From the NCBI RefSeq assembly GCF_028369105.1, contig NZ_JAQNDO010000001.1:1178001-1242000 (forward strand): a stretch of DNA of 64,000 nucleotides, given 5' to 3'. Below the pieces are notes generated by a model. That model saw only the letters and a list, made by a program, of their open reading frames with translations. It ran no database searches and was not told the DNA's origin. This document shows positions 1 through 64,000 of this stretch, in pieces. Each line of letters starts with the position of its first letter. The first letter of the stretch is position 1. The position numbers and the translations under genes were made by a program. The stretch is from Polyangium mundeleinium (GTDB lineage Bacteria > Myxococcota_A > Polyangia > Polyangiales > Polyangiaceae).

Positions 1-2
1 CG

Positions 3-2141
3 TCGGACGATGGGGCGTGGACGCTGGGAATGCGCGCGGCGGGCGTCGGCTGCGAGAGTCAGGGGACGGAGCTCGGCGCGGCGCAGGCAGAGGCAACCGG
101 CAACCGGGTTCGTTATGGTCGTGAGGGCCTGGAAGAATGGTACGTGAACGGGCCGCTGGGGCTCGAACAGGGGTTCGTCCTCGGCGCGGCGCCGTCGTGC
201 GCCGGGACGAAGGTCGTGACGATCGAAACGGATGGGGAGCTGCGCGCGGCGCTCGTGGACGAGGATGGCGACGGGCGCGGGGAGGCGCTGACGTTCCGGG
301 ATGACGAGGGCCACGCGGCGCTCGGGTATACCGACCTTTATGTGAAGGACGCAGCGGGTCGAACGCTCCCCGCGTGGTTGTCGCTCGAATCGGGGCGTGT
401 CGCGGTTCACGTGGATGACGCTGGGGCGGTCTATCCTGTGGAGATCGATCCGTTGATCGCGACCCAGCAAGCGAAGCTCCTGGCGAACGACGGGGCCGCG
501 AGTGCCCGCCTGGCCGGTGTGGTCGCGCTTTCGGGGGATACGGCGCTCCTCGGGACCTACGGAACGGATGTCAATAGGGCCTACGTGTTCGTGCGCAGCG
601 GCGGCGTCTGGACCGAGCAGGCGAAGCTTCAGGCGAATGACGGCGCGGCGGGCGACCGGTTCGGCCGCGCGGTCGCGCTTTCGGGGGACACGGCGCTCGT
701 GGGCGCTTATCGGGACGCAGACCTCGGCGAGGACGCGGGTTCGGCCTACGTATTCGTGCGAGACGCTGGCATCTGGACGCAGCAGGCGAAGCTCCTGGCG
801 AACGACGGGGCGGCAGGGGATTGTTTTGGCGGCGTGGTCTCGCTTTCGGAGGACACGGCGCTCGTGGGCGCGTACGGCGACGACGACAAGGGCTCGAATT
901 CCGGCTCGGCCTACGTGTTTGCGCGGAATGGAGGCGTCTGGACGCAGCAGGCGAAGCTCCTGGCGAACGACGGGGCCATGGAAGACTATTTGGGCGACTC
1001 GGTCGCGGTCGCGGGCGATACGGCGCTCGTGGGGGCGCCCGGGGACGACGACAAAGGCACGTTCTCCGGCTCGGCTTATGTATTCGCGCGGAATGGGGGC
1101 GTCTGGACGCAGCAGGCGAAGCTTCTGGCGAACGACGGGGCGGCGACCGATTCTTTCGGGGATGCGGTCGCGCTCTCGGGGGACACGGCGCTCGTGGGTG
1201 CGTACGGCGATGACGACAAGGGCTCGAATGCCGGCGCGGCCTACGTGTACGTGCGGAGCGGCGGGGTATGGGCGCCGCAGGCGAAGCTCGTGGCGAACGA
1301 CGGGGCAGCGGGGGACGAATTCGGCGCGTCCGTCGCAATCGCGGGGGACACGGCGCTCGTCGGTGCGTACCTGGACAGCGACGAGGGCGCGGAAGCCGGC
1401 TCAGCGTACGTGTACGCGCGGAGCGGCGGGGCGTGGGTCCAGCAGGCGAAGTTGCTTGTGAACAACAGCGCGGCTGATCAGAGCGGCACGTCGGTCGCAA
1501 TTTCGGGAAACACGGCGCTCCTCGGGGCTCCAGGGGACGCGGACAAGGGCAACAATGCCGGCGCTGCCTACGTGTTCGTCCTGGCGTCGAGCCAGGGGGA
1601 TGCGTGCGCGGCTTTCGCAGAGTGCGCGAGCGGCTTTTGCGTGGACGGCGTCTGTTGCGACACGGCGTGCGGCGGAGGCGCGACTGGTGATTGCCAGGCG
1701 TGCAGCGTCGCTGCGGGAGCGGCGGTGGACGGGACGTGTGCGCCGCTGTCGGCCGGTATCGAATGCCGTGATTCCGCAGGTGTGTGTGACGTGGCCGAGG
1801 CGTGCGACGGGCAAACCGGGGAATGTCCTGCGGACGGCTTCGTGGTTGATGGAACTCCCTGCGCGGATGGCGTGTGTGAAGCCGGCGCGTGTATGACCGG
1901 TATGGGCGGTGCGGGTGGTGCCGGAGGAATGGATGGCGCAGGCGGGACCGGCGGTGCTGGTGGAATGGGCGGTGCTGGTGGAATGGGCGGTGCCGGCGGT
2001 GGAGGCGTGGGCGGTGGCCAGACCTCCGAAGAGGGCGGCTGCGGATGCCGCACGTCGCCGCAGAAAGGGCACTCGCCCGCGCTGACAATGCTCGGGCTCG
2101 GGCTTCTCCTCGCATGGCGGCGGCGCGTCCGGCGCGCGTGA
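3..2141 (+). CDS. FG-GAP repeat surface protein with MYXO-CTERM tail (5' partial)
   Basis: The reading frame is open to the window edge: in-frame codons before the first ATG at 30 read SDDGAWTLG, so the true start is probably upstream. After about 150 residues of lead, seven tandem repeats of about 55 residues follow. Each opens with QAKL-ANDGAA, has a core like VALSGDTALVGAYGDDDKG, and closes with SAYVFVRSGGVW. This is the FG-GAP/integrin-like beta-propeller pattern common in Polyangiaceae exoproteins. A Cys-rich block (about residues 540-640, with CVDGVCCDTAC), a Gly/Met-rich linker and a C-terminal MYXO-CTERM signal follow: Cys pair GCGC, a hydrophobic stretch, then RRRVRR. It should be exported, with the tail processed at the cell surface. 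Its ligand is unknown. It is convergent with the kinase gene that ends at 2201. Confidence 0.85.
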   Translation, partial: SDDGAWTLGMRAAGVGCESQGTELGAAQAEATGNRVRYGREGLEEWYVNGPLGLEQGFVLGAAPSCAGTKVVTIETDGELRAALVDEDGDGRGEALTFRDDEGHAALGYTDLYVKDAAGRTLPAWLSLESGRVAVHVDDAGAVYPVEIDPLIATQQAKLLANDGAASARLAGVVALSGDTALLGTYGTDVNRAYVFVRSGGVWTEQAKLQANDGAAGDRFGRAVALSGDTALVGAYRDADLGEDAGSAYVFVRDAGIWTQQAKLLANDGAAGDCFGGVVSLSEDTALVGAYGDDDKGSNSGSAYVFARNGGVWTQQAKLLANDGAMEDYLGDSVAVAGDTALVGAPGDDDKGTFSGSAYVFARNGGVWTQQAKLLANDGAATDSFGDAVALSGDTALVGAYGDDDKGSNAGAAYVYVRSGGVWAPQAKLVANDGAAGDEFGASVAIAGDTALVGAYLDSDEGAEAGSAYVYARSGGAWVQQAKLLVNNSAADQSGTSVAISGNTALLGAPGDADKGNNAGAAYVFVLASSQGDACAAFAECASGFCVDGVCCDTACGGGATGDCQACSVAAGAAVDGTCAPLSAGIECRDSAGVCDVAEACDGQTGECPADGFVVDGTPCADGVCEAGACMTGMGGAGGAGGMDGAGGTGGAGGMGGAGGMGGAGGGGVGGGQTSEEGGCGCRTSPQKGHSPALTMLGLGLLLAWRRRVRRA
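463..1587 (+). repeat. Seven tandem ~165-bp repeats coding FG-GAP units
   Basis: The unit recurs with the near-constant motif caggcgaagctcctggcgaa at its start and gacacggcgctcgtgggcgc in its middle. Units 3-5 are the most alike, including the repeated GDDDKG segment, which suggests recent unit duplication. These are coding repeats, not a CRISPR array. Confidence 0.8.
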
Positions 2142-2154
2142 CCGTCTCCGGGTG

Positions 2155-2175
2155 CAAGACGAAAGAACCGTCTTG
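2155..2175. terminator. Possible bidirectional hairpin between convergent genes
   Basis: A 7-bp perfect inverted repeat (CAAGACG / CGTCTTG) with a 7-nt loop lies in the 59-bp gap between the FG-GAP gene (stop 2141) and the kinase gene (stop 2201). There is no T-tract on either side, so intrinsic termination is only a possibility. Confidence 0.35.
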
Positions 2176-2200
2176 ACCGCGCCGTCCGCGTTCTCGCCCC

Positions 2201-4315
2201 TTACTTGAACTTCACCGCGGCCGTCTTCGTCTCCCCCGCGTTCACGGTGACGGTCACGGTCTGCTTCCCCCTCTCGGAATGGACGAAAGTCACCGTGTGC
2301 GTCCCCGCCGGCACGGACAGGCCGACCTTGGGCGTGTTGCCCAGCGGCCGCCCGTCCAGCACTACCTTCGAGACTGGGATCGAGTTGATGTTGAGCGTCC
2401 CATTGCCTTGCGCTGCCTGGGGGGTTGCCGTGCCAACCGTGGGCGTCGTCGTCGGCAAGGGGCCCGGCGCTCGTGCGGGTTCTCCTGGCGTTGCGGCCGG
2501 GATGGCGCCGACCGCCTCCGCCACGGTGGGTGATTCGGTGGGAGGGGTCGACGCTGTATCCACGGACTTCGGCGGCTCGGCATTGGCAGGGCTCGGATGG
2601 TCCGGTCCCGCCGCTTCCATGGGAATCAGGACAGGGCTTTCTTCCCCTCGCTCCACGCTCGCAGAGACGAGCTTCTCGCCCTTTCCTGGCGCGATGACTT
2701 TGATGATGCGGTTTCCTGGCACGAGATCACCGACGACACACGGCGTCGTCCCGCACCGCTCCTGACCATCCACGTAAATCGCGACCTTGCCGAGATCACG
2801 GCCGGTGACCTCGATCCGGAGCCCTCCTGTTTTCGGCGTCAGCACGAATGCCGCGAGACTCAAGGCCGCGAGCAGCGTCGAGACGCCAAGCACGATTCCA
2901 AGCTTCTTCGAAGCACTTCCCGGGGTCGGTGGGTTCGTCGCGGCCAGACCGTGTGTCGTCGTGGCCGATTGAGGGACCGATGGCAGCGCGGGCCGCGGCT
3001 CCGATGCCATCGGCGTATGCGTCGAGGACGTGGAGGAATACGCGGGACCAACCTGCGCCGGGGTCGAGGGCAGCGGCGCGCGGGCCGTCGGCGGCAGAGG
3101 GACTTCGATGGGAGGAGGCGGCGCTGCGCGGAGTTCGGGCGGCATCGCCTGCAGCGGCAGCGTTTGCAAAACGGCCGCGCGAGGCTTCTGTGGCTGGGGG
3201 GGCGGCACAGCCGTCTGTTCGGGAACAGGGTAGAGACCCGGTGGAAGCACGGCCGTCTGCACGGGCGGAGGGGGCATGGAGGGCGGCTTGGGCTGGAGCG
3301 GCATCGTCGCGCGCATCGATGCTTGCTTCGTGAGGCCAAGCAATGCGTGCGGGCGAATCTGCTGCGTCTCTCCGTCGTCGTACCCGCTGTCGAGTAGGGT
3401 GGCGAGCTCTCGGACGGCCTTCGCGGCGCTCGGCCATCGCTCGGTGGCGTTTTTTCGGAGACATAGATCCAGCCATTCATCGAATCCTCGCGGGAAGAGG
3501 TGCGCTTTGAAACCCGCCCGAGCGACCGCGGACGGCGTCGGCTGGATGGCGACGCCCATCATGATGTCCGCGATGCTCCCCCGCTCCGAGCCCGTCCACA
3601 GATGGCCCGGCGGAGCGCCGAGCAAGAGCTCGTAGGCAATGACGCCGAGGGCCCATATATCGGTTTGGGGCGTGACGCCGTGCGAGATGTCGACCCCCAT
3701 CTTCGCGGCCATGGGCCGCATGGCCGCGCCGAGCTGCTCGGGTGCGGCATATGCGGGGGATCCGACCTGCGTGGCCGTTCCCTGGACGCCCTCCTCGAGG
3801 ACCTTGGCGATACCGAAATCGACGACCTTGAGCAGCGGGCTCTTGTCGCGTTCGTACGTGAGAAACAGATTCCCGGGCTTGAGATCGCGGTGAACGACGC
3901 CCGCCGCGTGGGCTTGTCCGAGGGCATCTGCGAGCTGGAGGAAGAGGATTCGCATGAGGCCCGGCGGCACGGGCCCACGCTGCTTGATGTACCTGTCGAG
4001 TGTATCGCCTTCGAGTAGCTCCATCGCGAGGAAAGGCACGCCGCGCTGTGGATCGATCCCGGCGTCGAACACGTCGACGATGTGCGGGTTTTTTCCGATT
4101 CGCGCGCCGATGCGCGCCTCTTGAACAAAGAGGTCGCGGATCTCGGTGCGCTCGATGAGCTGCGGATGCACGAGCTTGAGCGCGCAGGTCTTTCCGGTCC
4201 CGAGGTGCGTCGCGCGAAACACCGCGGCCATGTTGCCCTGCCCGAGCCACGAATCGACGCGATACCGCCCGGCGACGACGTCGCCAGGGGCCGCGGGTCC
4301 TCCCGTCGATGACAT
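2201..4315 (-). CDS. Ser/Thr protein kinase with C-terminal PEGA domains
   Basis: This is a Hanks-type kinase of 704 residues. The kinase domain (about 18-285) has the Gly loop GQGNMAAVF, in which the third loop Gly is Ala, the catalytic HRDLKPGN and the metal-binding DFGIAK. A Pro-rich linker (about 335-465) leads to one membrane span (about 472-495, LGVSTLLAALSLAAFVL). Two PEGA-like beta domains follow, about 500-565 (IYVDGQERCGTTPC) and 640-704 (VVLDGRPLGNTPKVGLSV, ending AAVKFK). The kinase domain is therefore cytoplasmic and the PEGA domains lie across the membrane. The start fits the kinase N-terminus with only a short lead. It is divergent from vgrG1, 345 bp away. A role in T6SS control, as for PpkA-type kinases, is possible but only inferred from position. 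Confidence 0.92.
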   Translation of the reverse strand: MSSTGGPAAPGDVVAGRYRVDSWLGQGNMAAVFRATHLGTGKTCALKLVHPQLIERTEIRDLFVQEARIGARIGKNPHIVDVFDAGIDPQRGVPFLAMELLEGDTLDRYIKQRGPVPPGLMRILFLQLADALGQAHAAGVVHRDLKPGNLFLTYERDKSPLLKVVDFGIAKVLEEGVQGTATQVGSPAYAAPEQLGAAMRPMAAKMGVDISHGVTPQTDIWALGVIAYELLLGAPPGHLWTGSERGSIADIMMGVAIQPTPSAVARAGFKAHLFPRGFDEWLDLCLRKNATERWPSAAKAVRELATLLDSGYDDGETQQIRPHALLGLTKQASMRATMPLQPKPPSMPPPPVQTAVLPPGLYPVPEQTAVPPPQPQKPRAAVLQTLPLQAMPPELRAAPPPPIEVPLPPTARAPLPSTPAQVGPAYSSTSSTHTPMASEPRPALPSVPQSATTTHGLAATNPPTPGSASKKLGIVLGVSTLLAALSLAAFVLTPKTGGLRIEVTGRDLGKVAIYVDGQERCGTTPCVVGDLVPGNRIIKVIAPGKGEKLVSASVERGEESPVLIPMEAAGPDHPSPANAEPPKSVDTASTPPTESPTVAEAVGAIPAATPGEPARAPGPLPTTTPTVGTATPQAAQGNGTLNINSIPVSKVVLDGRPLGNTPKVGLSVPAGTHTVTFVHSERGKQTVTVTVNAGETKTAAVKFK

Positions 4316-4660
4316 GAGGCGGGAGTGTACAGGGAGTGGGTTGGTAGGGGAAACTGGTACGGGTACTACGTTCGTGGAATTGACATGGGAGCGGAGTTGG
4401 TGGGTCCCTTGGGATGGGGGATGTGTGGGTGATGTGGTTACATGTTGACTTTTGCGGAGGTGATGAGGTGGGGGATGGCGGATCCAGGGATGGGGCTGGG
4501 TTGGGGCGTACTAACTCGTTGAACTTGCTTGGGATTGTTGTGGTGCATACGAGAGTGTTCACGAGCAAACCCTGAGGTTTGGTAGGGTGAGATGTCGCGG
4601 AGCCTGGGCGCGGTGTACCGGTGCGAACATGGGTCGCCGCGGGAGTAAGGAAGAGGCTGT
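4316..4660. promoter_or_regulatory. Divergent intergenic region, kinase / vgrG1
   Basis: These 345 bp hold no credible gene. The plus strand is strikingly G-rich and runs lower in C than the flanking genes. The region must contain the promoters for both the kinase (leftward) and the T6SS island (rightward). A TTGACA occurs at 4380-4385, but no convincing -10 box is spaced from it. A purine-rich AAGGAAGAGG lies just before the vgrG1 ATG and can serve as its ribosome-binding site. Confidence 0.5.
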
Positions 4661-6880
4661 ATGGCGGTGCTGGAGTTGTCGCTGGAAGGGGGGGACGGGT
4701 CCCTTTCCGTTCGTCGCTTCTCGGTTCAAGAGGGGATCTCGAGCCTCTTCACCGTCTCCGTCTGGGCACGGTCGAGGAACGATAGCCTCGATCTCGACGC
4801 GATCGTGGGGAAGAGCGCCACGTTGCGCATCGTCGCCGGCTACAAATGGGCGCTGATGGGGGGAGCGCGGTACTGGACGGGCATCTGTAGTTACATGGAG
4901 CAGGTTCAGGCGGAGCCGACAGGGCTTTCGACCTACTACCTACGGATCGTGCCAAGGGCCTGGCTCATGACGCAGCGTCGGGGTCACCGCGTCTACCAGC
5001 ACATGTCGATCCCCGACATCGTCGACGCGCTGCTGGGCGAGTGGGGCCTCGAGAAGGAATGGCAGATCGACCGGGCCCAGTACCCGAAGCTCGAGTACAA
5101 GGTGCAGTACGGCGAGAGTGACTACGCCTTCGTGAGCAGGTTGCTCGAAGAGGCAGGTATCGCGTTCGTCTTCCCGGACAACGACACCAAGGGCTCGCTT
5201 CTGGCGTTCAGCGATCGGCTCCACGCCGGCAAGCCCCGGGCTGCGCCACCGATCCACTTCGTGGACAACCCGAGCCAGGCCGCGGAGAAGGAGTTCGTCA
5301 CCGAGGTCCGCATCGCTTCCGAGGTTCGCCCCGGCGCTCACACGGTTCGCGATTACGACTTCCGCAACCCCGCGTTCCAGCTCTTCGGCGAGGCGACGAA
5401 GGCGTCTTCCCCGGAGGACATGTACGAGCAGTACCAATACGATCCCGGCTCGTTCCTGGTCGAGGGAGGGAAGGGCGGCGATACGCCAGTCGCTGATGAC
5501 AAGGGGGTCGCGCGTTACGAGCAGAAGTACGGGCAGGACCTTGCCGAGCGCGTGCTTTTGTCGACGCGCGCGGACAAACGTAGCGTCACGTTCGACACGA
5601 ACACGATCGATCTCTGGCCTGGGCAGATTTTCTCGATCGAGAACCATCCGCACGCAGAGATCGGCGCCGAGCAAAAGCTCTTGGTCGCGGAGTTCTCTGC
5701 ACAGGGCACGCCGGACGAAGAATGGAGCATGTCCGCGCGCGCCTTGTTCGTGGATTCCAAGGTGCCCTACCGGCCGCCGATCAAGACGCCGAAGCCGACG
5801 GTGTACGGCGTTCAGAGCGCGACGGTCGTGGGCCCCAAGGGCCAGGAGATCCACACGGACGAGTTTGGTCGAGTGCGGGTTCAATTCCCCTGGGATCGCG
5901 AGGGCAAGCATGACGACCGATCCTCATGCTGGATTCGCGTCAGCCAGGGATGGGCGGGCGCGGGGTTCGGCATGATCATGATTCCGCGCATCAACCAGGA
6001 AGTTTTGGTCGGCTTTCTGGCTGGGGACCCGGATCAGCCCATCATTGTGGGGCGCGTGTACAACGCAACGAACCAGGTGCCCTACAAGCTGCCGCAACAC
6101 AAGACGCGTAGCACGTGGAAGAGCGACTCCTCGCTCGGTGGCGGCGGGTTCAACGAGGTCATGTTCGAGGATCTCAAGGGAAAGGAGCTCGTCTACGTGC
6201 AGGCGCAGAAGAACCTGCGCAAGCTCGTGAAGAACGACGAGACCATTACCGTCGGTAACAACCGCCAGAAACTCGTGGTCGTCAACGAGACCGAGACGAC
6301 GGGGGCCAACCGCACGGAGGTGACGGGCGCGAATCGTACGGAGATCACCGGGGCGAATCGCACCACGGTCATCGGGGGCAATCGCAGCAAGCAGATCGCC
6401 GGCGACGAGATCGAGCGCACCGATGGCAACCTCGTCATCTACATCGGCAAGAACCAGGACATCGTCATCAAGCAGACGAAGCGCGAGCAGATCGAGGGCG
6501 ACAGCCATCTCCGGGTCAAGGGCAAGCGCAACCAGCGGATCGACGGCAACCAATCATTGACGGTAAAGAAGAACCGGCAGGAGAAGGTCGGCAAGAATCA
6601 CGCGATGGAGGTGGGCGAGGAGATCCACCTCAAGGCCGGCACCGCGCTGGTGATCGAGGCGGCGAAGGACTTGACCCTCAAGGGGCCGGGGGGGTTCATC
6701 CGGATCGACGCGGGTGGCATCACGATTAAGGGCAACATCGTAAACATCAACAGCGGTGGGTCGCCTGGGTCCGGGAGCGGTGCGAAACCGGAGGAGCCGG
6801 CCGAGGCTGTCGAAGCGGTCATCGAGGCACCGGAGAAGCCGGTGCCGGACAACGTGGCCGTCACGGGTTTGGCGCAATGA
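4661..6880 (+). CDS. vgrG: T6SS spike protein VgrG (copy 1)
   Basis: The 739-residue protein has the full VgrG layout. A gp27-like base covers about residues 1-380 (opens LSVRRFSVQEGISSLFTVSV; includes LEYKVQYGESDYAFVSRLLE). A gp5 OB-fold lies about 388-475 (KGQEIHTDEFGRVRVQFPWD). A long beta-helix of repeats such as GANRTEVTGANRTEITGANR runs about 480-690. A short Pro/Glu-rich tail (about 695-739) has no effector domain, so this copy is a structural carrier. VgrG trimers cap the Hcp tube and carry PAAR and effectors out of the cell. It heads a plus-strand run with PAAR and an adaptor, 21 bp before the PAAR gene. Its first 690 residues are closely similar to VgrG at 11202. Confidence 0.96.
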   Translation: MAVLELSLEGGDGSLSVRRFSVQEGISSLFTVSVWARSRNDSLDLDAIVGKSATLRIVAGYKWALMGGARYWTGICSYMEQVQAEPTGLSTYYLRIVPRAWLMTQRRGHRVYQHMSIPDIVDALLGEWGLEKEWQIDRAQYPKLEYKVQYGESDYAFVSRLLEEAGIAFVFPDNDTKGSLLAFSDRLHAGKPRAAPPIHFVDNPSQAAEKEFVTEVRIASEVRPGAHTVRDYDFRNPAFQLFGEATKASSPEDMYEQYQYDPGSFLVEGGKGGDTPVADDKGVARYEQKYGQDLAERVLLSTRADKRSVTFDTNTIDLWPGQIFSIENHPHAEIGAEQKLLVAEFSAQGTPDEEWSMSARALFVDSKVPYRPPIKTPKPTVYGVQSATVVGPKGQEIHTDEFGRVRVQFPWDREGKHDDRSSCWIRVSQGWAGAGFGMIMIPRINQEVLVGFLAGDPDQPIIVGRVYNATNQVPYKLPQHKTRSTWKSDSSLGGGGFNEVMFEDLKGKELVYVQAQKNLRKLVKNDETITVGNNRQKLVVVNETETTGANRTEVTGANRTEITGANRTTVIGGNRSKQIAGDEIERTDGNLVIYIGKNQDIVIKQTKREQIEGDSHLRVKGKRNQRIDGNQSLTVKKNRQEKVGKNHAMEVGEEIHLKAGTALVIEAAKDLTLKGPGGFIRIDAGGITIKGNIVNINSGGSPGSGSGAKPEEPAEAVEAVIEAPEKPVPDNVAVTGLAQ

Positions 6881-6901
6881 GGTACGGGGAGGAGTGAGAG
6901 C

Positions 6902-7288
6902 ATGCCTCCGGCGGCGCGAATCACGGATATGCACGTGTGTCCCAAGGTGGAACCTGGGCCGGTTCCTCACGTCGGGGGGCCTGTCGTCGTCGGCGAACCG
7001 ACCGTGTTTATTGGCTTTCAGCCGGCGGCGCGGGTGGGCGACAAGCTCGTGTGCGTGGGCCCGCCGGACTCCGTGTCGCGGGGGGAGCCGACGGTGCGGA
7101 TCGGCGGAAAGCATGCGGCGCGGATTGGTGACCCGACGTCGCATGGGGGGATCATCGTCAAGGGGTGTCCGACGGTGTTGATTGGGTCGTCGGCGCAGGC
7201 GGATACTTTGCGGACGGATAAGCCGTTTTGCGAGGATTGCGAGCGGAAGCGCAAGGCGCAGGAAAAGAAGAAGGCGAAGGGGAAGTAA
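6902..7288 (+). CDS. PAAR-domain T6SS spike tip
   Basis: The 128-residue protein is PAAR-like throughout. It opens PPAARITDMHVCPKVEPGP, and PAAR-type turns recur (VGGPVVVGEPTVFIGFQPAARVGDK; ARIGDPTSHGGIIVKGCPTV). His and Cys residues (H11, C13, the His of SHGG, the Cys of KGCP) fit the zinc site of PAAR cones. A Lys-rich tail (KRKAQEKKKAKGK) ends the protein and there is no fused toxin. PAAR sharpens the VgrG trimer and often helps recruit cargo. The gene sits 21 bp after vgrG1 and 12 bp before the FHA-DUF4123 gene, which supports one transcript. Confidence 0.93.
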   Translation: MPPAARITDMHVCPKVEPGPVPHVGGPVVVGEPTVFIGFQPAARVGDKLVCVGPPDSVSRGEPTVRIGGKHAARIGDPTSHGGIIVKGCPTVLIGSSAQADTLRTDKPFCEDCERKRKAQEKKKAKGK

Positions 7289-7300
7289 CGAGGGGTCGAG

Positions 7301-8233
7301 ATGCCGCGTCGCTTGATCGTGGAAGTCCGCTGGGGGCCGATGAAGGGTCGGAAGGCGTTGATTGGCGCCGGAGCATCGCTACGCGTCGGCCGGACCGAGT
7401 GGTCGGATTTGATTCTTCCTCACGACAAGGGTCTCTCGCGTCGCCATTTCACGCTGAGCTGGGATGGAGAGCGAGGGACGCTCCGGGATGAGGAGACGGT
7501 CGAGGGCACGTATCTCGATGGGCAACGCGTGAAATTCGGCGAGGTCGGGCACGGGACCTGGATTCGGGCGGGCGAGACGGATTTCATGGTGTACGTCGAG
7601 GACAAGATCCCCCCACAAGAGGAGGACGATCTCGACGAGGACGAGCCTGCGACCGAGGACGAGCGCTCGCTTGCGGGGGAGAAGCGGGCCGAGGAGGAGA
7701 AGCGCAGGGAGGCGGCCCGGATCGCGCTGGCGAAGTTGCGGGAGGAGTCGGGGAAGGAGCCGATGTACGCGATCCTCGATGCGGCGCGGGATGACCGGAT
7801 TCTGGAGTTGTTGCGGCAGTCGGCGGAGCCGTATCAGTCGCTGTACGAGGGGATCCAGGGGGAGCCGCTTGCGACGGTGGCGCCGTATTTGACGGGTCCG
7901 TTTCGGGATGATTCGGTGCTGCTCGATAGGCTCGTGATGGAGGGGTGGGGGCGACGGTGGGGGATTTTTGTGACGAGTCGGGAGGGGTTTACGGAGGTGA
8001 GGAGGCATTTTCGGCGGCTTTTGATGGTGGAGATGGAGGAGACGGGGGAGAAGGTATATTTTAGGTTTTATGATCCGTGGGTGATTAGCACGTTTTGGTC
8101 ATTCTCGTCGATGCGGCACCAACAAGCCGTGAAAGGCTTCAATCTCCTGCTTTTCGCGGAAGGGAACGGCCGCCAGTTCACGGTGCTGAATGTTCTCGAA
8201 CCTCGTTCCGGTGCAGGGGGCGCACGCCCGTGA
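7301..8233 (+). CDS. FHA-DUF4123 fusion, predicted T6SS effector adaptor
   Basis: An N-terminal FHA domain (about 18-105) has the RVGR turn and SRRH of the phosphothreonine-binding loop. The usual Asn-Gly is replaced, reading VEGTYLDG. An acidic, charged hinge (about 106-150) follows. The C-terminal part (about 152-305, PMYAILDAARDDRILELL, then YLTGP, WGIFVTS, a conserved R-H-x-R-R-L and FRFYDP) matches DUF4123 (Tap-1/TEC), the chaperones that load effectors onto a cognate VgrG. Known adaptors are usually DUF4123 alone, so an FHA fusion suggests loading could respond to Thr phosphorylation by one of the nearby kinases; that is inference. The next genes are a small helical protein and the effector. 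Codon choice shifts from G-ending to C-ending near 8100, inside the gene. Confidence 0.88.
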   Translation: MPRRLIVEVRWGPMKGRKALIGAGASLRVGRTEWSDLILPHDKGLSRRHFTLSWDGERGTLRDEETVEGTYLDGQRVKFGEVGHGTWIRAGETDFMVYVEDKIPPQEEDDLDEDEPATEDERSLAGEKRAEEEKRREAARIALAKLREESGKEPMYAILDAARDDRILELLRQSAEPYQSLYEGIQGEPLATVAPYLTGPFRDDSVLLDRLVMEGWGRRWGIFVTSREGFTEVRRHFRRLLMVEMEETGEKVYFRFYDPWVISTFWSFSSMRHQQAVKGFNLLLFAEGNGRQFTVLNVLEPRSGAGGARP

Positions 8234-8263
8234 TTGTAAAGAACCCTGCAGAGGATATCGACC

Positions 8264-8635
8264 ATGTTCAAAATAAGCGCTGAGGTCAGCCGCGGTCTTC
8301 AAGCGATCTTACATGAGCAGCTCGTGAGGGAGATCTACCAGTATCTGACCGAGGTGTTGCAGCGCGAAGAGCTAACCTGGTGTGAATCCAGCGATCAGGG
8401 ATTGCGCTTTGCTCAAGACGCAGCTGCGAGAGCAATGAGCTACGGGTTCACGACAGACAGACAGATCGCCAAGTTTGTCATGCTCTCGGCCTTGTTCGGA
8501 AGTGAATTTCATGAAATGCATGCCTGGGCCAGAGAATTGCTCTCACAAAGAGACGAGGTTGAGCCGGAAGTACTAATCGAATTGCTTGTTCTGGAAGCCC
8601 AATCGACTGCGGATGCAGGTGATCTGCGCGGATGA
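8264..8635 (+). CDS. Small helical T6SS-island protein, function unknown
   Basis: The 123-residue protein appears all alpha-helical, with no signal peptide or membrane span. The middle reads RAMSYGFTTDRQIAKFVMLS, followed by a LFGSEFHEMHAWARELL motif. From memory, short proteins with a YGxxxxxxVxxYxxL...FGxxFxxxPWA pattern are found between DUF4123 adaptors and effectors in other T6SS cargo operons, so a co-adaptor or effector-stabilising role is plausible. That is family-level recall, not proof. It lies 30 bp after the adaptor gene and 6 bp before the effector ORF. Base composition is clearly lower in GC than the vgrG genes, as in the disrupted effector, which fits an exchanged cargo module. 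Confidence 0.7.
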   Translation: MFKISAEVSRGLQAILHEQLVREIYQYLTEVLQREELTWCESSDQGLRFAQDAAARAMSYGFTTDRQIAKFVMLSALFGSEFHEMHAWARELLSQRDEVEPEVLIELLVLEAQSTADAGDLRG

Positions 8636-9026
8636 GACGCCATGGACAGAAAGCACTCCAACGCCAGCGAAGTCGCCTGCAACATCGATAAAAAATTCCC
8701 AAATGATAAGGATGGTAAAGTTGTTTGCGAATCCGAGGATTCGGTTATTCCAATGGTATTTCCGGATTTCCTTATCACCGTAGAAAAAAAGGATTTTTCT
8801 TGGAAGGAAAGAGCGGGGATAAAGGTTACGCCAGGAGTATCCATCGCCAGTGAAACTGACAAGGAGGTCAAGATCTCTGGGCTGGGGCACGCGGGGGTTC
8901 TGATTATCAACGGCAAGACCGGGGAGACTCGATACTTTGAATATGGTAGATATGATGCAGCGCGCATCGGACTCGTGCGTGAACATTCGGTGTCAGATGT
9001 GAAAGTGGAATCAGACGGCACGCCTA

Positions 9027-9030
9027 CTAG
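9027..9030. repeat. Target-site duplication CTAG (left)
   Basis: CTAG immediately precedes the left end of the IS and is repeated at 10561-10564 immediately after the right end. The palindromic 4-bp duplication marks the insertion point and restores the effector frame when collapsed to one copy. Confidence 0.85.
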
Positions 9031-9045
9031 CAGCCTGTGGACTTA
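9031..9045 (+). repeat. Left terminal inverted repeat of the IS
   Basis: These fifteen bases match the right end with three mismatches (positions 6, 12 and 13 of the repeat). Confidence 0.8.
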
Positions 9046-9096
9046 TCCCGAAGGAGGCTCGACAGGAACTGGCGTCGATGGTAGTTTGTCCGCGTC

Positions 9097-10548
9097 ATGT
9101 CGATGGGGCGAACACGTGAGAAGCAGGCGTCGCTCTGGGTGGCGGCGCCTTCGCTGCCGCGGTCGCCGGGGCACCGGTTCTACGAGAAGCTGAACGAGCT
9201 TCTTCGCGAGAACGGGTTTGACCGGGCCATGGAGGCGGCGTGCGCGAAGTATTTCGAGGCCGACGGGACGGCGGGGAGGCCATCGATCCCGCCTGGGCTT
9301 TACTTCCGGATGCTGCTGGTCGGCTACTTCGAGGGGATCGAGTCCGAGCGTGGGCTCGAGTGGCGCTGCTCGGACTCGCTGTCGCTGCGGGAATACCTCG
9401 GGCTGTTGCCCGGCGAAACGGTGCCCGACCATTCGACGCTTTCCAAGATGCGCAAGCGCCTCGGCAGTGAGGTTTTCGAGGGGATGTTCGCCTTCGTGCT
9501 CGGGGTCGTGAATCGCTCCGGGCTCCTCCATGGCAAAGTCATGGGCGTGGACTCGACGTATCTCCGCGCGGACGCCTCGATGAAGGCGATCGTGCGGCGC
9601 GAGACGGGCGAGGTGTACGCGGACTACATCAAGCGGCTGGCGAAGGAGGAAGGCATCGAGAATCCGACCATGGAGGATGCTCGGCGACTCGACCGCAAGC
9701 GCAAGGGAAAGAAGACGTCGAATACCGACTGGAAAAGCCCCACCGACGAAGATGCCCGCATCGCAAAGCTCAAGGATGGCCGCACGCGATTGGCCTACAA
9801 GACCGAGCATGTCGTCGACATGAGCACGGGCGTCGTGGTCGCCGCGGAGGTCTATTCAGCGAACGAGGCCGACCCAGCGACGATGGCGCAAAGCCTCGAG
9901 CAGGCGCGCACGAATGTCGAGCAGGCCAAGAGCAGCGAGGAGCGCGATTCGGACGACGATCCGCCTCCGGAGGGCGGCAGCAGCGACGCGGAGCCCGAGC
10001 GCACCGTGATCGAGGTCGTGGCGGACAAGGGGTATCACAAGGCCGAGCTGCTTCTATCGTTGAAGGTGTCCGGCTATCGCACGTACGTCCCGGAGAGGAT
10101 CCAGTCCGTCCGCAGATGGGTGGACAAGGGCTGGGATATGCAGCAAACGTTTTACGGGAACCGAAACCGCGTGCGTCGTCCGAAGGGGCGCGCTCTTCAA
10201 CGCAAACGTGGAGAGCTCATCGAACGAACATTCGCCCACGCATGCGAGACGGGCGGAATGAGGAGGGTGCGAGTGAGAGGCCGGGAGAACGTGAGAAAAC
10301 GCTACCTGGCGCATATCGCCGCGCTCAATTTGGGGCTCGTGCTACGTCAAATACTCGGCGCAGGGACCCCGCGGGCCCTGGCCGCGGCCCGGAAGGGCTC
10401 CGCCCTTGCAGTTTTGGTGATATGGGCAGCCATGGTGGCCCTGGTACGGGGCACGCCGAGGCGGTTGGCACGATTTTCCCGGGCCACGTGGCGCGGGATG
10501 TACCCGCATCAAATGCAAGATGTTGGGGTCGCGATCGGGGGCGCGTAG
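9097..10548 (+). CDS. IS1182-family transposase
   Basis: The 483-residue transposase starts with the DUF772-type N-terminal domain (about 25-105), including FRMLLVGYFEGIESERGLEW and SLSLREYLGL, ending in PDHSTLSKMRKRLG. The DDE core follows: the first Asp in MGVDSTYLRADASMK (about 150), a long Lys/Arg-rich insertion (about 195-290), the second Asp in EVVADKGYHKAEL (about 310), and the Glu region GELIERTFAHACETGGMRRV before a conserved RKRYLAHIAALNL helix (about 370-420). It catalyses cut-and-paste or copy movement of its own element. The start could also be the ATG at 9103. The last ~60 residues (after LRQILG) look nonconserved and run into the right repeat, where the stop lies. Confidence 0.93.
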   Translation: MSMGRTREKQASLWVAAPSLPRSPGHRFYEKLNELLRENGFDRAMEAACAKYFEADGTAGRPSIPPGLYFRMLLVGYFEGIESERGLEWRCSDSLSLREYLGLLPGETVPDHSTLSKMRKRLGSEVFEGMFAFVLGVVNRSGLLHGKVMGVDSTYLRADASMKAIVRRETGEVYADYIKRLAKEEGIENPTMEDARRLDRKRKGKKTSNTDWKSPTDEDARIAKLKDGRTRLAYKTEHVVDMSTGVVVAAEVYSANEADPATMAQSLEQARTNVEQAKSSEERDSDDDPPPEGGSSDAEPERTVIEVVADKGYHKAELLLSLKVSGYRTYVPERIQSVRRWVDKGWDMQQTFYGNRNRVRRPKGRALQRKRGELIERTFAHACETGGMRRVRVRGRENVRKRYLAHIAALNLGLVLRQILGAGTPRALAAARKGSALAVLVIWAAMVALVRGTPRRLARFSRATWRGMYPHQMQDVGVAIGGA

Positions 10549-10560
10549 ATCCACGGGCTG
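10546..10560 (-). repeat. Right terminal inverted repeat of the IS
   Basis: It is the partner of 9031-9045 and contains the transposase stop codon at 10546-10548. The matching CTAG duplication follows at 10561-10564. Confidence 0.8.
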
Positions 10561-10564
10561 CTAG
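10561..10564. repeat. Target-site duplication CTAG (right)
   Basis: This is the second copy of the CTAG at 9027-9030, abutting the right end of the IS and followed at once by the C-terminal half of the effector. Confidence 0.85.
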
Positions 10565-10895
10565 GGATTCATTAAAGAAAGCGCTCGCGGATGTGTCGAG
10601 AAAAGCCGCCCACTCCGGCAAAATTATCGGCGTGAGGCTCACAGCGAAGGATAAATATGGTAACATGGTAGCGTATGCTCTCAAGCATCTGAAGGAGAAT
10701 GATAATCCTAAGAGAAAGCCATACGCCATCCGTAGTCATAATTGTTATACCTTCGCGCTTGATGTTGCGAGACAGTCAGGCACCGATCTCTCCGCAGGCG
10801 ATGCGCTGTTTCCCAAGAGTGGTATGGACGGGCTTCGCAAGATTTACGAAAACGTGAATTACCCTGAGTGAAGCAAAAACAAGCTGGAGTGTTTA

Positions 10896-11183
10896 ATGTC
10901 CGCGCAGCGCCCCAAAGCTGTTCCTGATACTGCGTCATGGTTTGGCGGTCCCGATGGCGGAGTGTTTGCTCTTATTGAGCGCGTTTCGGATGATCCTCCC
11001 TACGTGTTCCGCGCGCGAATCTATGACGATTGGGCTGGCGATGTTTGGTATGAGGGGTTTCTTCTGCAGCAACCCCCCGAGGGCCCAGAATTCGACCCAC
11101 GGATGATCAGCTTGTGTTCATCGTGGGATGGCCATGCTGTTAGGTTAGTCGACGGCAGGAAACTCGTCGTCTTCACGGCCTAA
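10896..11183 (+). CDS. Candidate immunity protein for the disrupted effector
   Basis: The gene encodes 95 residues with no signal peptide or span and a GGAG Shine-Dalgarno 6 nt before the ATG. It begins 24 bp after the effector stop and ends 18 bp before vgrG2, the usual slot for an immunity gene. The sequence looks like a small beta-rich fold (FALIERVSDDPPYVFRARIY, DDWAGDVWYEGFLL, ending RLVDGRKLVVFTA). I do not recognise a family. The lack of a signal peptide is a mild argument against neutralising a periplasmic peptidoglycan hydrolase. It could instead belong with the vgrG2 cargo or act in the cytoplasm. The ORF is intact although the effector is broken. Confidence 0.6.
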   Translation: MSAQRPKAVPDTASWFGGPDGGVFALIERVSDDPPYVFRARIYDDWAGDVWYEGFLLQQPPEGPEFDPRMISLCSSWDGHAVRLVDGRKLVVFTA

Positions 11184-11201
11184 TTTCGACGAGTCCAACT
11201 C

Positions 11202-13877
11202 ATGGCCATATCCCAAATCATCACTAGCGCACGTACGGCATTCTCCGTCCGCCGCTTCTCCGTCCACGAATCCATCTCCTCCCCCTTCACCATCTCCATT
11301 TGGGCCCGCTCAGAGGACGACAGCATCTCGATGGAATCCGTGGTCGGCAAGCCCGCGAGCTTCCGCCTGGAGACTGGATATGCGCACGTCACGAGCGGCG
11401 GTACACGCCTGTGGGCCGGTATCTGCTCTCACTTCCAGCAGCTCAAGGCCGTCACTCCGCTGCCCGGTCAGAAGCCGCTGCACACGTATCACGCCCGCAT
11501 CGTCCCCACGTTCTGGCTGCTCACCCAGCGCCGCAACCACCGCATCTTCCAGCACGTCACCGTGCCCGACATCGTCAAGAAGATCCTCGGCGAATGGAAG
11601 ATCGAGGCCGACTGGAAGATCGACGCCGGGAAGTACCACAAGCTCGAATACAAGGTTCAGTACGGCGAAACCGACTATGCTTTCATCTCGCGCCTGCTCG
11701 AGGAGGTCGGCATCGCGTTCGCCTTCCTCGATCCGAACGGTGAAGGCGCCAAGCTGACCTTCGGCGGTGCGTTCGAGTCGGGCGCGCCGCGGCCGGGGCT
11801 CGTCTTCACGAACAACCCGAATCAGCAAGCAGAAAAGGAGTGCGTCAAGAACGTCCGCCTCGCGCGCGAAGTGCGCCCCGGCGCGTTCACGATGCGCGAT
11901 CACGACTTCCGTCGCCCTGCGTTCGAGCTCTTCGGCAAGGCTCCGAACGCCGAAGCCCCCGAGAACCGGTACGAGCAGTACGTCTACGATCCAGGCACGT
12001 TCCTCGTCGACGACGGCAAGGGCGGTGATACGCCGGTCGCCGACGACAAGGGCGTCGCGCGGTACGAGCAGGCGTATGGCCAAACGCGCGCCGAGCAGAT
12101 GCTCCACGCCGAACGGATGGGACGAAAATCCGTATCCTTCAGCACGAATGTGATGGATACCCAGGCCGGCGCTGTCTTCTCCATCCTCGGTCACCCCCAT
12201 TCCGCAGTCGTCGGCAAGCCGCTCCTCGTGACGGATTTCTCCATCGAAGGCTCGCACGGCGGTGAGTGGACGATGAGCGGTCGCGCCGTCTTCACGGACA
12301 TGCCATTCCGTCCCCCGGCCCGAACGCCGAAGCCGAGGGCCCTGGGCATGCAAAGCGCGAAGGTCGTCGGCCCCAAAGGGCAGGAGATCCATACCGACGA
12401 GTTCGGCCGCGTGCGCGTGCAGTTCCCCTGGGATCGCGAGGGCAAGGATGACGACGGCTCGTCGTGCTGGATCCGCGTCAGCCAGGGGTGGGCCGGCACG
12501 GGCTTCGGCATGCTGGCGCTCCCGCGGATCGGCCAGGAGGTCCTCGTCAGCTTCCTCGACGGTGATCCGGAGCAGCCCCTCGTGGTGGGCCGCGTCTACA
12601 ACCGCATCGAGCCAGTCCCTTACGCGCTGCCGGAGAACAAGACGATCAGCACATGGAAGGGCGACTCCTCACTGGGCTCCGACGGGTTCAACGAACTCAA
12701 GTTCGAGGACAAGAAGGGGGATGAGCTCTTCTACGAGCAGGCCCAGAAGAATCGGCGGATGCTCGTCAAGAACAACGAGACGATCACGGTGCTGCGCCAC
12801 CGGCAGAAGCAGGTCGGCGTCAACGAGACCGATACGACCGGCGTGAACCGATTCGAGGTGACTGGCATCAATCGCTCGGAGACGACCGGAGCGAACCGGA
12901 TGACCGTGATTGGTGGCACGCGCCGCAAGCTGATCAAGAAAAACGAAGCCGAGCAGACGCAAGGCGAGAGGCGCCTTCGCGTGGGCAAGAATCAAGACAT
13001 CCGGCTGGCGAAAAAAAAGCGGGAGCTCGTCGACGAGGACATCCACCTTCTCGTCAAGGGCGATCGGCGAGAGATCATCGAGAAGGACCAGTCGATGATG
13101 GTCATCGAGAGCCGCCACGAGAAGGTGGAAGGTCGATACGCTCTCGAAACGGGGAAACAGATTCACCTGAGCTCGGCCGAGGTCCTGGTGGGGGAGGCGG
13201 CGGAGGACATCACGATCCAGGGACCCGGCGGATTCATCCGTATTGATTCGATGGGTGTGACCATCAAGGGGACGATGGTCTACATCAACGAGGGAGGGAA
13301 GAAGGCCGGCAAGGGGAAGGGGGCGAAGCCGGAGGAGCCGGAGCTGCCTGGGGACCTGGACGAGGACAAGGATAGAGAGGAGGACGAAGAGGAAGAGGAG
13401 AGGAAACCGCCGCCTCCCATGGACCAAAGCAAGTTCCCCGAAGAACGCCAGTTCATGAAGGATCTGGGGGTGGCCACGATTTTTTCCAACCTCGGGGACA
13501 ATTTCGAGGTTCTCGGACCACACACGAGGGACTATAACTGCATCGCGCACACCCTGGGCGACCATAACCAATGGGTCGATCCGATAACGGGCCCGGCCTC
13601 AAATCCACTCCAGGGGATGGACGGTATCTACGGCGCTCAAGGGTATACTCGTTCGTCCGACATGAACTTCGATCTGGAGCCCGGTAAACAAAAGATCGTG
13701 GTGTATGCTACGAAAAATCCAGATGGGTCGATCGCAGATGTCACTCACGGGGCGATCCAGGACGAGCACGGCACGTGGACGAGCAAGCTCGGAGGTTGGC
13801 CATTGATCCGACATGAGACCCCGGGAGCGCTGAATGGTGCCGATTATGGCGAGCCCGTGGCGGTATACGAGAAATGA
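11202..13877 (+). CDS. vgrG: Evolved VgrG (copy 2) with C-terminal Cys/His effector domain
   Basis: The 891-residue protein repeats the VgrG layout: gp27-like base (1-380), gp5 OB-fold (about 388-475, IHTDEFGRVRVQFPWDREGK) and beta-helix (about 480-690). A Lys/Gly then highly acidic linker (about 695-735) leads to a new domain of about 145 residues. This domain has Cys780 in RDYNCIAHTLGDHNQW, His849 in DVTHGAIQDEHGTWTSKLGG, and ends DYGEPVAVYEK. The NCIAH...THAA/GAIQ...WTSKLG pattern resembles a family of small Cys/His proteins I recall as DUF7689 and suggests a papain-like hydrolase. The number and activity are from memory and unproven. Fused spike effectors of this kind act in the struck cell. 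The next gene overlaps its stop (ATGA), as expected for immunity. Confidence 0.93.
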   Translation: MAISQIITSARTAFSVRRFSVHESISSPFTISIWARSEDDSISMESVVGKPASFRLETGYAHVTSGGTRLWAGICSHFQQLKAVTPLPGQKPLHTYHARIVPTFWLLTQRRNHRIFQHVTVPDIVKKILGEWKIEADWKIDAGKYHKLEYKVQYGETDYAFISRLLEEVGIAFAFLDPNGEGAKLTFGGAFESGAPRPGLVFTNNPNQQAEKECVKNVRLAREVRPGAFTMRDHDFRRPAFELFGKAPNAEAPENRYEQYVYDPGTFLVDDGKGGDTPVADDKGVARYEQAYGQTRAEQMLHAERMGRKSVSFSTNVMDTQAGAVFSILGHPHSAVVGKPLLVTDFSIEGSHGGEWTMSGRAVFTDMPFRPPARTPKPRALGMQSAKVVGPKGQEIHTDEFGRVRVQFPWDREGKDDDGSSCWIRVSQGWAGTGFGMLALPRIGQEVLVSFLDGDPEQPLVVGRVYNRIEPVPYALPENKTISTWKGDSSLGSDGFNELKFEDKKGDELFYEQAQKNRRMLVKNNETITVLRHRQKQVGVNETDTTGVNRFEVTGINRSETTGANRMTVIGGTRRKLIKKNEAEQTQGERRLRVGKNQDIRLAKKKRELVDEDIHLLVKGDRREIIEKDQSMMVIESRHEKVEGRYALETGKQIHLSSAEVLVGEAAEDITIQGPGGFIRIDSMGVTIKGTMVYINEGGKKAGKGKGAKPEEPELPGDLDEDKDREEDEEEEERKPPPPMDQSKFPEERQFMKDLGVATIFSNLGDNFEVLGPHTRDYNCIAHTLGDHNQWVDPITGPASNPLQGMDGIYGAQGYTRSSDMNFDLEPGKQKIVVYATKNPDGSIADVTHGAIQDEHGTWTSKLGGWPLIRHETPGALNGADYGEPVAVYEK

Positions 13878-14278
13878 ATCCATGCCAGATATTGCTCTGC
13901 GGATGGCTTGTGGGGGCTGGGTGCAGCGAACGCACGGATGTTGCAATCGTGCCGACCAATGCACCCCGTGATGAGGTCAAGATGAGCGAGTTCGAGAAAC
14001 TGGCCGACGAGTGGCAGAGACATTGCCTGAGAAATAGTTTTTCCTCCAAGATGGCGACCTACCTGGACCACCCGGCATACCGGAGCATCGTCGCGCTGGG
14101 AGAACCTGCCGTTCCGCTCATCATCGAAAGATATCGGCGAGACGACCTGCCTTGGGGCTTCGCGCTTCAGGAGATCACCGGCGTGCAGATGATCGATAAC
14201 CCGAGCGCGTTCAGCCCACGGGAGGTCAAGCAGAAGTGGCTCTCGTGGTGGGACGAAAAGGCCAAGCAGACGAAGTAG
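13874..14278 (+). CDS. Candidate lipoprotein-like immunity protein for VgrG2
   Basis: The ATG overlaps the vgrG2 stop (ATGA), implying translational coupling. The N-terminus (MNPCQILLCGWLVGAGCSER) is hydrophobic and ends in a lipobox-like Cys, but it lacks basic residues and has Gly at -3, so export is uncertain. The body (from about residue 36, MSEFEKLADEWQRHC) contains HPAYRSIVALGEPAVPLII, an RRDDLPWGFALQEITG segment and a closing WLSWW. From memory this pattern recurs in small standalone proteins of toxin-antitoxin-like or immunity loci. An alternative start is the ATG at 13982. It most likely protects the producer and its kin from the Cys/His domain of VgrG2; a periplasmic location would suit a wall-directed toxin. 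Confidence 0.7.
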   Translation: MNPCQILLCGWLVGAGCSERTDVAIVPTNAPRDEVKMSEFEKLADEWQRHCLRNSFSSKMATYLDHPAYRSIVALGEPAVPLIIERYRRDDLPWGFALQEITGVQMIDNPSAFSPREVKQKWLSWWDEKAKQTK

Positions 14279-14303
14279 ACGAGCGTGCTCCGAAGGTGAC
14301 TGT

Positions 14304-15116
14304 ATGACCACCCTCAAGCTTGGTGACGGTTTTCCGAAGATTCGCTCGGAACTTGCGCCCCAGGTGAAGCAACTTCAAGGTATGCTAAAAAACTGGGGGT
14401 ATGACGTCAACGAGAGCGGCCATTTTGATTGGGCGACCGACGGGGCCGTCCTCCACTTCCAGGAAAAAGTCGTGGGACTGCCGAAGCCGGACGGCAAGGT
14501 GACCGTCGACGTGGGAAGGACGTGGAAAACTCTGTCGCAACCCGTGCCGGCCGTGCTCCCTGGGCGATCCTTCACGCCGGATGCGCTCTATCCCGTGCCG
14601 TTCATCGACCAGTTCGATGAGGTCCACGTAATCGGGGCGGGACAGAAAGGCTGCTTCGCCGCGGCCGACACGATGCTACATGCCGTGGGGGTCCAACAGG
14701 CAGGAAAGTACGAGACGTTTCGGATCATCACCAAGGAGACGTGGAAGGGAGACGTGCCAACCCAGTCGATCGATCCGATCGCGTTGGCGACGGGCGTCGT
14801 GTATCTCGATGCACAGCTCTTGCTGGGCAGGGCGGTCATGCTTGGCGTAAGTTACGGAGATCAGCCTGCTGATCCCAACAAACGAGTAAACGAGGGGCTC
14901 ACCGAGCACTGGGTTGTGGTCTTCGAGAAGACCAGTGAAGGGAAGTATCGTTTTCACGACCCGGCGACGGCCCACAAAGCGCAGGGGGCCAACAGGGAAT
15001 TTAGCTTCGACCCCACGACCAAAAACCTCACTGCAGAAGGGATTCCCGGGCAAGAGCGAGGGGCGGCCATCGGGCGTCGGTACTACATGACTCAGATCCG
15101 GAAGAACCTCGATTAG
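14304..15116 (+). CDS. Peptidoglycan-binding / C39-like cysteine peptidase, putative T6SS effector
   Basis: The 270-residue protein has no signal peptide. Residues about 15-80 form a PG_binding_1-type domain (VKQLQGMLKNWGYDV, AVLHFQEKVVGL). The rest reads as a papain/C39-like peptidase with a plausible triad: Cys117 in GQKGCFAAADTMLHAVG, His202 in LTEHWVVVFEK and Asp219 in YRFHDPATA. It follows the vgrG2/immunity pair by 25 bp and ends 9 bp before the convergent DUF2169 gene. Export without a signal peptide plus wall binding fits T6SS delivery into the periplasm of a competitor and cleavage of a peptide or peptidoglycan cross-link. No separate immunity gene is evident beside it, unless the 13874 product serves both. 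Confidence 0.8.
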   Translation: MTTLKLGDGFPKIRSELAPQVKQLQGMLKNWGYDVNESGHFDWATDGAVLHFQEKVVGLPKPDGKVTVDVGRTWKTLSQPVPAVLPGRSFTPDALYPVPFIDQFDEVHVIGAGQKGCFAAADTMLHAVGVQQAGKYETFRIITKETWKGDVPTQSIDPIALATGVVYLDAQLLLGRAVMLGVSYGDQPADPNKRVNEGLTEHWVVVFEKTSEGKYRFHDPATAHKAQGANREFSFDPTTKNLTAEGIPGQERGAAIGRRYYMTQIRKNLD

Positions 15117-15125
15117 ATCTCCGTT

Positions 15126-17558
15126 TCATCGCGTCTTCGGTCGGATCGTTCCCCTCGCGAGCGCCATACCCCTGACAGTCACAGGGCCCGCCTCATACTG
15201 ATCCTGCGCCGGCCAAACCTCCCCAACGACCCTCCCCCGCCACCGCCTCCACATCGGCACTTTTTTCCCCACCTCCTCCGGCAAATACCCCACGATCGCC
15301 CCCTTCTCCCCCGGCAACCAGATCAAACACCGCAAGAACCTCCCCCCGAACACCTCTCTCTTCTGGTAATGCCTCCCCCCGAGCAGCACCCTCTCCATCT
15401 GCTGCTCCAAATAATCCGCTGGCAACCCCTTCTTCTCCCGCGAAAACGCATCCCGTATCCGCGTCGTCAACCCCTCGCACACCGCCGGTGCCGCTGATAA
15501 CCCCGGCATCTGCACGAAATCCTTCGCCACCCCCACCGCCGCCTTCAGCCCTTCGTCCGCCGCCGTCACCAGCGGAGCCGCCGTCGACATCGCCGCCTTG
15601 AGCGCCTCCAGCTCGTCGAACGGCATCTCAATCTCCCCCGCCAGCAACACCATCGGCGGGACGAACTTCCCGTCCTCCCCGATCGCGCCCTCCAGCGCCT
15701 CGTCCACACCCTTGCCGTCGGTACGTGGTGCCTTGGCGAGGACCTGAAACACCTCTTGCCGATCTTCGATCTCCCACGGCTCGCGTGCTCCATCCACAAT
15801 CTCGATCTCTCGTGATCGCGGACTCCGCTCAAGCTCCTCGAATACCTTCTTCCACGCGGGGACCCGCCGCATTCGCGCGATGCTCTCCGGGTCGTACCAG
15901 AGGAGCTGCAACATCTCCCGCGCCGGTTCGACACCCAGCGCCTCGTTCTCGGTGGTCGCCGGACGCAAATCCCGCTTCGGCACGCTCCACGGCGTCGCAC
16001 CGGCCGCCGCATTCGACGCGGCCATTGCGCCCTCCTGGCTCGCGCGATCTACACTCGGCGTCGCAATCGCCGCCGCCGCAGCAGCCGCGGTCGCCGCGGC
16101 CGAACCAATCGTTTCCCGCGACGGCGCCGCCGTGCTCGGCCCGCCCGAGGCCCACACGCTCTCCGCCGTCGCGCGCGGAGCCGCCACCGGTGGAGGCGGC
16201 GGCACGTACGCCGGAGGCGCTATCGGCGTCGCGCTCGGGGCCGGCGTCGCAGCCTTTCTCCCCATGGGCGGAAGCATCGTCTGGTCCCCCGCCACCGGCA
16301 CCGCTGCGACGTCCACCGCCCGGAGCCCCGCCAAACCTGTCGGCTGCCCGAACGGCAATGCCGCGTCCCCCGGCTTCGGAGCAGGTGCCCCCGTCACCCG
16401 TTGCCGTTCGCCACCCATGAACGGCATCACCGGCCCCGCCGCCTTCGCCCCAAATGCGGGCACCAGCGTCATCGCCGCGAGGTCCTCCCCCTCGTCTCCG
16501 TCCGCTGCCGTGAGTGCTGTTGGCGGAATCGTCTCCAGCAAATCCTCCGCGAGCTCCTCGACCGCCGCCGCCGCGTTCGCCTGCGTTCCCGCTCCCTCCA
16601 TCCGCACCGCAATCCGCCCGGCTTCGTCTGCGCTCCGCAGGCCGATCGTTCCCCGCCAAACCACGCAGCATACCCCGCGGTCCGTGTCAATCCACAACGT
16701 ATCCGCGATCAGCTTTACGTCCTCCCGTTCCCCTGTCGCCCGATCCACCACCACGCTCGGCCGCACCCCCGGCAAATTCGTCACCACCCGCGCATGCTCC
16801 GGATGCAACCCTTCCAGCACGATCCGCTCGTTCGGCCGGATCTCCGCCACCTGCTGATCCGGCGGCGCCGCCTGGAAATACCCCGGATCCAGCTTCTCCG
16901 GCAGCGGCCTCTCCGCCCACCCCGCCTGCGAAAATGTCCCCGCCAAACGACCGAGCCGCTGCTTCCGCGCCGGCCACTCCCCCCCAACCGGCCCATAACA
17001 CACCGGGGCAAACGTATCCGATCGTTTGGACACAAACATCCCCGGCGGTTGCAAATTCGGGATCGACACCATTCCATACGCATCCGGCGCCGCGTCAAAC
17101 CGGAGCCCCGCTGGATTGTTCGTTTCCGGCCCGCCCGCCGCGCGCTCCCACCGGAGCGGCATCTTCGTGAATCGCGGACCCTCGAGGAGCTGCCCGTCCT
17201 GCACGCGGAACCCTCGATCGCACCAGACCTCGATCGATTTGTCGAGCTCTCCCACGACGAGCCGCGTCATCACCGAGCGCGCCGGCTGTTTTCCCGGCGT
17301 ATACGCGTGCCCGACGAGCATCACGTCCGCCCGCGGCTTGTATGGCACTTTGTCGCTCGGCGTGACCACGCTCCGCGCCGGATCGTCGTTCCAGTGCCCG
17401 TCCTCCTCGTGCACCTGCTCCTGCGCCGGCGCGAGCGAGCATGCGCCCGGTTCTACTACGAAAGTAGCCTTGACAATCACCGTCAGTGCATGCGTCCCGG
17501 AATGGGCTTGCCAGGCAAACGTCGACGCGCGAAGGGGACAGAGACAAACGAGTTCCAT
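15126..17558 (-). CDS. DUF2169 T6SS-associated protein
   Basis: The N-terminal ~330 residues match DUF2169: HALTVIVKATFVVEPG near the start, a PSDKVPYKPRADVMLVGHAY block, PLRWERAAGG, and NLQPPG before a FAPVCYGPVGGEWPAR-type segment. DUF2169 proteins are found beside PAAR-like/VgrG cargo genes and are thought to help load or cap T6SS cargo. A long low-complexity Ala/Pro linker (about 390-510) and a C-terminal region (about 525-810, LQLLWYDPESIARMRRV, then RYLIWLPGE-like and MWRRWRGRVVGEVWP) follow. It starts 14 bp after the stop of the kinase at 17573 on the same strand, so it is probably co-transcribed with two kinases. Its 3' part has unusually G-rich third positions on the coding strand. 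Confidence 0.85.
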   Translation of the reverse strand: MELVCLCPLRASTFAWQAHSGTHALTVIVKATFVVEPGACSLAPAQEQVHEEDGHWNDDPARSVVTPSDKVPYKPRADVMLVGHAYTPGKQPARSVMTRLVVGELDKSIEVWCDRGFRVQDGQLLEGPRFTKMPLRWERAAGGPETNNPAGLRFDAAPDAYGMVSIPNLQPPGMFVSKRSDTFAPVCYGPVGGEWPARKQRLGRLAGTFSQAGWAERPLPEKLDPGYFQAAPPDQQVAEIRPNERIVLEGLHPEHARVVTNLPGVRPSVVVDRATGEREDVKLIADTLWIDTDRGVCCVVWRGTIGLRSADEAGRIAVRMEGAGTQANAAAAVEELAEDLLETIPPTALTAADGDEGEDLAAMTLVPAFGAKAAGPVMPFMGGERQRVTGAPAPKPGDAALPFGQPTGLAGLRAVDVAAVPVAGDQTMLPPMGRKAATPAPSATPIAPPAYVPPPPPVAAPRATAESVWASGGPSTAAPSRETIGSAAATAAAAAAAIATPSVDRASQEGAMAASNAAAGATPWSVPKRDLRPATTENEALGVEPAREMLQLLWYDPESIARMRRVPAWKKVFEELERSPRSREIEIVDGAREPWEIEDRQEVFQVLAKAPRTDGKGVDEALEGAIGEDGKFVPPMVLLAGEIEMPFDELEALKAAMSTAAPLVTAADEGLKAAVGVAKDFVQMPGLSAAPAVCEGLTTRIRDAFSREKKGLPADYLEQQMERVLLGGRHYQKREVFGGRFLRCLIWLPGEKGAIVGYLPEEVGKKVPMWRRWRGRVVGEVWPAQDQYEAGPVTVRGMALARGTIRPKTR

Positions 17559-17572
17559 GCCTGCTCCCGATC

Positions 17573-18874
17573 CTACTTCTTCTTCGGGTTCGTGCCCTGC
17601 ACCTTCTCTGCGTTCCGCGATTCGTCCCCGAGCGTTGGATCATCCAAGCACTTCGGCCGCTGCAGCACCGCGAGCTCCGCCGTCACGCTCGCGATGCCCC
17701 GCTCCGCCTTCGCGGGCATCGGCGCCGGCCTTTGCATCCGATCCCCCACCATCACCGCCACCAGGATCAGCGACATGAGCCCCCCGAGCACGTTCAACGT
17801 TTGCGGCCCCAAACGCATCGTGGCCGCGGCCGTTGTCGTCGGCGCGGCGTGCGATCGGACCATCGCCGCCGCCGTCGATCCATCCCGCCGTGAGGGCAGC
17901 GTCTCGGGAATCCACGACGCGCCGTCACTCCCGTTCCAGGGCTGCGTGATCCGCGGCTCCGGCGCCTGCCAATCTCGGGGCACACGCCCTGGTTCCATCC
18001 GTGGCCATGTGTCCCTCACGCGTGGCGCCGTGCAAGCTTGCAGCGCGAGATACAGGTCGAGCCGATCCGCCACGGCGGTGGCCTTCGCGATCCGTTGCTG
18101 CCGGTCTCGCTCCAGGCAATACGCGACGAGGTCGTCGAGCTCGTCGTCGACGTTCATCACGTAGTCCGAGACGCGCGGCGTCGGACGCAGGCGCAGGCCA
18201 TGGCCCTCCTTCAGCTCGAGCGGATAGACGGGACGCACGCCCGTCAGCATCTCGAAAAGCACGACGCCGAGCGAATAAACGTCGGTGCGCGCGTCCACGT
18301 CGTGCGACGACGCGAGCTGCTCGGGGCTCATGTAGGCCGGCGTTCCCACGACGCCGTTGCGCTCGGTCACGAGCGTGTCGTCCGCGTCGAGGTCCTTGGC
18401 CACGCCGAAATCGAGGACCTTCACGACGAACCCTTCGGTCCCGGGCTCTTGATGCAGGAAGACGTTCGACGGCTTGAGGTCGCGGTGGATGATGTTCTTC
18501 GCGTGCGCCGCCGCGAGCGCGCGGGCGATGTCGCGGCCGATCCGCGCAGCCTCCGGTTGTTCGAGGCGCCTCTTTCGGCGCAGGCGATCGGCGAGCGTCT
18601 CGCCGTGGAGGAGCTGCATCACGAGGTACGGCTCGCCGACGTCCGTCTCCGAAGCGTCGTGGACCTCGACGACATTCCGATGCGCGATGGCGCCGCAGAG
18701 GCGCGCCTCCCGGCACAATCGATACCGATGGCTCGGGGACGCGACGCGGAGGACCTTCACGGCGACACGACGAGAGGTCGCGATGTGCTCGGCCTCCCAC
18801 ACGATGCCCATCGCGCCCTCTCCGAGCGGGCGCAACAAACGATACCTGCCTCCGAGTCGGCTCCCGGCGATCAT
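17573..18874 (-). CDS. Membrane Ser/Thr protein kinase
   Basis: The start is set at the ATG giving MIAGSRLGGRYRLLRPLG; a longer ORF from 18922 adds 16 residues with no family match. The 433-residue protein has kinase motifs GEGAMGIVW, HRDLKPSNVF, DFGVAKD and a PAYMSPEQ activation segment (domain about 10-275). A linker of about 95 residues then leads to one transmembrane helix (about 372-395, LNVLGGLMSLILVAVMVG) and a short external tail ending in Lys. It lies between the kinase at 18975 (gap 100 bp) and the DUF2169 gene (gap 14 bp) on the same strand. Phosphorylation of T6SS-related partners is possible from context only. Confidence 0.92.
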   Translation of the reverse strand: MIAGSRLGGRYRLLRPLGEGAMGIVWEAEHIATSRRVAVKVLRVASPSHRYRLCREARLCGAIAHRNVVEVHDASETDVGEPYLVMQLLHGETLADRLRRKRRLEQPEAARIGRDIARALAAAHAKNIIHRDLKPSNVFLHQEPGTEGFVVKVLDFGVAKDLDADDTLVTERNGVVGTPAYMSPEQLASSHDVDARTDVYSLGVVLFEMLTGVRPVYPLELKEGHGLRLRPTPRVSDYVMNVDDELDDLVAYCLERDRQQRIAKATAVADRLDLYLALQACTAPRVRDTWPRMEPGRVPRDWQAPEPRITQPWNGSDGASWIPETLPSRRDGSTAAAMVRSHAAPTTTAAATMRLGPQTLNVLGGLMSLILVAVMVGDRMQRPAPMPAKAERGIASVTAELAVLQRPKCLDDPTLGDESRNAEKVQGTNPKKK

Positions 18875-18974
18875 GCACAGGGCGCTAGCAGTGTTTGCTC
18901 CGAAAGGACAAGTTCGTAGCAATTGTGAACACAGATATGGGTCGAAGGCTTCGCTGGACCCTCAGCGCGCTCGC

Positions 18975-20531
18975 TCAGAGTCCTGACGGGGCAAACGTGC
19001 CTTTCGCCTTGTTCACGTTCCTGCACCCGACCCGGAGCGTCAGCGTGCACGGCGGCAGCGGCGTGTACGTCGACGTGGGCTTCGCGGCCGCCACCACCTG
19101 CGCGGAGGACGACGGCGGCGCCGCGACGGTGGGTGCGGGCGTCGCGCTCGGAGCAGCCGTCTGCGTCGAGGCGGGCGGGGGCGTTGGCGTCGGGGGCGTC
19201 GTCGGCTCTGCTCGCTCCAGCGGAGCCGTCGGATGAGGGGTCGGTGCATCTGCGACGGTGGTGGCCGTCGGCGCCTGCGTTGCGTTCGCGGGGTCGCTCC
19301 CGGGCAGCCCGATCACGACGACAAGCAGGACGAGCGCGAGCATGGCCGCCGCGCCGAGCCCGAACGACAAGAGCAGGATCGTACGGCCCTGCCTGCGCCG
19401 TGGGATCGTCGTGGTGCTCGTCACGGGCTCTTCGCGCACCGTCGGCGGCGCGGTGAGCTCTGCGGCAGGCAGGGGAATCCCCGCCGTCAATGTCGAGGTT
19501 CGCCGGTGCGCGGAGAGCGACTCCTGCATCTCGCGTCGCCACGGCGGTAGCGGATCGGGCGTGGGCGCGTTCGCCTGCAAAAAGGCCGTGCCCTCGGGCG
19601 TCGTGTCGGGCGGCGCGAGCAGGGGCGACGACTGCGAGGGCCGCGGCGCGGAGATTGCGGCGCTCGACGGAGCCCGCCAGATCCGGCTCGACTCCACGAG
19701 CGGCGTGAGCAGCGCGACGAGCTCGGCGGCGTTCGCGACGCGCTTGTCGCGGTCTCGTTCGAGGCAGCGCATCACGATGTCCTCGAGCTCCGGCGGCACG
19801 TCGCGCACCCGCGCCGAAATCGGCGGGATGGGCGCGATCAGCACCTGGCGCACCACATCCTGCAGCGACCCGCTGAAGGGGCGAACGCCCGCGAGCAGCT
19901 CGTAGAGCAGGATCCCGAGTGACCAGAGATCCGTGCGATGGTCGATGTCCGCGCGAAGCCCGACCTGCTCGGGGCTCATGTAGCCGGGAGAGCCGATCAC
20001 CATGCCCGTCATGGTTGCCTGCGTCTCTTCGGTCGGACCGAGGCTTTTCGCGACGCCGAAGTCGAGCACCTTCACCACGAACTCGTCTTCGCCCGCGCCC
20101 GGCGCGCGGTGGAGGAAGACGTTCGCGGGCTTCAGATCACGGTGCATGATCTTCGCCTGATGTGCCGCTTCGAGGGCGTTCGCGATGTCGCGGGCGATCC
20201 GCGCGGCAACCTTCGGCTCGATGCGCCGCTTGTTCTTGAGCATGTCGGCGAGCGACTCGCCCGAGAGGAGCTCGAGCGCGAGGTACGGCTCGCCGTCGTC
20301 GGTCTCGCCTGCATCGAGCAGGCGCACGATGTTCGGGTGCGACAAGCGCGACGAGAGCCGCACCTCGCGCAGGAAGCGCTGCCGGAGCTCCGTCGTCGAC
20401 TTCGAGAGCAACTTGAGCGCGACCTCGCGGCGCGTGTCGATCTCCTCCGCGGCCCAGACCGTGCCCATCGTGCCTGCGCCGATGGCCCGGACGAGGCGGT
20501 ACTTCTTCCCGATCGTACTTCCAGCTTTCAT
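18975..20531 (-). CDS. Membrane Ser/Thr protein kinase
   Basis: The 518-residue kinase starts MKAGSTIGKKYRLVRAIG. It has GAGTMGTVW, HRDLKPANVFL, DFGVAKS and SPGYMSPEQVG (domain about 8-275). A Pro/Ala linker precedes a single span (about 387-410, AAAMLALVLLVVVIG). After the membrane comes a Thr/Pro/Ala-rich stretch of about 80 residues and a short segment CTLTLRVGCRNVNKAKG. The leader of this minus-strand run is divergent from the GTPase gene with 156 bp between the starts. The fold and order match the neighbouring kinases at 17573 and 28432, which points to paralogue expansion. Confidence 0.93.
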   Translation of the reverse strand: MKAGSTIGKKYRLVRAIGAGTMGTVWAAEEIDTRREVALKLLSKSTTELRQRFLREVRLSSRLSHPNIVRLLDAGETDDGEPYLALELLSGESLADMLKNKRRIEPKVAARIARDIANALEAAHQAKIMHRDLKPANVFLHRAPGAGEDEFVVKVLDFGVAKSLGPTEETQATMTGMVIGSPGYMSPEQVGLRADIDHRTDLWSLGILLYELLAGVRPFSGSLQDVVRQVLIAPIPPISARVRDVPPELEDIVMRCLERDRDKRVANAAELVALLTPLVESSRIWRAPSSAAISAPRPSQSSPLLAPPDTTPEGTAFLQANAPTPDPLPPWRREMQESLSAHRRTSTLTAGIPLPAAELTAPPTVREEPVTSTTTIPRRRQGRTILLLSFGLGAAAMLALVLLVVVIGLPGSDPANATQAPTATTVADAPTPHPTAPLERAEPTTPPTPTPPPASTQTAAPSATPAPTVAAPPSSSAQVVAAAKPTSTYTPLPPCTLTLRVGCRNVNKAKGTFAPSGL

Positions 20532-20687
20532 CGTTGGTCAGGACAGATGTGCCGGCAATGCCGCCAATGCGGAGCATCGTAGCGTACCAGGCGAACCGTG
20601 TAACGATTCGTGGTAAGATTTCTTGCGCGCTACCAGGGCCGCGTGATCTGATGGCACGAGCCAAACCATGTCCGACGCGAGGGGCGA
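20532..20687. promoter_or_regulatory. Divergent promoter region, kinase / GTPase operon
   Basis: The kinase (leftward) and GTPase (rightward) starts are separated by these 156 bp, which must carry both promoters. A GAGGGGCGA purine block directly before 20688 can serve as ribosome-binding site. No clear sigma-70 or sigma-54 boxes could be assigned. Confidence 0.4.
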
Positions 20688-21914
20688 ATGACGACGGTCT
20701 TCATCATCATCGGCATCATCATCACGGCGCTGGTCGTCGTCTTGATCGTCCTCGGCATGCGCGCCTCGAAGCTCACGGAGGAGCTCGAAGCGGCCGAGAT
20801 GAAGCACCAGTCGCTCGCCGCGGCGAACCGTGAGCTCCAGACGCAAGTCACGACGCTCGACGGCGACAACAAGAAGAAGATCGGCTGGCTCGACCACATG
20901 GAAGAGGAGCTCAACTGGCACAAGGCCGAGCTCGAGAAGCGGCCGAAGATCGACCGCAAGGTCTACCGGATCCTGACGCTCGGCATGAAGGCGACGGGCA
21001 AGAGCTCGCTGACGCTGAAGTGGTCGAACCCGCTCGTGGACCTCGGGACGATCGAGGGGACGAAGATCGAGCGGTACGAGCGCACCGTGAGCCACGTGCG
21101 GAACAAGGACACGCTCGTCGAGCACGTGTTCGAGGTGCACGACTGGGGCGGTGAGCACATCGTGGACGCGCAGCAGGAGCTCATCATCGAGGAGATTCAC
21201 GGGCTCTTGATGGTCGTCGATCTCGGCGGCAAGGACGCGCGGCAGGTCGACACGAACCGCATCGGCGAGCAGCTCAACGAGTTCAACCCGCAGGCGCTGA
21301 AGTACTTCTTCAGCCCGAAGACGGTGGCGTCGTGCAAGAGCGTGGTGCTCTTCATCAACAAGAGCGACCTCATCCCGGGCTCGCCCGCGCAAGCGGAGGC
21401 GCAGGCGAGGGCGCTCTACACGCCGCTCATCGACAGCCTGCGGCAATACGCGACGCAGATCGACGTGAAGGTGCTCGTGGGGTCGGCGAGCTACGGGCAC
21501 TCGACGCACGTCCTTTTCTCGCACTTCGTCGAGCAGATCCTCCCGAAGTCGGCCTACGACCACCAGCTTTTGCAGCGCATGAAGTCGGAGTTCCGGTCGC
21601 GCGCTTCGACAGTCACGCCCGGGATGAACGCGCCCACGTCGCAATCGCAGCCGCAGTTCCCGGCGCCGCAAATCCCGCACGCGCAGCCGCCGCCGTCGAA
21701 TGGGCACCCGCAGATGCCGGCGCCGCAGCATTACGGGCAGGCTGCGCAGCACGCGCCCGCGCCGCAGGCGGCCCCGCAGGGCTTCGGGCCGCGGCCGCCC
21801 GCGTTCGGCCCGCCAAAGCTGAACGTCAAGGGGACGATGCCAATTGAGGACCTCAACCCGATGGAAGTCACGGCGCCACTCTTGAATCGCCAGCCACCTC
21901 CGCGGCGGGGTTGA
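20688..21914 (+). CDS. Membrane-anchored small GTPase-like protein
   Basis: An N-terminal transmembrane helix (about 4-24, VFIIIGIIITALVVVLIVLG) is followed by a coiled coil (about 28-75, rich in Glu/Lys heptads). The G domain (about 80-300) has the P-loop GMKATGKSSLT, a DWGGEH switch-II (DxxG form), NKSD for guanine specificity and a late GSAS. The tail (about 305-408) is Pro/Gln/Ala-rich. It looks like a Ras-type switch tethered to the inner membrane with the G domain in the cytoplasm, by analogy with MglA-like signalling. The direct family was not recognised. It forms an operon with the next gene, whose ATG is 13 bp downstream of this stop, and is divergent from a kinase, so kinase-GTPase crosstalk is conceivable. 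Confidence 0.82.
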   Translation: MTTVFIIIGIIITALVVVLIVLGMRASKLTEELEAAEMKHQSLAAANRELQTQVTTLDGDNKKKIGWLDHMEEELNWHKAELEKRPKIDRKVYRILTLGMKATGKSSLTLKWSNPLVDLGTIEGTKIERYERTVSHVRNKDTLVEHVFEVHDWGGEHIVDAQQELIIEEIHGLLMVVDLGGKDARQVDTNRIGEQLNEFNPQALKYFFSPKTVASCKSVVLFINKSDLIPGSPAQAEAQARALYTPLIDSLRQYATQIDVKVLVGSASYGHSTHVLFSHFVEQILPKSAYDHQLLQRMKSEFRSRASTVTPGMNAPTSQSQPQFPAPQIPHAQPPPSNGHPQMPAPQHYGQAAQHAPAPQAAPQGFGPRPPAFGPPKLNVKGTMPIEDLNPMEVTAPLLNRQPPPRRG

Positions 21915-21926
21915 ACGGAGGGGGAC

Positions 21927-23489
21927 ATGGACGAGACGCACGTGGTGACTGCGGGATACGAGGTCCCGACCTACAAGGTGCCCTACGGGGCGACGTGGTT
22001 CCATTTCCTCCACGGGAACGTGCCGGGGCATCAGATCGACTTCATCTACCGGCCCGAGGTGCCGCAGGAGCCGTTGACGCGGCAGCATTTCAGCCACCTC
22101 TCGCGGCTCGTGAAATACATCGAGCCACGGCATGGGAGCGCTTATGCGTTCGCGATCGGGAACCTGTCGCGCGACGATACGCAATACGAGCCGGGGCACG
22201 GTGGGCTCGCGCTGATTTTCGGCCTGCGCATCAAGGGGGCGAAGGATCACGCGGGGAGGCAAGACCCGCCGTTTTGCCATTCGGCGGCGATCGTCGACCG
22301 GAACCTCGACGGACAGGCGATTTACGGGACGGCGGTGCAGTTCTACCAGAAGCTTTTGCCGGACGAGGAGTCGCAGGCGGAGGGGAGCGGCTGGTATCAC
22401 ACGTACGTGCAGCACGCGCAGAACGCGGACGCGCTGTTGCCGCTCTTGAAGATGTACCTCGAGGATTTCGAGGATCTGCACAAGCCGGGGCCGAGCGGTT
22501 TGTCGTTCCGGTGGACGGTGGAGAACTCGACACCGCCGAAGCGGGTGGTGATCGTGTACCCGGACCGGGTCGATTTCCCGACGCTGGCGTATTGCATGGC
22601 GCGAATCGCGAACGTGCTCGTGGAGTCCGACGTCAAGTGGACGGCGATCTCGAATGGGCGCGAGCAGGACGTGGTGGGAGGCTTGACGGTGCGATTCGTG
22701 CCGCGCCGCGAGGCGACGGCGGAGCCCGCGGATGTGGTGCTGATGTACCTGGAGCAGGTGCCGGAGGATCCGGCGGAGATCGCGGCTCAGCTTTTCAATG
22801 CGCACGAGGTGCGGGTCTCGCAGCTCCCGGACCTGCGGATGAACTGGCGGTTCGTCCAGGAGCAGCAGGCGAAGCAGAATGGGACGGGGACGGGGCACGG
22901 CGCGGGGATGGCGACGACGAGCAATGGAGTTGGTTCGGTGAGGCCCGGGCCGATGCCGACGGAGGAGAGGGCGCGGCCGTGGGCACAACCGGTCGAGGCG
23001 CCAGCGGCGGTGGAGGATCCGGCGCTCAAGACGGCAGGGCTCGGCGGATTGGTTCAGGTGGTGGAGAGGGCGGAGGCGGCGCCTGGATTGTTGTTGCCGC
23101 AGCCGGATCTGGCGGCGGAGCTGAAGACGAAGCAGCGGAAGCAGCAGTTTTCGACGTTGATCGGGGTGGGGTTGTTGGTGGTGGTGCTCGGGGTGATTGC
23201 GGCGGTGTGGATTGGGTCGGCGCCGGTGGTGGTGGAGGAGGGGGCGGGGGCGGGGAGTGTGGCGCCGGTGGTGGGGACGGGGAAGCCGGTGGGGACGGGG
23301 GGGCCGACGGCGGAGCCGAGCGTGAAGGTGCAGGACGCAGCGGTGATTTTGGATCAGCCGGCCGGGACGGCATCGGTGAAGCCGGCGGCAAACACGCGAA
23401 ATAAGCCTCGAACATCGTCCACTGGCGCGGCGAGCAGCCAGCCGACTGCAAAACCAGCGGTTTCGTCCGGACGGCCCCGGCTCTTTTAG
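21927..23489 (+). CDS. Unknown protein with C-terminal membrane anchor, GTPase partner candidate
   Basis: The 520-residue protein has a strong GGAGGGGG ribosome-binding site. The N-terminal ~310 residues form a mixed fold I do not recognise (ATWFHFLHGNVPGHQIDFIY; LARLVKYIEP-like helix; FCHSAAIVDRNLDGQAIYGT; a VVIVYPDRVDFPTLAYCM strand-helix). A linker follows, then one transmembrane helix (about 408-431, FSTLIGVGLLVVVLGVIAAVW), and a Gly/Val/Pro-rich tail on the other side. The tail codons are almost all G-ending, giving long G runs on the plus strand near 23140-23300. Tight spacing after the GTPase gene suggests it is its effector, regulator or membrane partner. The end is convergent with a lipoprotein gene 27 bp away. 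Confidence 0.75.
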   Translation: MDETHVVTAGYEVPTYKVPYGATWFHFLHGNVPGHQIDFIYRPEVPQEPLTRQHFSHLSRLVKYIEPRHGSAYAFAIGNLSRDDTQYEPGHGGLALIFGLRIKGAKDHAGRQDPPFCHSAAIVDRNLDGQAIYGTAVQFYQKLLPDEESQAEGSGWYHTYVQHAQNADALLPLLKMYLEDFEDLHKPGPSGLSFRWTVENSTPPKRVVIVYPDRVDFPTLAYCMARIANVLVESDVKWTAISNGREQDVVGGLTVRFVPRREATAEPADVVLMYLEQVPEDPAEIAAQLFNAHEVRVSQLPDLRMNWRFVQEQQAKQNGTGTGHGAGMATTSNGVGSVRPGPMPTEERARPWAQPVEAPAAVEDPALKTAGLGGLVQVVERAEAAPGLLLPQPDLAAELKTKQRKQQFSTLIGVGLLVVVLGVIAAVWIGSAPVVVEEGAGAGSVAPVVGTGKPVGTGGPTAEPSVKVQDAAVILDQPAGTASVKPAANTRNKPRTSSTGAASSQPTAKPAVSSGRPRLF

Positions 23490-23516
23490 TCTGGAAGTTG
23501 TGTGGATGCGACGGGA

Positions 23517-24437
23517 TCAATTGCAGCGACGTGGGAAGCCGGTGCAGTTGCCGTTGAGGCAGTCGTCGTTGTCGATGCAGTAGGCGCCGCTGGGGGCGGT
23601 GGTAGGCGGGCATGCGCCCATTGTGCATGCGGAGCCACCGCAATCGCTGCCGTTCATACAGGCGGCGCAGAAGCCGTTCAGGCACCGATTGCTCTTGCAC
23701 TGATGGTTGCCCTCGCATTGGCCGTCTAACTCCGCCTTGCAAAGGTTCTCGATGCACTCGGCTCCATCGAAGCAAGGCATGCCTTCATCGCAAGGCTCAC
23801 CGGCCGCAGCGCGACAGCGGCCTGCGTCGCACGACCTACTATCGCATTGCTGGTTGTACGTGCATTCTGCGCAGACCTTCGTTGAGCCCAGGCAAAAATT
23901 GGATACACACTGCACCGCGGCCTCGCATCCGGTCGTCGTCGCCGAACGGCAGATGCCCGTGACGCACACGCCGGATGCACAATCATCCGCTCCATCACAC
24001 GGGGAGCCGCCGCAGTTTTTGCAGTTGTCGCATGCCAGATCGATGGAAACACAGTCGGCGCAGCCGTCTTTCCCATCGCAAACTTGGGTGCCCTCATTGC
24101 AAGCAGTGCCAGCCGCGAGCGGCATACAATCGCCGCCCGGGCACGTCCAGCACTCCTCGACCTGGCACGTAGAGCTACATCCGTCGCTGTCGCCGGCGTC
24201 GGGCTCCCCATTGTCGCATTGTTCCCCGCGATCCGTCTCAACCTTCCCATCCCCGCAGACGGGGCCGCCCCCCATGCCTCCCATTCCCCCGGTGCCCCCA
24301 ATGCCTCCGCTCCCTCCGGTGGACGTACCTCCGTCGAGCGTCCTCGCGCGAAACTCACTATTCTGACAACCCCAGACGAGCCCTGCCCCGACAGCAAGCA
24401 AAAGCGCCAGCGTTTTCGTTCGCGCACTCGAAAGCAT
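23517..24437 (-). CDS. Cys-rich repeat lipoprotein (duplicate A)
   Basis: The best start is the ATG at 24437, with GAGGA 6 nt upstream; ATG 24443 is also possible, and the longer ORF from 24527 has an unlikely lead. A lipoprotein signal (MLSSARTKTLALLLAVGAG, lipobox LVWGC) is followed by a Gly/Thr/Met linker. A myxococcus Cys-rich (DUF4215-like) motif comes next (VCGDGKVETDRGEQCDNGEP, then GDSDGCSSTCQVEECW). About ten further short Cys modules (CADC, CDNCKNCGGSPC, CVSNFCLGS, CMNGSDCGG) end at CTGFPRRCN. It should be an outer-membrane, disulfide-stabilised surface protein of unknown ligand. Residues from about 80 on are almost identical to the lipoprotein at 25588. Confidence 0.87.
   Translation of the reverse strand: MLSSARTKTLALLLAVGAGLVWGCQNSEFRARTLDGGTSTGGSGGIGGTGGMGGMGGGPVCGDGKVETDRGEQCDNGEPDAGDSDGCSSTCQVEECWTCPGGDCMPLAAGTACNEGTQVCDGKDGCADCVSIDLACDNCKNCGGSPCDGADDCASGVCVTGICRSATTTGCEAAVQCVSNFCLGSTKVCAECTYNQQCDSRSCDAGRCRAAAGEPCDEGMPCFDGAECIENLCKAELDGQCEGNHQCKSNRCLNGFCAACMNGSDCGGSACTMGACPPTTAPSGAYCIDNDDCLNGNCTGFPRRCN
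23531..24186 (-). repeat. 656-bp direct duplication, copy A
   Basis: It aligns without net gap to 25608-26263 at a constant offset of 2077 bp, with long identical runs (for example the block near 23750-23830 against 25827-25907). It covers the Cys-rich coding part only; the 5' parts of the two genes differ. Confidence 0.85.
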
Positions 24438-24483
24438 TCTCATTCCTCGCAGGAGACTGAAGGCGTCTACTTGGTAAATGAAT

Positions 24484-25500
24484 TCACCAAACGCCCATGA
24501 CGACAACTTCAGCCCTGCCGGGGCCAAACGTAACGAACCCGGTTGTCGGCCCCTTGGCAGGTGTCTTGCCCGCCGTCAATCCGTATGCAGCGGTCGCGCC
24601 ACCAACAACCCCCGCCCCGAGGAGCGTGAACAGCGACGTGAAATTCAACGCCACCCGCGTCCGTTCATACTTATTGAAATCAGCCGAACACTGAGGCAAA
24701 CGGTCCTTCTGTCCACAGACAGTGGGATCGATTGCATTGGCCTTCCCATAGACGACCCATGACGCGATCCTCGTCCCTACCCCCACCGCCGCCAGCGCCC
24801 CCGCCACGCCAACCCCCGCGTAGATGAGCGCCTTGCTCCTCCCCGCCTCCGTTTTCGTCGTGGCATCGACCTTCGTCGTGATATCGATGTCCCGCTCGAG
24901 CACGATTGGCACCTCGACGGCCGCCAGCACACCATCCTTCAGGACAACGCTTCTCCGCACCGTCCGATATCCCGGCGCCGTCATCACGATCTCGTGCGAC
25001 CCCGGATTCCGCGCGAGCGCCATCGTCAGCGCAGCCGCCGGGATCGTCTCGCCGTCCACCGTCACCCGTACGGCCTCCCTCGGCGCCCCCTCGATGCGCA
25101 GCATGAGCGAGGGGATCCGGCTATCGAGCGCTTCGACGGCCTGTTCGCCGGCAGCCTGAGCGTTCGTGAAGGCCGCCGGCGCGTTGGGCGGCAGGGGCAT
25201 CTGGGTGACCTCGTACGCCATGGCGCGCGCCTCGATGAGCTGGCCAAGCGCTTCGAGCGCTTTGGCGACATCGAGGCCCGTCGTCGGTACCCCCATGATC
25301 TCGTGGGCAGCACGAAACTTCGCAAGCGCGGCGCGGGCGTCGCCGGATTCGAGGAGCTCGCGGCCTTCGAGGAGAAGGGTACGCGCGGTTTGTCGGCTCG
25401 CGGCGGAGGGCTGGGCGTGCGCCTGGGTCGTGAGTAGCAGAGCCGCAGCGAGCAGAAAGGTGCGGCGGATGCGAATGGTCATCGGCGTGGTCGCTGCCAT
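24484..25500 (-). CDS. Exported TPR/PEGA-like protein with C-terminal membrane helices (pair A)
   Basis: The start is placed at ATG 25500, with GGGGGAG 8 nt upstream; the ORF from 25560 adds an Arg-rich lead with no signal sense. A signal peptide (RIRRTFLLAAALLLTTQAHA) is followed by a helical TPR-like part (about 32-110, LEGRELLESGDARAALAKFR). A PEGA-like beta domain comes next (about 125-205, VTVDGETIPAAALTMALARN then GSHEIVMTAPGYRTV). Two hydrophobic helices (about 225-250 and 285-310) lie near the C-terminus. Proteins of this build are very common near myxobacterial kinases and may sit in the inner or outer membrane. It pairs with the Cys-rich lipoprotein 40 bp downstream; an equivalent pair lies just upstream. 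Confidence 0.82.
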   Translation of the reverse strand: MAATTPMTIRIRRTFLLAAALLLTTQAHAQPSAASRQTARTLLLEGRELLESGDARAALAKFRAAHEIMGVPTTGLDVAKALEALGQLIEARAMAYEVTQMPLPPNAPAAFTNAQAAGEQAVEALDSRIPSLMLRIEGAPREAVRVTVDGETIPAAALTMALARNPGSHEIVMTAPGYRTVRRSVVLKDGVLAAVEVPIVLERDIDITTKVDATTKTEAGRSKALIYAGVGVAGALAAVGVGTRIASWVVYGKANAIDPTVCGQKDRLPQCSADFNKYERTRVALNFTSLFTLLGAGVVGGATAAYGLTAGKTPAKGPTTGFVTFGPGRAEVVVMGVW

Positions 25501-25587
25501 CGATGATCTCCCCCTAACGTGTTTGTCGCGGGATGTACGACGAACCGTGGCGGTGGTCAAGATATGGGCGAGAGGAAAGCCTCGGGA

Positions 25588-26532
25588 TCAGGGCGGGGCG
25601 CAGCGAGGTGGGAAGCCGGTGCAGCTGCCGCTGATGCAGTCGTCGTTGTCGATGCAGTAGGCGCCGTCAGGGGCGGTGGCAGGCGGGCAGGCGCCCATGG
25701 TGCATGCGGGGCCACCGCAATCCCCGCCGTTCATGCAGGCGGCGCAGAAACCGTTCAAGCACCGGTTGCTCTTGCACTGATGGTTGCCCTCGCATTGGCC
25801 GTCCAGCCCCGCCTTGCAAAGGTTCTCGATGCACTCGGCTCCATCGAAGCAAGGCATGCCTTCATCGCAAGGCTCACCGGCCGCAGCGCGACAGCGGCCT
25901 GCATCGCACGAGCCACTCTTGCATTGCTGGTTGTTCGTGCATTCTGCGCAGGCCTTCGTTGAGCCCAGGCAAAAATTGGATACACACTGCACTGCGGCCT
26001 CGCATCCGGTCTCCGTCGCGGAACGGCAGATGCCCGTGACGCACACGCCGGATGCACAATCTTCCGCTCCATCACACGGGGAGCCGCCGCAGTTTTTGCA
26101 ATTGTCACATGCGAGATCGATGGAAACACAGTCGGCACAGCCGCGGGGCCCATCGCAGACTTGCGTACCCTCATTGCAAGCAGTGCCGGGCATGATCAGG
26201 GCACACCCGCCGTCCGAGCAATCCCAGCACTCCTCGACCTGGCACGTGGAGCTGCATCCATCGCCGTCGATCATGTTCTTGTCGTCGCATGCCTCGTCCG
26301 GCTTCTGGACAGTTCCATCCCCACAAACGGCGCCGCCCCCCATGCCACCCGCCCCGCTCCCACCTCCACCGCCCTCTCCACCCGCGCCCCCCGTCGTGAC
26401 CACGTGCCCACTGCGGGGGCGCGTCATTCCGTCCGGATACTCATTGCTCTCCCCAATCAAACATCCGACGAGCACGATTGCCGGCACCACGAATGAGATG
26501 CCGACCGAAAGCAACAATCCACGGCTCTTCAT
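25588..26532 (-). CDS. Cys-rich repeat lipoprotein (duplicate B)
   Basis: The 314-residue lipoprotein has the signal MKSRGLLLSVGISFVVPAIV with lipobox VLVGC, a Gly-rich linker, and a DUF4215-like myxococcus Cys motif (CGDGTVQKPDEACDDKNMID, GDGCSSTCQVEECW). The same chain of short Cys modules as the lipoprotein at 23517 follows. Differences from that copy are concentrated in the first ~95 residues, while the rest is nearly identical at DNA level, which indicates recent duplication or gene conversion. It starts 21 bp after the stop of the TPR/PEGA-like gene at 26554 and ends 87 bp before the start of the next pair. It is probably surface-exposed at the outer membrane; its function is unknown. 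Confidence 0.88.
   Translation of the reverse strand: MKSRGLLLSVGISFVVPAIVLVGCLIGESNEYPDGMTRPRSGHVVTTGGAGGEGGGGGSGAGGMGGGAVCGDGTVQKPDEACDDKNMIDGDGCSSTCQVEECWDCSDGGCALIMPGTACNEGTQVCDGPRGCADCVSIDLACDNCKNCGGSPCDGAEDCASGVCVTGICRSATETGCEAAVQCVSNFCLGSTKACAECTNNQQCKSGSCDAGRCRAAAGEPCDEGMPCFDGAECIENLCKAGLDGQCEGNHQCKSNRCLNGFCAACMNGGDCGGPACTMGACPPATAPDGAYCIDNDDCISGSCTGFPPRCAPP
25608..26263 (-). repeat. 656-bp direct duplication, copy B
   Basis: It is the partner of 23531-24186, same strand and same phase in the coding sequence. The intervening TPR/PEGA-like genes (24484 and 26554) are related as proteins but far more diverged, so the Cys-rich halves look homogenised. Confidence 0.85.
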
Positions 26533-26553
26533 GCGGTCACAAACGTGCTTGGC

Positions 26554-27603
26554 TCAGAACGTCCCCAGAACGACCACACCACCCACGGCCGGCGCCACCG
26601 TCACCGTCGGCTTTGGCGAATTCTCGGCCGGCTTCTTTGCGATCAGCGCGTACACCAGCGTCCCGACGCCTACCGCCCCCGCGCCGATGAACGTCCAGAC
26701 CGCGGTGTTCCCGAGCAGGAACCGCTTGTTCTCCTGCTCGTCGAAATTGGAATAACACGCGTCCTTCGGGGCCGCAGTGCAATTGTCTGCATTCCAGTCG
26801 TCCAGGCTTTTTTGCTCCGCGACGGCGGCCCCAATCGCCGTCCCCACCCCGACGACCGCCAGTGCCCCCGCCAGCCCAATCCCCGCATATACCAACGCCT
26901 TGTTCGGCCCCCCGACCTTCCCCGGCTCGTCCTTCTTCGCCACCAGCGTCATTTCCACCGGCAACGTCGTCCCTCCCTTCACCTCGACCGCCCTGGGTCC
27001 CTGCGCGAGCACGAGCCCTGCCTTCCTCGCCTCGAACGTGTGGGACCCGGCCGCCACGAAGCACTCGCCCTCCATCGGCGACCTCCCCACCACCTTCCCG
27101 TCGACGAGCACCTCCGCCCCCTCGACGTTCACCGCTATGCGAACTACCCCGAGCCTCTCCCGCAGCTCCGCGAGTGTTTGCTCGGCCTGCGTCACCGTCG
27201 GGCCGTTGAGCTGATGCCTCTGACGCAGTAGGAGCACTAGATGTGTCGCCGCATCCGGCTTCCGCCCCGTCACGATCTCTGCCCTGATCAACGCCGCCAG
27301 ATACTTCGGCTCCGGCGACACCTCGTACGCCGCCCGAAATTCCCCGTACGCGTCGGCCCACTTGTCATTGTCGACGAGCGCGCGCCCCTTCTCGAAATGC
27401 TTGTCGGCCTCCGGGGTTGCTGGCGCCTCTGGTGCCCTCGCCGTCGGCGTCGTGGCTGGCTGCGCCGATCCCGCCGTCGGCGGAACGGCGTTCCCCTGCG
27501 CCCACACCTCGCCCCCGCTTGCGCTCACCACGTACGCTACGAGAACCCAAGTGGCACCTCGGCTCCGCTTTCTCAGCGCATTCAACCCGTCGCTCCTGAA
27601 CAT
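26554..27603 (-). CDS. Exported TPR/PEGA-like protein with C-terminal membrane helices (pair B)
   Basis: The 349-residue protein has a signal peptide (about 12-36, ATWVLVAYVVSASGGEVWAQ) and a Pro/Ala/Thr linker. A TPR-like helical stretch follows (about 65-140, FEKGRALVDNDKWADAYGEF), then a PEGA-like domain (about 150-215, VLVDGKVVGRSPMEGECFVA, SHTFEARKAG). Two hydrophobic segments come next (about 230-255, ALVYAGIGLAGALAVVGVGT, and 295-320). It is a paralogue of the genes at 24484 and 27365 and sits between the latter and a Cys-rich lipoprotein on one strand. Its first ~80 codons overlap the over-long 3' end of the preceding gene in another frame. The signal peptide and SD-like TAGG support this start. 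Confidence 0.83.
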   Translation of the reverse strand: MFRSDGLNALRKRSRGATWVLVAYVVSASGGEVWAQGNAVPPTAGSAQPATTPTARAPEAPATPEADKHFEKGRALVDNDKWADAYGEFRAAYEVSPEPKYLAALIRAEIVTGRKPDAATHLVLLLRQRHQLNGPTVTQAEQTLAELRERLGVVRIAVNVEGAEVLVDGKVVGRSPMEGECFVAAGSHTFEARKAGLVLAQGPRAVEVKGGTTLPVEMTLVAKKDEPGKVGGPNKALVYAGIGLAGALAVVGVGTAIGAAVAEQKSLDDWNADNCTAAPKDACYSNFDEQENKRFLLGNTAVWTFIGAGAVGVGTLVYALIAKKPAENSPKPTVTVAPAVGGVVVLGTF

Positions 27604-28426
27604 GCGTTACGCCTAGGAACTCGACTGCAAAAGCTGATCGACGGCAAGCAAAATCACGCGGTTGGAACACACCCCGAACCCCAAATCCCCCGCCTCCGGG
27701 GAAACCCCACGGTGCCGCCGTGACCTTCGCTTCGGACGCATCTCCAGGCGCCGTCACGAGCGCGAACAAGGTCGTCGCGGCGCCGAGGCCCGCGCCCGCG
27801 ACGAACGCGGCCAGGGAGCCCTCGTGGTACCGAGTCGCAAGGGTGCTGCTTCGCTCGTCTTCCGCCACCATCCAAAGCGCCACGCCTGCACCGAGGCCCG
27901 CCATGCTCGCCACGAGCCCGACGCCGGCGATGCTCCAACGAAGCCCGCTGTTCATCGGGGCGACACCAGGCGCACGCCCGCCATGCAGCGAGAAAGCCAC
28001 GTCGTGCTTCGCGCCCGCCGTCGCCGGAAGCTCGACACGCGCACGAGCGCCGTTCGCCCCGACAGCCTCGAACCCGTGCGTCCCAGGGTCGACGTACACG
28101 GGGCCCGCGAGCGGCGTTGCGTCGACCTCGCGGCCGTCCACGCGCACTTTCGCTGCCGCAGGATCGACTGTCACTGTCACCGTCGCGACCTTCGATGACG
28201 CGCGTTCGAGCATCTCCTCTGCGCGCTTGCGGTCCTCTGCGCCGAGGTTCGTTTGCTCGCGCAGGAAAAACGACAGATGCTCGGCCGCGCTTCGATGCTC
28301 GCCGAGCTCGAACTCCGCACGACCGAGGAGCGCCGCGATCCGCGGGCGCGACTGGATCGCGAACGCCGAGCCCGCGTGGACCAAGCTCGACAACGAAACG
28401 AGCGCGATGAACAGGTTGCGACGCAT
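27365..28426 (-). CDS. Exported PEGA-like protein with apparent 3' read-through extension
   Basis: The protein begins MRRNLFIALVSLSSLVHAGS (signal peptide), has a TPR-like helix (RAEFELGEHRSAAEHLSFFL), a PEGA-like domain (about 90-150, KVRVDGREVDATPLAGPVYV) and two hydrophobic helices (about 178-200 and 215-240). Its paralogues end soon after the last helix with a short beta strand. Here the expected end, VTAAPWGFPGGGGFGVRGVF, is followed by CAA (27662-27664) where one base change would give TAA. The frame then runs 98 codons of unconstrained sequence and overlaps the next gene by 239 bp. I infer stop loss; the functional protein is about 254 residues. It starts 5 bp after the kinase stop at 28432, so the operon begins with that kinase. 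Confidence 0.72.
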   Translation of the reverse strand: MRRNLFIALVSLSSLVHAGSAFAIQSRPRIAALLGRAEFELGEHRSAAEHLSFFLREQTNLGAEDRKRAEEMLERASSKVATVTVTVDPAAAKVRVDGREVDATPLAGPVYVDPGTHGFEAVGANGARARVELPATAGAKHDVAFSLHGGRAPGVAPMNSGLRWSIAGVGLVASMAGLGAGVALWMVAEDERSSTLATRYHEGSLAAFVAGAGLGAATTLFALVTAPGDASEAKVTAAPWGFPGGGGFGVRGVFQPRDFACRRSAFAVEFLGVTHVQERRVECAEKAEPRCHLGSRSVRGERKRGRGVGAGERRSADGGIGAASHDADGEGTRGASNPGGRQAFREGARARRQ

Positions 28427-28431
28427 CGATC

Positions 28432-30390
28432 CTAGTTGCACTTCTTGAACAACCCGACGGTCTTGCATTCGGGCTTCTTCGTTGCCGGCGCGGGCTTCGC
28501 CACCTGCGTCGTCGGCTTCGTCACTGGCGCCTTGTACGTAGACGTCGGCGTGGGCAGTGCCGCGGCCGTCGACGCCACAGGCGGCGCGGGAACCGACGTT
28601 GATGCAGCCGTCACGACGGGCGCCGCCGTCGCCACCTCGGACGGCACCGCCGCCGGCACACTCGTCCCCTCCGCCTGCGCCGTCGGCTGCACCGCCACCT
28701 CCGCCTTCACCGGAGGCCTCGGCAACTCCTGCCCGACCGACCCCGCCGCCGCGCTCTTCGCCGCCTCGGGGCCCGCTGCCTTTCCGCTCGCCGCCTCCTC
28801 CCCCGCGCCGATCTTCCCCGCATTCACCACCAGCAACCCGACCACCCCGATCGCTGCCGCCACCCCCGCGCCCATCACGCCAAACAGCACCCCCTTCCCA
28901 CGCTTCTGCCTCCCCCCAGCCACCGCTGGATCCATCATCAGCGGCATCGGCGGCGCTGGATACCCGCCCGTCCCGTGCGAAAGCGCGCCCGCCGCCGACG
29001 TCGTCCCCGCGTGATCCACGCGCCCGCCCGCCAGCGTCGCCCGGATCTCCGGCGTGATCATCTGCGTTTGCCCGTTCCCCGCTTGCTCCGACACGGGCGG
29101 CTCCAGGCTGAACGACGACTGCCGATGCGCAGCAATCGCCTGATGCATCTCTTCCTTCCACGCGGGCGCTGGAGACGCGATCGGCAGGTTTGGCTGCAAG
29201 AGCTGCGTCCCCGTCGACGCGTCCTCTCCACGCGCCGCCGACGGCGCAGGACGACGCATGTTCGCGAGCATCCGACCCTGGAGCGGCATCGTCGCGGCGA
29301 GATCGCTCTCGTCCTCGTCCTCCGTGCTCGCTGCGATCGCCACGCGCGGCGCGGGATTCGGCAACGGTACGGTCACGTCCATCGGCGTGAACATCGGCTT
29401 GCGCTCGGGGCTCGACATGGGTGGCGGCGGTGCTGCCTCGACGCCCGTGAACGTCGGCTTGCGCTCGGGGGCCGGCGTCTGCGGGATCGGTTGGCCTACA
29501 CCCGTGAACGTCGGCTTGCGCGTCATGGGGCGCGGCATCCCCGCGATCGCGAGCAGCGTGCGCGCAAGCTCATCCGTGCTCGGGAACCGCGCGTCTCGCT
29601 TCGCGGCCGTGCAACGCGCCACGACCTCGTCGAACTCCGTTGGCACGTCGCGCACCTTGCTCGACGGCGGCGGCACGGGCGTGATCAGGATGTGACGGAT
29701 CACGTCCTGCACCGAGCCCGTGAACGGACGGCTTCCCGTCAGCATCTCGTAGAGCACGATCCCGATCGACCAGATGTCCGTGCGGTGATCGAGGTCCTTG
29801 CGCATGCCCACTTGCTCGGGGCTCATGTACGCGGGCGACCCCACGGCGGTGCCCGTTTGCGTCGCGACGCTGTCCACCGAGTCGAGGTTTTTGCACACGC
29901 CGAAGTCGAGGATCTTCGACACGAACGTGTCCTCGGGCATGCCAGGTTCACGGTGGAGGAAGATGTTCGCGGGCTTGAGATCTCGATGGATGACTTGCGC
30001 GGCATGCGCGACCGCGAGCCCACTCGCAATCTCGCCCGCGATGCGCGCCGCCATCGCAGGCTCGATGCGCCGCTTCTCCTTCAGCAGGTCGCCGAGGGTT
30101 TGCCCCTGCAAGAGCTCGAGCACGAGGAACGGCTCTCCCTGCGGCGTCTCGCCCACGTCGAAGATCTGGACGATGTTGCGATGGTACAACTTCCCGCACG
30201 CCCGCGCCTCGCGCAGCAGGCGCTGGCGCAGGTCGTTCGTCAGGTGCTCCTTCTGCTGCGGCAGGATCAGCTTGAGCGCGACCTTGCGGTTCATCGTGTG
30301 GTCGTACGCCGCCCACACGGCTCCCATCGCACCCTGACCGATCGCCTGTTCGAGCCGGTACTTGCCGCCGAGGAGATCGCCCGATTTCAT
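28432..30390 (-). CDS. Membrane Ser/Thr protein kinase heading the PEGA/Cys-rich operon
   Basis: The 652-residue kinase has GQGAMGAVW, HRDLKPANIFL, DFGVCKN (Cys in place of the usual Ala) and SPAYMSPEQVG (domain about 8-275). A disordered linker carries three near-repeats of KPTFTGV/KPMFTPM (about 310-365) with Thr residues that could be autophosphorylation sites read by FHA proteins. One membrane helix (about 500-530, FGVMGAGVAAAIGVVGLLVV) leads to an Ala/Pro/Val tail ending CKTVGLFKKCN. Five bases separate its stop from the PEGA-like gene, so it likely heads a five-gene transcript down to 23517. A sensor kinase controlling or served by the exported partners is an inference. Confidence 0.93.
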   Translation of the reverse strand: MKSGDLLGGKYRLEQAIGQGAMGAVWAAYDHTMNRKVALKLILPQQKEHLTNDLRQRLLREARACGKLYHRNIVQIFDVGETPQGEPFLVLELLQGQTLGDLLKEKRRIEPAMAARIAGEIASGLAVAHAAQVIHRDLKPANIFLHREPGMPEDTFVSKILDFGVCKNLDSVDSVATQTGTAVGSPAYMSPEQVGMRKDLDHRTDIWSIGIVLYEMLTGSRPFTGSVQDVIRHILITPVPPPSSKVRDVPTEFDEVVARCTAAKRDARFPSTDELARTLLAIAGMPRPMTRKPTFTGVGQPIPQTPAPERKPTFTGVEAAPPPPMSSPERKPMFTPMDVTVPLPNPAPRVAIAASTEDEDESDLAATMPLQGRMLANMRRPAPSAARGEDASTGTQLLQPNLPIASPAPAWKEEMHQAIAAHRQSSFSLEPPVSEQAGNGQTQMITPEIRATLAGGRVDHAGTTSAAGALSHGTGGYPAPPMPLMMDPAVAGGRQKRGKGVLFGVMGAGVAAAIGVVGLLVVNAGKIGAGEEAASGKAAGPEAAKSAAAGSVGQELPRPPVKAEVAVQPTAQAEGTSVPAAVPSEVATAAPVVTAASTSVPAPPVASTAAALPTPTSTYKAPVTKPTTQVAKPAPATKKPECKTVGLFKKCN

Positions 30391-30570
30391 GGTCCCGCGA
30401 GCATTCCATGGAAGCGAGCGGTGTCACAAGAATTTTGTCTGCCAACGTGCTCCGCTTACGAACTTTTGCAGATCGTCAGCGGTTCCCAAGACGATGCCGG
30501 ATTGGTCTGGGCGCGCGTTCAGCCGCAACACATGTGCCTGGTCGACGAGCCGTGCGGCGCTGCGCGGGAT

Positions 30571-31920
30571 CTACCGAGCCAAACCGAGGATCACGGCCAC
30601 ACCGACGCCAAAGGCCACGAGGGCGCTCACGGCGAGGCCTAGGAGGGGCAAGCGCTTCCGGGTCTGCGACGCCGGCGCATGGCTCGACCGGACGACGGGC
30701 CTCTCCACGTGCTGCACGGATGGCGGCGGCGGCGGTGGACTCGGTGGAGGGGTGGCCCGCTGCGCCTGCGCGAGTGCTGCACGCGCGTCGATCATGAGCG
30801 CGGTTCCGCGGGGACCCGTGATCCGCTTCGCCGGTTCCGGCGCGAGGATCGCCGTCCCTGCTTTGCCGACCGGTGGCTTGGGGGCCGACGAGGGCGAAAA
30901 AGGCATCGTGGTATCCACCGCCGGCGACGCCGTCCACGGCAGCATCGGTGCAATGGGCGCCGGGGAGTTTCTCGCCAAAGGTTCCGTCACTTCGAGGTTC
31001 GCCGGCACCTCCGGGCGCGCTGCGGCGGGCGCGGGAAGCGCCAGGGCGCGCTCCGCGAGACCGATGTGAACCCGCGATCCTTCCTCGGGTCCCACGTAGG
31101 TCTGAAGCAGGCGCTCGACCACCGTGGCGGACGCAATCCGTTTGGCGCGGTCACGTTCGAGGCACATGGCCACGACGTCATCGAACCCCGGCTCGATGTG
31201 GCGCAGGATCTCCGACACGCGCGGGATGTTGCCGGTCACGACACGAATGAGCACCTCTTGTCCACCGCCGGGAAAAGGTCGCGTCCCCGTGAGCATCTCG
31301 AAGAGCACCACGCCCAGCGACCAGACATCCGTGCGGGCGTCGAGATCCCGCGCCCCTTTGATGGCCTCCGGGCTCATGTACGCCGGGGACCCGACAGCGC
31401 CGCCGACAGCCGTCACGAGGGATTCGTTCACCGCGAGGTTCTTGGCGACCCCGAAATCGAGGACCTTCACGACGAGCCCGTCGCCTCCGGCCTCCTGATG
31501 GAGAAATACATTGGCGGGCTTGAGGTCTCGGTGAATGACGTGCACGGCGTGCGCGGCCGCAAGCGCGCGCGCAATGTCGCGCCCGATCTGGGCCGCGAGG
31601 GGCTGCTCGAGTCGACGCTTTCGACGAAGCAGCTCGGCGAGCGTTTCGCCGGAGAGGAGCTGCATCACGAGGTAGGGCTCGCCCTCGTGTGTCTCCCCGG
31701 TGTCGTACATCTCGATGACGTTTCGGTGTGCAATGGATCCGCAAATGCGCGCTTCACGGAGCAGGCGGTGCCGGAGGTCCTCGGAGGGCCGGGTGAGCAG
31801 CTTGATGGCCACGCGCCGCTGGGTGGTCTCGTGCAGAGCTTCCCACACCACGCCCATGGCACCCGCGCCGAGCTGGCGCAGGAGGCGGTACTTGCCCCCG
31901 AGTCGATCCCCGGTGTTCAT
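30571..31920 (-). CDS. Ser/Thr protein kinase with C-terminal membrane tail
   Basis: The start is chosen at the ATG 31920 (MNTGDRLGGKYRLLRQLG); the ORF from 31992 adds 24 residues without homology. The 449-residue kinase has GAGAMGVVW, HRDLKPANVFL, DFGVAKN and SPAYMSPEAIKG (domain about 10-270). A linker of about 150 residues ends in basic residues and a C-terminal membrane anchor (about 425-449, LLGLAVSALVAFGVGVAVIL). Nothing projects past the membrane, so sensing must be by partners. It is closely related to the kinase at 17573. It lies 180 bp upstream of the kinase at 28432 on the same strand; that gap contains no gene. Confidence 0.93.
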   Translation of the reverse strand: MNTGDRLGGKYRLLRQLGAGAMGVVWEALHETTQRRVAIKLLTRPSEDLRHRLLREARICGSIAHRNVIEMYDTGETHEGEPYLVMQLLSGETLAELLRRKRRLEQPLAAQIGRDIARALAAAHAVHVIHRDLKPANVFLHQEAGGDGLVVKVLDFGVAKNLAVNESLVTAVGGAVGSPAYMSPEAIKGARDLDARTDVWSLGVVLFEMLTGTRPFPGGGQEVLIRVVTGNIPRVSEILRHIEPGFDDVVAMCLERDRAKRIASATVVERLLQTYVGPEEGSRVHIGLAERALALPAPAAARPEVPANLEVTEPLARNSPAPIAPMLPWTASPAVDTTMPFSPSSAPKPPVGKAGTAILAPEPAKRITGPRGTALMIDARAALAQAQRATPPPSPPPPPPSVQHVERPVVRSSHAPASQTRKRLPLLGLAVSALVAFGVGVAVILGLAR

Positions 31921-31930
31921 CCAGAGCAAC

Positions 31931-32104
31931 CTACCAGCGCGTGTCTTTGTAGGGCAACTTCCGTGCGTACTCACACACGCTGCGCGCATCAATCATCGAC
32001 GTTGTTCCTGCCGGCGCGTATTTCGACCCGAACAGTGGCGCGATGCGCAGGCCGAAAATGCGCGGTTTGTCCTCGTTGATTCTATTGAAATCGGTCAAGA
32101 GGTT
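31931..32104 (-). pseudogene. Possible 3' remnant of a lost gene
   Basis: Between two kinase genes one frame encodes a non-repetitive, protein-like end (about 58 residues: ANLLTDFNRINEDKPRIFGL, later MIDARSVCEYARKLPYKDTRW less one). Its amino-acid balance is unlike the Arg/Pro/Ala-rich noise of shadow frames and it ends in a proper stop. No start codon or signal can be found on its own. I do not recognise the family. It could be a remnant left by rearrangement, or chance. Confidence 0.25.
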
Positions 32105-32147
32105 CGCGCGCGATATCCGCTCGCGATGAGGCCCGCCGCGACGCGCC

Positions 32148-34874
32148 TCATCGCTGCGAGAGCCACGCCACGATTTCCGCCCTTGGCGCCGCCCAGGCCT
32201 CACCCCCGGCGGCATAAGTCGCCCGGGCCTCTTCCGCGAGCTTTTTCGCACGGGCGCGGTCGCTGCCCGCCGCCACCAGGGCGCGCGCCAGCAAAAACCT
32301 CGTCGACGCGTCCTTGTACGGCCCCTCGGCGCCCGACGCCCGCAACGAAAGCGCCCGCTCGATCAGCGGGATCGCTGCCGTCGGCTCGCCGGTGTCCATG
32401 TGCAGCTCGCCCAGCTTTTCCAGCGGCTCGGCGAGGTTCGGGTGCGTGGGCCCGAGGGCCTTCTCGTAGATGGCGACCACCCGCATGAGCCGAGGGCGGG
32501 CATCGGCGAATGCGCGCTCCATCATCCTCACCTCGGCCAGGTTGAGCAGCGTGGTGGCGAGCGCGGGGTGCTCGGGGCCCAGCGCGCGCTCGCGGATGGA
32601 GAAGGCCCGCTCGGCCGCTGCGCGCGCCGCCGGCAGATCGTTCAGCCGGACATGGACCTCCACGCTGTTGTTCAGGACCGTCGCGCAGGCCGGATGATCC
32701 GGGCCCAGCATCCCTTCGAACGTCGCGAGCGCGCTCTGGTAGTGGCCGCGCGCCTCGGCATATCGGCCGAGCGCCACCAGCGCGGCGCCGAGGTTGGTCT
32801 TCACCTTGGCGGTGTGGAGATGCGCGTCGCCATGCAGCCGCTGTTCGAGCGAATGGGCGCGCGAGGCGGCGTCGAGCGCCAGGTCGAGCTTGCCCTCCTC
32901 GACGTAGACGGTCGCTTCGTTCCCGGCCAGCGCAGCCTCGAACTCCGCGTCTCCGCCGAGCCGAGCGATTGCCCCCGCGGCGAGCTCCGCCCACCGGTGC
33001 GCGTCCGCTGGGCGACCGAGCGGGTGTCCCGCCAGGAACACCAGCGAGGTCAGCCCATTCGCGGCCTGCCAATCGTGGCGGCCCGCCTCCGCTGCCCGGA
33101 TCGACGCGAGGAACGTCGCTTCGGCCTCCGCGTGCGCGCCCTGGGACTGTTGCAGCTTTCCCAAGAGGTCGAGCGCGTCGGCGAGCAGCGGCTGGTGGGC
33201 GATCGCTTTGGCCTCTGCGACCACCTCGTCGGCGAGAGCGCGCGCGGTCGGGTATTTCGCAGCGTCGTACAGCGCCTTGCCGCGCGCGAGTTGCCCGCGT
33301 GTGGTGTCGATGCGCGCGCGCAGCGCGGGATCGTCCGGCGGCGGGAGTGGACCCGAGAGCGCCGCCACGTCGGCGCAGGTGCGCACCGGGGTCATCGCGT
33401 TCACGGCCTGCACGGCGCGTCCGACCGTGGCGCTGTCCGCCTCGGAGAAGATGTCGACCAGCGCCTTCAGCTCCTTGGCGCGCAGATCGAGGCAGGCCAT
33501 GCGCAGCGCCAGCACCGACTCCGCCTGCTCGCCGCGCACCCGCGTCGCCTCGCACGCATCGACATGGCCGGCGACCCAGGCCGCCGCCTGCGCGTCGAGC
33601 GCGCGCTCCACCTGCCCGAGCGCCACCGCGGCGAACGGCTCCTTGGAGGCGCCGAACGCATCGCGCACGGCGGCTCGCCGCGCATCATCCCACACACCCG
33701 AAAGCTTCACCTCCGCGCCGCGGCAGACACGCTGCTGCTCGCGCACGACCCAGGCAGGGACGACGAGACCGGCGGCGACGAGGACGCCTGCGAGGACGGC
33801 GACAGCGGCGCGGCGGCGGGTGCGCGCGGGGTCGGCTTCGAGCTTTTGGAGCAGCGCCTCCATGGAGGGAAACCGCTCTTCCTGCTGCGGGCGCAGGGCG
33901 CGCAGCAGGGCGCGCCGCACATGCTCCGGCACCTCTCCGCCGCCGGGCGGCTCGGCGGGCCCTCGGGCCTTGCTTGCCGCGAGCTCGTCGAGCGTCTTGC
34001 CCTCGAAGGCCGAGCGCCGGTACAGCGCCTCGTACAGCGCGACCGCGAAGCTGAACTGATCCGCGCGTGGTCCCGCCCGCTCGCCGTGGTGCTGCTCCGG
34101 GGACATGTAGAGCGGCGTCCCGAGGAGCGCGCCCGTTCGCGTCAGCGCCGTGCCCGCCCCCTCGGCCGTGGCCTTGCCCGAGGCGTCCTCACCCGTCCAG
34201 CCTGCGAGGCCGAAATCACTCACGCGGACGCGCCCGTCCTTGCCGAGGAGCACGTTGGCGGGCTTGAAATCCCGGTGCACGAGCCCCGCCCCGTGGGCCG
34301 CCACGAGCCCTCGTCCGGCTTGCGTGAAGCGCTCCAGGATCTCGCGGGTGGGGTGAGGCCCCTCTTCGAGCCACGCGGAGAGCGGCTGCCCGTCGACGTA
34401 CTCCATCGCGATGAAGATCTGGCCGCCGTGGCTGTCGACGTCGTAGATCGTCACGACGTTCGGATGCGAGAGCCGCGCGGCGATGCGCGCCTCGCGCAAG
34501 AGCCTCGCCGACGCGATGTCGGCTCCAACGCGCGCGGTCACCTCGGCGCGCAGGACCTTGAGCGCCACCTTGCGATCGAGCGTTGGATCGTGTGCGGCGT
34601 ACACGATCCCCATGCCGCCTCTGCCGAGCACGTCGGCGATGGTGTAGCGGTCGAGCTGTGCGCCGCGCTCCAGCGGGGCCGCGTCGTCGAAGGCCGGGGG
34701 AGGGGAGGCCTCCTCCGCGTCGCTCCCCGGCGTGAGCGAGGCTCGGGCCGCCGCGATCACCAACAAACGGCAGGGCTCGCACGCGTCGATGTGGTCGTCG
34801 AGCCTGCCGGCTTCGGCTGCGACGAGTCGCCCCTCGACGAATGCGAGGATCGTGTTCTCGGAAGGGTGCTCCAT
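32148..34874 (-). CDS. Ser/Thr kinase with anti-sigma-type zinc motif and TPR domain
   Basis: The ATG at 34874 (MEHPSENTILAFVEGRLVAA) is preferred over the ORF start at 35579, which would read through the opposite sigma gene. Residues 1-45 carry H-x3-C-x2-C in DDHIDACEPCR, the ZAS/zf-HC2 signature of zinc anti-sigma factors. The kinase domain (about 75-340) has GRGGMGIVY, HRDFKPANVLL (Phe in place of the usual Leu) and DFGLAGW. A single span (about 355-372) leads to about 500 residues of TPR-like helices (for example LGRYAEARGHYQSALATFEG, GPEHPALATTLLNLAEV), the kinesin-light-chain-like type. It is divergent from an ECF sigma gene with 22 bp between the start codons. It could bind or phosphorylate that sigma factor. 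Confidence 0.92.
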   Translation of the reverse strand: MEHPSENTILAFVEGRLVAAEAGRLDDHIDACEPCRLLVIAAARASLTPGSDAEEASPPPAFDDAAPLERGAQLDRYTIADVLGRGGMGIVYAAHDPTLDRKVALKVLRAEVTARVGADIASARLLREARIAARLSHPNVVTIYDVDSHGGQIFIAMEYVDGQPLSAWLEEGPHPTREILERFTQAGRGLVAAHGAGLVHRDFKPANVLLGKDGRVRVSDFGLAGWTGEDASGKATAEGAGTALTRTGALLGTPLYMSPEQHHGERAGPRADQFSFAVALYEALYRRSAFEGKTLDELAASKARGPAEPPGGGEVPEHVRRALLRALRPQQEERFPSMEALLQKLEADPARTRRRAAVAVLAGVLVAAGLVVPAWVVREQQRVCRGAEVKLSGVWDDARRAAVRDAFGASKEPFAAVALGQVERALDAQAAAWVAGHVDACEATRVRGEQAESVLALRMACLDLRAKELKALVDIFSEADSATVGRAVQAVNAMTPVRTCADVAALSGPLPPPDDPALRARIDTTRGQLARGKALYDAAKYPTARALADEVVAEAKAIAHQPLLADALDLLGKLQQSQGAHAEAEATFLASIRAAEAGRHDWQAANGLTSLVFLAGHPLGRPADAHRWAELAAGAIARLGGDAEFEAALAGNEATVYVEEGKLDLALDAASRAHSLEQRLHGDAHLHTAKVKTNLGAALVALGRYAEARGHYQSALATFEGMLGPDHPACATVLNNSVEVHVRLNDLPAARAAAERAFSIRERALGPEHPALATTLLNLAEVRMMERAFADARPRLMRVVAIYEKALGPTHPNLAEPLEKLGELHMDTGEPTAAIPLIERALSLRASGAEGPYKDASTRFLLARALVAAGSDRARAKKLAEEARATYAAGGEAWAAPRAEIVAWLSQR

Positions 34875-34896
34875 CGTCGTTGCGGGGCTGTGTATC
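34875..34896. promoter_or_regulatory. 22-bp gap between divergent kinase and sigma starts
   Basis: The two start codons face apart with 22 bp between them and neither has a Shine-Dalgarno motif in that space. Promoters must therefore lie within the opposing coding regions, or one transcript is leaderless, or a downstream start is used (GTG 34906 for the sigma gene). Confidence 0.45.
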
Positions 34897-35808
34897 ATGC
34901 CCCGCGTGCATCCGGATCCGCTGCCCCTTCTGTCCCGCGCCTTCTGCGGGTGCCTCGCGCCTTCGCTGGCGGCGAGGCTCGGCGACGTCGACGCGCTGGA
35001 GCTCCGCTTGCGAGCGTTGCTCGAAGAGGCGCGGCGCGCCTTTCCCGACGTCGTGGTGGACGAGGCGGCATTCATCGGCCATCTCGCGGAGCGCATCGCG
35101 GGCGAGGACGACATCGAAGAGGCGCTCTCCAGCGTGCTCGCCGCCGACCTCCTGCTCGCCTTCGCGTGCCTTGCAGGCGACGCCGCTGCGCTACGGGAGA
35201 TCGACCGGCGCATCGATGTCGAGGTGCACGCCGCGCTCCGGGGGATGGCCGCCGCGTCCGAGCTCGTCGATGAGGTGCGATCGGTGCTTGGCCCCAGGCT
35301 GCTCGTGGGCGATGGGGGAGCGCCGAAGCTCGCGACGTACGCCGGGCTCGGGCCGCTCTCGGCGTGGATCCGTGTGGCCGCGCTGCGGACGGGGATCAGC
35401 CTGCGCAGGCGCGGGCGGCGCGAGGTGCGCGCGGACGAGCGAGCGCTGCTGGCGGCCATGGATCCGACGCTCGATCCGGAGTCGAGGCTCTCGCGCGAGC
35501 GCCACGCGGAGGAGCTACGCGAGGCCCTGCGCGAGGCCATGGCGGCGCTTTCGAGCCGCGACCGCAACCTCTTGCGCATGTACTACGCGGAGGGGATCAA
35601 GCTCGACAGGCTGGCGATCATGCACCGCGTGAATGCCTCGACGATCTCCCGCTGGATTGCGCGGGCGCGTGAGGAGGTGCTCGAACGCACGCGCGGCGGC
35701 CTCAGCGCGCGCCTGAAGCTCTCCGCCTCGCAGGTCGAGAGCCTGCTTGGCCTGGCCCAATCGCTGGACGTGAGCCTGGAGAGCTTGCTCGGAAGATCGG
35801 CTGGCTGA
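34897..35808 (+). CDS. ECF-type RNA polymerase sigma factor
   Basis: The start is ATG 34897 (MPRVHPDPLPLLSRAFCGCL); the longer ORF from 34732 lies antisense within the kinase gene. The protein is 303 residues. A sigma-2-like helical region lies about 85-200 (EALSSVLAADLLLAFACLAG, YAGLGPLSAWIRVAALRTGI). A sigma-4 helix-turn-helix lies about 210-270 (LSSRDRNLLRMYYAEGIKLD, RVNASTISRWIARAREEV). This is the myxobacterial ECF type that sits beside Ser/Thr kinases; I recall the ECF43 group, but the group assignment is unchecked. It directs RNA polymerase to an unknown regulon. The divergent kinase with an anti-sigma zinc motif is the obvious regulator. Confidence 0.88.
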   Translation: MPRVHPDPLPLLSRAFCGCLAPSLAARLGDVDALELRLRALLEEARRAFPDVVVDEAAFIGHLAERIAGEDDIEEALSSVLAADLLLAFACLAGDAAALREIDRRIDVEVHAALRGMAAASELVDEVRSVLGPRLLVGDGGAPKLATYAGLGPLSAWIRVAALRTGISLRRRGRREVRADERALLAAMDPTLDPESRLSRERHAEELREALREAMAALSSRDRNLLRMYYAEGIKLDRLAIMHRVNASTISRWIARAREEVLERTRGGLSARLKLSASQVESLLGLAQSLDVSLESLLGRSAG

Positions 35809-35960
35809 GGCCGGACGAAATTTTTTTCGAGCTTCCGTGCAAGAACCGCAGGCGGCTGGCGTCAGGTAGCGCGAAAGGCGAGCGGGGACCGCGTGCGGGC
35901 CGTGGGCGAGGTATGCGCCCGCGTGGGCTCGTGGTCCATCCGCGATTCCAGGTGAAACCC

Positions 35961-36680
35961 ATGCGGTCGTTGATCGGTATTCTTGTGCCCTCGCTCCTCG
36001 TCGGATTCCTTCTCGGCGTCAGTGGTTGTTCGGGGGGAGCAGGTGGTGCGGGAGGCGAAGGGGGCGAGGGCGGAGACGCGGGTGAGGGCGGGGGAGGAGG
36101 CGCGGGCGGGACCTGCGATCCGATGAAACAAGGCTTCATTTCGTGTGGCCCCGAGGGGATCGCTATCACCTGTCAGCCGGGGACCTACTGCTCGGATCCC
36201 ACGATCTTGGACTGCACCGAAGGTTGCGTATCGAATGCGAACTGCGGCTGCGGCGAGGTATGCACGGGTGGCTCCTGTGTCACGGCGAGTGTATGCGGGG
36301 ATGGTAAGTGCACCGGCGGCGAGGACGCCGCCTCCTGCCCGGCCGATTGCTCGTCGAACCCCTGCGGCAACGGGGTATGCGACGCCGGCGAATCGTTCGG
36401 GACTTGTCCGGAAGATTGCGCGCCGCCGAACCCCTGCGGCAACGGCGTATGTGATGCCGGCGAGTCGTCGCAGAGCTGCCCTCAGGATTGCCCGGACCTG
36501 AAGCTCGAGTGCTACGATCATTGCGACGTGTACAACTTCTTCATGTGCTTCAACCCGGGCGGGCTCCAGATCTGCTACGACGCGTGCGACGCTGCCACCG
36601 ATGCAATGCTGAAGCAATTCAGCGTCTGCGCTGCGTCCGGGGCGGTATCGTGCGAGCCGAGCTGCTTCGACTACCTCTGA
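35961..36680 (+). CDS. Cys-rich surface lipoprotein
   Basis: The start at ATG 35961 has AGGTG 6 nt upstream and opens a lipoprotein signal (MRSLIGILVPSLLVGFLLGV, lipobox VSGC). A Gly/Glu-rich linker follows. Then come many Cys residues: CVSNANCGCGEVCTGGSC, and three repeats of the form CGNGVCDAGES..CPxDC (about 105-180), a calcium-loop-like Cys module frequent in myxobacterial exoproteins. The C-terminal part (YDHCDVYNFFMCFNPGGLQI, CEPSCFDYL) is a separate Cys fold. It is an outer-membrane lipoprotein of unknown role. It lies 152 bp after the sigma gene and 164 bp before the next gene, so is probably a single transcription unit. Confidence 0.85.
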   Translation: MRSLIGILVPSLLVGFLLGVSGCSGGAGGAGGEGGEGGDAGEGGGGGAGGTCDPMKQGFISCGPEGIAITCQPGTYCSDPTILDCTEGCVSNANCGCGEVCTGGSCVTASVCGDGKCTGGEDAASCPADCSSNPCGNGVCDAGESFGTCPEDCAPPNPCGNGVCDAGESSQSCPQDCPDLKLECYDHCDVYNFFMCFNPGGLQICYDACDAATDAMLKQFSVCAASGAVSCEPSCFDYL

Positions 36681-36844
36681 TCGCCTACGGCGGCGGGCGA
36701 GCGCCGAGCGTCCAGCGTCGACCACGCGGTCCGCGGAGCGGCCTCGGCCGATTTCTTGCGGGCTCCGCGTGACGGCTTGCGCTTCGTGCTTAAACTTCAC
36801 GCGGGACGCCGCCCCTGGGTCGGCGTGACCGCGAAGGAGCAGGC

Positions 36845-37804
36845 ATGAGGCTCGTCGGACAGATCCACGTGACGCTCCGGGGCGAGGTCATCCATCGGGA
36901 GCCGAGCTTCTGGGAGAGAATCAAGCAACGGCTCGGCGGCTCGCCCGACCTCACGACGGACCGCGTGCGGGTGGCGTTCGAGGCGAGCGCGCTCGTCGAC
37001 GCCATCAAGCGGGCGCTCGTCGGCCTGGGCTTCGACAACGCCGTGTCCCTCGTGGTCGACGATACCGTCGTTTTCCAGGACACGGACGGCAAGGCCGGCG
37101 ATCTACCGGATCTCATGATCGCGATGTCGGAGCACACGTCGCTCTTTGGAAGTGGATTCCAGGAGCTGCGGCTGGCGCTCGAACACGAGGAGGCCGGGTT
37201 GCACCTGCTTGTGGAGACGCGGGCGTTCACCGAGCATCGTACGGGAGAACCTTCGGCCTATGTATCGATCGGCGGCCGGATCCAGGAGCTCGAACCGAAA
37301 CGCGGCGAGTCTGCGGAGGAATATCGAACGCGGGTCACGCCGCTCATTTCGGACGGCACGCGCCTCGAAAGCGCACGGCTCCAGTTCGAATCGTTTGTCG
37401 CGCGTCTCGAGGACGCTTTGCGGGCCACGATGCCCGAGGCCATCATCTCGCAGAAGCGCGCGGAGGCGCTCGTCGTGAAGCCGTCCCGCGAGGCGGAGCA
37501 GGAAACGAAGCTCGATCCATCGAACCCTGCCTACGACCCTTACGCGCGGTATTACCCGAGCCCGATGGGGATGATGCTCGACGTGATGCTCATCTCGTCG
37601 CTCATGCACATGATGCACATGCCGATGCTCCACGTGGTGACTCCGTCCGGAGCGCCGGTCGGGTCGGCTGCGGACGTCGCGCAGGAGCCCGACGTTGCCG
37701 ATTCCGGAGATGCGGGCGACGGCGGCGATTTTGGGGGCGACGACCTCGGAGGGGACGACTTCGGGGGGGACGACTTCGGAGGGGATTGGGGCGGGTTCGA
37801 CTGA
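36845..37804 (+). CDS. Uncharacterised protein with Met/His segment and acidic Gly-Asp tail
   Basis: An AAGGAG motif 6 nt before the ATG supports the start. The 319-residue protein has no signal peptide. Residues 1-220 form a soluble mixed fold (VGQIHVTLRGEVIHREPSFW; VSLVVDDTVVFQDTDGKAGD; LHLLVETRAFTEH) that I do not recognise. A short hydrophobic segment unusually rich in Met and His follows (about 238-262, MMLDVMLISSLMHMMHMPML), and the tail is a repeat of GGDDFGGDD. The tail resembles the acidic Gly/Asp tails of some membrane-associated bacterial proteins, and the Met/His cluster could bind a soft metal. Both are inference. There is no clear operon partner; the next gene starts 96 bp downstream. 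Confidence 0.75.
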   Translation: MRLVGQIHVTLRGEVIHREPSFWERIKQRLGGSPDLTTDRVRVAFEASALVDAIKRALVGLGFDNAVSLVVDDTVVFQDTDGKAGDLPDLMIAMSEHTSLFGSGFQELRLALEHEEAGLHLLVETRAFTEHRTGEPSAYVSIGGRIQELEPKRGESAEEYRTRVTPLISDGTRLESARLQFESFVARLEDALRATMPEAIISQKRAEALVVKPSREAEQETKLDPSNPAYDPYARYYPSPMGMMLDVMLISSLMHMMHMPMLHVVTPSGAPVGSAADVAQEPDVADSGDAGDGGDFGGDDLGGDDFGGDDFGGDWGGFD

Positions 37805-37900
37805 CATTGCGTCGGATCGGGGATGAGCCCCGCCTTCCCCGGGCCGACGCCCCGCGTCTCCTCCGTTGACAAACGCCCGCAGCGACGTCATCTCCGAGGG

Positions 37901-38974
37901 ATGCGCCGCGCTTGGGCCCTGGTCGTTCTGGCGTGCACCGCGTGCGCGGGTGGCGCCTCGGTCGGCAGCGGGTCGTCCCCTGCGTCGAGCGCTCGGACGG
38001 CCCCCTCCACCTTGTTGTCCTCGCCGACGCTCACGCCTTGCGAAAGCCTTCGGCCCGCAGCCACGGAGCGGGCACGTGGGATGTTCGAAGCAGAGCGTGC
38101 GAAGTACCCACCTGCGTATTTCCCATGGGATGTGCCCAGGGCCATTGGCGCATGCGCGGAGGGCGCAGACGGCGCGTGGGTGGTGATGCTTTCGAGATTG
38201 ACGGTGATTTCAGGCGGGCACATACGACTACGGTGGCAACTTGAGCACGTCCAAGGAACCGCGCGTGTGGCCATTGCTCCCACGGAGCAAGGCGACGACT
38301 CGGACGCGCAGGAGGATAACGTGCAGCTCGACGGCGAGCGGCTCTCGGCGGAGCCCGACGACTGGACCGGCGTGAACGTGCGTCTCATGGACCTCGACGG
38401 TGATGGAAGCCCGGAGGCCTTCGTCAGGGTGCGAGGACAGCACGACAAGAAAGCACCTTTCTCGCGTGGTCGGGTTTTCACGTTCCGGAGCGGTCACATT
38501 GAGCCGTACGCACCGCTCAAAGAAGTCATCGTGCAGGATCTCAAGGATCTCGACGGCGACGGGCGCCTCGACGCCACGAGCTTCGGGCCGTTCGATACCG
38601 TCGCGGACCATTGTGACTCTGGCATCGGCTTTCGGCAGACGGGACCCGAGCTACCGCTGCACGGGCTCCCCAGCGGGGCATTCACCTGGGACGATGGGAT
38701 GACGCGCGCGGCGCTGAAAGAGATCTGCCCGGCGCGGCCGTCGACGTTCGTCCAGCCACCTGGTGTGCTACCCCCAAACCCTGGTTTGCCGCTCTCGGAA
38801 GGGCATCGTGTGGCATGCGAACGGTTATGGGGGGCGAGGACCGACGTGATCGAGGCGCAGCTCGCGCGCGAATGCCCGTGGCGCCTCCGCCTGCCGTGCG
38901 AAGCGCAGAGCTGCCGCGACGCGGGCTACCTTCACGACTTCGCCAAGGTCACGCCCCCGCTCATCCTTCGTTGA
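37901..38974 (+). CDS. Lipoprotein with VCBS/EF-like DGDG repeats
   Basis: The start is set at ATG 37901 (MRRAWALVVLACTACAGGAS), giving a short lipoprotein signal with two candidate lipid-accepting Cys (12 and 15). The longer ORF from 37823 has a lead without signal character. The 357-residue protein carries two calcium-type loops in FG-GAP/VCBS context: VRLMDLDGDGSPEAFVRVRG and VQDLKDLDGDGRLDATSFG. Four or more Cys lie in the C-terminal third (CERLW, CPWRLRLPCEAQSCRDAG). It is probably exported to the periplasm or outer membrane. Function is not recognised. Confidence 0.78.
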   Translation: MRRAWALVVLACTACAGGASVGSGSSPASSARTAPSTLLSSPTLTPCESLRPAATERARGMFEAERAKYPPAYFPWDVPRAIGACAEGADGAWVVMLSRLTVISGGHIRLRWQLEHVQGTARVAIAPTEQGDDSDAQEDNVQLDGERLSAEPDDWTGVNVRLMDLDGDGSPEAFVRVRGQHDKKAPFSRGRVFTFRSGHIEPYAPLKEVIVQDLKDLDGDGRLDATSFGPFDTVADHCDSGIGFRQTGPELPLHGLPSGAFTWDDGMTRAALKEICPARPSTFVQPPGVLPPNPGLPLSEGHRVACERLWGARTDVIEAQLARECPWRLRLPCEAQSCRDAGYLHDFAKVTPPLILR

Positions 38975-39034
38975 CACGAGCTGCGTGAAGAGGTCGACTT
39001 TACACGATCATGTTCCGCGCCGGATGGGCCGATA

Positions 39035-39397
39035 ATGCAGAATATTTTCGCGTTGGCCCAGCTGCTTTCGGCGTCGGCCACATGCACGGACACGGAACTT
39101 CGGGCGTTGTGCGATGCGGTGGAGGTGTTCCTGGCTCGGGCGCTGGAACGCGATCCGATGTGGCCCCGGCACGACTGGCTCGATGGCTTCATCGCCAGCA
39201 TCGTCGAGCGATACCCAGGTTATCTGCTTCTTCGCGGCGAGGTTTGGGTGAGCGCCGTGCGCACCGAACCATGCGAGGTCGAGATCCAGCCTGGAGAGCA
39301 GTGCCTGACCATCCGCTTCATGGCCGCAGACGGACCGCAGCGTCGAAGACTGCCGCCGGTCAGCTGGCTGTACGTGTTCGAGGAACGCGGGAAGTAA
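39035..39397 (+). CDS. Small uncharacterised protein
   Basis: The 120-residue protein has no signal peptide or span. A helical N-terminal half (FALAQLLSASATCTDTELRA, ALERDPMWPRHDWLDGFIAS) and a beta-rich C-terminal half (YLLLRGEVWVSAVRTEPCEV) end at FEERGK. Codon choice fits its neighbours, which supports a real gene, but no family is recognised. It lies 60 bp after the preceding lipoprotein gene and 125 bp before the next gene on the same strand. Confidence 0.6.
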   Translation: MQNIFALAQLLSASATCTDTELRALCDAVEVFLARALERDPMWPRHDWLDGFIASIVERYPGYLLLRGEVWVSAVRTEPCEVEIQPGEQCLTIRFMAADGPQRRRLPPVSWLYVFEERGK

Positions 39398-39522
39398 AAG
39401 CATACACGACTTCCTTGCCGCGCTGACGCCACGTCGACGAACGGTGCGCCAAGCCCCTTGGCATCGCTGGACATCCAGGCTATCAGGTTTGTCCGAGGCG
39501 GGTGAGCCCGAGGAGGAACGTG

Positions 39523-39981
39523 ATGGATGAAGCCAAGCTGCGCGAGAAGTTGTCCAGGATCGAGGCGTTGTTTGCCGGCGCGACGACGGAAGGCGAGCGT
39601 GTCGCGGCGGCCGAGGCGCGGCGGCGGATCCAGCAGCGCCTCGAAAGTGTCGAGCGACTCGATCCGCCGGTGGAGTTCCAGTTCACACTCGCCGACGCCT
39701 GGTCACGAAAGCTCTTCCTTTCGCTGCTTCGCCGCTATGAGCTCAAACCATATCGGTACCGCGGTCAGCGTCGGACCACGGTCATGGTAAAGGTGCCGAA
39801 GCCGTTCGTGCACGAGACGCTGTGGCCCGAGTTCCAGCAGATCAACGCGGCGATGCGCGCGTATCTCGACGAGGTGACCGATCGGATCATCGCCGACGTG
39901 ATCCACGGCGACAGCTCCGAGGCGTCCGAGGTCGCGGCGCCGCCGAAGCTCGGACCACGCGCGATCGACATCGGCGAGTAG
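39523..39981 (+). CDS. DUF2786-like protein
   Basis: A perfect AGGAGG at 39511-39516, 6 nt before ATG 39523, sets the start; GTG 39502 lies ahead of that site. The 152-residue protein opens with an alpha-helical repeat (EAKLREKLSRIEALFAGATT, then AAAEARRRIQQRL) that matches the DUF2786 N-terminal pattern as I remember it. An alpha/beta part follows (FSLLRRYELKPYRYRGQRRT-like, VMVKVPKPFVHETLWPEF) and an Ala/Pro tail. DUF2786 proteins are of unknown biochemical function. It is the last plus-strand gene before a convergent minus-strand operon. Confidence 0.72.
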   Translation: MDEAKLREKLSRIEALFAGATTEGERVAAAEARRRIQQRLESVERLDPPVEFQFTLADAWSRKLFLSLLRRYELKPYRYRGQRRTTVMVKVPKPFVHETLWPEFQQINAAMRAYLDEVTDRIIADVIHGDSSEASEVAAPPKLGPRAIDIGE

Positions 39982-40114
39982 ACTGCGGTTTCTCGCGAGG
40001 AGCAAGGCGATGGATGAAACGATGCGCGACTCGACGAGATGATTGCGGTCGTCCGGTTTCATCTCGCCAAAGCCGCGTCACATTACTGGCGGGCTGTCGT
40101 GCGCGAATAGGCGT

Positions 40115-40143
40115 CCGCGGAGGTCCCCTCGAGGCCTCCGCGG
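40115..40143 (-). terminator. GC-rich hairpin after the GH128 gene
   Basis: A 9-bp perfect inverted repeat (CCGCGGAGG / CCTCCGCGG) with an 11-nt loop begins 5 bp past the stop codon of the glucanase gene at 40149 in its direction of transcription. No T-tract follows, so it may be a pause or RNA-stability hairpin and not a full intrinsic terminator. Confidence 0.42.
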
Positions 40144-40148
40144 GCCCG

Positions 40149-41138
40149 TCACTCGCAGGTCTTTTGGGGCGCGTCCACGTACGCCTGGCCGAGCTCCGTC
40201 AGGACGCCGTCGTCCCCCAGCAGGCTCGCATTGGCCACGTTGTCCGGGCGACCCGAGAACCACGCGTACCGCGCGATCCGCGGCTCGTTCTCCAGGTAGT
40301 CGAGCGCATCGAGCATGAACGCTTTTTGCTCGGCGAGCGAGCCTGCATTGTCGCAAGCGAATTCGGTCAGCCAGAACGGTTTGTCGAACCGCGTCTTGTA
40401 CGTCTCGATGTGGTTGATGAGCCACCGAGCCTTGTTCGCCCCGTCGCCCTGGCAGGCCGTGTAGATGTGGATGCCGATGTAATCGACGCGGCACCCCTCG
40501 CAGGCGGCGAAGAACTCGTCGAGGTACTTGAAGGGATCCGTCTCCTGGCACGAGCCTCCGCAGAAGTTCACGGCGGGCGACACCAGCGCGAGGCCGCGCG
40601 CGTCGGCGATGGCCTCCACGTGGGGCCAGAGCGCTGCGGCTTGGGTCGCCGACAGATTGGCCTGCTCGCCGAAATTCGGTTCGTTGAAGCCGAGCAGAAA
40701 GCTCGTGCCGTCGGGGATCTCGCCGGCGATCTTCGTGGCTCGCGCGCTGTCGAGGCCGCCGCCGCCCCACACCATCGGCACGTATTCGACGCCGAGCATC
40801 TTGTACACGTCGGGCTTCAGGCCTTCGTCCGGCTCGTGCGCCCAGTTGTACCACCACGACACCGCCGGCGAGAGCGCCTGCATGTCCGCCTTCGAATGGT
40901 ATCCGTAGGCGACGCCGCGCTTGCAGCCGGTGGGATGGCTGGTCGGCGGCCCGCCGCCGGTCGAGCTGGAGCTGCTGCTTTCGGCCATCGACGCGCCGCT
41001 GCCGCCGCTGCCGCCGCTGCCGCCGTTGCCCGAGCCCGGGGACGGCTCGCTCGAGCCACACGCGGCAACCGCGACGAGCGCCGCCATTGCCGCCGCTCCC
41101 GCCAACCATTGGGTCCGTGCATGATGGATCATGGGCAT
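40149..41138 (-). CDS. GH128-type beta-1,3-glucanase lipoprotein
   Basis: The start at ATG 41138 has GAGGTG just upstream; the ORF from 41357 adds an Arg-rich lead antisense to the next gene's end. A lipoprotein signal (HARTQWLAGAAAMAALVAVA, lipobox VAAC) and a Gly/Ser linker precede a TIM-barrel of the Asl1-like/GH128 type (about 70-329). Features are KRGVAYGYHSKADMQALSP, a WWYNW segment, VEYVPMVWGG, the acid/base Glu in LLGFNEPNFGEQ, DYIGIHIYT, and the nucleophile Glu in FWLTEFAC. These enzymes cleave beta-1,3-glucans of fungal walls and some algal polymers. It ends a three-gene operon (23 bp after the TOS1-like gene). Display on the cell surface suits contact-dependent predation on fungi. 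Confidence 0.9.
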   Translation of the reverse strand: MPMIHHARTQWLAGAAAMAALVAVAACGSSEPSPGSGNGGSGGSGGSGASMAESSSSSSTGGGPPTSHPTGCKRGVAYGYHSKADMQALSPAVSWWYNWAHEPDEGLKPDVYKMLGVEYVPMVWGGGGLDSARATKIAGEIPDGTSFLLGFNEPNFGEQANLSATQAAALWPHVEAIADARGLALVSPAVNFCGGSCQETDPFKYLDEFFAACEGCRVDYIGIHIYTACQGDGANKARWLINHIETYKTRFDKPFWLTEFACDNAGSLAEQKAFMLDALDYLENEPRIARYAWFSGRPDNVANASLLGDDGVLTELGQAYVDAPQKTCE

Positions 41139-41161
41139 GGTCACCTCTGCGTGGATATCGA

Positions 41162-42448
41162 TCACTCGGGAAGGCGCATCGAGAGAAGCGCATCGATCGT
41201 ATTGCGGGACAGGGCGCCGGGAAGCAACGGGAGCATCCCGGCGGCGGCAGCGGGGATCTTCTCGGGGTGGATGACCGCGACCTGGATCTCCCTCTGCTTC
41301 TCGTCGAGGAGAATCATGAAATACCGATCGCCGATGGGGCGGCGCCACACGGGGCACCCCTCCGCGTCGCCGCCGGCTTCGATCTCGGGGCCGCTCGTGT
41401 AGGCCTTTTTCGCGCAGGCGTCGACGACCTCGACGTCATCGACGAAGGCGTCGCGGTCGCAGCCCTCCCCGCAGACATTGCCGCCGACGTGACCGGCTTG
41501 GTACGAGCGGACGCCGGTGCTCATGAACTCGCGGTTGCTGTATTGATTGTTGTCGAGCACCACCTCGAAGACGTTGATCTCACCGCAGCCGTCGCCGACC
41601 GAGCCCGTCTTCGAGTAGCAATTGCAGAGCCCGTTCCACTTGCGGCCGCCGTCGCGAATCAGCTCGGACGCGACGAACGCCACCCACGGGCCCGCGTGGC
41701 CTTGCCCGCCGCCGTCGCACTTGCTCACGCCTGCGTCATCGAACGTCATCGACGCAAGGAACACGATGAGCTTCGAGCCCGACCAGCCGAGGTGGTTGAT
41801 GCCCGGATCGTTCGGGCAATAATAATCTTTCCCGTCTCCGCACGCGAATGACGCTTCTTGCATGAAATAGTTCACGCAATCCTTCTTCGTGAGGTCGCCC
41901 GTGAAGTCGGAGGACGTCATCTGCCCTTCGGTGACGACGAGGTTCGAGCCGTGACCGCTCTGCGCGTCCCAGGAGGAAATCATCGACCAGGAAGACGCGT
42001 CGGCGCCGGGCTGATAGACAGCGAGCTGCTTCAGGCGGATGGCCTTCATGATGAGGGTCATCTCCTCGTCGAAGGGCGCGAGCGTGGTGCTCGTCGTGTG
42101 CTGCTCCTTCATACAGCAATGCCCGCCCCAGGTATCCGTGCCGTCCTTGTAGGTACAGGCCGGATCGCCCGAATCGCGATCGATTCGACGCGGCCACCAC
42201 CCGGGCGCGCCGACATTGGTGAAGGTCATGGTCCCACCCCGCGTGGGCGTGCTCGGCTCCGTGGGGTGCATACCCAGGCCTCCGCCGACGCCGGTGTCTG
42301 CGCTCGACATCGAACTCGATGTCGACCCGCTCGCCCCGGCGCCCCCGTCGCCTCCTGTGCCACCCGTTCCCTCCTCGCGCGCGCTTCCGCAGGCGCAGGC
42401 GAGGATTGCGAGAGCAGCGTGAACGAATTGCCTAGAGAGCTTCCTCAT
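41162..42448 (-). CDS. TOS1-like (DUF2403/DUF2401) putative glucanase lipoprotein
   Basis: The 428-residue protein has a signal (RKLSRQFVHAALAILACACG) with two possible lipobox Cys and a Gly/Thr/Ser linker. A DUF2403-like part (about 70-150) includes TMTFTNVGAPGWWPR and LAPFDEEMTLIMKAIRLKQL followed by AVYQPG, close to the LAPLNEEVSVHF..LKQFAVYYP pattern of fungal TOS1. The DUF2401-like part (about 165-400) has GHAGPWVAFVASELI, the Cys-rich NGLCNCYSKT and the GCGEINVFEVVLDNN strand that resembles the catalytic GELDIFE-type motif of beta-glucanases. Fungal TOS1 proteins act on wall beta-glucan. Finding one here next to a GH128 enzyme suggests fungal wall attack. Assignment is from motif memory. 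Confidence 0.78.
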   Translation of the reverse strand: MRKLSRQFVHAALAILACACGSAREEGTGGTGGDGGAGASGSTSSSMSSADTGVGGGLGMHPTEPSTPTRGGTMTFTNVGAPGWWPRRIDRDSGDPACTYKDGTDTWGGHCCMKEQHTTSTTLAPFDEEMTLIMKAIRLKQLAVYQPGADASSWSMISSWDAQSGHGSNLVVTEGQMTSSDFTGDLTKKDCVNYFMQEASFACGDGKDYYCPNDPGINHLGWSGSKLIVFLASMTFDDAGVSKCDGGGQGHAGPWVAFVASELIRDGGRKWNGLCNCYSKTGSVGDGCGEINVFEVVLDNNQYSNREFMSTGVRSYQAGHVGGNVCGEGCDRDAFVDDVEVVDACAKKAYTSGPEIEAGGDAEGCPVWRRPIGDRYFMILLDEKQREIQVAVIHPEKIPAAAAGMLPLLPGALSRNTIDALLSMRLPE

Positions 42449-42513
42449 GCGTTCTCCTCCTTGCGTCCCTCGTGCATTCCCTGCGCCTTGCGGTCCTCTT
42501 TTCGTTCGAGGGC

Positions 42514-43824
42514 TCAGAGATCCTCGATCACGATGAATGCGCGCTGGCCCTCGCCCAGGTGCCCGCTGATCCGGTACGTCGACCGGGCCTCGTCGATCGT
42601 GATGAGCTTTTCACCCGTGGCGCGAGGGAGCCACTCATCGCCGTCCCACTCGTAAAAGAGCTCGCCCAGGAGCTCGGTGGCGCCGTTCGGCTCGTCCTTC
42701 CGGTACACCTTGATGCGATAGAGGTTCTCCTTGGGGATCGCGTCGATGAGGCCAGCAAGGTATTCGTCGCGCTTCTTCTCGCGGAGCTCCGGCCAGGTGA
42801 AGCCCTCGGCGTGGCCGACGTTGTAACCGTCGGGGCTGCAGCCCCAGATGAAGGGTTTGTCGAAATTACCGGGCAAGGTGTCGTCCCACTTGGCGACGTC
42901 GATCATGCGTTTGCCCTTGTGGCCCCAGTACAGGTGACCGGGCGAGCTGATGCTCGCATATCCCGGCATGAGGGTCTCGGCCATGTAATAGGACTCGTCG
43001 CCGGGGAACTGGGTGCGCGTCACCGGCACCGGCTGCTTCGCCTTGTTGATGACGACGCAGCGGAGCTCGTCGTCCCACCCCCGTCGTCCGAGCGGTACGC
43101 CCTTCGGGACGTAGACCTTGCCGTCGGTGTCGACGAGGAAGCCGAAGCCGATTTCCTGGTTGATCTCCCTCGGATTCCATCCACCGCGGTGGCGCGGCCA
43201 CTCGGTGTCGGGCGGCGAGAAGAAGAGCAGGTTGACGTCGCCGCCGTTCTTGACGAACCGCCAGGTGGGCCGGAAAGCGCCGAAAATGTCGCCGAGGTCG
43301 TCGTCGTATTCGGTGAAGTACCCGTATTCGTATCCAGGAATGACGTGGTAAAGGACGGGAAGCGCGCCGAGCTTTTTCACCTCGGCCTCGACATCCATGC
43401 CCGTCGCCCACCCCTTGTTTTTCTCGCCAGGCGTATAGGCGACGTCGTCCATGACGCCGGGGATGTACGGGATCTCGAAATGGCTGTCGGCCACGTAGAA
43501 CGTCTCGTGCTCCTCGATAGGAAAGTTCTTCTTCCCCTGGATGTGGGAGAGGACGTATTCGCACGGCGTGGCGGTGACGACCTTGTATGTCTCGCCGTCG
43601 AGCTCGGTCGTCCCGATCAAGCGGACCTCGAACTCGCCGTTGTCGCAAGTGGCACCCTCGACAACGGGCGGCGGCGGTTCGTTGCCGCCGTTTGACGGAG
43701 GCGGGGTCGTCGACCCCGAGGAGGTGCCCGGGCCCTCGCTGCTGGAGCAGCCTGTGAGCACGACGAGGAGCGCGAGCGCTCCGGCACGAGCGTGGTCGAA
43801 CGGATACGTCGGTGGTCGCGTCAT
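42514..43824 (-). CDS. Uncharacterised lipoprotein, first gene of glucanase operon
   Basis: The start is placed at ATG 43824, giving a lipoprotein signal (PFDHARAGALALLVVLTGC) and a Ser/Pro linker; the ORF from 43986 has a lead without signal sense. The mature ~410 residues are rich in aromatic residues and Pro, with segments such as GKKNFPIEEHETFYVADSHF, LPVLYHVIPGYEYGYFTEYD, HLYWGHKGKRMIDVAKWDD and a C-terminal beta strand YRISGHLGEGQRAFIVIEDL. No family is recognised; it may be a binding or enzyme partner of the glucanases 65 bp downstream. It is exported and probably on the outer membrane. Confidence 0.75.
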   Translation of the reverse strand: MTRPPTYPFDHARAGALALLVVLTGCSSSEGPGTSSGSTTPPPSNGGNEPPPPVVEGATCDNGEFEVRLIGTTELDGETYKVVTATPCEYVLSHIQGKKNFPIEEHETFYVADSHFEIPYIPGVMDDVAYTPGEKNKGWATGMDVEAEVKKLGALPVLYHVIPGYEYGYFTEYDDDLGDIFGAFRPTWRFVKNGGDVNLLFFSPPDTEWPRHRGGWNPREINQEIGFGFLVDTDGKVYVPKGVPLGRRGWDDELRCVVINKAKQPVPVTRTQFPGDESYYMAETLMPGYASISSPGHLYWGHKGKRMIDVAKWDDTLPGNFDKPFIWGCSPDGYNVGHAEGFTWPELREKKRDEYLAGLIDAIPKENLYRIKVYRKDEPNGATELLGELFYEWDGDEWLPRATGEKLITIDEARSTYRISGHLGEGQRAFIVIEDL

Positions 43825-44244
43825 CCTGTGGGGTTCTTTCTGGGAGGGTTCCTTCCGGACGAGCGTTGGTCCGCGAAGGAAAGCGACAGAGCGTAGCGGA
43901 CAGGCGGGCACGACCAGTGGGCCCAAATGGATTCGCGAAGTCAAGGGCTCGCCAACATTCGGGCGTCCGAGCGTGCATCGCCTCATCGCCTACGCGCGCT
44001 CGACGAACGCGCTGTCCACGTAGGCCGGTCGACGAATACCCCAGTCGGCACTGCGATTTTGCAATGGCGCCGAAATACCCGCGCGCGATGATCGCGGAGA
44101 TGCCGCGGCTCGTCGAGCCGGTGGGCAGAGCATTCTGTCGCACGGGGAGGCGCGTACGCGAAGGGGCAGCGGGAGGTGCCCGTGGCGCCGGAACTGGAGA
44201 TGTTGGTGGAAGGAGGAGGCTGGTGAGGGAGGATACCCTCGCTA
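43825..44244. other. Gene-free stretch upstream of glucanase operon
   Basis: These 420 bp contain no ORF with coding character. They should include the promoter of the leftward operon that starts at 43824. No clear promoter boxes, repeats or hairpins were seen. Confidence 0.5.
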
Positions 44245-44496
44245 TCAGGCCTGCGCCGCCTCGACCGCCTCGGCGAGCACGTCCTCGTGGACGACGCTCA
44301 TCATCTGCCGTGCGATGTCGTTGACGACGCGCTGCACGCGCTCAGCGATCGCCTTCGGCGCCGCTGCCAGGGCTGCGTTCAGCTCGGTCAGGCCCGCGTC
44401 GAGCAAAAGTGCGGCTTCCTCCTGCGACGTCGCCTCCTTCAAAAGCTTCGCGGCTTTGCTGGCTCGGGCGAGGTGAAGGGAGGCCTTGGTGCTCAT
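44245..44496 (-). CDS. Small helical protein, function unknown
   Basis: The gene encodes 83 residues, predicted almost wholly alpha-helical and Ala-rich (SLHLARASKAAKLLKEATSQ, EEAALLLDAGLTELNAALAA, a VVNDIARQMMSVVHEDVLAE end). There is no signal or span. The amphipathic pattern and mixed Lys/Glu content look like a real coiled or bundle protein and not a shadow frame, but no Shine-Dalgarno is visible and no family is recognised. It is isolated, with gene-free stretches of over 300 bp on both sides. Confidence 0.5.
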   Translation of the reverse strand: MSTKASLHLARASKAAKLLKEATSQEEAALLLDAGLTELNAALAAAPKAIAERVQRVVNDIARQMMSVVHEDVLAEAVEAAQA

Positions 44497-44817
44497 TCAG
44501 GCTGAGCAACATGTGACCGGAACCGGCCGTGTCAAGGCCCGGCGCGCGACGCTCGTGATCCGTGGGACGCGTCGGATCGCGATCCTCGAGGGGGTCCCGA
44601 GAATCGTCAAGGAAATCAGCGCGGTGACGGCCACGAAACAGGCGGAGCCGAAGAGCGCCGCCGTTCGCAGAGCCGTCGAGATCGTCCCCTGGTGGGACGC
44701 GCCCTGGAGCCCCTATCGTCAAGGCGCGGTTGGTACGTGCGCGGAAGGGAAGGGGAGGAGCGGATCAAGCAGGCTCGTCAGCGCCGGCGATATGTGCCGG
44801 TGACAGCACAGCGGGCG
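44497..44817. other. Gene-free stretch
   Basis: These 321 bp between the small helical gene and the end of the traA-like gene show no convincing coding frame, repeat or hairpin. This is where traB would be expected by comparison with Myxococcus; it is absent. Confidence 0.45.
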
Positions 44818-46125
44818 TCAACGTCGCGAGGAGCTGGATGCGCGCCGTCGCGACCGGGCATACGCCATCGCCGCGCTGACGAGACACAGAATGCCCGCGA
44901 TTCCGGCGTGCGACGAACTCGACGCGGCCCGATAGCCACAAGAGACATCCGTGCCGCCGCTGCCTCCGCCGCCGCTGCCTCCGCCGCCGTTGCCGCCGCC
45001 GCCGTTGCCGCCGCCGCCTCCGCCTCCGCTGCCGCCAGCTCCACCAGAGCCCGCGGGCGAAGACGATTCCTCGCAGGTCCTCGTGGTCGGATCGCAGGTG
45101 GCGCCGCCCTGGCAATCGGCGTCCGTGCGGCAAGCGGCGCACTGGGCATCGCCGTTCAGGTTCACACAGAACGGGGTGTCGGCGCCGCAAGGCGAGCAGC
45201 TCGACCCGCAGTGCTTGTCCGTGTCGCAAGGTGCGCAGAGCGCCGCTTCATTGCAGAAGTGCCCGGCGTCGCAGCCGTTGTCGCCGGCCTGGTTGACGAA
45301 CTGCCGCTCGCATTGCTTGCAGAGGCCGAGATCCGGGAACGAGGGGTTGCCGTTCACCGTCTGGAAAAACGAGGTCGACGGGAAAAGCGTGAATCCCGCG
45401 TCGTTGAGCTTGACGATGGGCAGCGTGTTGGCCGGTCGCGCGAAGTCCTCGAAGTCCCCTACGAAGTACGAGAGCTCGAGCGCGGCGTGCTCGGCGATCT
45501 GGGTGTAGAGGATCTCGATCGGGTAGAGCCCCGGGGTCGAGAAGGTGACTTGGTTCGTCACGCGCCACGTTGAAATGCCGATCTCGGCAGGGCGGACGAC
45601 GACGGGATACGCGGTGAACTCCTTGTCGTACACCGTGAGGCTGACCGTGTCGTCCGTGTAGAGCCCGAAGTGGATGGGTTTGTTCGCGAGGTCGGCCGTG
45701 ACGTTGAAGAAGCCGCGCATGCGCGAGGCGAAGGCCGTCGTCGTGTCGTTGACGAAGAAATCGCATCCGCCCGTCTTGCAACCCTCCTGCAGCGCGGCGT
45801 CGATGAAATCGCCGTGGCTCAGCTGGACGCCGGACGCGTTGTTGTTGGACAGATCGAGGGGCGTGCGGATCACCTGCTCGACGCGATCGGCCGCGTGCGC
45901 CTCGATGAACGTGTTGATCGACTCCGTGTAGGTGCCGGGATTGGGGAGGTTGAAGTCCGTCGACGGGTTCGTCGCTATCGCCGACGCGGCGCAGAGGCCC
46001 GTGCCTGGGCCGGCGAGGGCATCCGCGACGCCCTCCGGCACGGTGACGGGCTCAGCGCGTGCCGTCGCCGGAGCAAGAGCGAGGCCGAGCAAGGAACCCA
46101 CAAGTATCTGTTCTGCCTTCATCAT
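44818..46125 (-). CDS. traA: TraA-family outer-membrane exchange protein with MYXO-CTERM
   Basis: The start is placed at ATG 46125 (MMKAEQILVGSLLGLALAPA, signal ending ATARA); ATG 46122 or 46149 are alternatives. The 435-residue protein follows the TraA plan: GTGLCAASAIATNPSTDFNL near the mature N-terminus, DLSNNNASGVQLSHGDFIDA, a PA14-like beta domain (about 100-220; FASRMRGFFNVTADL, YTDDTVSLTVYDKE, LYPIEILYTQIAEHAALELS), then Cys-rich repeats (about 260-355, CKQCERQFVNQAGDNGCDAG, NEAALCAPCD). A long Gly linker and MYXO-CTERM (SCG, hydrophobic helix, RRR) close it. In Myxococcus xanthus TraA with TraB fuses outer membranes of kin, with specificity set by the PA14-like domain. Assignment is by remembered pattern; no traB lies next to it. 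Confidence 0.8.
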   Translation of the reverse strand: MMKAEQILVGSLLGLALAPATARAEPVTVPEGVADALAGPGTGLCAASAIATNPSTDFNLPNPGTYTESINTFIEAHAADRVEQVIRTPLDLSNNNASGVQLSHGDFIDAALQEGCKTGGCDFFVNDTTTAFASRMRGFFNVTADLANKPIHFGLYTDDTVSLTVYDKEFTAYPVVVRPAEIGISTWRVTNQVTFSTPGLYPIEILYTQIAEHAALELSYFVGDFEDFARPANTLPIVKLNDAGFTLFPSTSFFQTVNGNPSFPDLGLCKQCERQFVNQAGDNGCDAGHFCNEAALCAPCDTDKHCGSSCSPCGADTPFCVNLNGDAQCAACRTDADCQGGATCDPTTRTCEESSSPAGSGGAGGSGGGGGGGNGGGGNGGGGSGGGGSGGTDVSCGYRAASSSSHAGIAGILCLVSAAMAYARSRRRASSSSRR

Positions 46126-46333
46126 ACCACCATTAAGGATGTGCCGCACTGCGCGTGCACGGTTGGGACCCTAACATGGTGGGAGTGATCAGGGCAAGAA
46201 TCGAGCAGCCTGGGCGTGGCGCCGCAGCACGATTCTCGCGCACGCAGGCAATGCAGAAACGGAGAGGCCTCGAGATTCACTTTCCTTCTGCAGGATCGCG
46301 CGAATGTCCATGAGACTGCGCCCGTGCACGAAG

Positions 46334-47253
46334 CTACCCGGCGATGGTCGGCAGCGCCTCGCGCATGGCCTCCAGGAACACGCGCAGCCGGGCCGGGTAG
46401 AAGCGCGCATACGGATAGACCAGATGGACAGGCAGCCGCGGTGCTTCCCACCCTGGCGCCAGATGCCGAATCCGCCCCTGCTCCAGATCGTCGGTCACCA
46501 TCCACGCGGAGACGATTCCGACTCCCAGGCCCGAGAGAATCGCGTTGCGCAGCGCATACAGGCTATCGGTGCTCAGCCGGGGTCGGATCGCGAAGCGGCG
46601 GGTGACGCCGTCGGCCTTTCGCACGAGCGCCACTTCGTTGCGATAAAAGGTCTGCAGCGCGAGCCAAGGCAGCGCCGCGAGATCGTCTGGCTCCCGCGGA
46701 AACGGCCGCTCGCCGAACAATTTCGGGGAGGCCACCACGATGCGCGGCACCTCGGCCAATCGAAGGGCGATCACGGCGGGATCGTCCACCGCGCCGACCT
46801 GCACGGCGCAATCGATGCCCTCAGCAATGAAATCGGGACGCCGATCATGCAACAACCATTCGACAGTGACTGAGGATACCGACGCAGGTACGCCATCAAG
46901 GGGGCCATCAGTTGGTCCTGCCCGAACGCGTGTGGAACCAGGACCCGTAGATGGCCTTCCGGCGCGTCCTTGGCCCCGCGTAAGTCGGCGGTCATCGCCT
47001 GCCAGCTCTCCAGAAGCGTCTTCGCATGTGCGAAGCAACGCGCGCCATCGTCGGTGAGCTTCATCGCGTGGGTCGAGCGCTGCAGCAGCTCGAGGCCCAG
47101 CGAGCGTTCGAGCGCCTGCAAGCGCCGGCTCACGGTGGGCTGGCTGGTCCCCAGCTGCGCGGCCGCGGCCGAAAGGCTGCCGGCTTCGACGATGCGCACG
47201 AAGGTCTGCATCAGTCCGATGCGGTCCATGCCGCTCATGTCTGGGTTGGTCAT
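46334..47253 (-). pseudogene. LysR-family regulator, one-base frameshift
   Basis: The N-terminal frame (from ATG 47253; MDRIGLMQTFVRIVEAGSLS, SQPTVSRRLQALERSLGLEL) is a classic LysR winged helix. It runs to LMAYLRRYPQ and then loses sense near 46875. The effector-binding domain continues in the next frame as VTVEWLLHDRRPDFIAEGID through LPVHLVYPYARFYPARLRVF. Adding one G between CAG and TCA restores PQVTVEW and gives 920 + 1 = 921 nt, 306 residues. The whole would be a full-length LTTR. It is divergent from the MFS gene, the usual LysR/target arrangement. This is either a true loss of function or a sequence error. Confidence 0.87.
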
Positions 47254-47348
47254 GCGCCCAGCGTATATCAAGTCTGCGCGGGAGGCAGCTACCACGTCTT
47301 CAGAACGGCTTGTACGATGGCACTACGTCAACCGAAGAGGCGTCCCCC
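47254..47348. promoter_or_regulatory. LysR / MFS divergent regulatory region
   Basis: The 95 bp between the divergent starts would hold the LysR-binding sites (T-N11-A type) and both promoters. GAGG lies 8 nt before ATG 47349. No single operator could be picked with confidence. Confidence 0.4.
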
Positions 47349-48563
47349 ATGGCATCTATTCATGTAGCGCATGTTGCCGTCCCCACTCAGGCTGGGCTCT
47401 CACGCTCGCTCGTGCTTCTGCTGGCCACCGGCGCCGGGCTGAGCGTCGCGTCGCTCTACTACAGTCAGCCGATGCTGGGGGTGCTGGGCTCGGACCTCCA
47501 AGCCGGCGACCGGCTGGTGGGCCTGGTGCCCACGATGACGCAATTGGGGTATGCCCTCGGGATCCTGCTGCTCGCCCCCTTGGGGGATCGTTATGATCGG
47601 CGCAGCATCATTCTGGTCAAGGCCGCGCTGCTTTCGTTGGCGCTGTTGCTGGGCGGCTTTGCCCCGGGGATTGCCTCGCTCCTCGGGGCAAACCTGGCCG
47701 TCGGGCTGACGGCGACGCTGGCGCAGGACATCGTGCCGGCCGCCGCGACCCTGGCGCCGGAATCGCGGCGCGGCAAGGTCGTGGGGACGGTCATGACCGG
47801 CCTGCTTTTGGGCATCCTGCTGTCGCGTGTGGTCAGCGGCTTCGTGGCCGAGCAGTTTGGCTGGCGCGCCGTGTATCTCGCCGCCGCGGCGTCCATTGCT
47901 ATGATCGGTGTGGTTGCCTGGGGCGGCCTGCCGCGCTTTCAGCCCACGACCCAGCTCGGCTACCGCGCCTTGATGGGTTCGCTCGTTGCGTTATGGCGCC
48001 GTTACGGGGCGTTGCGCCAGGCGACGCTCTCGCAGGGATTGCTGTCGATCGGTTTTGGTGCCTTCTGGTCGACGCTCGCGGTCATGTTGCACGGTAGCTT
48101 CCACCTGGGCAGCGCCGCTGCCGGCGCTTTCGGGCTAGCCGGCGCGGCTGGCGCGCTGGGCGCACCCCTGGCCGGGCGTTTGGCCGATCGACGTGGGCCG
48201 GAGTTCGTCGCGCGCCTCGGCGCAGGACTGACCGCAGTATCGTTCGCGACCCTGGGGCTTTCCCCCCTGCTGCCGACGACGGCGCAACTGGGCCTGATCG
48301 TCGTCGCCGCGATCGGTTTCGACTTCGGCGTCCAGGGCACGCTGGTCGCGCACCAAACGCTGGTCTATGGCATCGAGCCCGGCGCGCGCAGCCGCCTGAA
48401 CGCGCTCCTGTTCACCGGGATGTTCATTGGTATGGCCGCGGGCGCCGCGCTAGGTAGTTTGGCACTGGCGCAATGGGGCTGGCTCGGCGTCGTTGCCCTG
48501 GCGACGACCGCCTCCGCCGCCGCCCTGGCCGTGCGGATGGTACGTCGAACGGAGTCGGCGTGA
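47349..48563 (+). CDS. MFS efflux transporter
   Basis: The start is placed at ATG 47349 with GAGG upstream; the ORF from 47310 adds 13 residues. The 404-residue protein has about 12 transmembrane helices. The first is SLVLLLATGAGLSVASLYYS, followed by the MFS loop motif LGYALGILLLAPLGDRYDRR between helices 2 and 3 and a duplicated GAPLAGRLADRRG-type loop in the second half. The YYSQPMLG motif after helix 1 is typical of the AraJ/YnfM-type (DHA1) proton-driven exporters of drugs or sugars. It is paired with a divergent LysR regulator. Codon use is a little less GC-biased than its neighbours and the pair resembles proteobacterial LysR-MFS modules, which suggests transfer. Confidence 0.9.
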   Translation: MASIHVAHVAVPTQAGLSRSLVLLLATGAGLSVASLYYSQPMLGVLGSDLQAGDRLVGLVPTMTQLGYALGILLLAPLGDRYDRRSIILVKAALLSLALLLGGFAPGIASLLGANLAVGLTATLAQDIVPAAATLAPESRRGKVVGTVMTGLLLGILLSRVVSGFVAEQFGWRAVYLAAAASIAMIGVVAWGGLPRFQPTTQLGYRALMGSLVALWRRYGALRQATLSQGLLSIGFGAFWSTLAVMLHGSFHLGSAAAGAFGLAGAAGALGAPLAGRLADRRGPEFVARLGAGLTAVSFATLGLSPLLPTTAQLGLIVVAAIGFDFGVQGTLVAHQTLVYGIEPGARSRLNALLFTGMFIGMAAGAALGSLALAQWGWLGVVALATTASAAALAVRMVRRTESA

Positions 48564-48591
48564 GCAAAGGCTCGCCCGGCGGAGACGCGTG

Positions 48592-50515
48592 CTATTGCGG
48601 CTCCGTCCCCCACACGAGCGCGCCGTTCCGGTACAGCGTCACCTTCGCGTAATTCGCGAAGCTGGTCTTCGTCGGATCACACGAATAATCATTCGCCTCG
48701 TTGTAATTCGACCAGTTGTCCTTGTTGAAGCGGAGCTGAATCTCGCCGCTCTGCCCGCCTGCCGGGACGCTTCCCGCCGCCGCCGTGAAGCCCACCTCGG
48801 CGTACGTGTCGGCCCCCGTTCGCGCGGGGCTGACCGCCGAGAACTGCCGCGTCACGTTCGAGCTCCGACCACGGCATAGTCGCACGCCGACTGCTGCCCG
48901 TTCGCGCCGTCGCTCGTGTACCAGTACCGGATCTTGAGCTCGCTTAGCGGCACGCTGCTCGCCCCGGTGTTCACGATATTGAGATGAGGCCTGATCTGGT
49001 TGTCGCTCGCATTCGTGTCTCCGGCCCTGTACTGCACCGACAGCGAGCCGCCCCCGACGGGCGGCGGCTGGCTCGGGTCGTTCACCGTCACGGCCACCAC
49101 GCTCGACGTCGTCGACGCGCCCGCGTTATCGGTCGCCTTGGCCGTGATCGCATACGAGCCTGCCGCGACGTTGCTCCACGTATACGCGTACGGGGCGGTC
49201 GTGTCCTCTCCGAGCTTCACCGCGCCGGCGAAGAACTCCACCTTGCTCACGGTCCCGTCGCTATCGCTGGCCGAAGCCTGGATCGTGATGCTCGCGGGCG
49301 TCGTGAACGTGCCCCCGTTCGAGGGGGCCGTGACGCTCACCGAGGGCGCCGCATTCTGCGAAGGAGGCGGCGTGCTCCCGCCCACCGGGTTCGGCATCCG
49401 GTCGCCCATGAAGAGAAGCGCGAGCACGCGGAGCGAATCGTTGTAATAATTCTCGCTCTGGAAATTCTTCGTCTCGTTCCACATCGCCGTCTTGAAGGCC
49501 GCGTCGGACGATACGGCCGCCCCGCTCGCCGCCATGCCGACGAACGTCGCGTTGTGCCATTGCCCGAGGAGGCCCCCGGAGACGGTATACCCGTCCTTGA
49601 TGTTCCCGACACCCACGCCCTTCCAGAACGTGTTCAGCTTGTCGAGCTGCGCGATCGCCTGCGGCGTCCCGTACCAGACCGCGTCGACCGCGAGGCGCCA
49701 CGGCACGCGCGCCGCGTCGTATCGGTAATCGAAGCCCATCCCGGAAGCCTGCGTGCCCGCCGCGGTCGTCCAGTCGGGCAAGAGGCCGGTGGTGCCCGCG
49801 CCCGTCTTGGTATTCAGGTTCGCGATGATCTGATAACACGACGCAGCCACGCTCTCCCACCGCGCATCACCCGTGTAGGCCTTGAACGCCCTGTAATAGC
49901 CGGGCGCGAAGTAGCTCGGGTTCGTCACGGAGGAGCCGCCCCACGCGTCCCCGGGCTTGAGCACGTTCGTCCCGCTCTCGACCTCGTGCTGCAAAATGCG
50001 CCCGAGCAGCGTCGTCGCGTCGGCCCCGTACGACGCGCCCCAGGCCTTCTCTGCCACGATGAGCGCGAGCGCCATGTCCTCGTCGGAGTCGGTGGCTGCG
50101 TTCCAGCCGATGACCGAGTTGCTCGCGTTGATCTGCCAGTGCATGAGGCCATTGCCGTCGAAGTGGCTCTTCGCGTAGCCCCACAGGCCGTCGAACGTGG
50201 GTTTGTCGCCCAGGTACGCGGAGAGGAGCATGCCGTACGCGATGCCCTCCGACACGGTGTCATTCGAGTTTCGGGCCGCTGCACGCGCAGGAAGCCGCCC
50301 GCCCCCGAGGCCGTCACGTACTTCGTCTTCCACGTGCTGTAGGCGCTGTTGATCGCGCTGTCCGCATCGGCTTGGCTCGGCGCCATGAGCAGGCTCTCGG
50401 CCTCCCACACGTCCTCGTCGAGCTCGGGTGCATCCATATCGCCGCAGCCGATCGCCAGGGTCGCCGCGAGAAGGCTGTACGTTGCGAGGTGGGAGAAGGC
50501 GCGATTCGTCTTCAT
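48592..50515 (-). pseudogene. GH8 glucanase with Ig-like and CBM3 domains, two frameshifts
   Basis: It begins at ATG 50515 (AGGAG 5 nt upstream) with a lipoprotein signal (SLLAATLAIGC). The GH8 domain (about 50-430 of the restored protein) has EGIAYGMLLSAY with the catalytic Glu, SDEDMALALIVAEKAWG and YRYDAARVPWRLAVDA. A bacterial Ig-like domain (about 445-540) and a CBM3 (about 555-641; LKIRYWYTSDG, GEIQLRFNKDNWSNYNEAND) follow. Frame breaks occur at about 50270 (RPE to NSNDT; an A run of 3 needs 4) and about 48866 (VVG to SNVTRQF). Restoring both gives 1924 + 2 = 1926 nt and 641 residues. GH8 enzymes cleave beta-1,4-glucans and related polymers. It is broken as written, or the sequence has errors. 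Confidence 0.88.
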
Positions 50516-51335
50516 GGGGGCTCCTTGAGGATCGGCCGGCCCGCTCCGGGCTGGCGTCGTTGGCGCGGGGCCAGAGCAGCTCCTGTGCCACGTCGATAAC
50601 ACCTGAAATTGCCGAGGATTCGAGGCGATCGCCGGCGGCCCCGCGAAAAGGCGTGCGCTCGGATCGATCACGGGGGTGATCGACGAAATCACCCCTCGCT
50701 GCGCGAGGCCGCTCCTCCCGTAGATTTCGCACCGTGGCGTTTGGGCATCCTCGCGGGCGTTGTCCCCCCATCAAGCTCGCAGGGAGCAGCTTCGGTTGTC
50801 GTGATTGATTATTATCAGATTGCCATTCCGACCAGCGTGCGGTGGGTGCACAATCTGGCATTTCGCTGAACGCATCACGCTCCAGGAGCCGGATGGCCCG
50901 ATCCGGGCACGCGCGGGAAACGTGCGACGCACCGCGGCGACAGACCTCTCGGTGGATTCATTCCACGCGCAATTCGCGCAAGAGTGGCTCTTGTCGCGCC
51001 AGAACAGCTCGTCGATCCGCGGGTGCTGCCCGTCGTCCTCGGAGATTTCCCGTGTCGCCGGCCCTCGTGCCGCTGGCCCGGGATGTGCTCATGCGCACGG
51101 CCCGCCGAGCCTCAGGTTTGGCGCGGTAGGTCGACGTAAGCTTCTCATACGACTTTCTTGACGCCCCGTGTCCGGTCACGTGCACAGGTCACGTCCATGG
51201 GCGTTTCGACGCGAAGGAAACGAAAAACCGGTGCGGCGCATCCGGATGTTCAGTTTGCGCTTCACGAACCTGGCGTCTTGACGTCCATCCCTCGCTCGGC
51301 ATGGAGCCGCTTCCCGACAGATCAGGAGTTCTCTC
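50516..51335. other. Gene-free stretch, divergent upstream region
   Basis: These 820 bp between the GH8 start and the amidohydrolase start carry only short shadow-type frames. They must hold promoters for both divergent genes. An AT-rich patch lies near 50795-50825 (TTGATTATTATCAGATTGCC), unusual for this GC-rich region. No RNA gene was recognised. Confidence 0.45.
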
Positions 51336-52724
51336 ATGTGGAACCTAGCTTTTCGAACATCTTCGTTGGCCTTCGTCCTCCTTGCGACGGTTCATTGCGG
51401 GCCGGGAAATGAGAACACCACCGGAGCCGGCGGCACCGGCGGTACCGGTGGCTCCGGCGGCATCGGCGGCGGCACCGGCGGCACCGGCGGCACCGGCGGC
51501 ACCGGCGGTGGCACCGGCGGCACCGGCGGTGGTGAATGCGTGACCAGCGACAAGGCCATCCGGCTGGGCAAGCTCGTGAAGCCCGAGGATGGCACGGTCA
51601 TCGACAATGCAATCATCGTGATCCACGAGGATCGGATCAGCTACGTCGGCACGGATGAGAAGCAGATCCCGTGCGGAGCCAGCGTCATCGATTGGACGGC
51701 GTACACCGGTCTCCCCGGCCTCGTCGATGCCCACGTCCACTTCACCTACCAGACGGACCAGGAGCCGGGCACGCTCCCCTGGACCCGTGTCAACTGGCTG
51801 ATGAACAACAACGTCTACAAGCTCATGGACCTTGCCCGCAACGCCGCTCTCGCGACGCTCAAGACCGGCGTCACCACCGCGATCGACAAGGGAGGCCGCG
51901 ACTTCATCCTGAACCCCCTGCGCGCCGAGATCATGTCCGGCAAGACGCTGGGACCGCGGATGTACAACTCCATCGGCGGAATCTCGAATTACAAGTACCC
52001 GGCCGCGGTCCCCACCGAGGAATTGAAGAACTGGGTGCATCTCCAGGTGCTGCGCGGCGCCGACCTCGTGAAGGTATGGGCTGACAAGTGCACCGACCAG
52101 ACGCTCGAATGCTCGCCGACGTTCACGTTCGACGAGCTCAAGCTGCTGGTCGACACGTCCCACCAGGAGGGTTTGCCCATCGCGATCCACGCGTACCACC
52201 AGGACACGGCCAAGCTCGCCATCATGGCCGGCCCGGACTCGATCGAGCACCCGGAGGGCCTCGACATGGTGGACTGCGGCAACATGATCGACAAGGGGAC
52301 GATCTACGTGCCGACCATCGATCACAACCGGTATTACAAGGACAACCTCGCGTTCTTCGGCTACGCCCCCGATCTGGAGGCGAAGTTCGAGGCGTACATC
52401 CAGGACAACCTCGCCAGCGCGACCCAGGCGCATCAGGTCGGCGTGAAGATCGCGATGGGCTCGGACGCCGTGTTCACCGGATTCGGCGAGAATACACGCG
52501 AGCTCGCCTGGCTCGTGCAGGCCGGGATGACCCCGCTCGAGGCGATCCGTACCGCCACCATCCATGGCGCCGAGAGCATCGGCGCCCAGAACGAGATCGG
52601 AAAGGTCGCGGTGGGCTACTACGCCGACATCATCGCGGTCGAGGGCGACCCCCTGACGGACATCAACGTCGTCATCAATGGGGTCCGCAAGGTGATGATG
52701 GGCGGGCGGGTCGCGGATTTCTGA
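51336..52724 (+). CDS. Exported amidohydrolase (imidazolonepropionase-like)
   Basis: A signal (WNLAFRTSSLAFVLLATVHC) ends in a Cys with His at -1, an atypical lipobox. A Gly/Thr linker (about 25-65) follows. The metal-dependent hydrolase domain (about 70-462) has the HxH in GLVDAHVHFTYQ, a carboxylated-Lys candidate in ADLVKVWADK, metal His in PIAIHAYHQD and DSIEHPEGLD, and the catalytic Asp in KIAMGSDAVFTG. The ending GYYADIIAVEGDPLTDINVV is typical of this clan. Substrate is unknown; secreted members often act on peptides or cyclic amides. Codon use and strand suit a single-gene unit. It is convergent with the next gene, 21 bp apart. Confidence 0.88.
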   Translation: MWNLAFRTSSLAFVLLATVHCGPGNENTTGAGGTGGTGGSGGIGGGTGGTGGTGGTGGGTGGTGGGECVTSDKAIRLGKLVKPEDGTVIDNAIIVIHEDRISYVGTDEKQIPCGASVIDWTAYTGLPGLVDAHVHFTYQTDQEPGTLPWTRVNWLMNNNVYKLMDLARNAALATLKTGVTTAIDKGGRDFILNPLRAEIMSGKTLGPRMYNSIGGISNYKYPAAVPTEELKNWVHLQVLRGADLVKVWADKCTDQTLECSPTFTFDELKLLVDTSHQEGLPIAIHAYHQDTAKLAIMAGPDSIEHPEGLDMVDCGNMIDKGTIYVPTIDHNRYYKDNLAFFGYAPDLEAKFEAYIQDNLASATQAHQVGVKIAMGSDAVFTGFGENTRELAWLVQAGMTPLEAIRTATIHGAESIGAQNEIGKVAVGYYADIIAVEGDPLTDINVVINGVRKVMMGGRVADF

Positions 52725-52745
52725 CGAGGCCCGCTCGCTCCCCAC

Positions 52746-54134
52746 CTACTTCGGCGCCTTGAGCACCCCGCCATCCACTTGGTTGGGCCCGACGCCATAA
52801 TTCGCCCAGTATACATGCGTCCCGTCGACGGCGACCCCGCGCGGGGCCGGCTGCTTGTCCGCGATGGTGACCGCCGGACCACCCGCGATGGGCACGGCGA
52901 ACACCGCTCCGTCGGCGAGCTGCCCGTTCTCCGTCCATGCGGACGTGTAATAAATACGCTCGCCGTCGGTCGCGAACGCCCATGGATTGGGCACGCCCGT
53001 CACCAGCGCGACGGGCACGCCGTCCGCGAACGGGATCTTCCACACCTTGCCGTCGGCGTACTTGCCGTTCGTGGCTGGACCCACGTCGAGCACGTACAGG
53101 TTTTCTGCGTCCGAAAGGAGATCGATCCCGGACCAGGTGCCGGGCGTGAACACCGTCGCCGCGCCGCCTGCTTGCGGCACGCGAAGGATCTGAGAGGGCT
53201 CGGCGGAGAGGACATACACATCGGCTTGATGCAGCGTGATTCCTCGGAGGAACAGGGCCGACGCGTCCGCGAGCTTCGTCGAGGTCCCGTTGCCACCGGC
53301 GCCCCACGTCGTCTTCACGATGGCGTTTTTGGGCGACTGACCGTCGCCCTTCGCGCACCAATACACGGCCGTTGCATTTCCAGAAGGATCGATGTTTCCG
53401 AGCGCAATCTTGTGCGGCTGCCCGTGATTCACGGCGGGCTCCACGATGTGGACCTGGCCAAACCCGCTCTTGTTGACCATCGAGATGTAGCCGAAGATCG
53501 GCGAAGACGGCGTCGTCCAAAAAAGTTTGCCTCCGACGATCTCCATCGTCCTTGCGCCGAAGGCCTGCACGCCCTCCTCCTTGTTCACCTTGGACGTGGC
53601 GCCCCCGGCGAGCGGCATGCTCAGGATATCGATATGCGACGAGAAAAAGACGCGGAGCTCGTCCACGCGCACCAGCTCGGCTTGATGGCCCGTATACAGA
53701 GCGGTGGCGGCGCACTGGCCCGCATTGCAGGCGGCGTCGAGGCATGAATGGCCGCAGGCGCCGCAGTGGTTCGGGTCCGTGGCGAGGTCCGCGCAAGCAT
53801 CGCCGCAGAGCACCTGATTGCCATTGCACATGAGCCCGCCGGAGCTCGTGGAGGTCGTCGTCCCCATGCCTCCCGTGCCGCCCATGCCTCCTGTGCCGCC
53901 TGCGCCGCCCACGCCACCTGTGCCGCCCGCGCCGCCGGTGCTGCTGGACGATGCGCTCGCGCCGCCGCTGCCGCTCGACGAGCTCGCGCCCCCCGTGCCT
54001 CCCGTGCCCCCCGCGCCGCCTGTCGAGGCGCCGGTCGACCCGGTGCTATCGCGGGGCGGGTCCGGGGTGCTGCCACATGCCGTGTTCATCGCGATCAGGA
54101 TCGCGCCGTTTACCCATAGAGTTCTGAGATGCAT
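52746..54134 (-). CDS. Beta-propeller lipoprotein
   Basis: The 462-residue protein has a signal (MHLRTLWVNGAILIAMNTAC) with lipobox NTAC and a long Gly/Ser/Thr linker (about 25-100). A Cys module follows (about 100-145, LCGDACADLATDPNHCGACG, the four-Cys pattern of many myxobacterial exoproteins). Then comes a series of blades with motifs such as DELRVFFSSHIDILSMPLAG, AENLYVLDVGPATNG, ATDGERIYYTSAWTENGQL and AVDGTHVYWANYGV. This is the widely expanded WD/NHL-like family of Polyangiaceae surface lipoproteins. Ligand and role are unknown. Confidence 0.85.
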   Translation of the reverse strand: MHLRTLWVNGAILIAMNTACGSTPDPPRDSTGSTGASTGGAGGTGGTGGASSSSGSGGASASSSSTGGAGGTGGVGGAGGTGGMGGTGGMGTTTSTSSGGLMCNGNQVLCGDACADLATDPNHCGACGHSCLDAACNAGQCAATALYTGHQAELVRVDELRVFFSSHIDILSMPLAGGATSKVNKEEGVQAFGARTMEIVGGKLFWTTPSSPIFGYISMVNKSGFGQVHIVEPAVNHGQPHKIALGNIDPSGNATAVYWCAKGDGQSPKNAIVKTTWGAGGNGTSTKLADASALFLRGITLHQADVYVLSAEPSQILRVPQAGGAATVFTPGTWSGIDLLSDAENLYVLDVGPATNGKYADGKVWKIPFADGVPVALVTGVPNPWAFATDGERIYYTSAWTENGQLADGAVFAVPIAGGPAVTIADKQPAPRGVAVDGTHVYWANYGVGPNQVDGGVLKAPK

Positions 54135-54179
54135 GTTCCCATGCTACACGAAACTCGCCTCGTGAATGAGGGGGCCTTC

Positions 54180-57100
54180 CTATCCCTTTTCATCCCCGTC
54201 GCGGCGCGGGGTCACGACCTCGCCGGCGCCTATCGTGAAGTCGAGCTCCATGTACACGCCGGCGAGGGCCCGCAGGCGCACCCGCTCCTCGTCGCCTTCG
54301 CCGGCGAGCCCGAGCGCGCCTGCGAGGCCGGCGCGTCGCAAGACGGAGAGCTCGATCGGGCGCGGGAGCCTCGCGCTCACGCGGGAGGCGCCCATGCGGC
54401 GGCAGGGGGCCTCGACGATCGCCTGGTAACAGGCGATCTCGCGGCGGGCGGCGTCGCGGAATTGCTTGAGGAAGACCATGGTGACCGACCCGGTCCGCAG
54501 GCAGTCGACGGCGAGGGCGAGCACCTTTCGCTGCGCGCGGCCGTCGAGGCCCGCGGCGCCGAGCCAGGTCGCGTCGTGGCTCGCGCGCAGGGCGTCGAGG
54601 AGCGAGATCGCGGGCGCGCTTTCGCCGGCGTCGCGGACCTCGACGAGCCGCTCGTGGCGCCACGGGGTGAGGTCGCCGCCGCCCTCGGGCGGCAGCCACG
54701 CGTCGACATGGAGGGCGAGGGCGCCGGAGGTATGGGCCTCGAAGCCGAGAGCGGCGTGACCCTTCGGAAAACCCAGGACCTCACGGCCGCCGACGAGCGC
54801 CGCGCCGAGGTCGACCCAGAGGTAAGGGATGTAGGCGCCGACGGCGCGTGGTTCGAGCCGTCCGCCGCGGCGCTCGCAGATCACCACCGGGACGAGGAAG
54901 CCGAAATCGCGCTCCGCGACGACGCCCGGCGCGTCGATAGCCGACAGGAGGCGGTTGTCCTGGGCGTAGAAGACGACCGTCGGGCCGAGCGGGATATAGA
55001 CGCGCTCCTCGTGGAGACCGAGGTGGCGGCCGCAGAGGTCGCGCAGGCGACGCGGATCGGCCTGGAGGAGGGTGGCGACCATGACGCTCGACCGCGCGTC
55101 GTAGGGCGGCGAGGTCGACTCGTTGACGCCGCGCTCGATGTAGAGGGGGCGGGGGGCGTTCGCCGGCGCGGCGGGGCTGCCGCCGAGCCAGTCGTCGTGC
55201 ATCGGGATCGGCAGGCCCGTGAGCACCTGGGCGGCGCGGATGCCCGACATCGTCGCCGCTTCGACGCAGCCGAGGTTCATCGGCGTGAGGGTCCAGTCGC
55301 CTGCGAGGACGAGGTTTTCGTAGCCGGACTCGTCCGCGGCGAGGCGGTGGCGCGTCGTCCCCCGCGGGGAGAGGACATACCGATCGGAGGGGTGCTGGAC
55401 CGGGCTGAAGTGCTGGAAGGCGAGGGGATCGTCGCTCGACGCCGGCGCGTGGAGGCGGCTGCGATCGAGGGCGCCGTCGGGCCGGGAGATCGCAGGCCAG
55501 AGGTGGGCCGAGGACGCGTCGACATGGCGCGCCGTCAGCGTGCGCACGCGTTCGAGCTGTCGGGCGCCGTACCCCACGTAGGCAGAGCGCTCGATGGGCG
55601 GCGGCTCGTCGTCGTCCATCGCGGCGGTGAGGTACGCGAGGCTCCTCGGGCCCCCCGGCTCGGGGAAACTCTCGCGCGGCAGGAGGTGGCTCATGTCCGC
55701 CCAGGTATCGAGGGGCGCGGCGTAGGGGATCATCACCGGCGAGGGCAGGGGCCAGCCGGTCGCGCGGAGATCGTCGCGTTTCCAGAGTTGCGCCGACACG
55801 GTCGGCGTGGTCGTGACTTCCCGGAGCATCGCGGCGAAGCGTGGGTTTTCGGGGTCGGTGACGAGCTCCTCGCAGAGGGCTGGCAAAACGCCGAGGCCCA
55901 CGCCGAGGACGACCCGATCGAAATCGCGGCCGTCTTCGAGGAGGAGGGGCGGCTCCTGATCGGGAAACCGCGAGCCCCAATCTTCGAGGCACTCGCCGCT
56001 CGCGCGCAGGGCCTCGCCCCCGACGAGCTGCTCGTAGAGGGGCTCGCTCGGCCAGCAGGGCAGGCCCTTCACGTCGACGAGCGGCTCGTAGTCGGTGCCG
56101 TCCTTCACCGCGATCTGCCGGCCGATCTCGATCGCCGCGACGCGCCGGCGATCGGCCGAGAGGCGGAGCCTGTCGACCCGATGGAAGAACCGGAAACGCA
56201 CGCCGCGAAGGCGGAGGACTTCGTAGAGCGGGGCGAAGATCACGTCGCCCATCCCCGCCTGCATCTTGTAAAAAATCGCGCCGCGGTACGTATAGAGCAT
56301 CCGCAGCGTCCAGTGCAGGGCTGTCCCCGCACCGATCTCGCGGTCGGCGCTGTAGGCCCCGGCGTAGACGCCCGAGACCGTCGAGGCCCGCACGGAGGCC
56401 TTGGAGGCGCCGTGCCGCTGGAGCCACGCTCGGAAGTCCTCGTGGTCGAGGCGCCGCCAATCGACGTTGTCCTGGTCGGTTAGGCCTTCGGCGATCATCC
56501 CGCGGATCATCGCGAGCGTGATGTCCACGGCCACCCAGGCGCTCCGGATCTCCGGCTGCCGCGAAAGGAGCCGCTCGCCCCGGCGGAACACAGCGGCCGA
56601 CCAGGTGAGCAGCCGTCGGAGGAGCTCCTCGCGACGCACGGCCACGAGGCCCCGCTCGGGCGGGGCGAGGAGGTCGCGCAGGGACACGAGCAAGCGAGCG
56701 ACGCCCCGTCGGAGGACACGGAGCCCGACGCCGAGCGGCCGCGGGGTCGTGTCCGCGCCGCCGCGGAGCGCGGGCTGCGCGTCGAAGAGGTCGAGGAGGA
56801 ATTGCAACATGATCGGGATCAGCGCGGCCGGGGTGGGGACCTTTTGGCCGAGGCCCGGGGGATCGCTGTTCCGAGGAAAGAGGAGGGGCTGGTGCTGCCA
56901 GGTGCCTTCGGATTGCTCCTCGAAGACGATGAGCGAGTGCGGCTTGAATGCGTCTTCGAGGGTCGCGAGCGGCGCGCCGGCGGGACGCCCGAGCGCCTCG
57001 TAGCAGCGGCGCATCACGGAAAAGGCGTTGTCGTAGAAGCCGTAGAAAAGATGGAGGCCGTGCTCCTCGATGCGATCGAATCGCTCGCGGTTGCGGCCAC

Positions 57101-57245
57101 TCGCGCCCTTCCCGCCGAGGCGGTGCCCGTGCTGGTACACGGTGACCTCGTAGCGATCCTCCCAGCCGGGCACCTGGGTCAACTCGAAGGCCGTGGTCAG
57201 GGCGGCCATTCCTCCGCCCAGGATGACGATTCTTTCGCGACGCAC
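54180..57245 (-). CDS. Flavin oxidoreductase fused to acetoacetate-decarboxylase-like domain
   Basis: The N-terminal ~705 residues form an FAD-dependent amine-oxidase/desaturase-like enzyme. It opens RRERIVILGGGMAALTTAFE (dinucleotide fold), then GHRLGGKGASGRN and HGLHLFYGFYDNA, and ends with YENLVLAGDWTLTPMNLGCV followed by EAATMSGIRAAQVLTG, the C-terminal FAD signature. The last ~300 residues match the acetoacetate decarboxylase fold (VYIPLGPTVVFYAQ, GAYIPYLWVDLGAALVGGRE, VLGFPKGHAALGFEAH). The FPK Lys sits where the family places the Schiff-base Lys region. The neighbouring Lys of classical enzymes reads Gly here. The fusion suggests a two-step pathway or a terpenoid/polyketide tailoring step; the substrate is unknown. 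It is divergent from the STAND regulator, which may control it. Confidence 0.85.
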   Translation of the reverse strand: MRRERIVILGGGMAALTTAFELTQVPGWEDRYEVTVYQHGHRLGGKGASGRNRERFDRIEEHGLHLFYGFYDNAFSVMRRCYEALGRPAGAPLATLEDAFKPHSLIVFEEQSEGTWQHQPLLFPRNSDPPGLGQKVPTPAALIPIMLQFLLDLFDAQPALRGGADTTPRPLGVGLRVLRRGVARLLVSLRDLLAPPERGLVAVRREELLRRLLTWSAAVFRRGERLLSRQPEIRSAWVAVDITLAMIRGMIAEGLTDQDNVDWRRLDHEDFRAWLQRHGASKASVRASTVSGVYAGAYSADREIGAGTALHWTLRMLYTYRGAIFYKMQAGMGDVIFAPLYEVLRLRGVRFRFFHRVDRLRLSADRRRVAAIEIGRQIAVKDGTDYEPLVDVKGLPCWPSEPLYEQLVGGEALRASGECLEDWGSRFPDQEPPLLLEDGRDFDRVVLGVGLGVLPALCEELVTDPENPRFAAMLREVTTTPTVSAQLWKRDDLRATGWPLPSPVMIPYAAPLDTWADMSHLLPRESFPEPGGPRSLAYLTAAMDDDEPPPIERSAYVGYGARQLERVRTLTARHVDASSAHLWPAISRPDGALDRSRLHAPASSDDPLAFQHFSPVQHPSDRYVLSPRGTTRHRLAADESGYENLVLAGDWTLTPMNLGCVEAATMSGIRAAQVLTGLPIPMHDDWLGGSPAAPANAPRPLYIERGVNESTSPPYDARSSVMVATLLQADPRRLRDLCGRHLGLHEERVYIPLGPTVVFYAQDNRLLSAIDAPGVVAERDFGFLVPVVICERRGGRLEPRAVGAYIPYLWVDLGAALVGGREVLGFPKGHAALGFEAHTSGALALHVDAWLPPEGGGDLTPWRHERLVEVRDAGESAPAISLLDALRASHDATWLGAAGLDGRAQRKVLALAVDCLRTGSVTMVFLKQFRDAARREIACYQAIVEAPCRRMGASRVSARLPRPIELSVLRRAGLAGALGLAGEGDEERVRLRALAGVYMELDFTIGAGEVVTPRRDGDEKG

Positions 57246-57492
57246 GGGGCGGCGAGGATAGGGGGCCCGCGCAGGATTGTCCGGCGCGACAGCAAGGCTC
57301 GGGCGCTTTTCGAGGGGATTCCGCCCCGCGACCCCCTCGTTTTTCTTGTCGGGTAGGAAAATTTATATGGGTGTTCATGTGCCCCCACGGAAGCAGGGAC
57401 TTTCGACTTCGAGGCCTACGGTGGAAGAAGCCGCGAGAGCCCCGGGAACGTCGATGCTTTCCCGCTCGACGCAGCGGTCGTAGCATCCGTCC

Positions 57493-60276
57493 TTGGCATC
57501 AAACGTGACGAGAGGACGTGTTCGCTCATCGCTGCGGCTCCGTGTGCAGCCCGGATCGGCCCCCAAAGGGTTCGTCGGCCGGAGCGCCGATCTCGCCCGC
57601 GTCGAGCCGCTCATCGCCGAAGGAGCGCCGCTCGTCACGCTCACCGGCGCCGCGGGGATCGGCAAGACGGCGCTCGCGGCGCGTCTGGCCGAAAGGCTCG
57701 CGGATCCCGCGCAGGACGAGCCGCTGCGGGTCGGCTTTTGCGACCTCGAAGGCGCGCGCGGGGCCGCCGGAATCCGCGCCGCCGTCGCGCGCGCGATCGG
57801 CGTGCCCGAGCCCGAAGGGGCCGGCGAGCACGAGCTGATGGAGCGGATGGTCGGCTCGCTCGCGGCATTCGGGCCCGCGCTCCTGGTGCTCGACCATTTC
57901 GAGCACGTCGTCGAGCACGCCGACGCGACGGTGGGCGCGTGGCTCACCTCCGTGCCCGAGCTCCAGTTCCTCGTGACGAGCCGCGAGCGATTGCGCATCC
58001 CGGGCGAGGTCGTGCACGAGCTCACCCCGCTGTCGCTGCCCGAGCGGGACGATCTCGCCGGCAGCGAAGCCGTCGCGTTGTGGATGGCGCGCGTCCGCGA
58101 GGTGGTTCCCTCGTACGACCCGACGCCGGACGAAGTGCCCGTCGTGGCGCGCCTCGTGCGGGAGCTCGACGGACTCCCGCTCGCCATCGAGCTCGCGGCT
58201 GCGCGCTTCGGCACGCTCACGCCCGCCGAGCTGCTCGAACGTCTCGAACGGCGCATCGACGTCCTGCGGCGACGCGACAAGGCCGGCGGCCGTCAATCGA
58301 CCCTGCGCGACGCGATCGACTGGTCGTGGGGGCTCCTGGAGCCGTGGGAGCAGGAAGCCTTCGCGCAGTGCGCTGTCTTCCACGGCCGCATCGGCGCCGA
58401 CGCCGCCGAAGCGGTGCTCGATCCCGGCGGGGACGACGCGCTCGAGGCCCTGCAGGCGCTGCGCGACAAGTCGCTCCTGATCCATGCGCGGCACGACGAC
58501 GGCAAAGGCGAGCTGGGGCTTACGATGTACCTGAGCGTGCGCAAGTACGCCGAGGAGCGGCTCGTGGCGTCGGAGGGATGTGCTGCGGCGTTCGAGCGCC
58601 ACGCGCGTTACTTCCTCGCGTATGCTGAGCGCGGAGCCGCGCTCACGCGCAAAGATCCGAGCGCTGCCGCGCGGCGGCTGCTCGTCGAGCGAGAGAACCT
58701 GCTCGCGGTCGTGCGCCGAGGCCTCGCGTCGAGCGCTCCGAAGGAGGTGGAGGCCGCGCTCCGGATCCTCGTGGCGCTCGAAGAGCCCCGCTGGCACGAC
58801 GGCTCCCCTTCCGCGCACCTCCTCTGGCTCGACGAAGCGCTCGCGCACCCGTGCGCGGCCGAGGTGGATCCGCGCGTCCGTGGCCATGCGTTGATCGCCC
58901 GCGGGCGCGTGGCCTGGCGCGCCGCGAGGCTCGACGTGAGCGAGCGCGATTTCCACGAGGCGGTGGCGCTCGCGGTGCGCGCGAACGACGTGTCCCTCGA
59001 GTCGCTCGCCCGGCGCTTCCTCGCGCTCGTCCTGCTCCTGCGCGGGCGCTTCGACGAGAGCCGCAGCGCCGCCGACCACGCGCTCCGCCTCGCGATCGAG
59101 GTCGGCGACCGCCGCCTGGAGGGCCTCGCGTATGCGATGCTCGGCTTCGTCGCCCGCCTGCGCGGGGAGCAGCCGCGCGCCCGGATGCTCGTGGAGCAGG
59201 CGCTCGAACGCTTCCGCGAGGTGGGCGAAGCCCCCTTCGAGCTGAGCATGCGTCTCGAGCTCATGTACGTGCACCTCGACGCCGGGGAGCTCGATGCCGC
59301 GCGTGCCTACGCCGAGCAGGCGCTCGCCCATGCCCGAGCGCTCGGCCTCGCGCCGCCCCCGCGCCTGCTGCTCGGCTTGGGGCACGCCGCGCTCGAAGCA
59401 GGGGATCCGAGCGAGGCATCGCTTCGGTACCGCGAAGCCCGGGATGCGGCGCGCGCCACCGGCGAGCACACGCTGGAGGTGGCCGCGCTGGCGTGCGGAG
59501 CGGTCGTGCTCTTCGAGCAGGGGCGTCCTCTCGAAGCGCGGCTGGAGCTGCGCGAAACGCTCCCGCGGGTGCGTAGGCTCGGCCGGCATGTCTACTCGGG
59601 GCTCGTCACGGTCGTTTCGAGCGTGCTCGAAGCCGCGGTCGGCCACCTCGACGAGGCGCGCGAGCTGCTCGCGGCGGCCGAGCACGACCTCGACGCGGGG
59701 GCCGACACGCACTTGCCGGCGCTCGAAATCTGCAGAGGGTTCCTCGATCTGGCCGAGGCCCAGCGCGCTCGAACGAACGGCGACGGCGGGGCCGCGGCCG
59801 AGCTCGAAAGCGGCGCACACCGACGGCTCGGCGCCGTGCTCGCGACTGCGAACGGCGCGGGCGCTCGGTGGGTCACCGAGCTGCGTGTCCTCGCGCGCCT
59901 CCTCGGCAGCGCGCTCGCGACCCACGCGTCCCCGGCCCCCGCGGCTCCCACGGCGCCCCGCGTCCTGCGGATCGACGCCACCGGCCGCTGGTTCGAGCCG
60001 CCGCGGGGTCCGCGCGTCGCGTGTGCGAACCGACCGGTCATGCGGCGCCTCCTCGTCGCGCTCGCGCGGGCCCACCTCGTCGCGCCGGCCCGCCCGTCCT
60101 CCTTCGAGCAGCTCATCGAGATCGGCTGGCCCGGCGAGCGGATCCTGGCGGATGCCGCGCGCAACCGCCTCCACGTCATGCTGACCCGCATGCGTGATCT
60201 CGGGCTGCGCGAGGTCCTCCTCGGGAATGACCTCGGCTACTTCTTCTCGCCCGATCTCTCGCTCGATTTCTGCTGA
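57493..60276 (+). CDS. STAND ATPase-TPR regulator with C-terminal winged helix
   Basis: The frame opens at TTG 57493, and GTG 57505 is also plausible; no ATG fits. An NB-ARC-like ATPase domain (about 25-330) has Walker A in TLTGAAGIGKTALAARLAER, Walker B in PALLVLDHFEHVVE, the sensor TSRERLRIPGE and GLPLAIELAAARFG. TPR-like helices span about 370-800 (RFDESRSAADHALRLAIEVG, GEAPFELSMRLELMYVHLDA). The last ~110 residues look like an OmpR-type winged helix (FEQLIEIGWPGERILADAAR, NRLHVMLTRMRDLGLREVLL, DLGYFFSPD). The order resembles LuxR/SARP-type STAND activators but with DNA binding at the C-terminus. It is divergent from the flavin/decarboxylase gene (247 bp), a likely target. Confidence 0.87.
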   Translation: MASNVTRGRVRSSLRLRVQPGSAPKGFVGRSADLARVEPLIAEGAPLVTLTGAAGIGKTALAARLAERLADPAQDEPLRVGFCDLEGARGAAGIRAAVARAIGVPEPEGAGEHELMERMVGSLAAFGPALLVLDHFEHVVEHADATVGAWLTSVPELQFLVTSRERLRIPGEVVHELTPLSLPERDDLAGSEAVALWMARVREVVPSYDPTPDEVPVVARLVRELDGLPLAIELAAARFGTLTPAELLERLERRIDVLRRRDKAGGRQSTLRDAIDWSWGLLEPWEQEAFAQCAVFHGRIGADAAEAVLDPGGDDALEALQALRDKSLLIHARHDDGKGELGLTMYLSVRKYAEERLVASEGCAAAFERHARYFLAYAERGAALTRKDPSAAARRLLVERENLLAVVRRGLASSAPKEVEAALRILVALEEPRWHDGSPSAHLLWLDEALAHPCAAEVDPRVRGHALIARGRVAWRAARLDVSERDFHEAVALAVRANDVSLESLARRFLALVLLLRGRFDESRSAADHALRLAIEVGDRRLEGLAYAMLGFVARLRGEQPRARMLVEQALERFREVGEAPFELSMRLELMYVHLDAGELDAARAYAEQALAHARALGLAPPPRLLLGLGHAALEAGDPSEASLRYREARDAARATGEHTLEVAALACGAVVLFEQGRPLEARLELRETLPRVRRLGRHVYSGLVTVVSSVLEAAVGHLDEARELLAAAEHDLDAGADTHLPALEICRGFLDLAEAQRARTNGDGGAAAELESGAHRRLGAVLATANGAGARWVTELRVLARLLGSALATHASPAPAAPTAPRVLRIDATGRWFEPPRGPRVACANRPVMRRLLVALARAHLVAPARPSSFEQLIEIGWPGERILADAARNRLHVMLTRMRDLGLREVLLGNDLGYFFSPDLSLDFC

Positions 60277-60339
60277 ACCCGCGGGGGAACCTCGGATGTA
60301 AGCGGCACGTAAGCCCCCGTGACCGCACGGTGGAGCCTC

Positions 60340-61476
60340 ATGAAACCATGCGCCGTCCTCGTCGCCCTCCTCGTGCTGGCGTCCGCCGCCGGCTGTGTGA
60401 ATAACACCCCGCCCACCTTGCGCGGAGGTGCGTTCGCCCCCTTCCGCGCGCGCGCTCCCCTCGCGGGCGACGAACACCTCGTCTTCGCCCCCTCCGAGGA
60501 CGCGTCCTTCCTCGGCCGTGTCCTCCTCGCGCCCTACGTCACGACGCGGCCGCTCGCCGACCAGCTCGCCCCCAACCCGTGCGCGGCCGCTCTCGTCGAC
60601 GTCGAGCCGCGGCCGGTTCCAGGCGACGTCATCGAAGACGCCGAGCCCCTCTCCCCGGACGCCGCGCGTGCGGCCGGCGCTCCGGGCGCGTCGCACGTCT
60701 ACTACCGCTTCGACGTGCGCACACGTGTCGAGAAGGCCGCCACGAAGGCCTACACGGCGTGCTGTCAGAGCGCCTCGTGCGGCGTCGGCTACGTCCGCTC
60801 GGCGACGCTCGGCGAAGGGGAGATCACGCTCGCGCGCGAGACGGCGCCCGGCGGCCCTGCGGACGTCGCGTTCGACGAGGGCCCCCGTCCGCTCGAACTC
60901 ACGCGCATCGACCGGCGCCACGTGCGCGGCTATGTCGCCTTCGCGCTCGGCGGCCAGGGCGCGCAGCCCCCCTTCGCCGACGAGACGAAACCCGAGCACG
61001 CGGGGGGGGCGACGTACGATGCGGAGAGCATCGAGGTCCGTGAATCGACCCGGAATCGAGACCATTTCGAACTCTGCACGAAAAAGCGGTGCATCACGGA
61101 AAACGAATTCATACGCCGCTACGCGAACCGGACCGGCTCCCACGAACTCGACGATTTCGTACGCGATCGCTCGCCGCAGATGCGCGTGACCGGCGCGGTC
61201 GTCGGGAGCCTCGGCGTCTTGGCTGCGGCGGTGGGCGTGGTGATTCTCGCCACCGACAATCCCGCGGTGTCCGACCGGCGCGTGCCCGCGGTCGGAGGGA
61301 TCATGCTGGGCATTTCGGTCCCGTCGCTGGCGGCGGGGCTCGGGCTCCTCGGCGCGCCCTACGACGGATGGACGGACGACCACCTCCTCACGAAGAGCGA
61401 GGCCCGACGCTTCGTGGAGCGGTACAACCGCGCGCTGCGACGCGAGGGTGCAGCGCGCGGCGTCTCCTCAAAGTGA
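60340..61476 (+). CDS. Lipoprotein with two C-terminal membrane helices
   Basis: The start is ATG 60340 with GGAG 4 nt upstream; GTG 60319 lies ahead of that site. The 378-residue protein has a signal (MKPCAVLVALLVLASAAGC). The middle (about 30-245) is a beta-rich domain of unknown family with Cys-rich TKAYTACCQSASCGVGY and a VRGYVAFALGG strand. Two hydrophobic segments lie about 285-310 (VTGAVVGSLGVLAAAVGVVI) and 318-340, followed by a basic tail. It overlaps the convergent lipoprotein gene by 9 bp. It follows the STAND regulator by 63 bp on the same strand. Confidence 0.8.
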   Translation: MKPCAVLVALLVLASAAGCVNNTPPTLRGGAFAPFRARAPLAGDEHLVFAPSEDASFLGRVLLAPYVTTRPLADQLAPNPCAAALVDVEPRPVPGDVIEDAEPLSPDAARAAGAPGASHVYYRFDVRTRVEKAATKAYTACCQSASCGVGYVRSATLGEGEITLARETAPGGPADVAFDEGPRPLELTRIDRRHVRGYVAFALGGQGAQPPFADETKPEHAGGATYDAESIEVRESTRNRDHFELCTKKRCITENEFIRRYANRTGSHELDDFVRDRSPQMRVTGAVVGSLGVLAAAVGVVILATDNPAVSDRRVPAVGGIMLGISVPSLAAGLGLLGAPYDGWTDDHLLTKSEARRFVERYNRALRREGAARGVSSK

Positions 61477-62883
61477 TACGTACGTGAGCGAGTATGCGTA
61501 GTCGGTGCACTCGTTCACGCCGGGCTGATCGACGTAGACGAGGAAGCTCGTCAGGGTGCTCGCGCCCACGGTGCATTGGAGGTGCATCAGCACGTCAGCG
61601 CCCTGGTTGCAGCAGGCTTCCATGCCGTCAATCGTGTAGTATTGCCCGTCCTGGCATTCGAGGATATCCGGGATGTCCTTGGTGTAGCAATGCGGGATGA
61701 GGCAGAACCACGTCGAGGCTTTGGTCGGATAGGCCTTGAGCCACGGCTTGGCTGGGCCGGCGCAGGTATCCATCCCGTTCGGGTACGAGTAAATGTCGAT
61801 GTCGGTCTCGCTGCTGAGCACGCCGACCCGTGTGTCTTCCGTCAGCGGGCTGCAACTGACGTCGGCCATGATCTGGGTCGCCGTGTCCTTGGTATCGTTC
61901 GGCTCGGGGTTCAGGTCGTCGTTGCAGAGGGGACCGCCTCCTCCCGCGCCGGAGCCTCCCGTGCCCGAGCCTCCCGTGCCCGAACCTCCCGTGCCCGAGC
62001 CGCCCGTGCCACCGGTGCCGGAGGACGATGACGATCCGCCACCGCCGCCGCCAGCCCCATCCCCTTCGCACGTCCCCACCTTGGCATCGTCTCCGCTCGC
62101 GGGCAGGCCGAACTTCGACACCTCGGCGCTCATTGCGAGGTTCGTGGTGCCAAGGGCAAGGTCCGCCGTGAACTTGGGAATCTCGAACGTCTTCGTGCCG
62201 AGGCCGGGCACCTTGATTTCGATGCTCGGCTGGATGATAAGCGACCCGCCACGCACGATGTCGCCTTCGTAGGCCACGTCGGTCCCGTCGATGGCGGCGC
62301 AGGTGCCGGTGAACCCGATTTCGACGAAGCTCCCGTCCTCGACCTCGAGGACGAGCGAGCCGGGGACGCTCCCGAGCGGGATTTCGGGCAGCCGCACGGC
62401 CGGGATCAGCGCCTTCGTCGTGACGCCCGTGCCGATCGAGAAGGGGTCGAACGCCGTGCTCCCCTCGAAGGTGATTTCGATGTTTTCGAGGCCGGGGATC
62501 GGGCCGTCATAGGGAGGCAGCCCGGTGATGTCGACCTTGAGGTTGCCCACCATCGAGAAGCCACCGGACAACGCGACCTTGCCGCTGCCCGCGATGCCCG
62601 TGAGCTTGGGCGCGCTCTTCGATCCGCTTGGCGCCGCCTTGGCGTCCACCGTCGCCGCGCCTTTCGCCGAGAGGTCGAACGACGCCTGCACCGGCGAGCC
62701 GCTCGGCTGTAGCCCCGTGGAATACGCGAATCCGGGGAGGAGGTCGTCTTCTCCGTGCAGGGGCAATTCGACGACCTCCGACGCAGCCGACGCGCTCGAC
62801 GCGGCGCCATCGTCGCCGCCGCAGGCGCCGATCAAAGCGAGGAAACCTCCGGCGACGAGGAGGAAGCTCTTGCGGACCATCAT
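61468..62883 (-). CDS. Lipoprotein with Cys-rich C-terminal domain
   Basis: The 471-residue protein has a signal (VRKSFLLVAGGFLALIGACG, lipobox IGAC). A beta-rich region of about 230 residues follows (SFDLSAKGAATVDAKAAPSG, LENIEITFEGSTAFDPFSIG, IPLGSVPGSLVLEVEDGS, LIIQPSIEIKVPGLGTKTFE), then a Gly/Ser/Thr linker. The C-terminal Cys domain (about 320-471) contains LNPEPNDTKDTATQIMADVS and DIDIYSYPNG, a pattern like the pre-peptidase/PPC domains of exoenzymes, ending TDYAYSLTYVSL. It is probably surface-bound. Its stop overlaps that of the convergent gene at 61476. Function is not recognised. Confidence 0.83.
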   Translation of the reverse strand: MMVRKSFLLVAGGFLALIGACGGDDGAASSASAASEVVELPLHGEDDLLPGFAYSTGLQPSGSPVQASFDLSAKGAATVDAKAAPSGSKSAPKLTGIAGSGKVALSGGFSMVGNLKVDITGLPPYDGPIPGLENIEITFEGSTAFDPFSIGTGVTTKALIPAVRLPEIPLGSVPGSLVLEVEDGSFVEIGFTGTCAAIDGTDVAYEGDIVRGGSLIIQPSIEIKVPGLGTKTFEIPKFTADLALGTTNLAMSAEVSKFGLPASGDDAKVGTCEGDGAGGGGGGSSSSSGTGGTGGSGTGGSGTGGSGTGGSGAGGGGPLCNDDLNPEPNDTKDTATQIMADVSCSPLTEDTRVGVLSSETDIDIYSYPNGMDTCAGPAKPWLKAYPTKASTWFCLIPHCYTKDIPDILECQDGQYYTIDGMEACCNQGADVLMHLQCTVGASTLTSFLVYVDQPGVNECTDYAYSLTYVSL

Positions 62884-63021
62884 GTCTGTCTCCGTTGGGT
62901 GGGAAGGGCCCGGCGCGCGGCGTCATCGTTTGCGCTCCGGTCGGCTCAGACCTGGCCCGAAGAGGGCTGCGGAGGAACTTACATGCGGCTTACATCGCCG
63001 TGCCCGTCTCGTTCCTGGCCC

Positions 63022-63684
63022 TCAAAAGCGTCTGCGGAAGCCCACCTCGAAGGGGATGTAGGCGCGGGCGAGAAAGGCGTCCTGAGCCGCCGGCATCCCG
63101 TTCTCGGGCAGGTTGCCTTTGTAAAAGGCCACCCGCAGGCCGCTGCGCAGGAGGAAATCGGTATACCGGGTGACCGGAATGGCGACCGAAACGAGCAGCT
63201 CGCCGGTCACGCCCCAGCTCGGGGGGTACAAATCGAAGGTCGGTATCCAGGAGTGGCCGATCCCGAGGCCGAGCGTCGCGGCGAAGTCCACGCCGCCCTT
63301 GGTCGTGCCGCCGAGCCCGAGGAGCGCGGTGGCCCCGAGCTCGTGGACGTAGAAGTTGCTCCAGCCGGGGCTCGTGTCCCAGGTGTGCGAGTACCGCAGC
63401 CCGAAGCCCAGGCGAACGAGGTCGTACTTGTACATGTAATCGGCCGAGAACCCAACGAGCAGCGGGTCTTCGGCGGACGAGTAATAATCGCCGCCTCCGC
63501 TCGTGAACCCCACGGCCTCGCCGAAGTAAAAGGGCGTCACGTTCAAGCTCGCCGACAAGGAGCGCTTGCGCGGCCCCACGCTGGGGGCGGACTCGGGCGA
63601 CTCCTCCGCGGACGCAGGGAGCGCCATCAAAAGCACGAGGAGCGCGGAAGGGAGGGACGTCGAAAAGCGAAGCGCGGTCGTCAT
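63022..63684 (-). CDS. Outer-membrane beta-barrel protein
   Basis: The start is placed at ATG 63684 (MTTALRFSTSLPSALLVLLM, signal ending ALPASA); the ORF from 63828 has an implausible lead. The 220-residue protein shows alternating-polarity strands (SLSASLNVTPFYFGEAVGFT, LVRLGFGLRYSHTWDTSPGW, GVDFAATLGLGIGHSW, ELLVSVAIPVTRYTDFLLRS) and ends FEVGFRRRF, the C-terminal Phe favoured by the BAM machinery. It is likely a small 8-10 strand barrel in the outer membrane. There is no enzymatic motif. It is divergent from the lipoprotein at 63854. Confidence 0.82.
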   Translation of the reverse strand: MTTALRFSTSLPSALLVLLMALPASAEESPESAPSVGPRKRSLSASLNVTPFYFGEAVGFTSGGGDYYSSAEDPLLVGFSADYMYKYDLVRLGFGLRYSHTWDTSPGWSNFYVHELGATALLGLGGTTKGGVDFAATLGLGIGHSWIPTFDLYPPSWGVTGELLVSVAIPVTRYTDFLLRSGLRVAFYKGNLPENGMPAAQDAFLARAYIPFEVGFRRRF

Positions 63685-63853
63685 GCGAACAGGAAGAGCA
63701 ACGTCGATGCCACGAGGTTTTCCCGCGGCGTTCGCGAGGAAGGCGCGTGTCCTCGGCGCGGCGCCTTCGGCGGCGCAGGACAGACGGATCAGGGATGTTC
63801 CTCCCCGCCACATGTTGCCTGCCGCCACAGGCGTGGCTTATCGTCCGTCGCGC

Positions 63854-64000
63854 ATGAACCACGCCGCCCGCCTGCTCTGCGCCCTCGCGGGCCTCGCCCT
63901 CCTCGCCGGGCCCTCGGCCTGCGGCCGCAAGGAGCGCCCGTGGACCGAGCGCCCCATCAGGCAGCGCCCCATCCCCCTCGGCCCGGCGCCTCGGCTGCCC
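63854..64000 (+). CDS. Lipoprotein, 3' truncated by window edge
   Basis: The frame from ATG 63854 is open to the edge (49 codons): signal MNHAARLLCALAGLALLAGP with lipobox PSAC, then a Pro/Arg-rich start (GRKERPWTERPIRQRPIPLG). It is a clear lipoprotein N-terminus but no function can be given from this length. It is divergent from the barrel gene, with 169 bp between them. Confidence 0.6.
   Translation, partial: MNHAARLLCALAGLALLAGPSACGRKERPWTERPIRQRPIPLGPAPRLP

Follow-up and report, generated by a model that had tools for sequence, protein, structure and literature searches.

Within the window (the whole 64,000-nucleotide stretch of Polyangium mundeleinium DNA that was analyzed), a Ser/Thr kinase gene lies divergent from a gene for an ECF-like sigma factor of the gmx1 family, and our sequence comparisons suggest that the two probably work as a sigma/anti-sigma module, with the kinase acting as the anti-sigma factor. 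Several lines of evidence give good support to the prediction that this protein joins an N-terminal domain of the zinc anti-sigma (ZAS) type to a kinase whose catalytic residues are intact: profile matches, likely zinc ligands that are conserved, genomic pairing and the kinase-less ZAS proteins found at two other gmx1 loci. This agrees with a first-pass annotation of this DNA. As ZAS-kinases are usually encoded near the sigma gene in Polyangium and its relatives, our data suggest that one protein may both restrain a sigma factor and free it by phosphorylation.

A passage of a review of ECF control (PMC8103513) treats regulation by anti-sigma factors as one mode and regulation by Ser/Thr kinases as another, and mycobacterial PknB, which acts on separate anti-sigma proteins, is a known overlap of the two (a passage of PMC8999054). 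What we describe is the predicted union of both functions in a single chain. Across the family this protein goes with one family of sigma factors, and the bacteria concerned have very large kinomes; for five kinases of the window's genome, the pairing names a definite partner that can be put to the test. No description of a ZAS-kinase fusion was found in the titles, abstract openings and passages of the open literature searched, and the 2021 ECF reclassification (Nucleic Acids Research), which lay outside that search, could already list such proteins.

Table 1. Features of the divergent sigma–kinase locus, in window coordinates
Feature	Position	Strand	Remarks
ZAS-kinase gene	32148..34874	-	908 aa from ATG 34874
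TPR-rich C-terminal region	32220..33311	-	TPR_12, 7 stretches
Predicted TM helix	33753..33809	-	Mean hydropathy 2.46 over 19 residues
Protein kinase domain	33840..34646	-	Pkinase, 1.2e-36
ZAS domain, residues 1-48	34731..34874	-	PF13490 zf-HC2 match
Gap between the two start codons	34875..34905	.	31 bp; conserved TGTGTATCATG at 34889-34899 (four Polyangium loci aligned)
gmx1 ECF-like sigma factor	34906..35808	+	GTG start, 300 aa
Acidic pair D125 E126 (P0002 numbering), region 2.2	35269..35274	+	Equivalent to the final two positions of the ECF DAED motif
Sigma region 4	35518..35676	+	PF08281, 27.9 bits (cut-off 25.7)
Conserved C-terminal tail with S282, S289, S293, outside sigma4	35740..35775	+	S/T conservation
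Cys-rich lipoprotein-like ORF 3' of sigma	35913..36680	+	Conserved next to both genes at three orthologous loci

Domains of the ZAS-kinase and its sigma factor

In the kinase protein, a zinc anti-sigma-like domain is followed by a linker, the Ser/Thr kinase domain, one predicted TM helix and a TPR region. The ZAS domain scored 22.8 bits against PF13490 (zf-HC2; cut-off 22.2), or 24.6 bits as a domain alone, and it contains the H-x3-C-x2-C motif that had been reported at the kinase N-terminus (HIDACEPC, 34793-34770, minus strand). The motif is longer than had been described, as a fourth likely ligand, H3, lies 25 residues before the second histidine; the full pattern, H-x24-H-x3-C-x2-C, is the zinc pattern of ChrR, with H3, H28, C32 and C35 as the predicted ligands. 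The catalytic lysine (in VALK), HRDFKPAN and DFG are all intact, and on the catalytic Lys, HRD Asp and DFG Asp the protein classes as a Hanks-type Ser/Thr kinase; among 79 ZAS-kinases of the family these residues are kept in 79, 78 and 78, respectively, the missing one in each case being a gap. Should the single predicted helix prove to be a true TM segment, the TPR region would probably be extracytoplasmic, a placement that we infer. No clear TM helix was seen in 19 of 95 ZAS-kinases, several of which end 15 or fewer residues past the kinase domain.

A PDB profile search with the ZAS domain returned 3hug (8e-8), which we take to be RslA, followed by DdvA (2e-5), ChrR (6e-3) and RsiW (0.1), so that by profile similarity the best solved matches are anti-sigma factors. 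An AlphaFold model built from a shallow set of four sequences predicted helices at residues 4-31 and 33-47 (pTM 0.44), two helices compared with the three of ChrR, and we found no PDB chain resembling this four-sequence model. The domain shares with the class I ZAS anti-sigma factors ChrR, RslA, RsrA and RsiW the pattern H/C-x24/25-H-x3-C-x2-C (given in a passage of PMC6432622), profile matches and an adjacent ECF-type sigma. It differs from them in carrying a fused Ser/Thr kinase, intact in its catalytic residues, together with TPRs, in its gmx1 sigma partner and in that helix 4 of the class I domains was not recognized by eye.

The DdvA match (8rlz, from the DdvA/DdvS system of Myxococcus xanthus) bears on this fusion. 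The matching stretch also heads the 991-residue chain of 8rot, named a CHAT domain-containing protein in the PDB, so there is precedent for a long protein with a ZAS domain; the identical stretch suggests that this chain is DdvA. DdvS is active once DdvA is inactivated (a passage of PMC4374960), but no kinase is seen in the PDB listing for DdvA.

The divergent sigma scored 224 bits against TIGR03001 (Sig-70_gmx1; curated cut-off 154.6), and its orthologues are 91-96% identical. With the Pkinase and TPR_12 matches (Table 1), this upholds the earlier description of a kinase with TPRs divergent from an ECF-type sigma. The gmx1 family profile aligned with solved sigma-H, sigma-E and SigW chains from region 2 through region 4; Pfam Sigma70_r2 matched only 5 of 37 gmx1 family members and did not match the window protein. 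Judged by the Pfam match for region 4 and by the family profile alignment, the window sigma has ECF regions 2 and 4. The equivalence of the acidic pair in region 2.2 was placed by alignment to solved ECF sigmas, and the C-terminal tail carries Ser or Thr at residues 282, 289 and 293 in 87%, 95% and 97% of 124 gmx1 sigmas. The predicted structure of the sigma was poor (pLDDT 49), and one scan for viral copies found none.

Recurrence of the pair at gmx1 loci

We selected 124 sigma loci on sigma similarity alone and fetched a stretch of DNA around each. A ZAS domain, scored with a profile built from 63 of the same domains counted, was present within the fetched stretch at 100 of these loci, lay 1.5 kb or less from the sigma at 83, and was carried by a kinase in 97. 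By the motif alone, H-x3-C-x2-C preceded the kinase domain in 79 of the 84 kinases that were nearest to a gmx1-type sigma and no more than 1.5 kb from it, the other five having no such motif. Among 95 domains picked by HxxxCxxC, all had an upstream Cys or His at 18-31 residues; Cys stood at exactly -25 in 81, and His at -25 in the five without Cys in that range. The three close Polyangium orthologues of the window ZAS domain all keep the four ligands. The first-pass annotation had staked its reading on conservation of these Cys and His residues in orthologues and had proposed a survey of ECF-kinase pairs for the motif; both results favor it.

The pairing has exceptions. Fifteen of the 124 loci have no ZAS domain in the stretch although 1.5 kb or more of sequence flanks the sigma on each side; one of these is among the six in the window's own genome. 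At two loci (L090 and L147) the gmx1 sigma is accompanied instead by a protein with a ZAS domain and a predicted TM helix and without a kinase. Conversely, no sigma was found in the stretch for 12 of 16 ZAS-kinases; these stretches were mostly chosen for having no listed gmx1 sigma nearby, and some are cut off by the end of a contig.

The nine zf-HC2 places found in the window's own genome, where 150 of 386 candidates were scored, fall into three kinds: five are ZAS-kinases next to a gmx1 sigma, three are anti-sigma-like proteins next to an ordinary ECF, and one is a spurious match. Six Polyangium genomes gave 29 strong ZAS domains, of which 28 have a listed gmx1 sigma no more than 5 kb away; the 29th was at a contig end.

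Proposed restraint and release of the sigma factor

We propose that the N-terminal zinc domain would keep the gmx1 sigma bound on the cytoplasmic side of the membrane, and that the kinase would be activated by a signal from the other side, for which the TPR region is probably the sensor. The phosphate could go to the ZAS domain, to the linker or to the sigma; in each case the clamp would loosen and free a sigma already competent to bind core. Retention of the acidic residues of region 2.2 argues that core binding by this sigma needs no phosphorylation; as these residues are kept, unlike in ECF43 sigmas, phosphorylation probably releases the sigma rather than charging it. In mycobacteria, PknB phosphorylates the anti-sigma factor RshA and SigH is freed (a passage of PMC13147305), but there the kinase and anti-sigma factor are separate proteins, whereas here they would be one chain. 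Tentatively, such one-protein switches may be clade-wide, with each transmembrane kinase anti-sigma freeing its own bound sigma by phosphorylating clamp or sigma in cis, the anti-sigma and kinase-ECF routes united in one chain and the arrangement expanded, in one genome, to 18 gmx1 sigma genes or more; we regard this extension as possible rather than probable.

An alternative that we consider unlikely is that, as in ECF43 systems (EcfP-PknT, EcfK-PknS), the kinase turns the sigma on by phosphorylation and the ZAS domain is a mere docking arm that brings the sigma to it. A kinase gene adjoining that of an ECF-type sigma, as in the window, is a hallmark of ECF43-type systems (passages of PMC8999054 and PMC13147305), the ZAS-kinases retain their catalytic residues (78 or 79 of 79), the conserved Ser/Thr residues of the sigma tail could be targets, and other kinase-linked ECF groups retain a motif resembling DAED and may operate by another mechanism (PMC8999054). 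Passages of the same two papers mention no anti-sigma domain on ECF43 kinases, a difference from the window kinase. However, ECF43 sigmas lack the acidic motif (STTA in EcfP; a passage of PMC8999054), whereas gmx1 sigmas are acidic at residue 126 in 124 of 124 and at residue 125 in 101 of 124, so that the charge for core binding would already be there; on this retained motif we rejected ECF43 membership of the gmx1 sigma. The kinase-less ZAS proteins at L090 and L147 likewise suit restraint more than activation.

We give still lower probability to a reading in which the zinc domain senses redox state or zinc and thereby adjusts kinase activity, makes no contact with the sigma and leaves the kinase to act on another protein. 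Oxidants do act on the ZAS domains of RsrA, RslA and ChrR (a passage of PMC6432622), and ZAS-kinases unlinked to a sigma exist, but eight of the nine zf-HC2 places found in the own genome (150 of 386 candidates scored) adjoin sigma genes, and kinase-less ZAS proteins occur beside gmx1 sigmas. In addition, over 55 non-redundant pairs, sigma distances correlated more strongly with those of the ZAS domain (0.193; reached by 0 of 500 shuffles) than with those of the kinase (0.101; reached by 23 of 500), a co-variation that is small and in part due to cassette duplication. Two of the three orthologue comparisons gave the ZAS domain a dN/dS above that of the kinase domain, which speaks against the proposed module. 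Chance adjacency in a kinase-rich genome (at least 150 kinases, with five others in the window) and a coincidental Cys/His motif have a negligible probability and were rejected, as ZAS-kinases recur across the locus survey and the own-genome paralogues and the Polyangium genus pattern agree with it.

Start codons and neighboring sequence

We judged start sites by the reading frames of four aligned orthologous Polyangium loci. This alignment places the kinase start at ATG 34874 (MEHPSEN); an upstream start (MIHSP) was rejected, as its frame breaks in the three other loci. The sigma start, GTG 34906, is conserved in all four, and ATG 34897, out of frame in the three others, was rejected. The spacing of 22 bp given by the first-pass annotation is therefore correct from ATG to ATG, but the orthologue frames set the gap at 31 bp, measured from GTG 34906. 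Its further statement that ordinary promoters lack the space is not warranted, because the 31-bp gap holds a conserved block (Table 1) and promoter elements can sit inside the opposite reading frame; a search of the gap found no consensus sigma-70 promoter. On the other side of the sigma gene, the Cys-rich lipoprotein-like ORF is a candidate target or partner of the pair.

Genomic association of ZAS-kinases with gmx1 sigma factors

The kinase gene of the window encodes an N-terminal zinc anti-sigma-like (ZAS) domain (zf-HC2, 22.8 bits with the cut-off at 22.2), followed by a Pkinase domain (1.2e-36), one hydrophobic helix and seven TPR_12 stretches. The sigma factor gene diverging from it matches NCBIfam TIGR03001 Sig-70_gmx1 (224 bits, cut-off 154.6), and a scan for close relatives recovered sigma orthologues 91-96% identical in Polyangium fumosum and two Polyangium sp. 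isolates.

Features of the window and of other loci discussed in the text
Feature	Coordinates	Strand	Remarks
ZAS-kinase gene	34874-32148	minus	908 residues; zf-HC2, Pkinase, hydrophobic helix, TPR_12
Fourth zinc ligand (His)	34866-34868	minus	HHCC, ChrR-like
Conserved sigma C-terminal tail	35740-35775	plus	SLDxSL-type, outside sigma4
Cys-rich lipoprotein-like ORF	35913-36680	plus	directly 3' of sigma
Further kinase	2204-4510	minus	without HxxxCxxC
Further kinase	17576-18961	minus	without HxxxCxxC
Further kinase	18978-20537	minus	without HxxxCxxC
Further kinase	28435-30423	minus	without HxxxCxxC; same strand as ZAS-kinase, downstream
Further kinase	30574-31992	minus	without HxxxCxxC; same strand as ZAS-kinase, downstream
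Kinase-less ZAS protein	L090:6705-7565		beside gmx1 sigma
Kinase-less ZAS protein	L147:3954-4700		beside gmx1 sigma
ZAS-kinase with ordinary ECF sigma	L278:4117-7946		divergent; sigma with EDLVQE motif
gmx1 sigma L055, own genome	C1:4117357		one of six

We surveyed 124 loci chosen by sigma similarity only, many of them mutually related: the window, five paralogues, 38 loci found via TIGR03001 in a 188-genome phylum sample, and the best 80 not already included among the listed window-sigma matches in 97 relatives. By motif, a kinase lies within 1.5 kb of the sigma gene at 84 loci, and the nearest one bears the ZAS motif in 79 of these (57 divergent, 20 same-strand downstream, 2 same-strand upstream). 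By profile, which 63 domains match by construction because it was built from them, a ZAS-kinase lies within 1.5 kb at 80 of the 124 loci and farther off within the stretch at another 17; a kinase-less ZAS ORF occurs at three (the short L169 besides L090 and L147), and the remaining 24 have no ZAS match, 9 of these at a contig end. The L090 and L147 proteins join the ZAS domain to a predicted membrane helix, the same layout as ordinary anti-sigma factors.

The association is also seen in whole genomes. With 150 of 386 candidates scored, the 13.25-Mb genome holding the window has at least nine zf-HC2 places: five ZAS-kinases adjoining gmx1 sigmas and, as labelled from reading the sequences, three anti-sigma-like proteins adjoining ordinary ECF genes and one frame resembling a radical-SAM enzyme. 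Kinases in that genome number at least 150: of 329 candidates, 150 were scored, and every one matched. Scoring 150 candidates in each of six Polyangium genomes gave 29 strong ZAS domains, of which 28 are no more than 5 kb from a listed gmx1-type sigma and 25 no more than 1 kb; 28 of the 30 sigmas listed, from 34 matches, have a ZAS domain within 5 kb. In the phylum sample, where 34 candidates were scored for most genomes, gmx1 is present in 18 of 188 genomes at E up to 1e-30; genomes with gmx1 hold 43 of the 47 ZAS domains scoring 50 bits or more, and 30 of the 47 have a gmx1 sigma within 5 kb. In a single genome, G099, we count no fewer than 18 gmx1 sigmas and no fewer than 24 ZAS domains.

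Evidence against strict linkage came from 20 ZAS stretches, most picked for the absence of a listed gmx1 sigma nearby. Sixteen contain ZAS-kinases: 3 have a gmx1 sigma after all, one (L278) is paired divergently with an ordinary ECF sigma and not with a gmx1 sigma, and 12 have no sigma within the stretch, some of these stretches being cut by a contig end. Kinase-less ZAS proteins beside ordinary ECFs occupy three of the other four (L280, L283, L284). In the genome holding the window, the gmx1 sigma L055 lacks both a ZAS protein and a kinase within roughly 5 kb.

Evolutionary distances are correlated across the 79 adjacent pairs (sigma-ZAS 0.437, sigma-kinase 0.337, ZAS-kinase 0.322), each value being reached by 0 of 500 within-genome shuffles. 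For 55 non-redundant pairs the values are small: 0.193, 0.101 and 0.133, reached by 0, 23 and 4 of 500 whole-set shuffles, respectively. The short ZAS domain follows the sigma factor no less closely than the full kinase; part of the co-variation could stem from cassette duplication.

Among neighboring genes, each of the three Polyangium orthologue loci retains the Cys-rich ORF next to the pair, at 75-91% identity. Of the two downstream kinases, only that at 30574 is clearly kept, and this in L118; neither the L119 stretch nor the shorter one of L120 shows it.

Start codons and the intergenic gap

Starts were judged from an alignment of four orthologous loci, the window and three others. The kinase ATG at 34874 and the sigma GTG at 34906 are preserved in all four, so that the gap, given as 22 bp in the first-pass annotation, is 31 bp; it includes a block identical in all four loci, TGTGTATCATG. 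Two other candidates were rejected: in the three other loci, intergenic indels put a sigma ATG at 34897 out of frame and break the frame of an upstream kinase start (MIHSP). The earlier argument that the gap leaves no room for ordinary promoters fails because promoters may overlap the opposite gene, even though no sigma-70 consensus emerged when 34780-35010 was scanned for promoters.

Likely zinc ligands and relatives of the ZAS domain

The HxxxCxxC motif first read at the kinase N-terminus is present, within an H-x24-H-x3-C-x2-C pattern shared with the three orthologues and identical to that stated for ChrR and RslA in passages of PMC6432622. Its H, C and C are invariant in 63 aligned domains, which were selected by that very motif. 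Unlike HxxxCxxC, the fourth ligand was no selection criterion, and every one of 95 domains has a Cys or His 18-31 residues further upstream. Cys occurs in this region in 90 of the 95 (81 at exactly -25), a CHCC, RsrA-like arrangement; the window, its three orthologues and L163 have His at -25 and no Cys in the 18-31 range. His versus Cys at this position may make a difference in redox behavior.

At E up to 0.1, 60 of the 63 domains match zf-HC2. A PDB search with the ZAS profile (E up to 10) returned seven matches: 3hug chain B (8e-8; entry name, probable conserved membrane protein), which we take to be RslA; DdvA (8rlz, 2e-5) and a CHAT protein containing the same stretch (8rot, 0.0021); ChrR (2q1z and 2z2s, about 6e-3); RsiW (5wuq, 0.1); and a ferritin (0.78). 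Our structure models of the ZAS domain and sigma factor are thin. In three Polyangium orthologue comparisons, dN/dS of the ZAS domain (0.03, 0.23, 0.27) indicates purifying selection, weaker in the linker (0.15, 0.70, 0.47); in two of the three, the kinase domain (0.11, 0.12, 0.14) is under tighter constraint than the ZAS domain.

Sigma and kinase features bearing on the mode of control

The catalytic Lys is conserved in all 79 adjacent ZAS-kinases, and the HRD and DFG Asp residues in 78, the remaining one having a gap. A membrane topology is predicted from one hydrophobic segment, found at the threshold used in 76 of 95 ZAS-kinases. All 124 gmx1 sigmas carry D or E at the position equivalent to the final DAED acid, and 101 of the 124 do so at the preceding one; alignments to three solved sigmas place both in ECF region 2.2. 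ECF43 sigmas such as EcfP, encoded beside a Ser/Thr kinase, lack these acids and gain the charge through phosphorylation, according to passages of PMC8999054. Because gmx1 sigmas, in contrast, retain them, they should bind core without phosphorylation, and this expectation, which like all the evidence presented comes from sequence, favors a mode of control in which the ZAS-kinase would hold the sigma factor inactive and phosphorylation would free it. The acids by themselves would still allow a kinase effect on the sigma factor, because other kinase-linked ECF groups retain a DAED-like motif, as parts of the same source describe. As precedents, PknB phosphorylation of the anti-sigma RshA is reported to release SigH (passages of PMC13147305), and DdvS is reported to turn active upon inactivation of DdvA (passages of PMC4374960); no description of a ZAS-kinase fusion was found in the open literature searched, partial texts that do not cover the 2021 ECF reclassification.

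Within the conserved C-terminal region of the gmx1 sigmas, residues 282, 289 and 293 are Ser or Thr in 87-97% of the 124 proteins.
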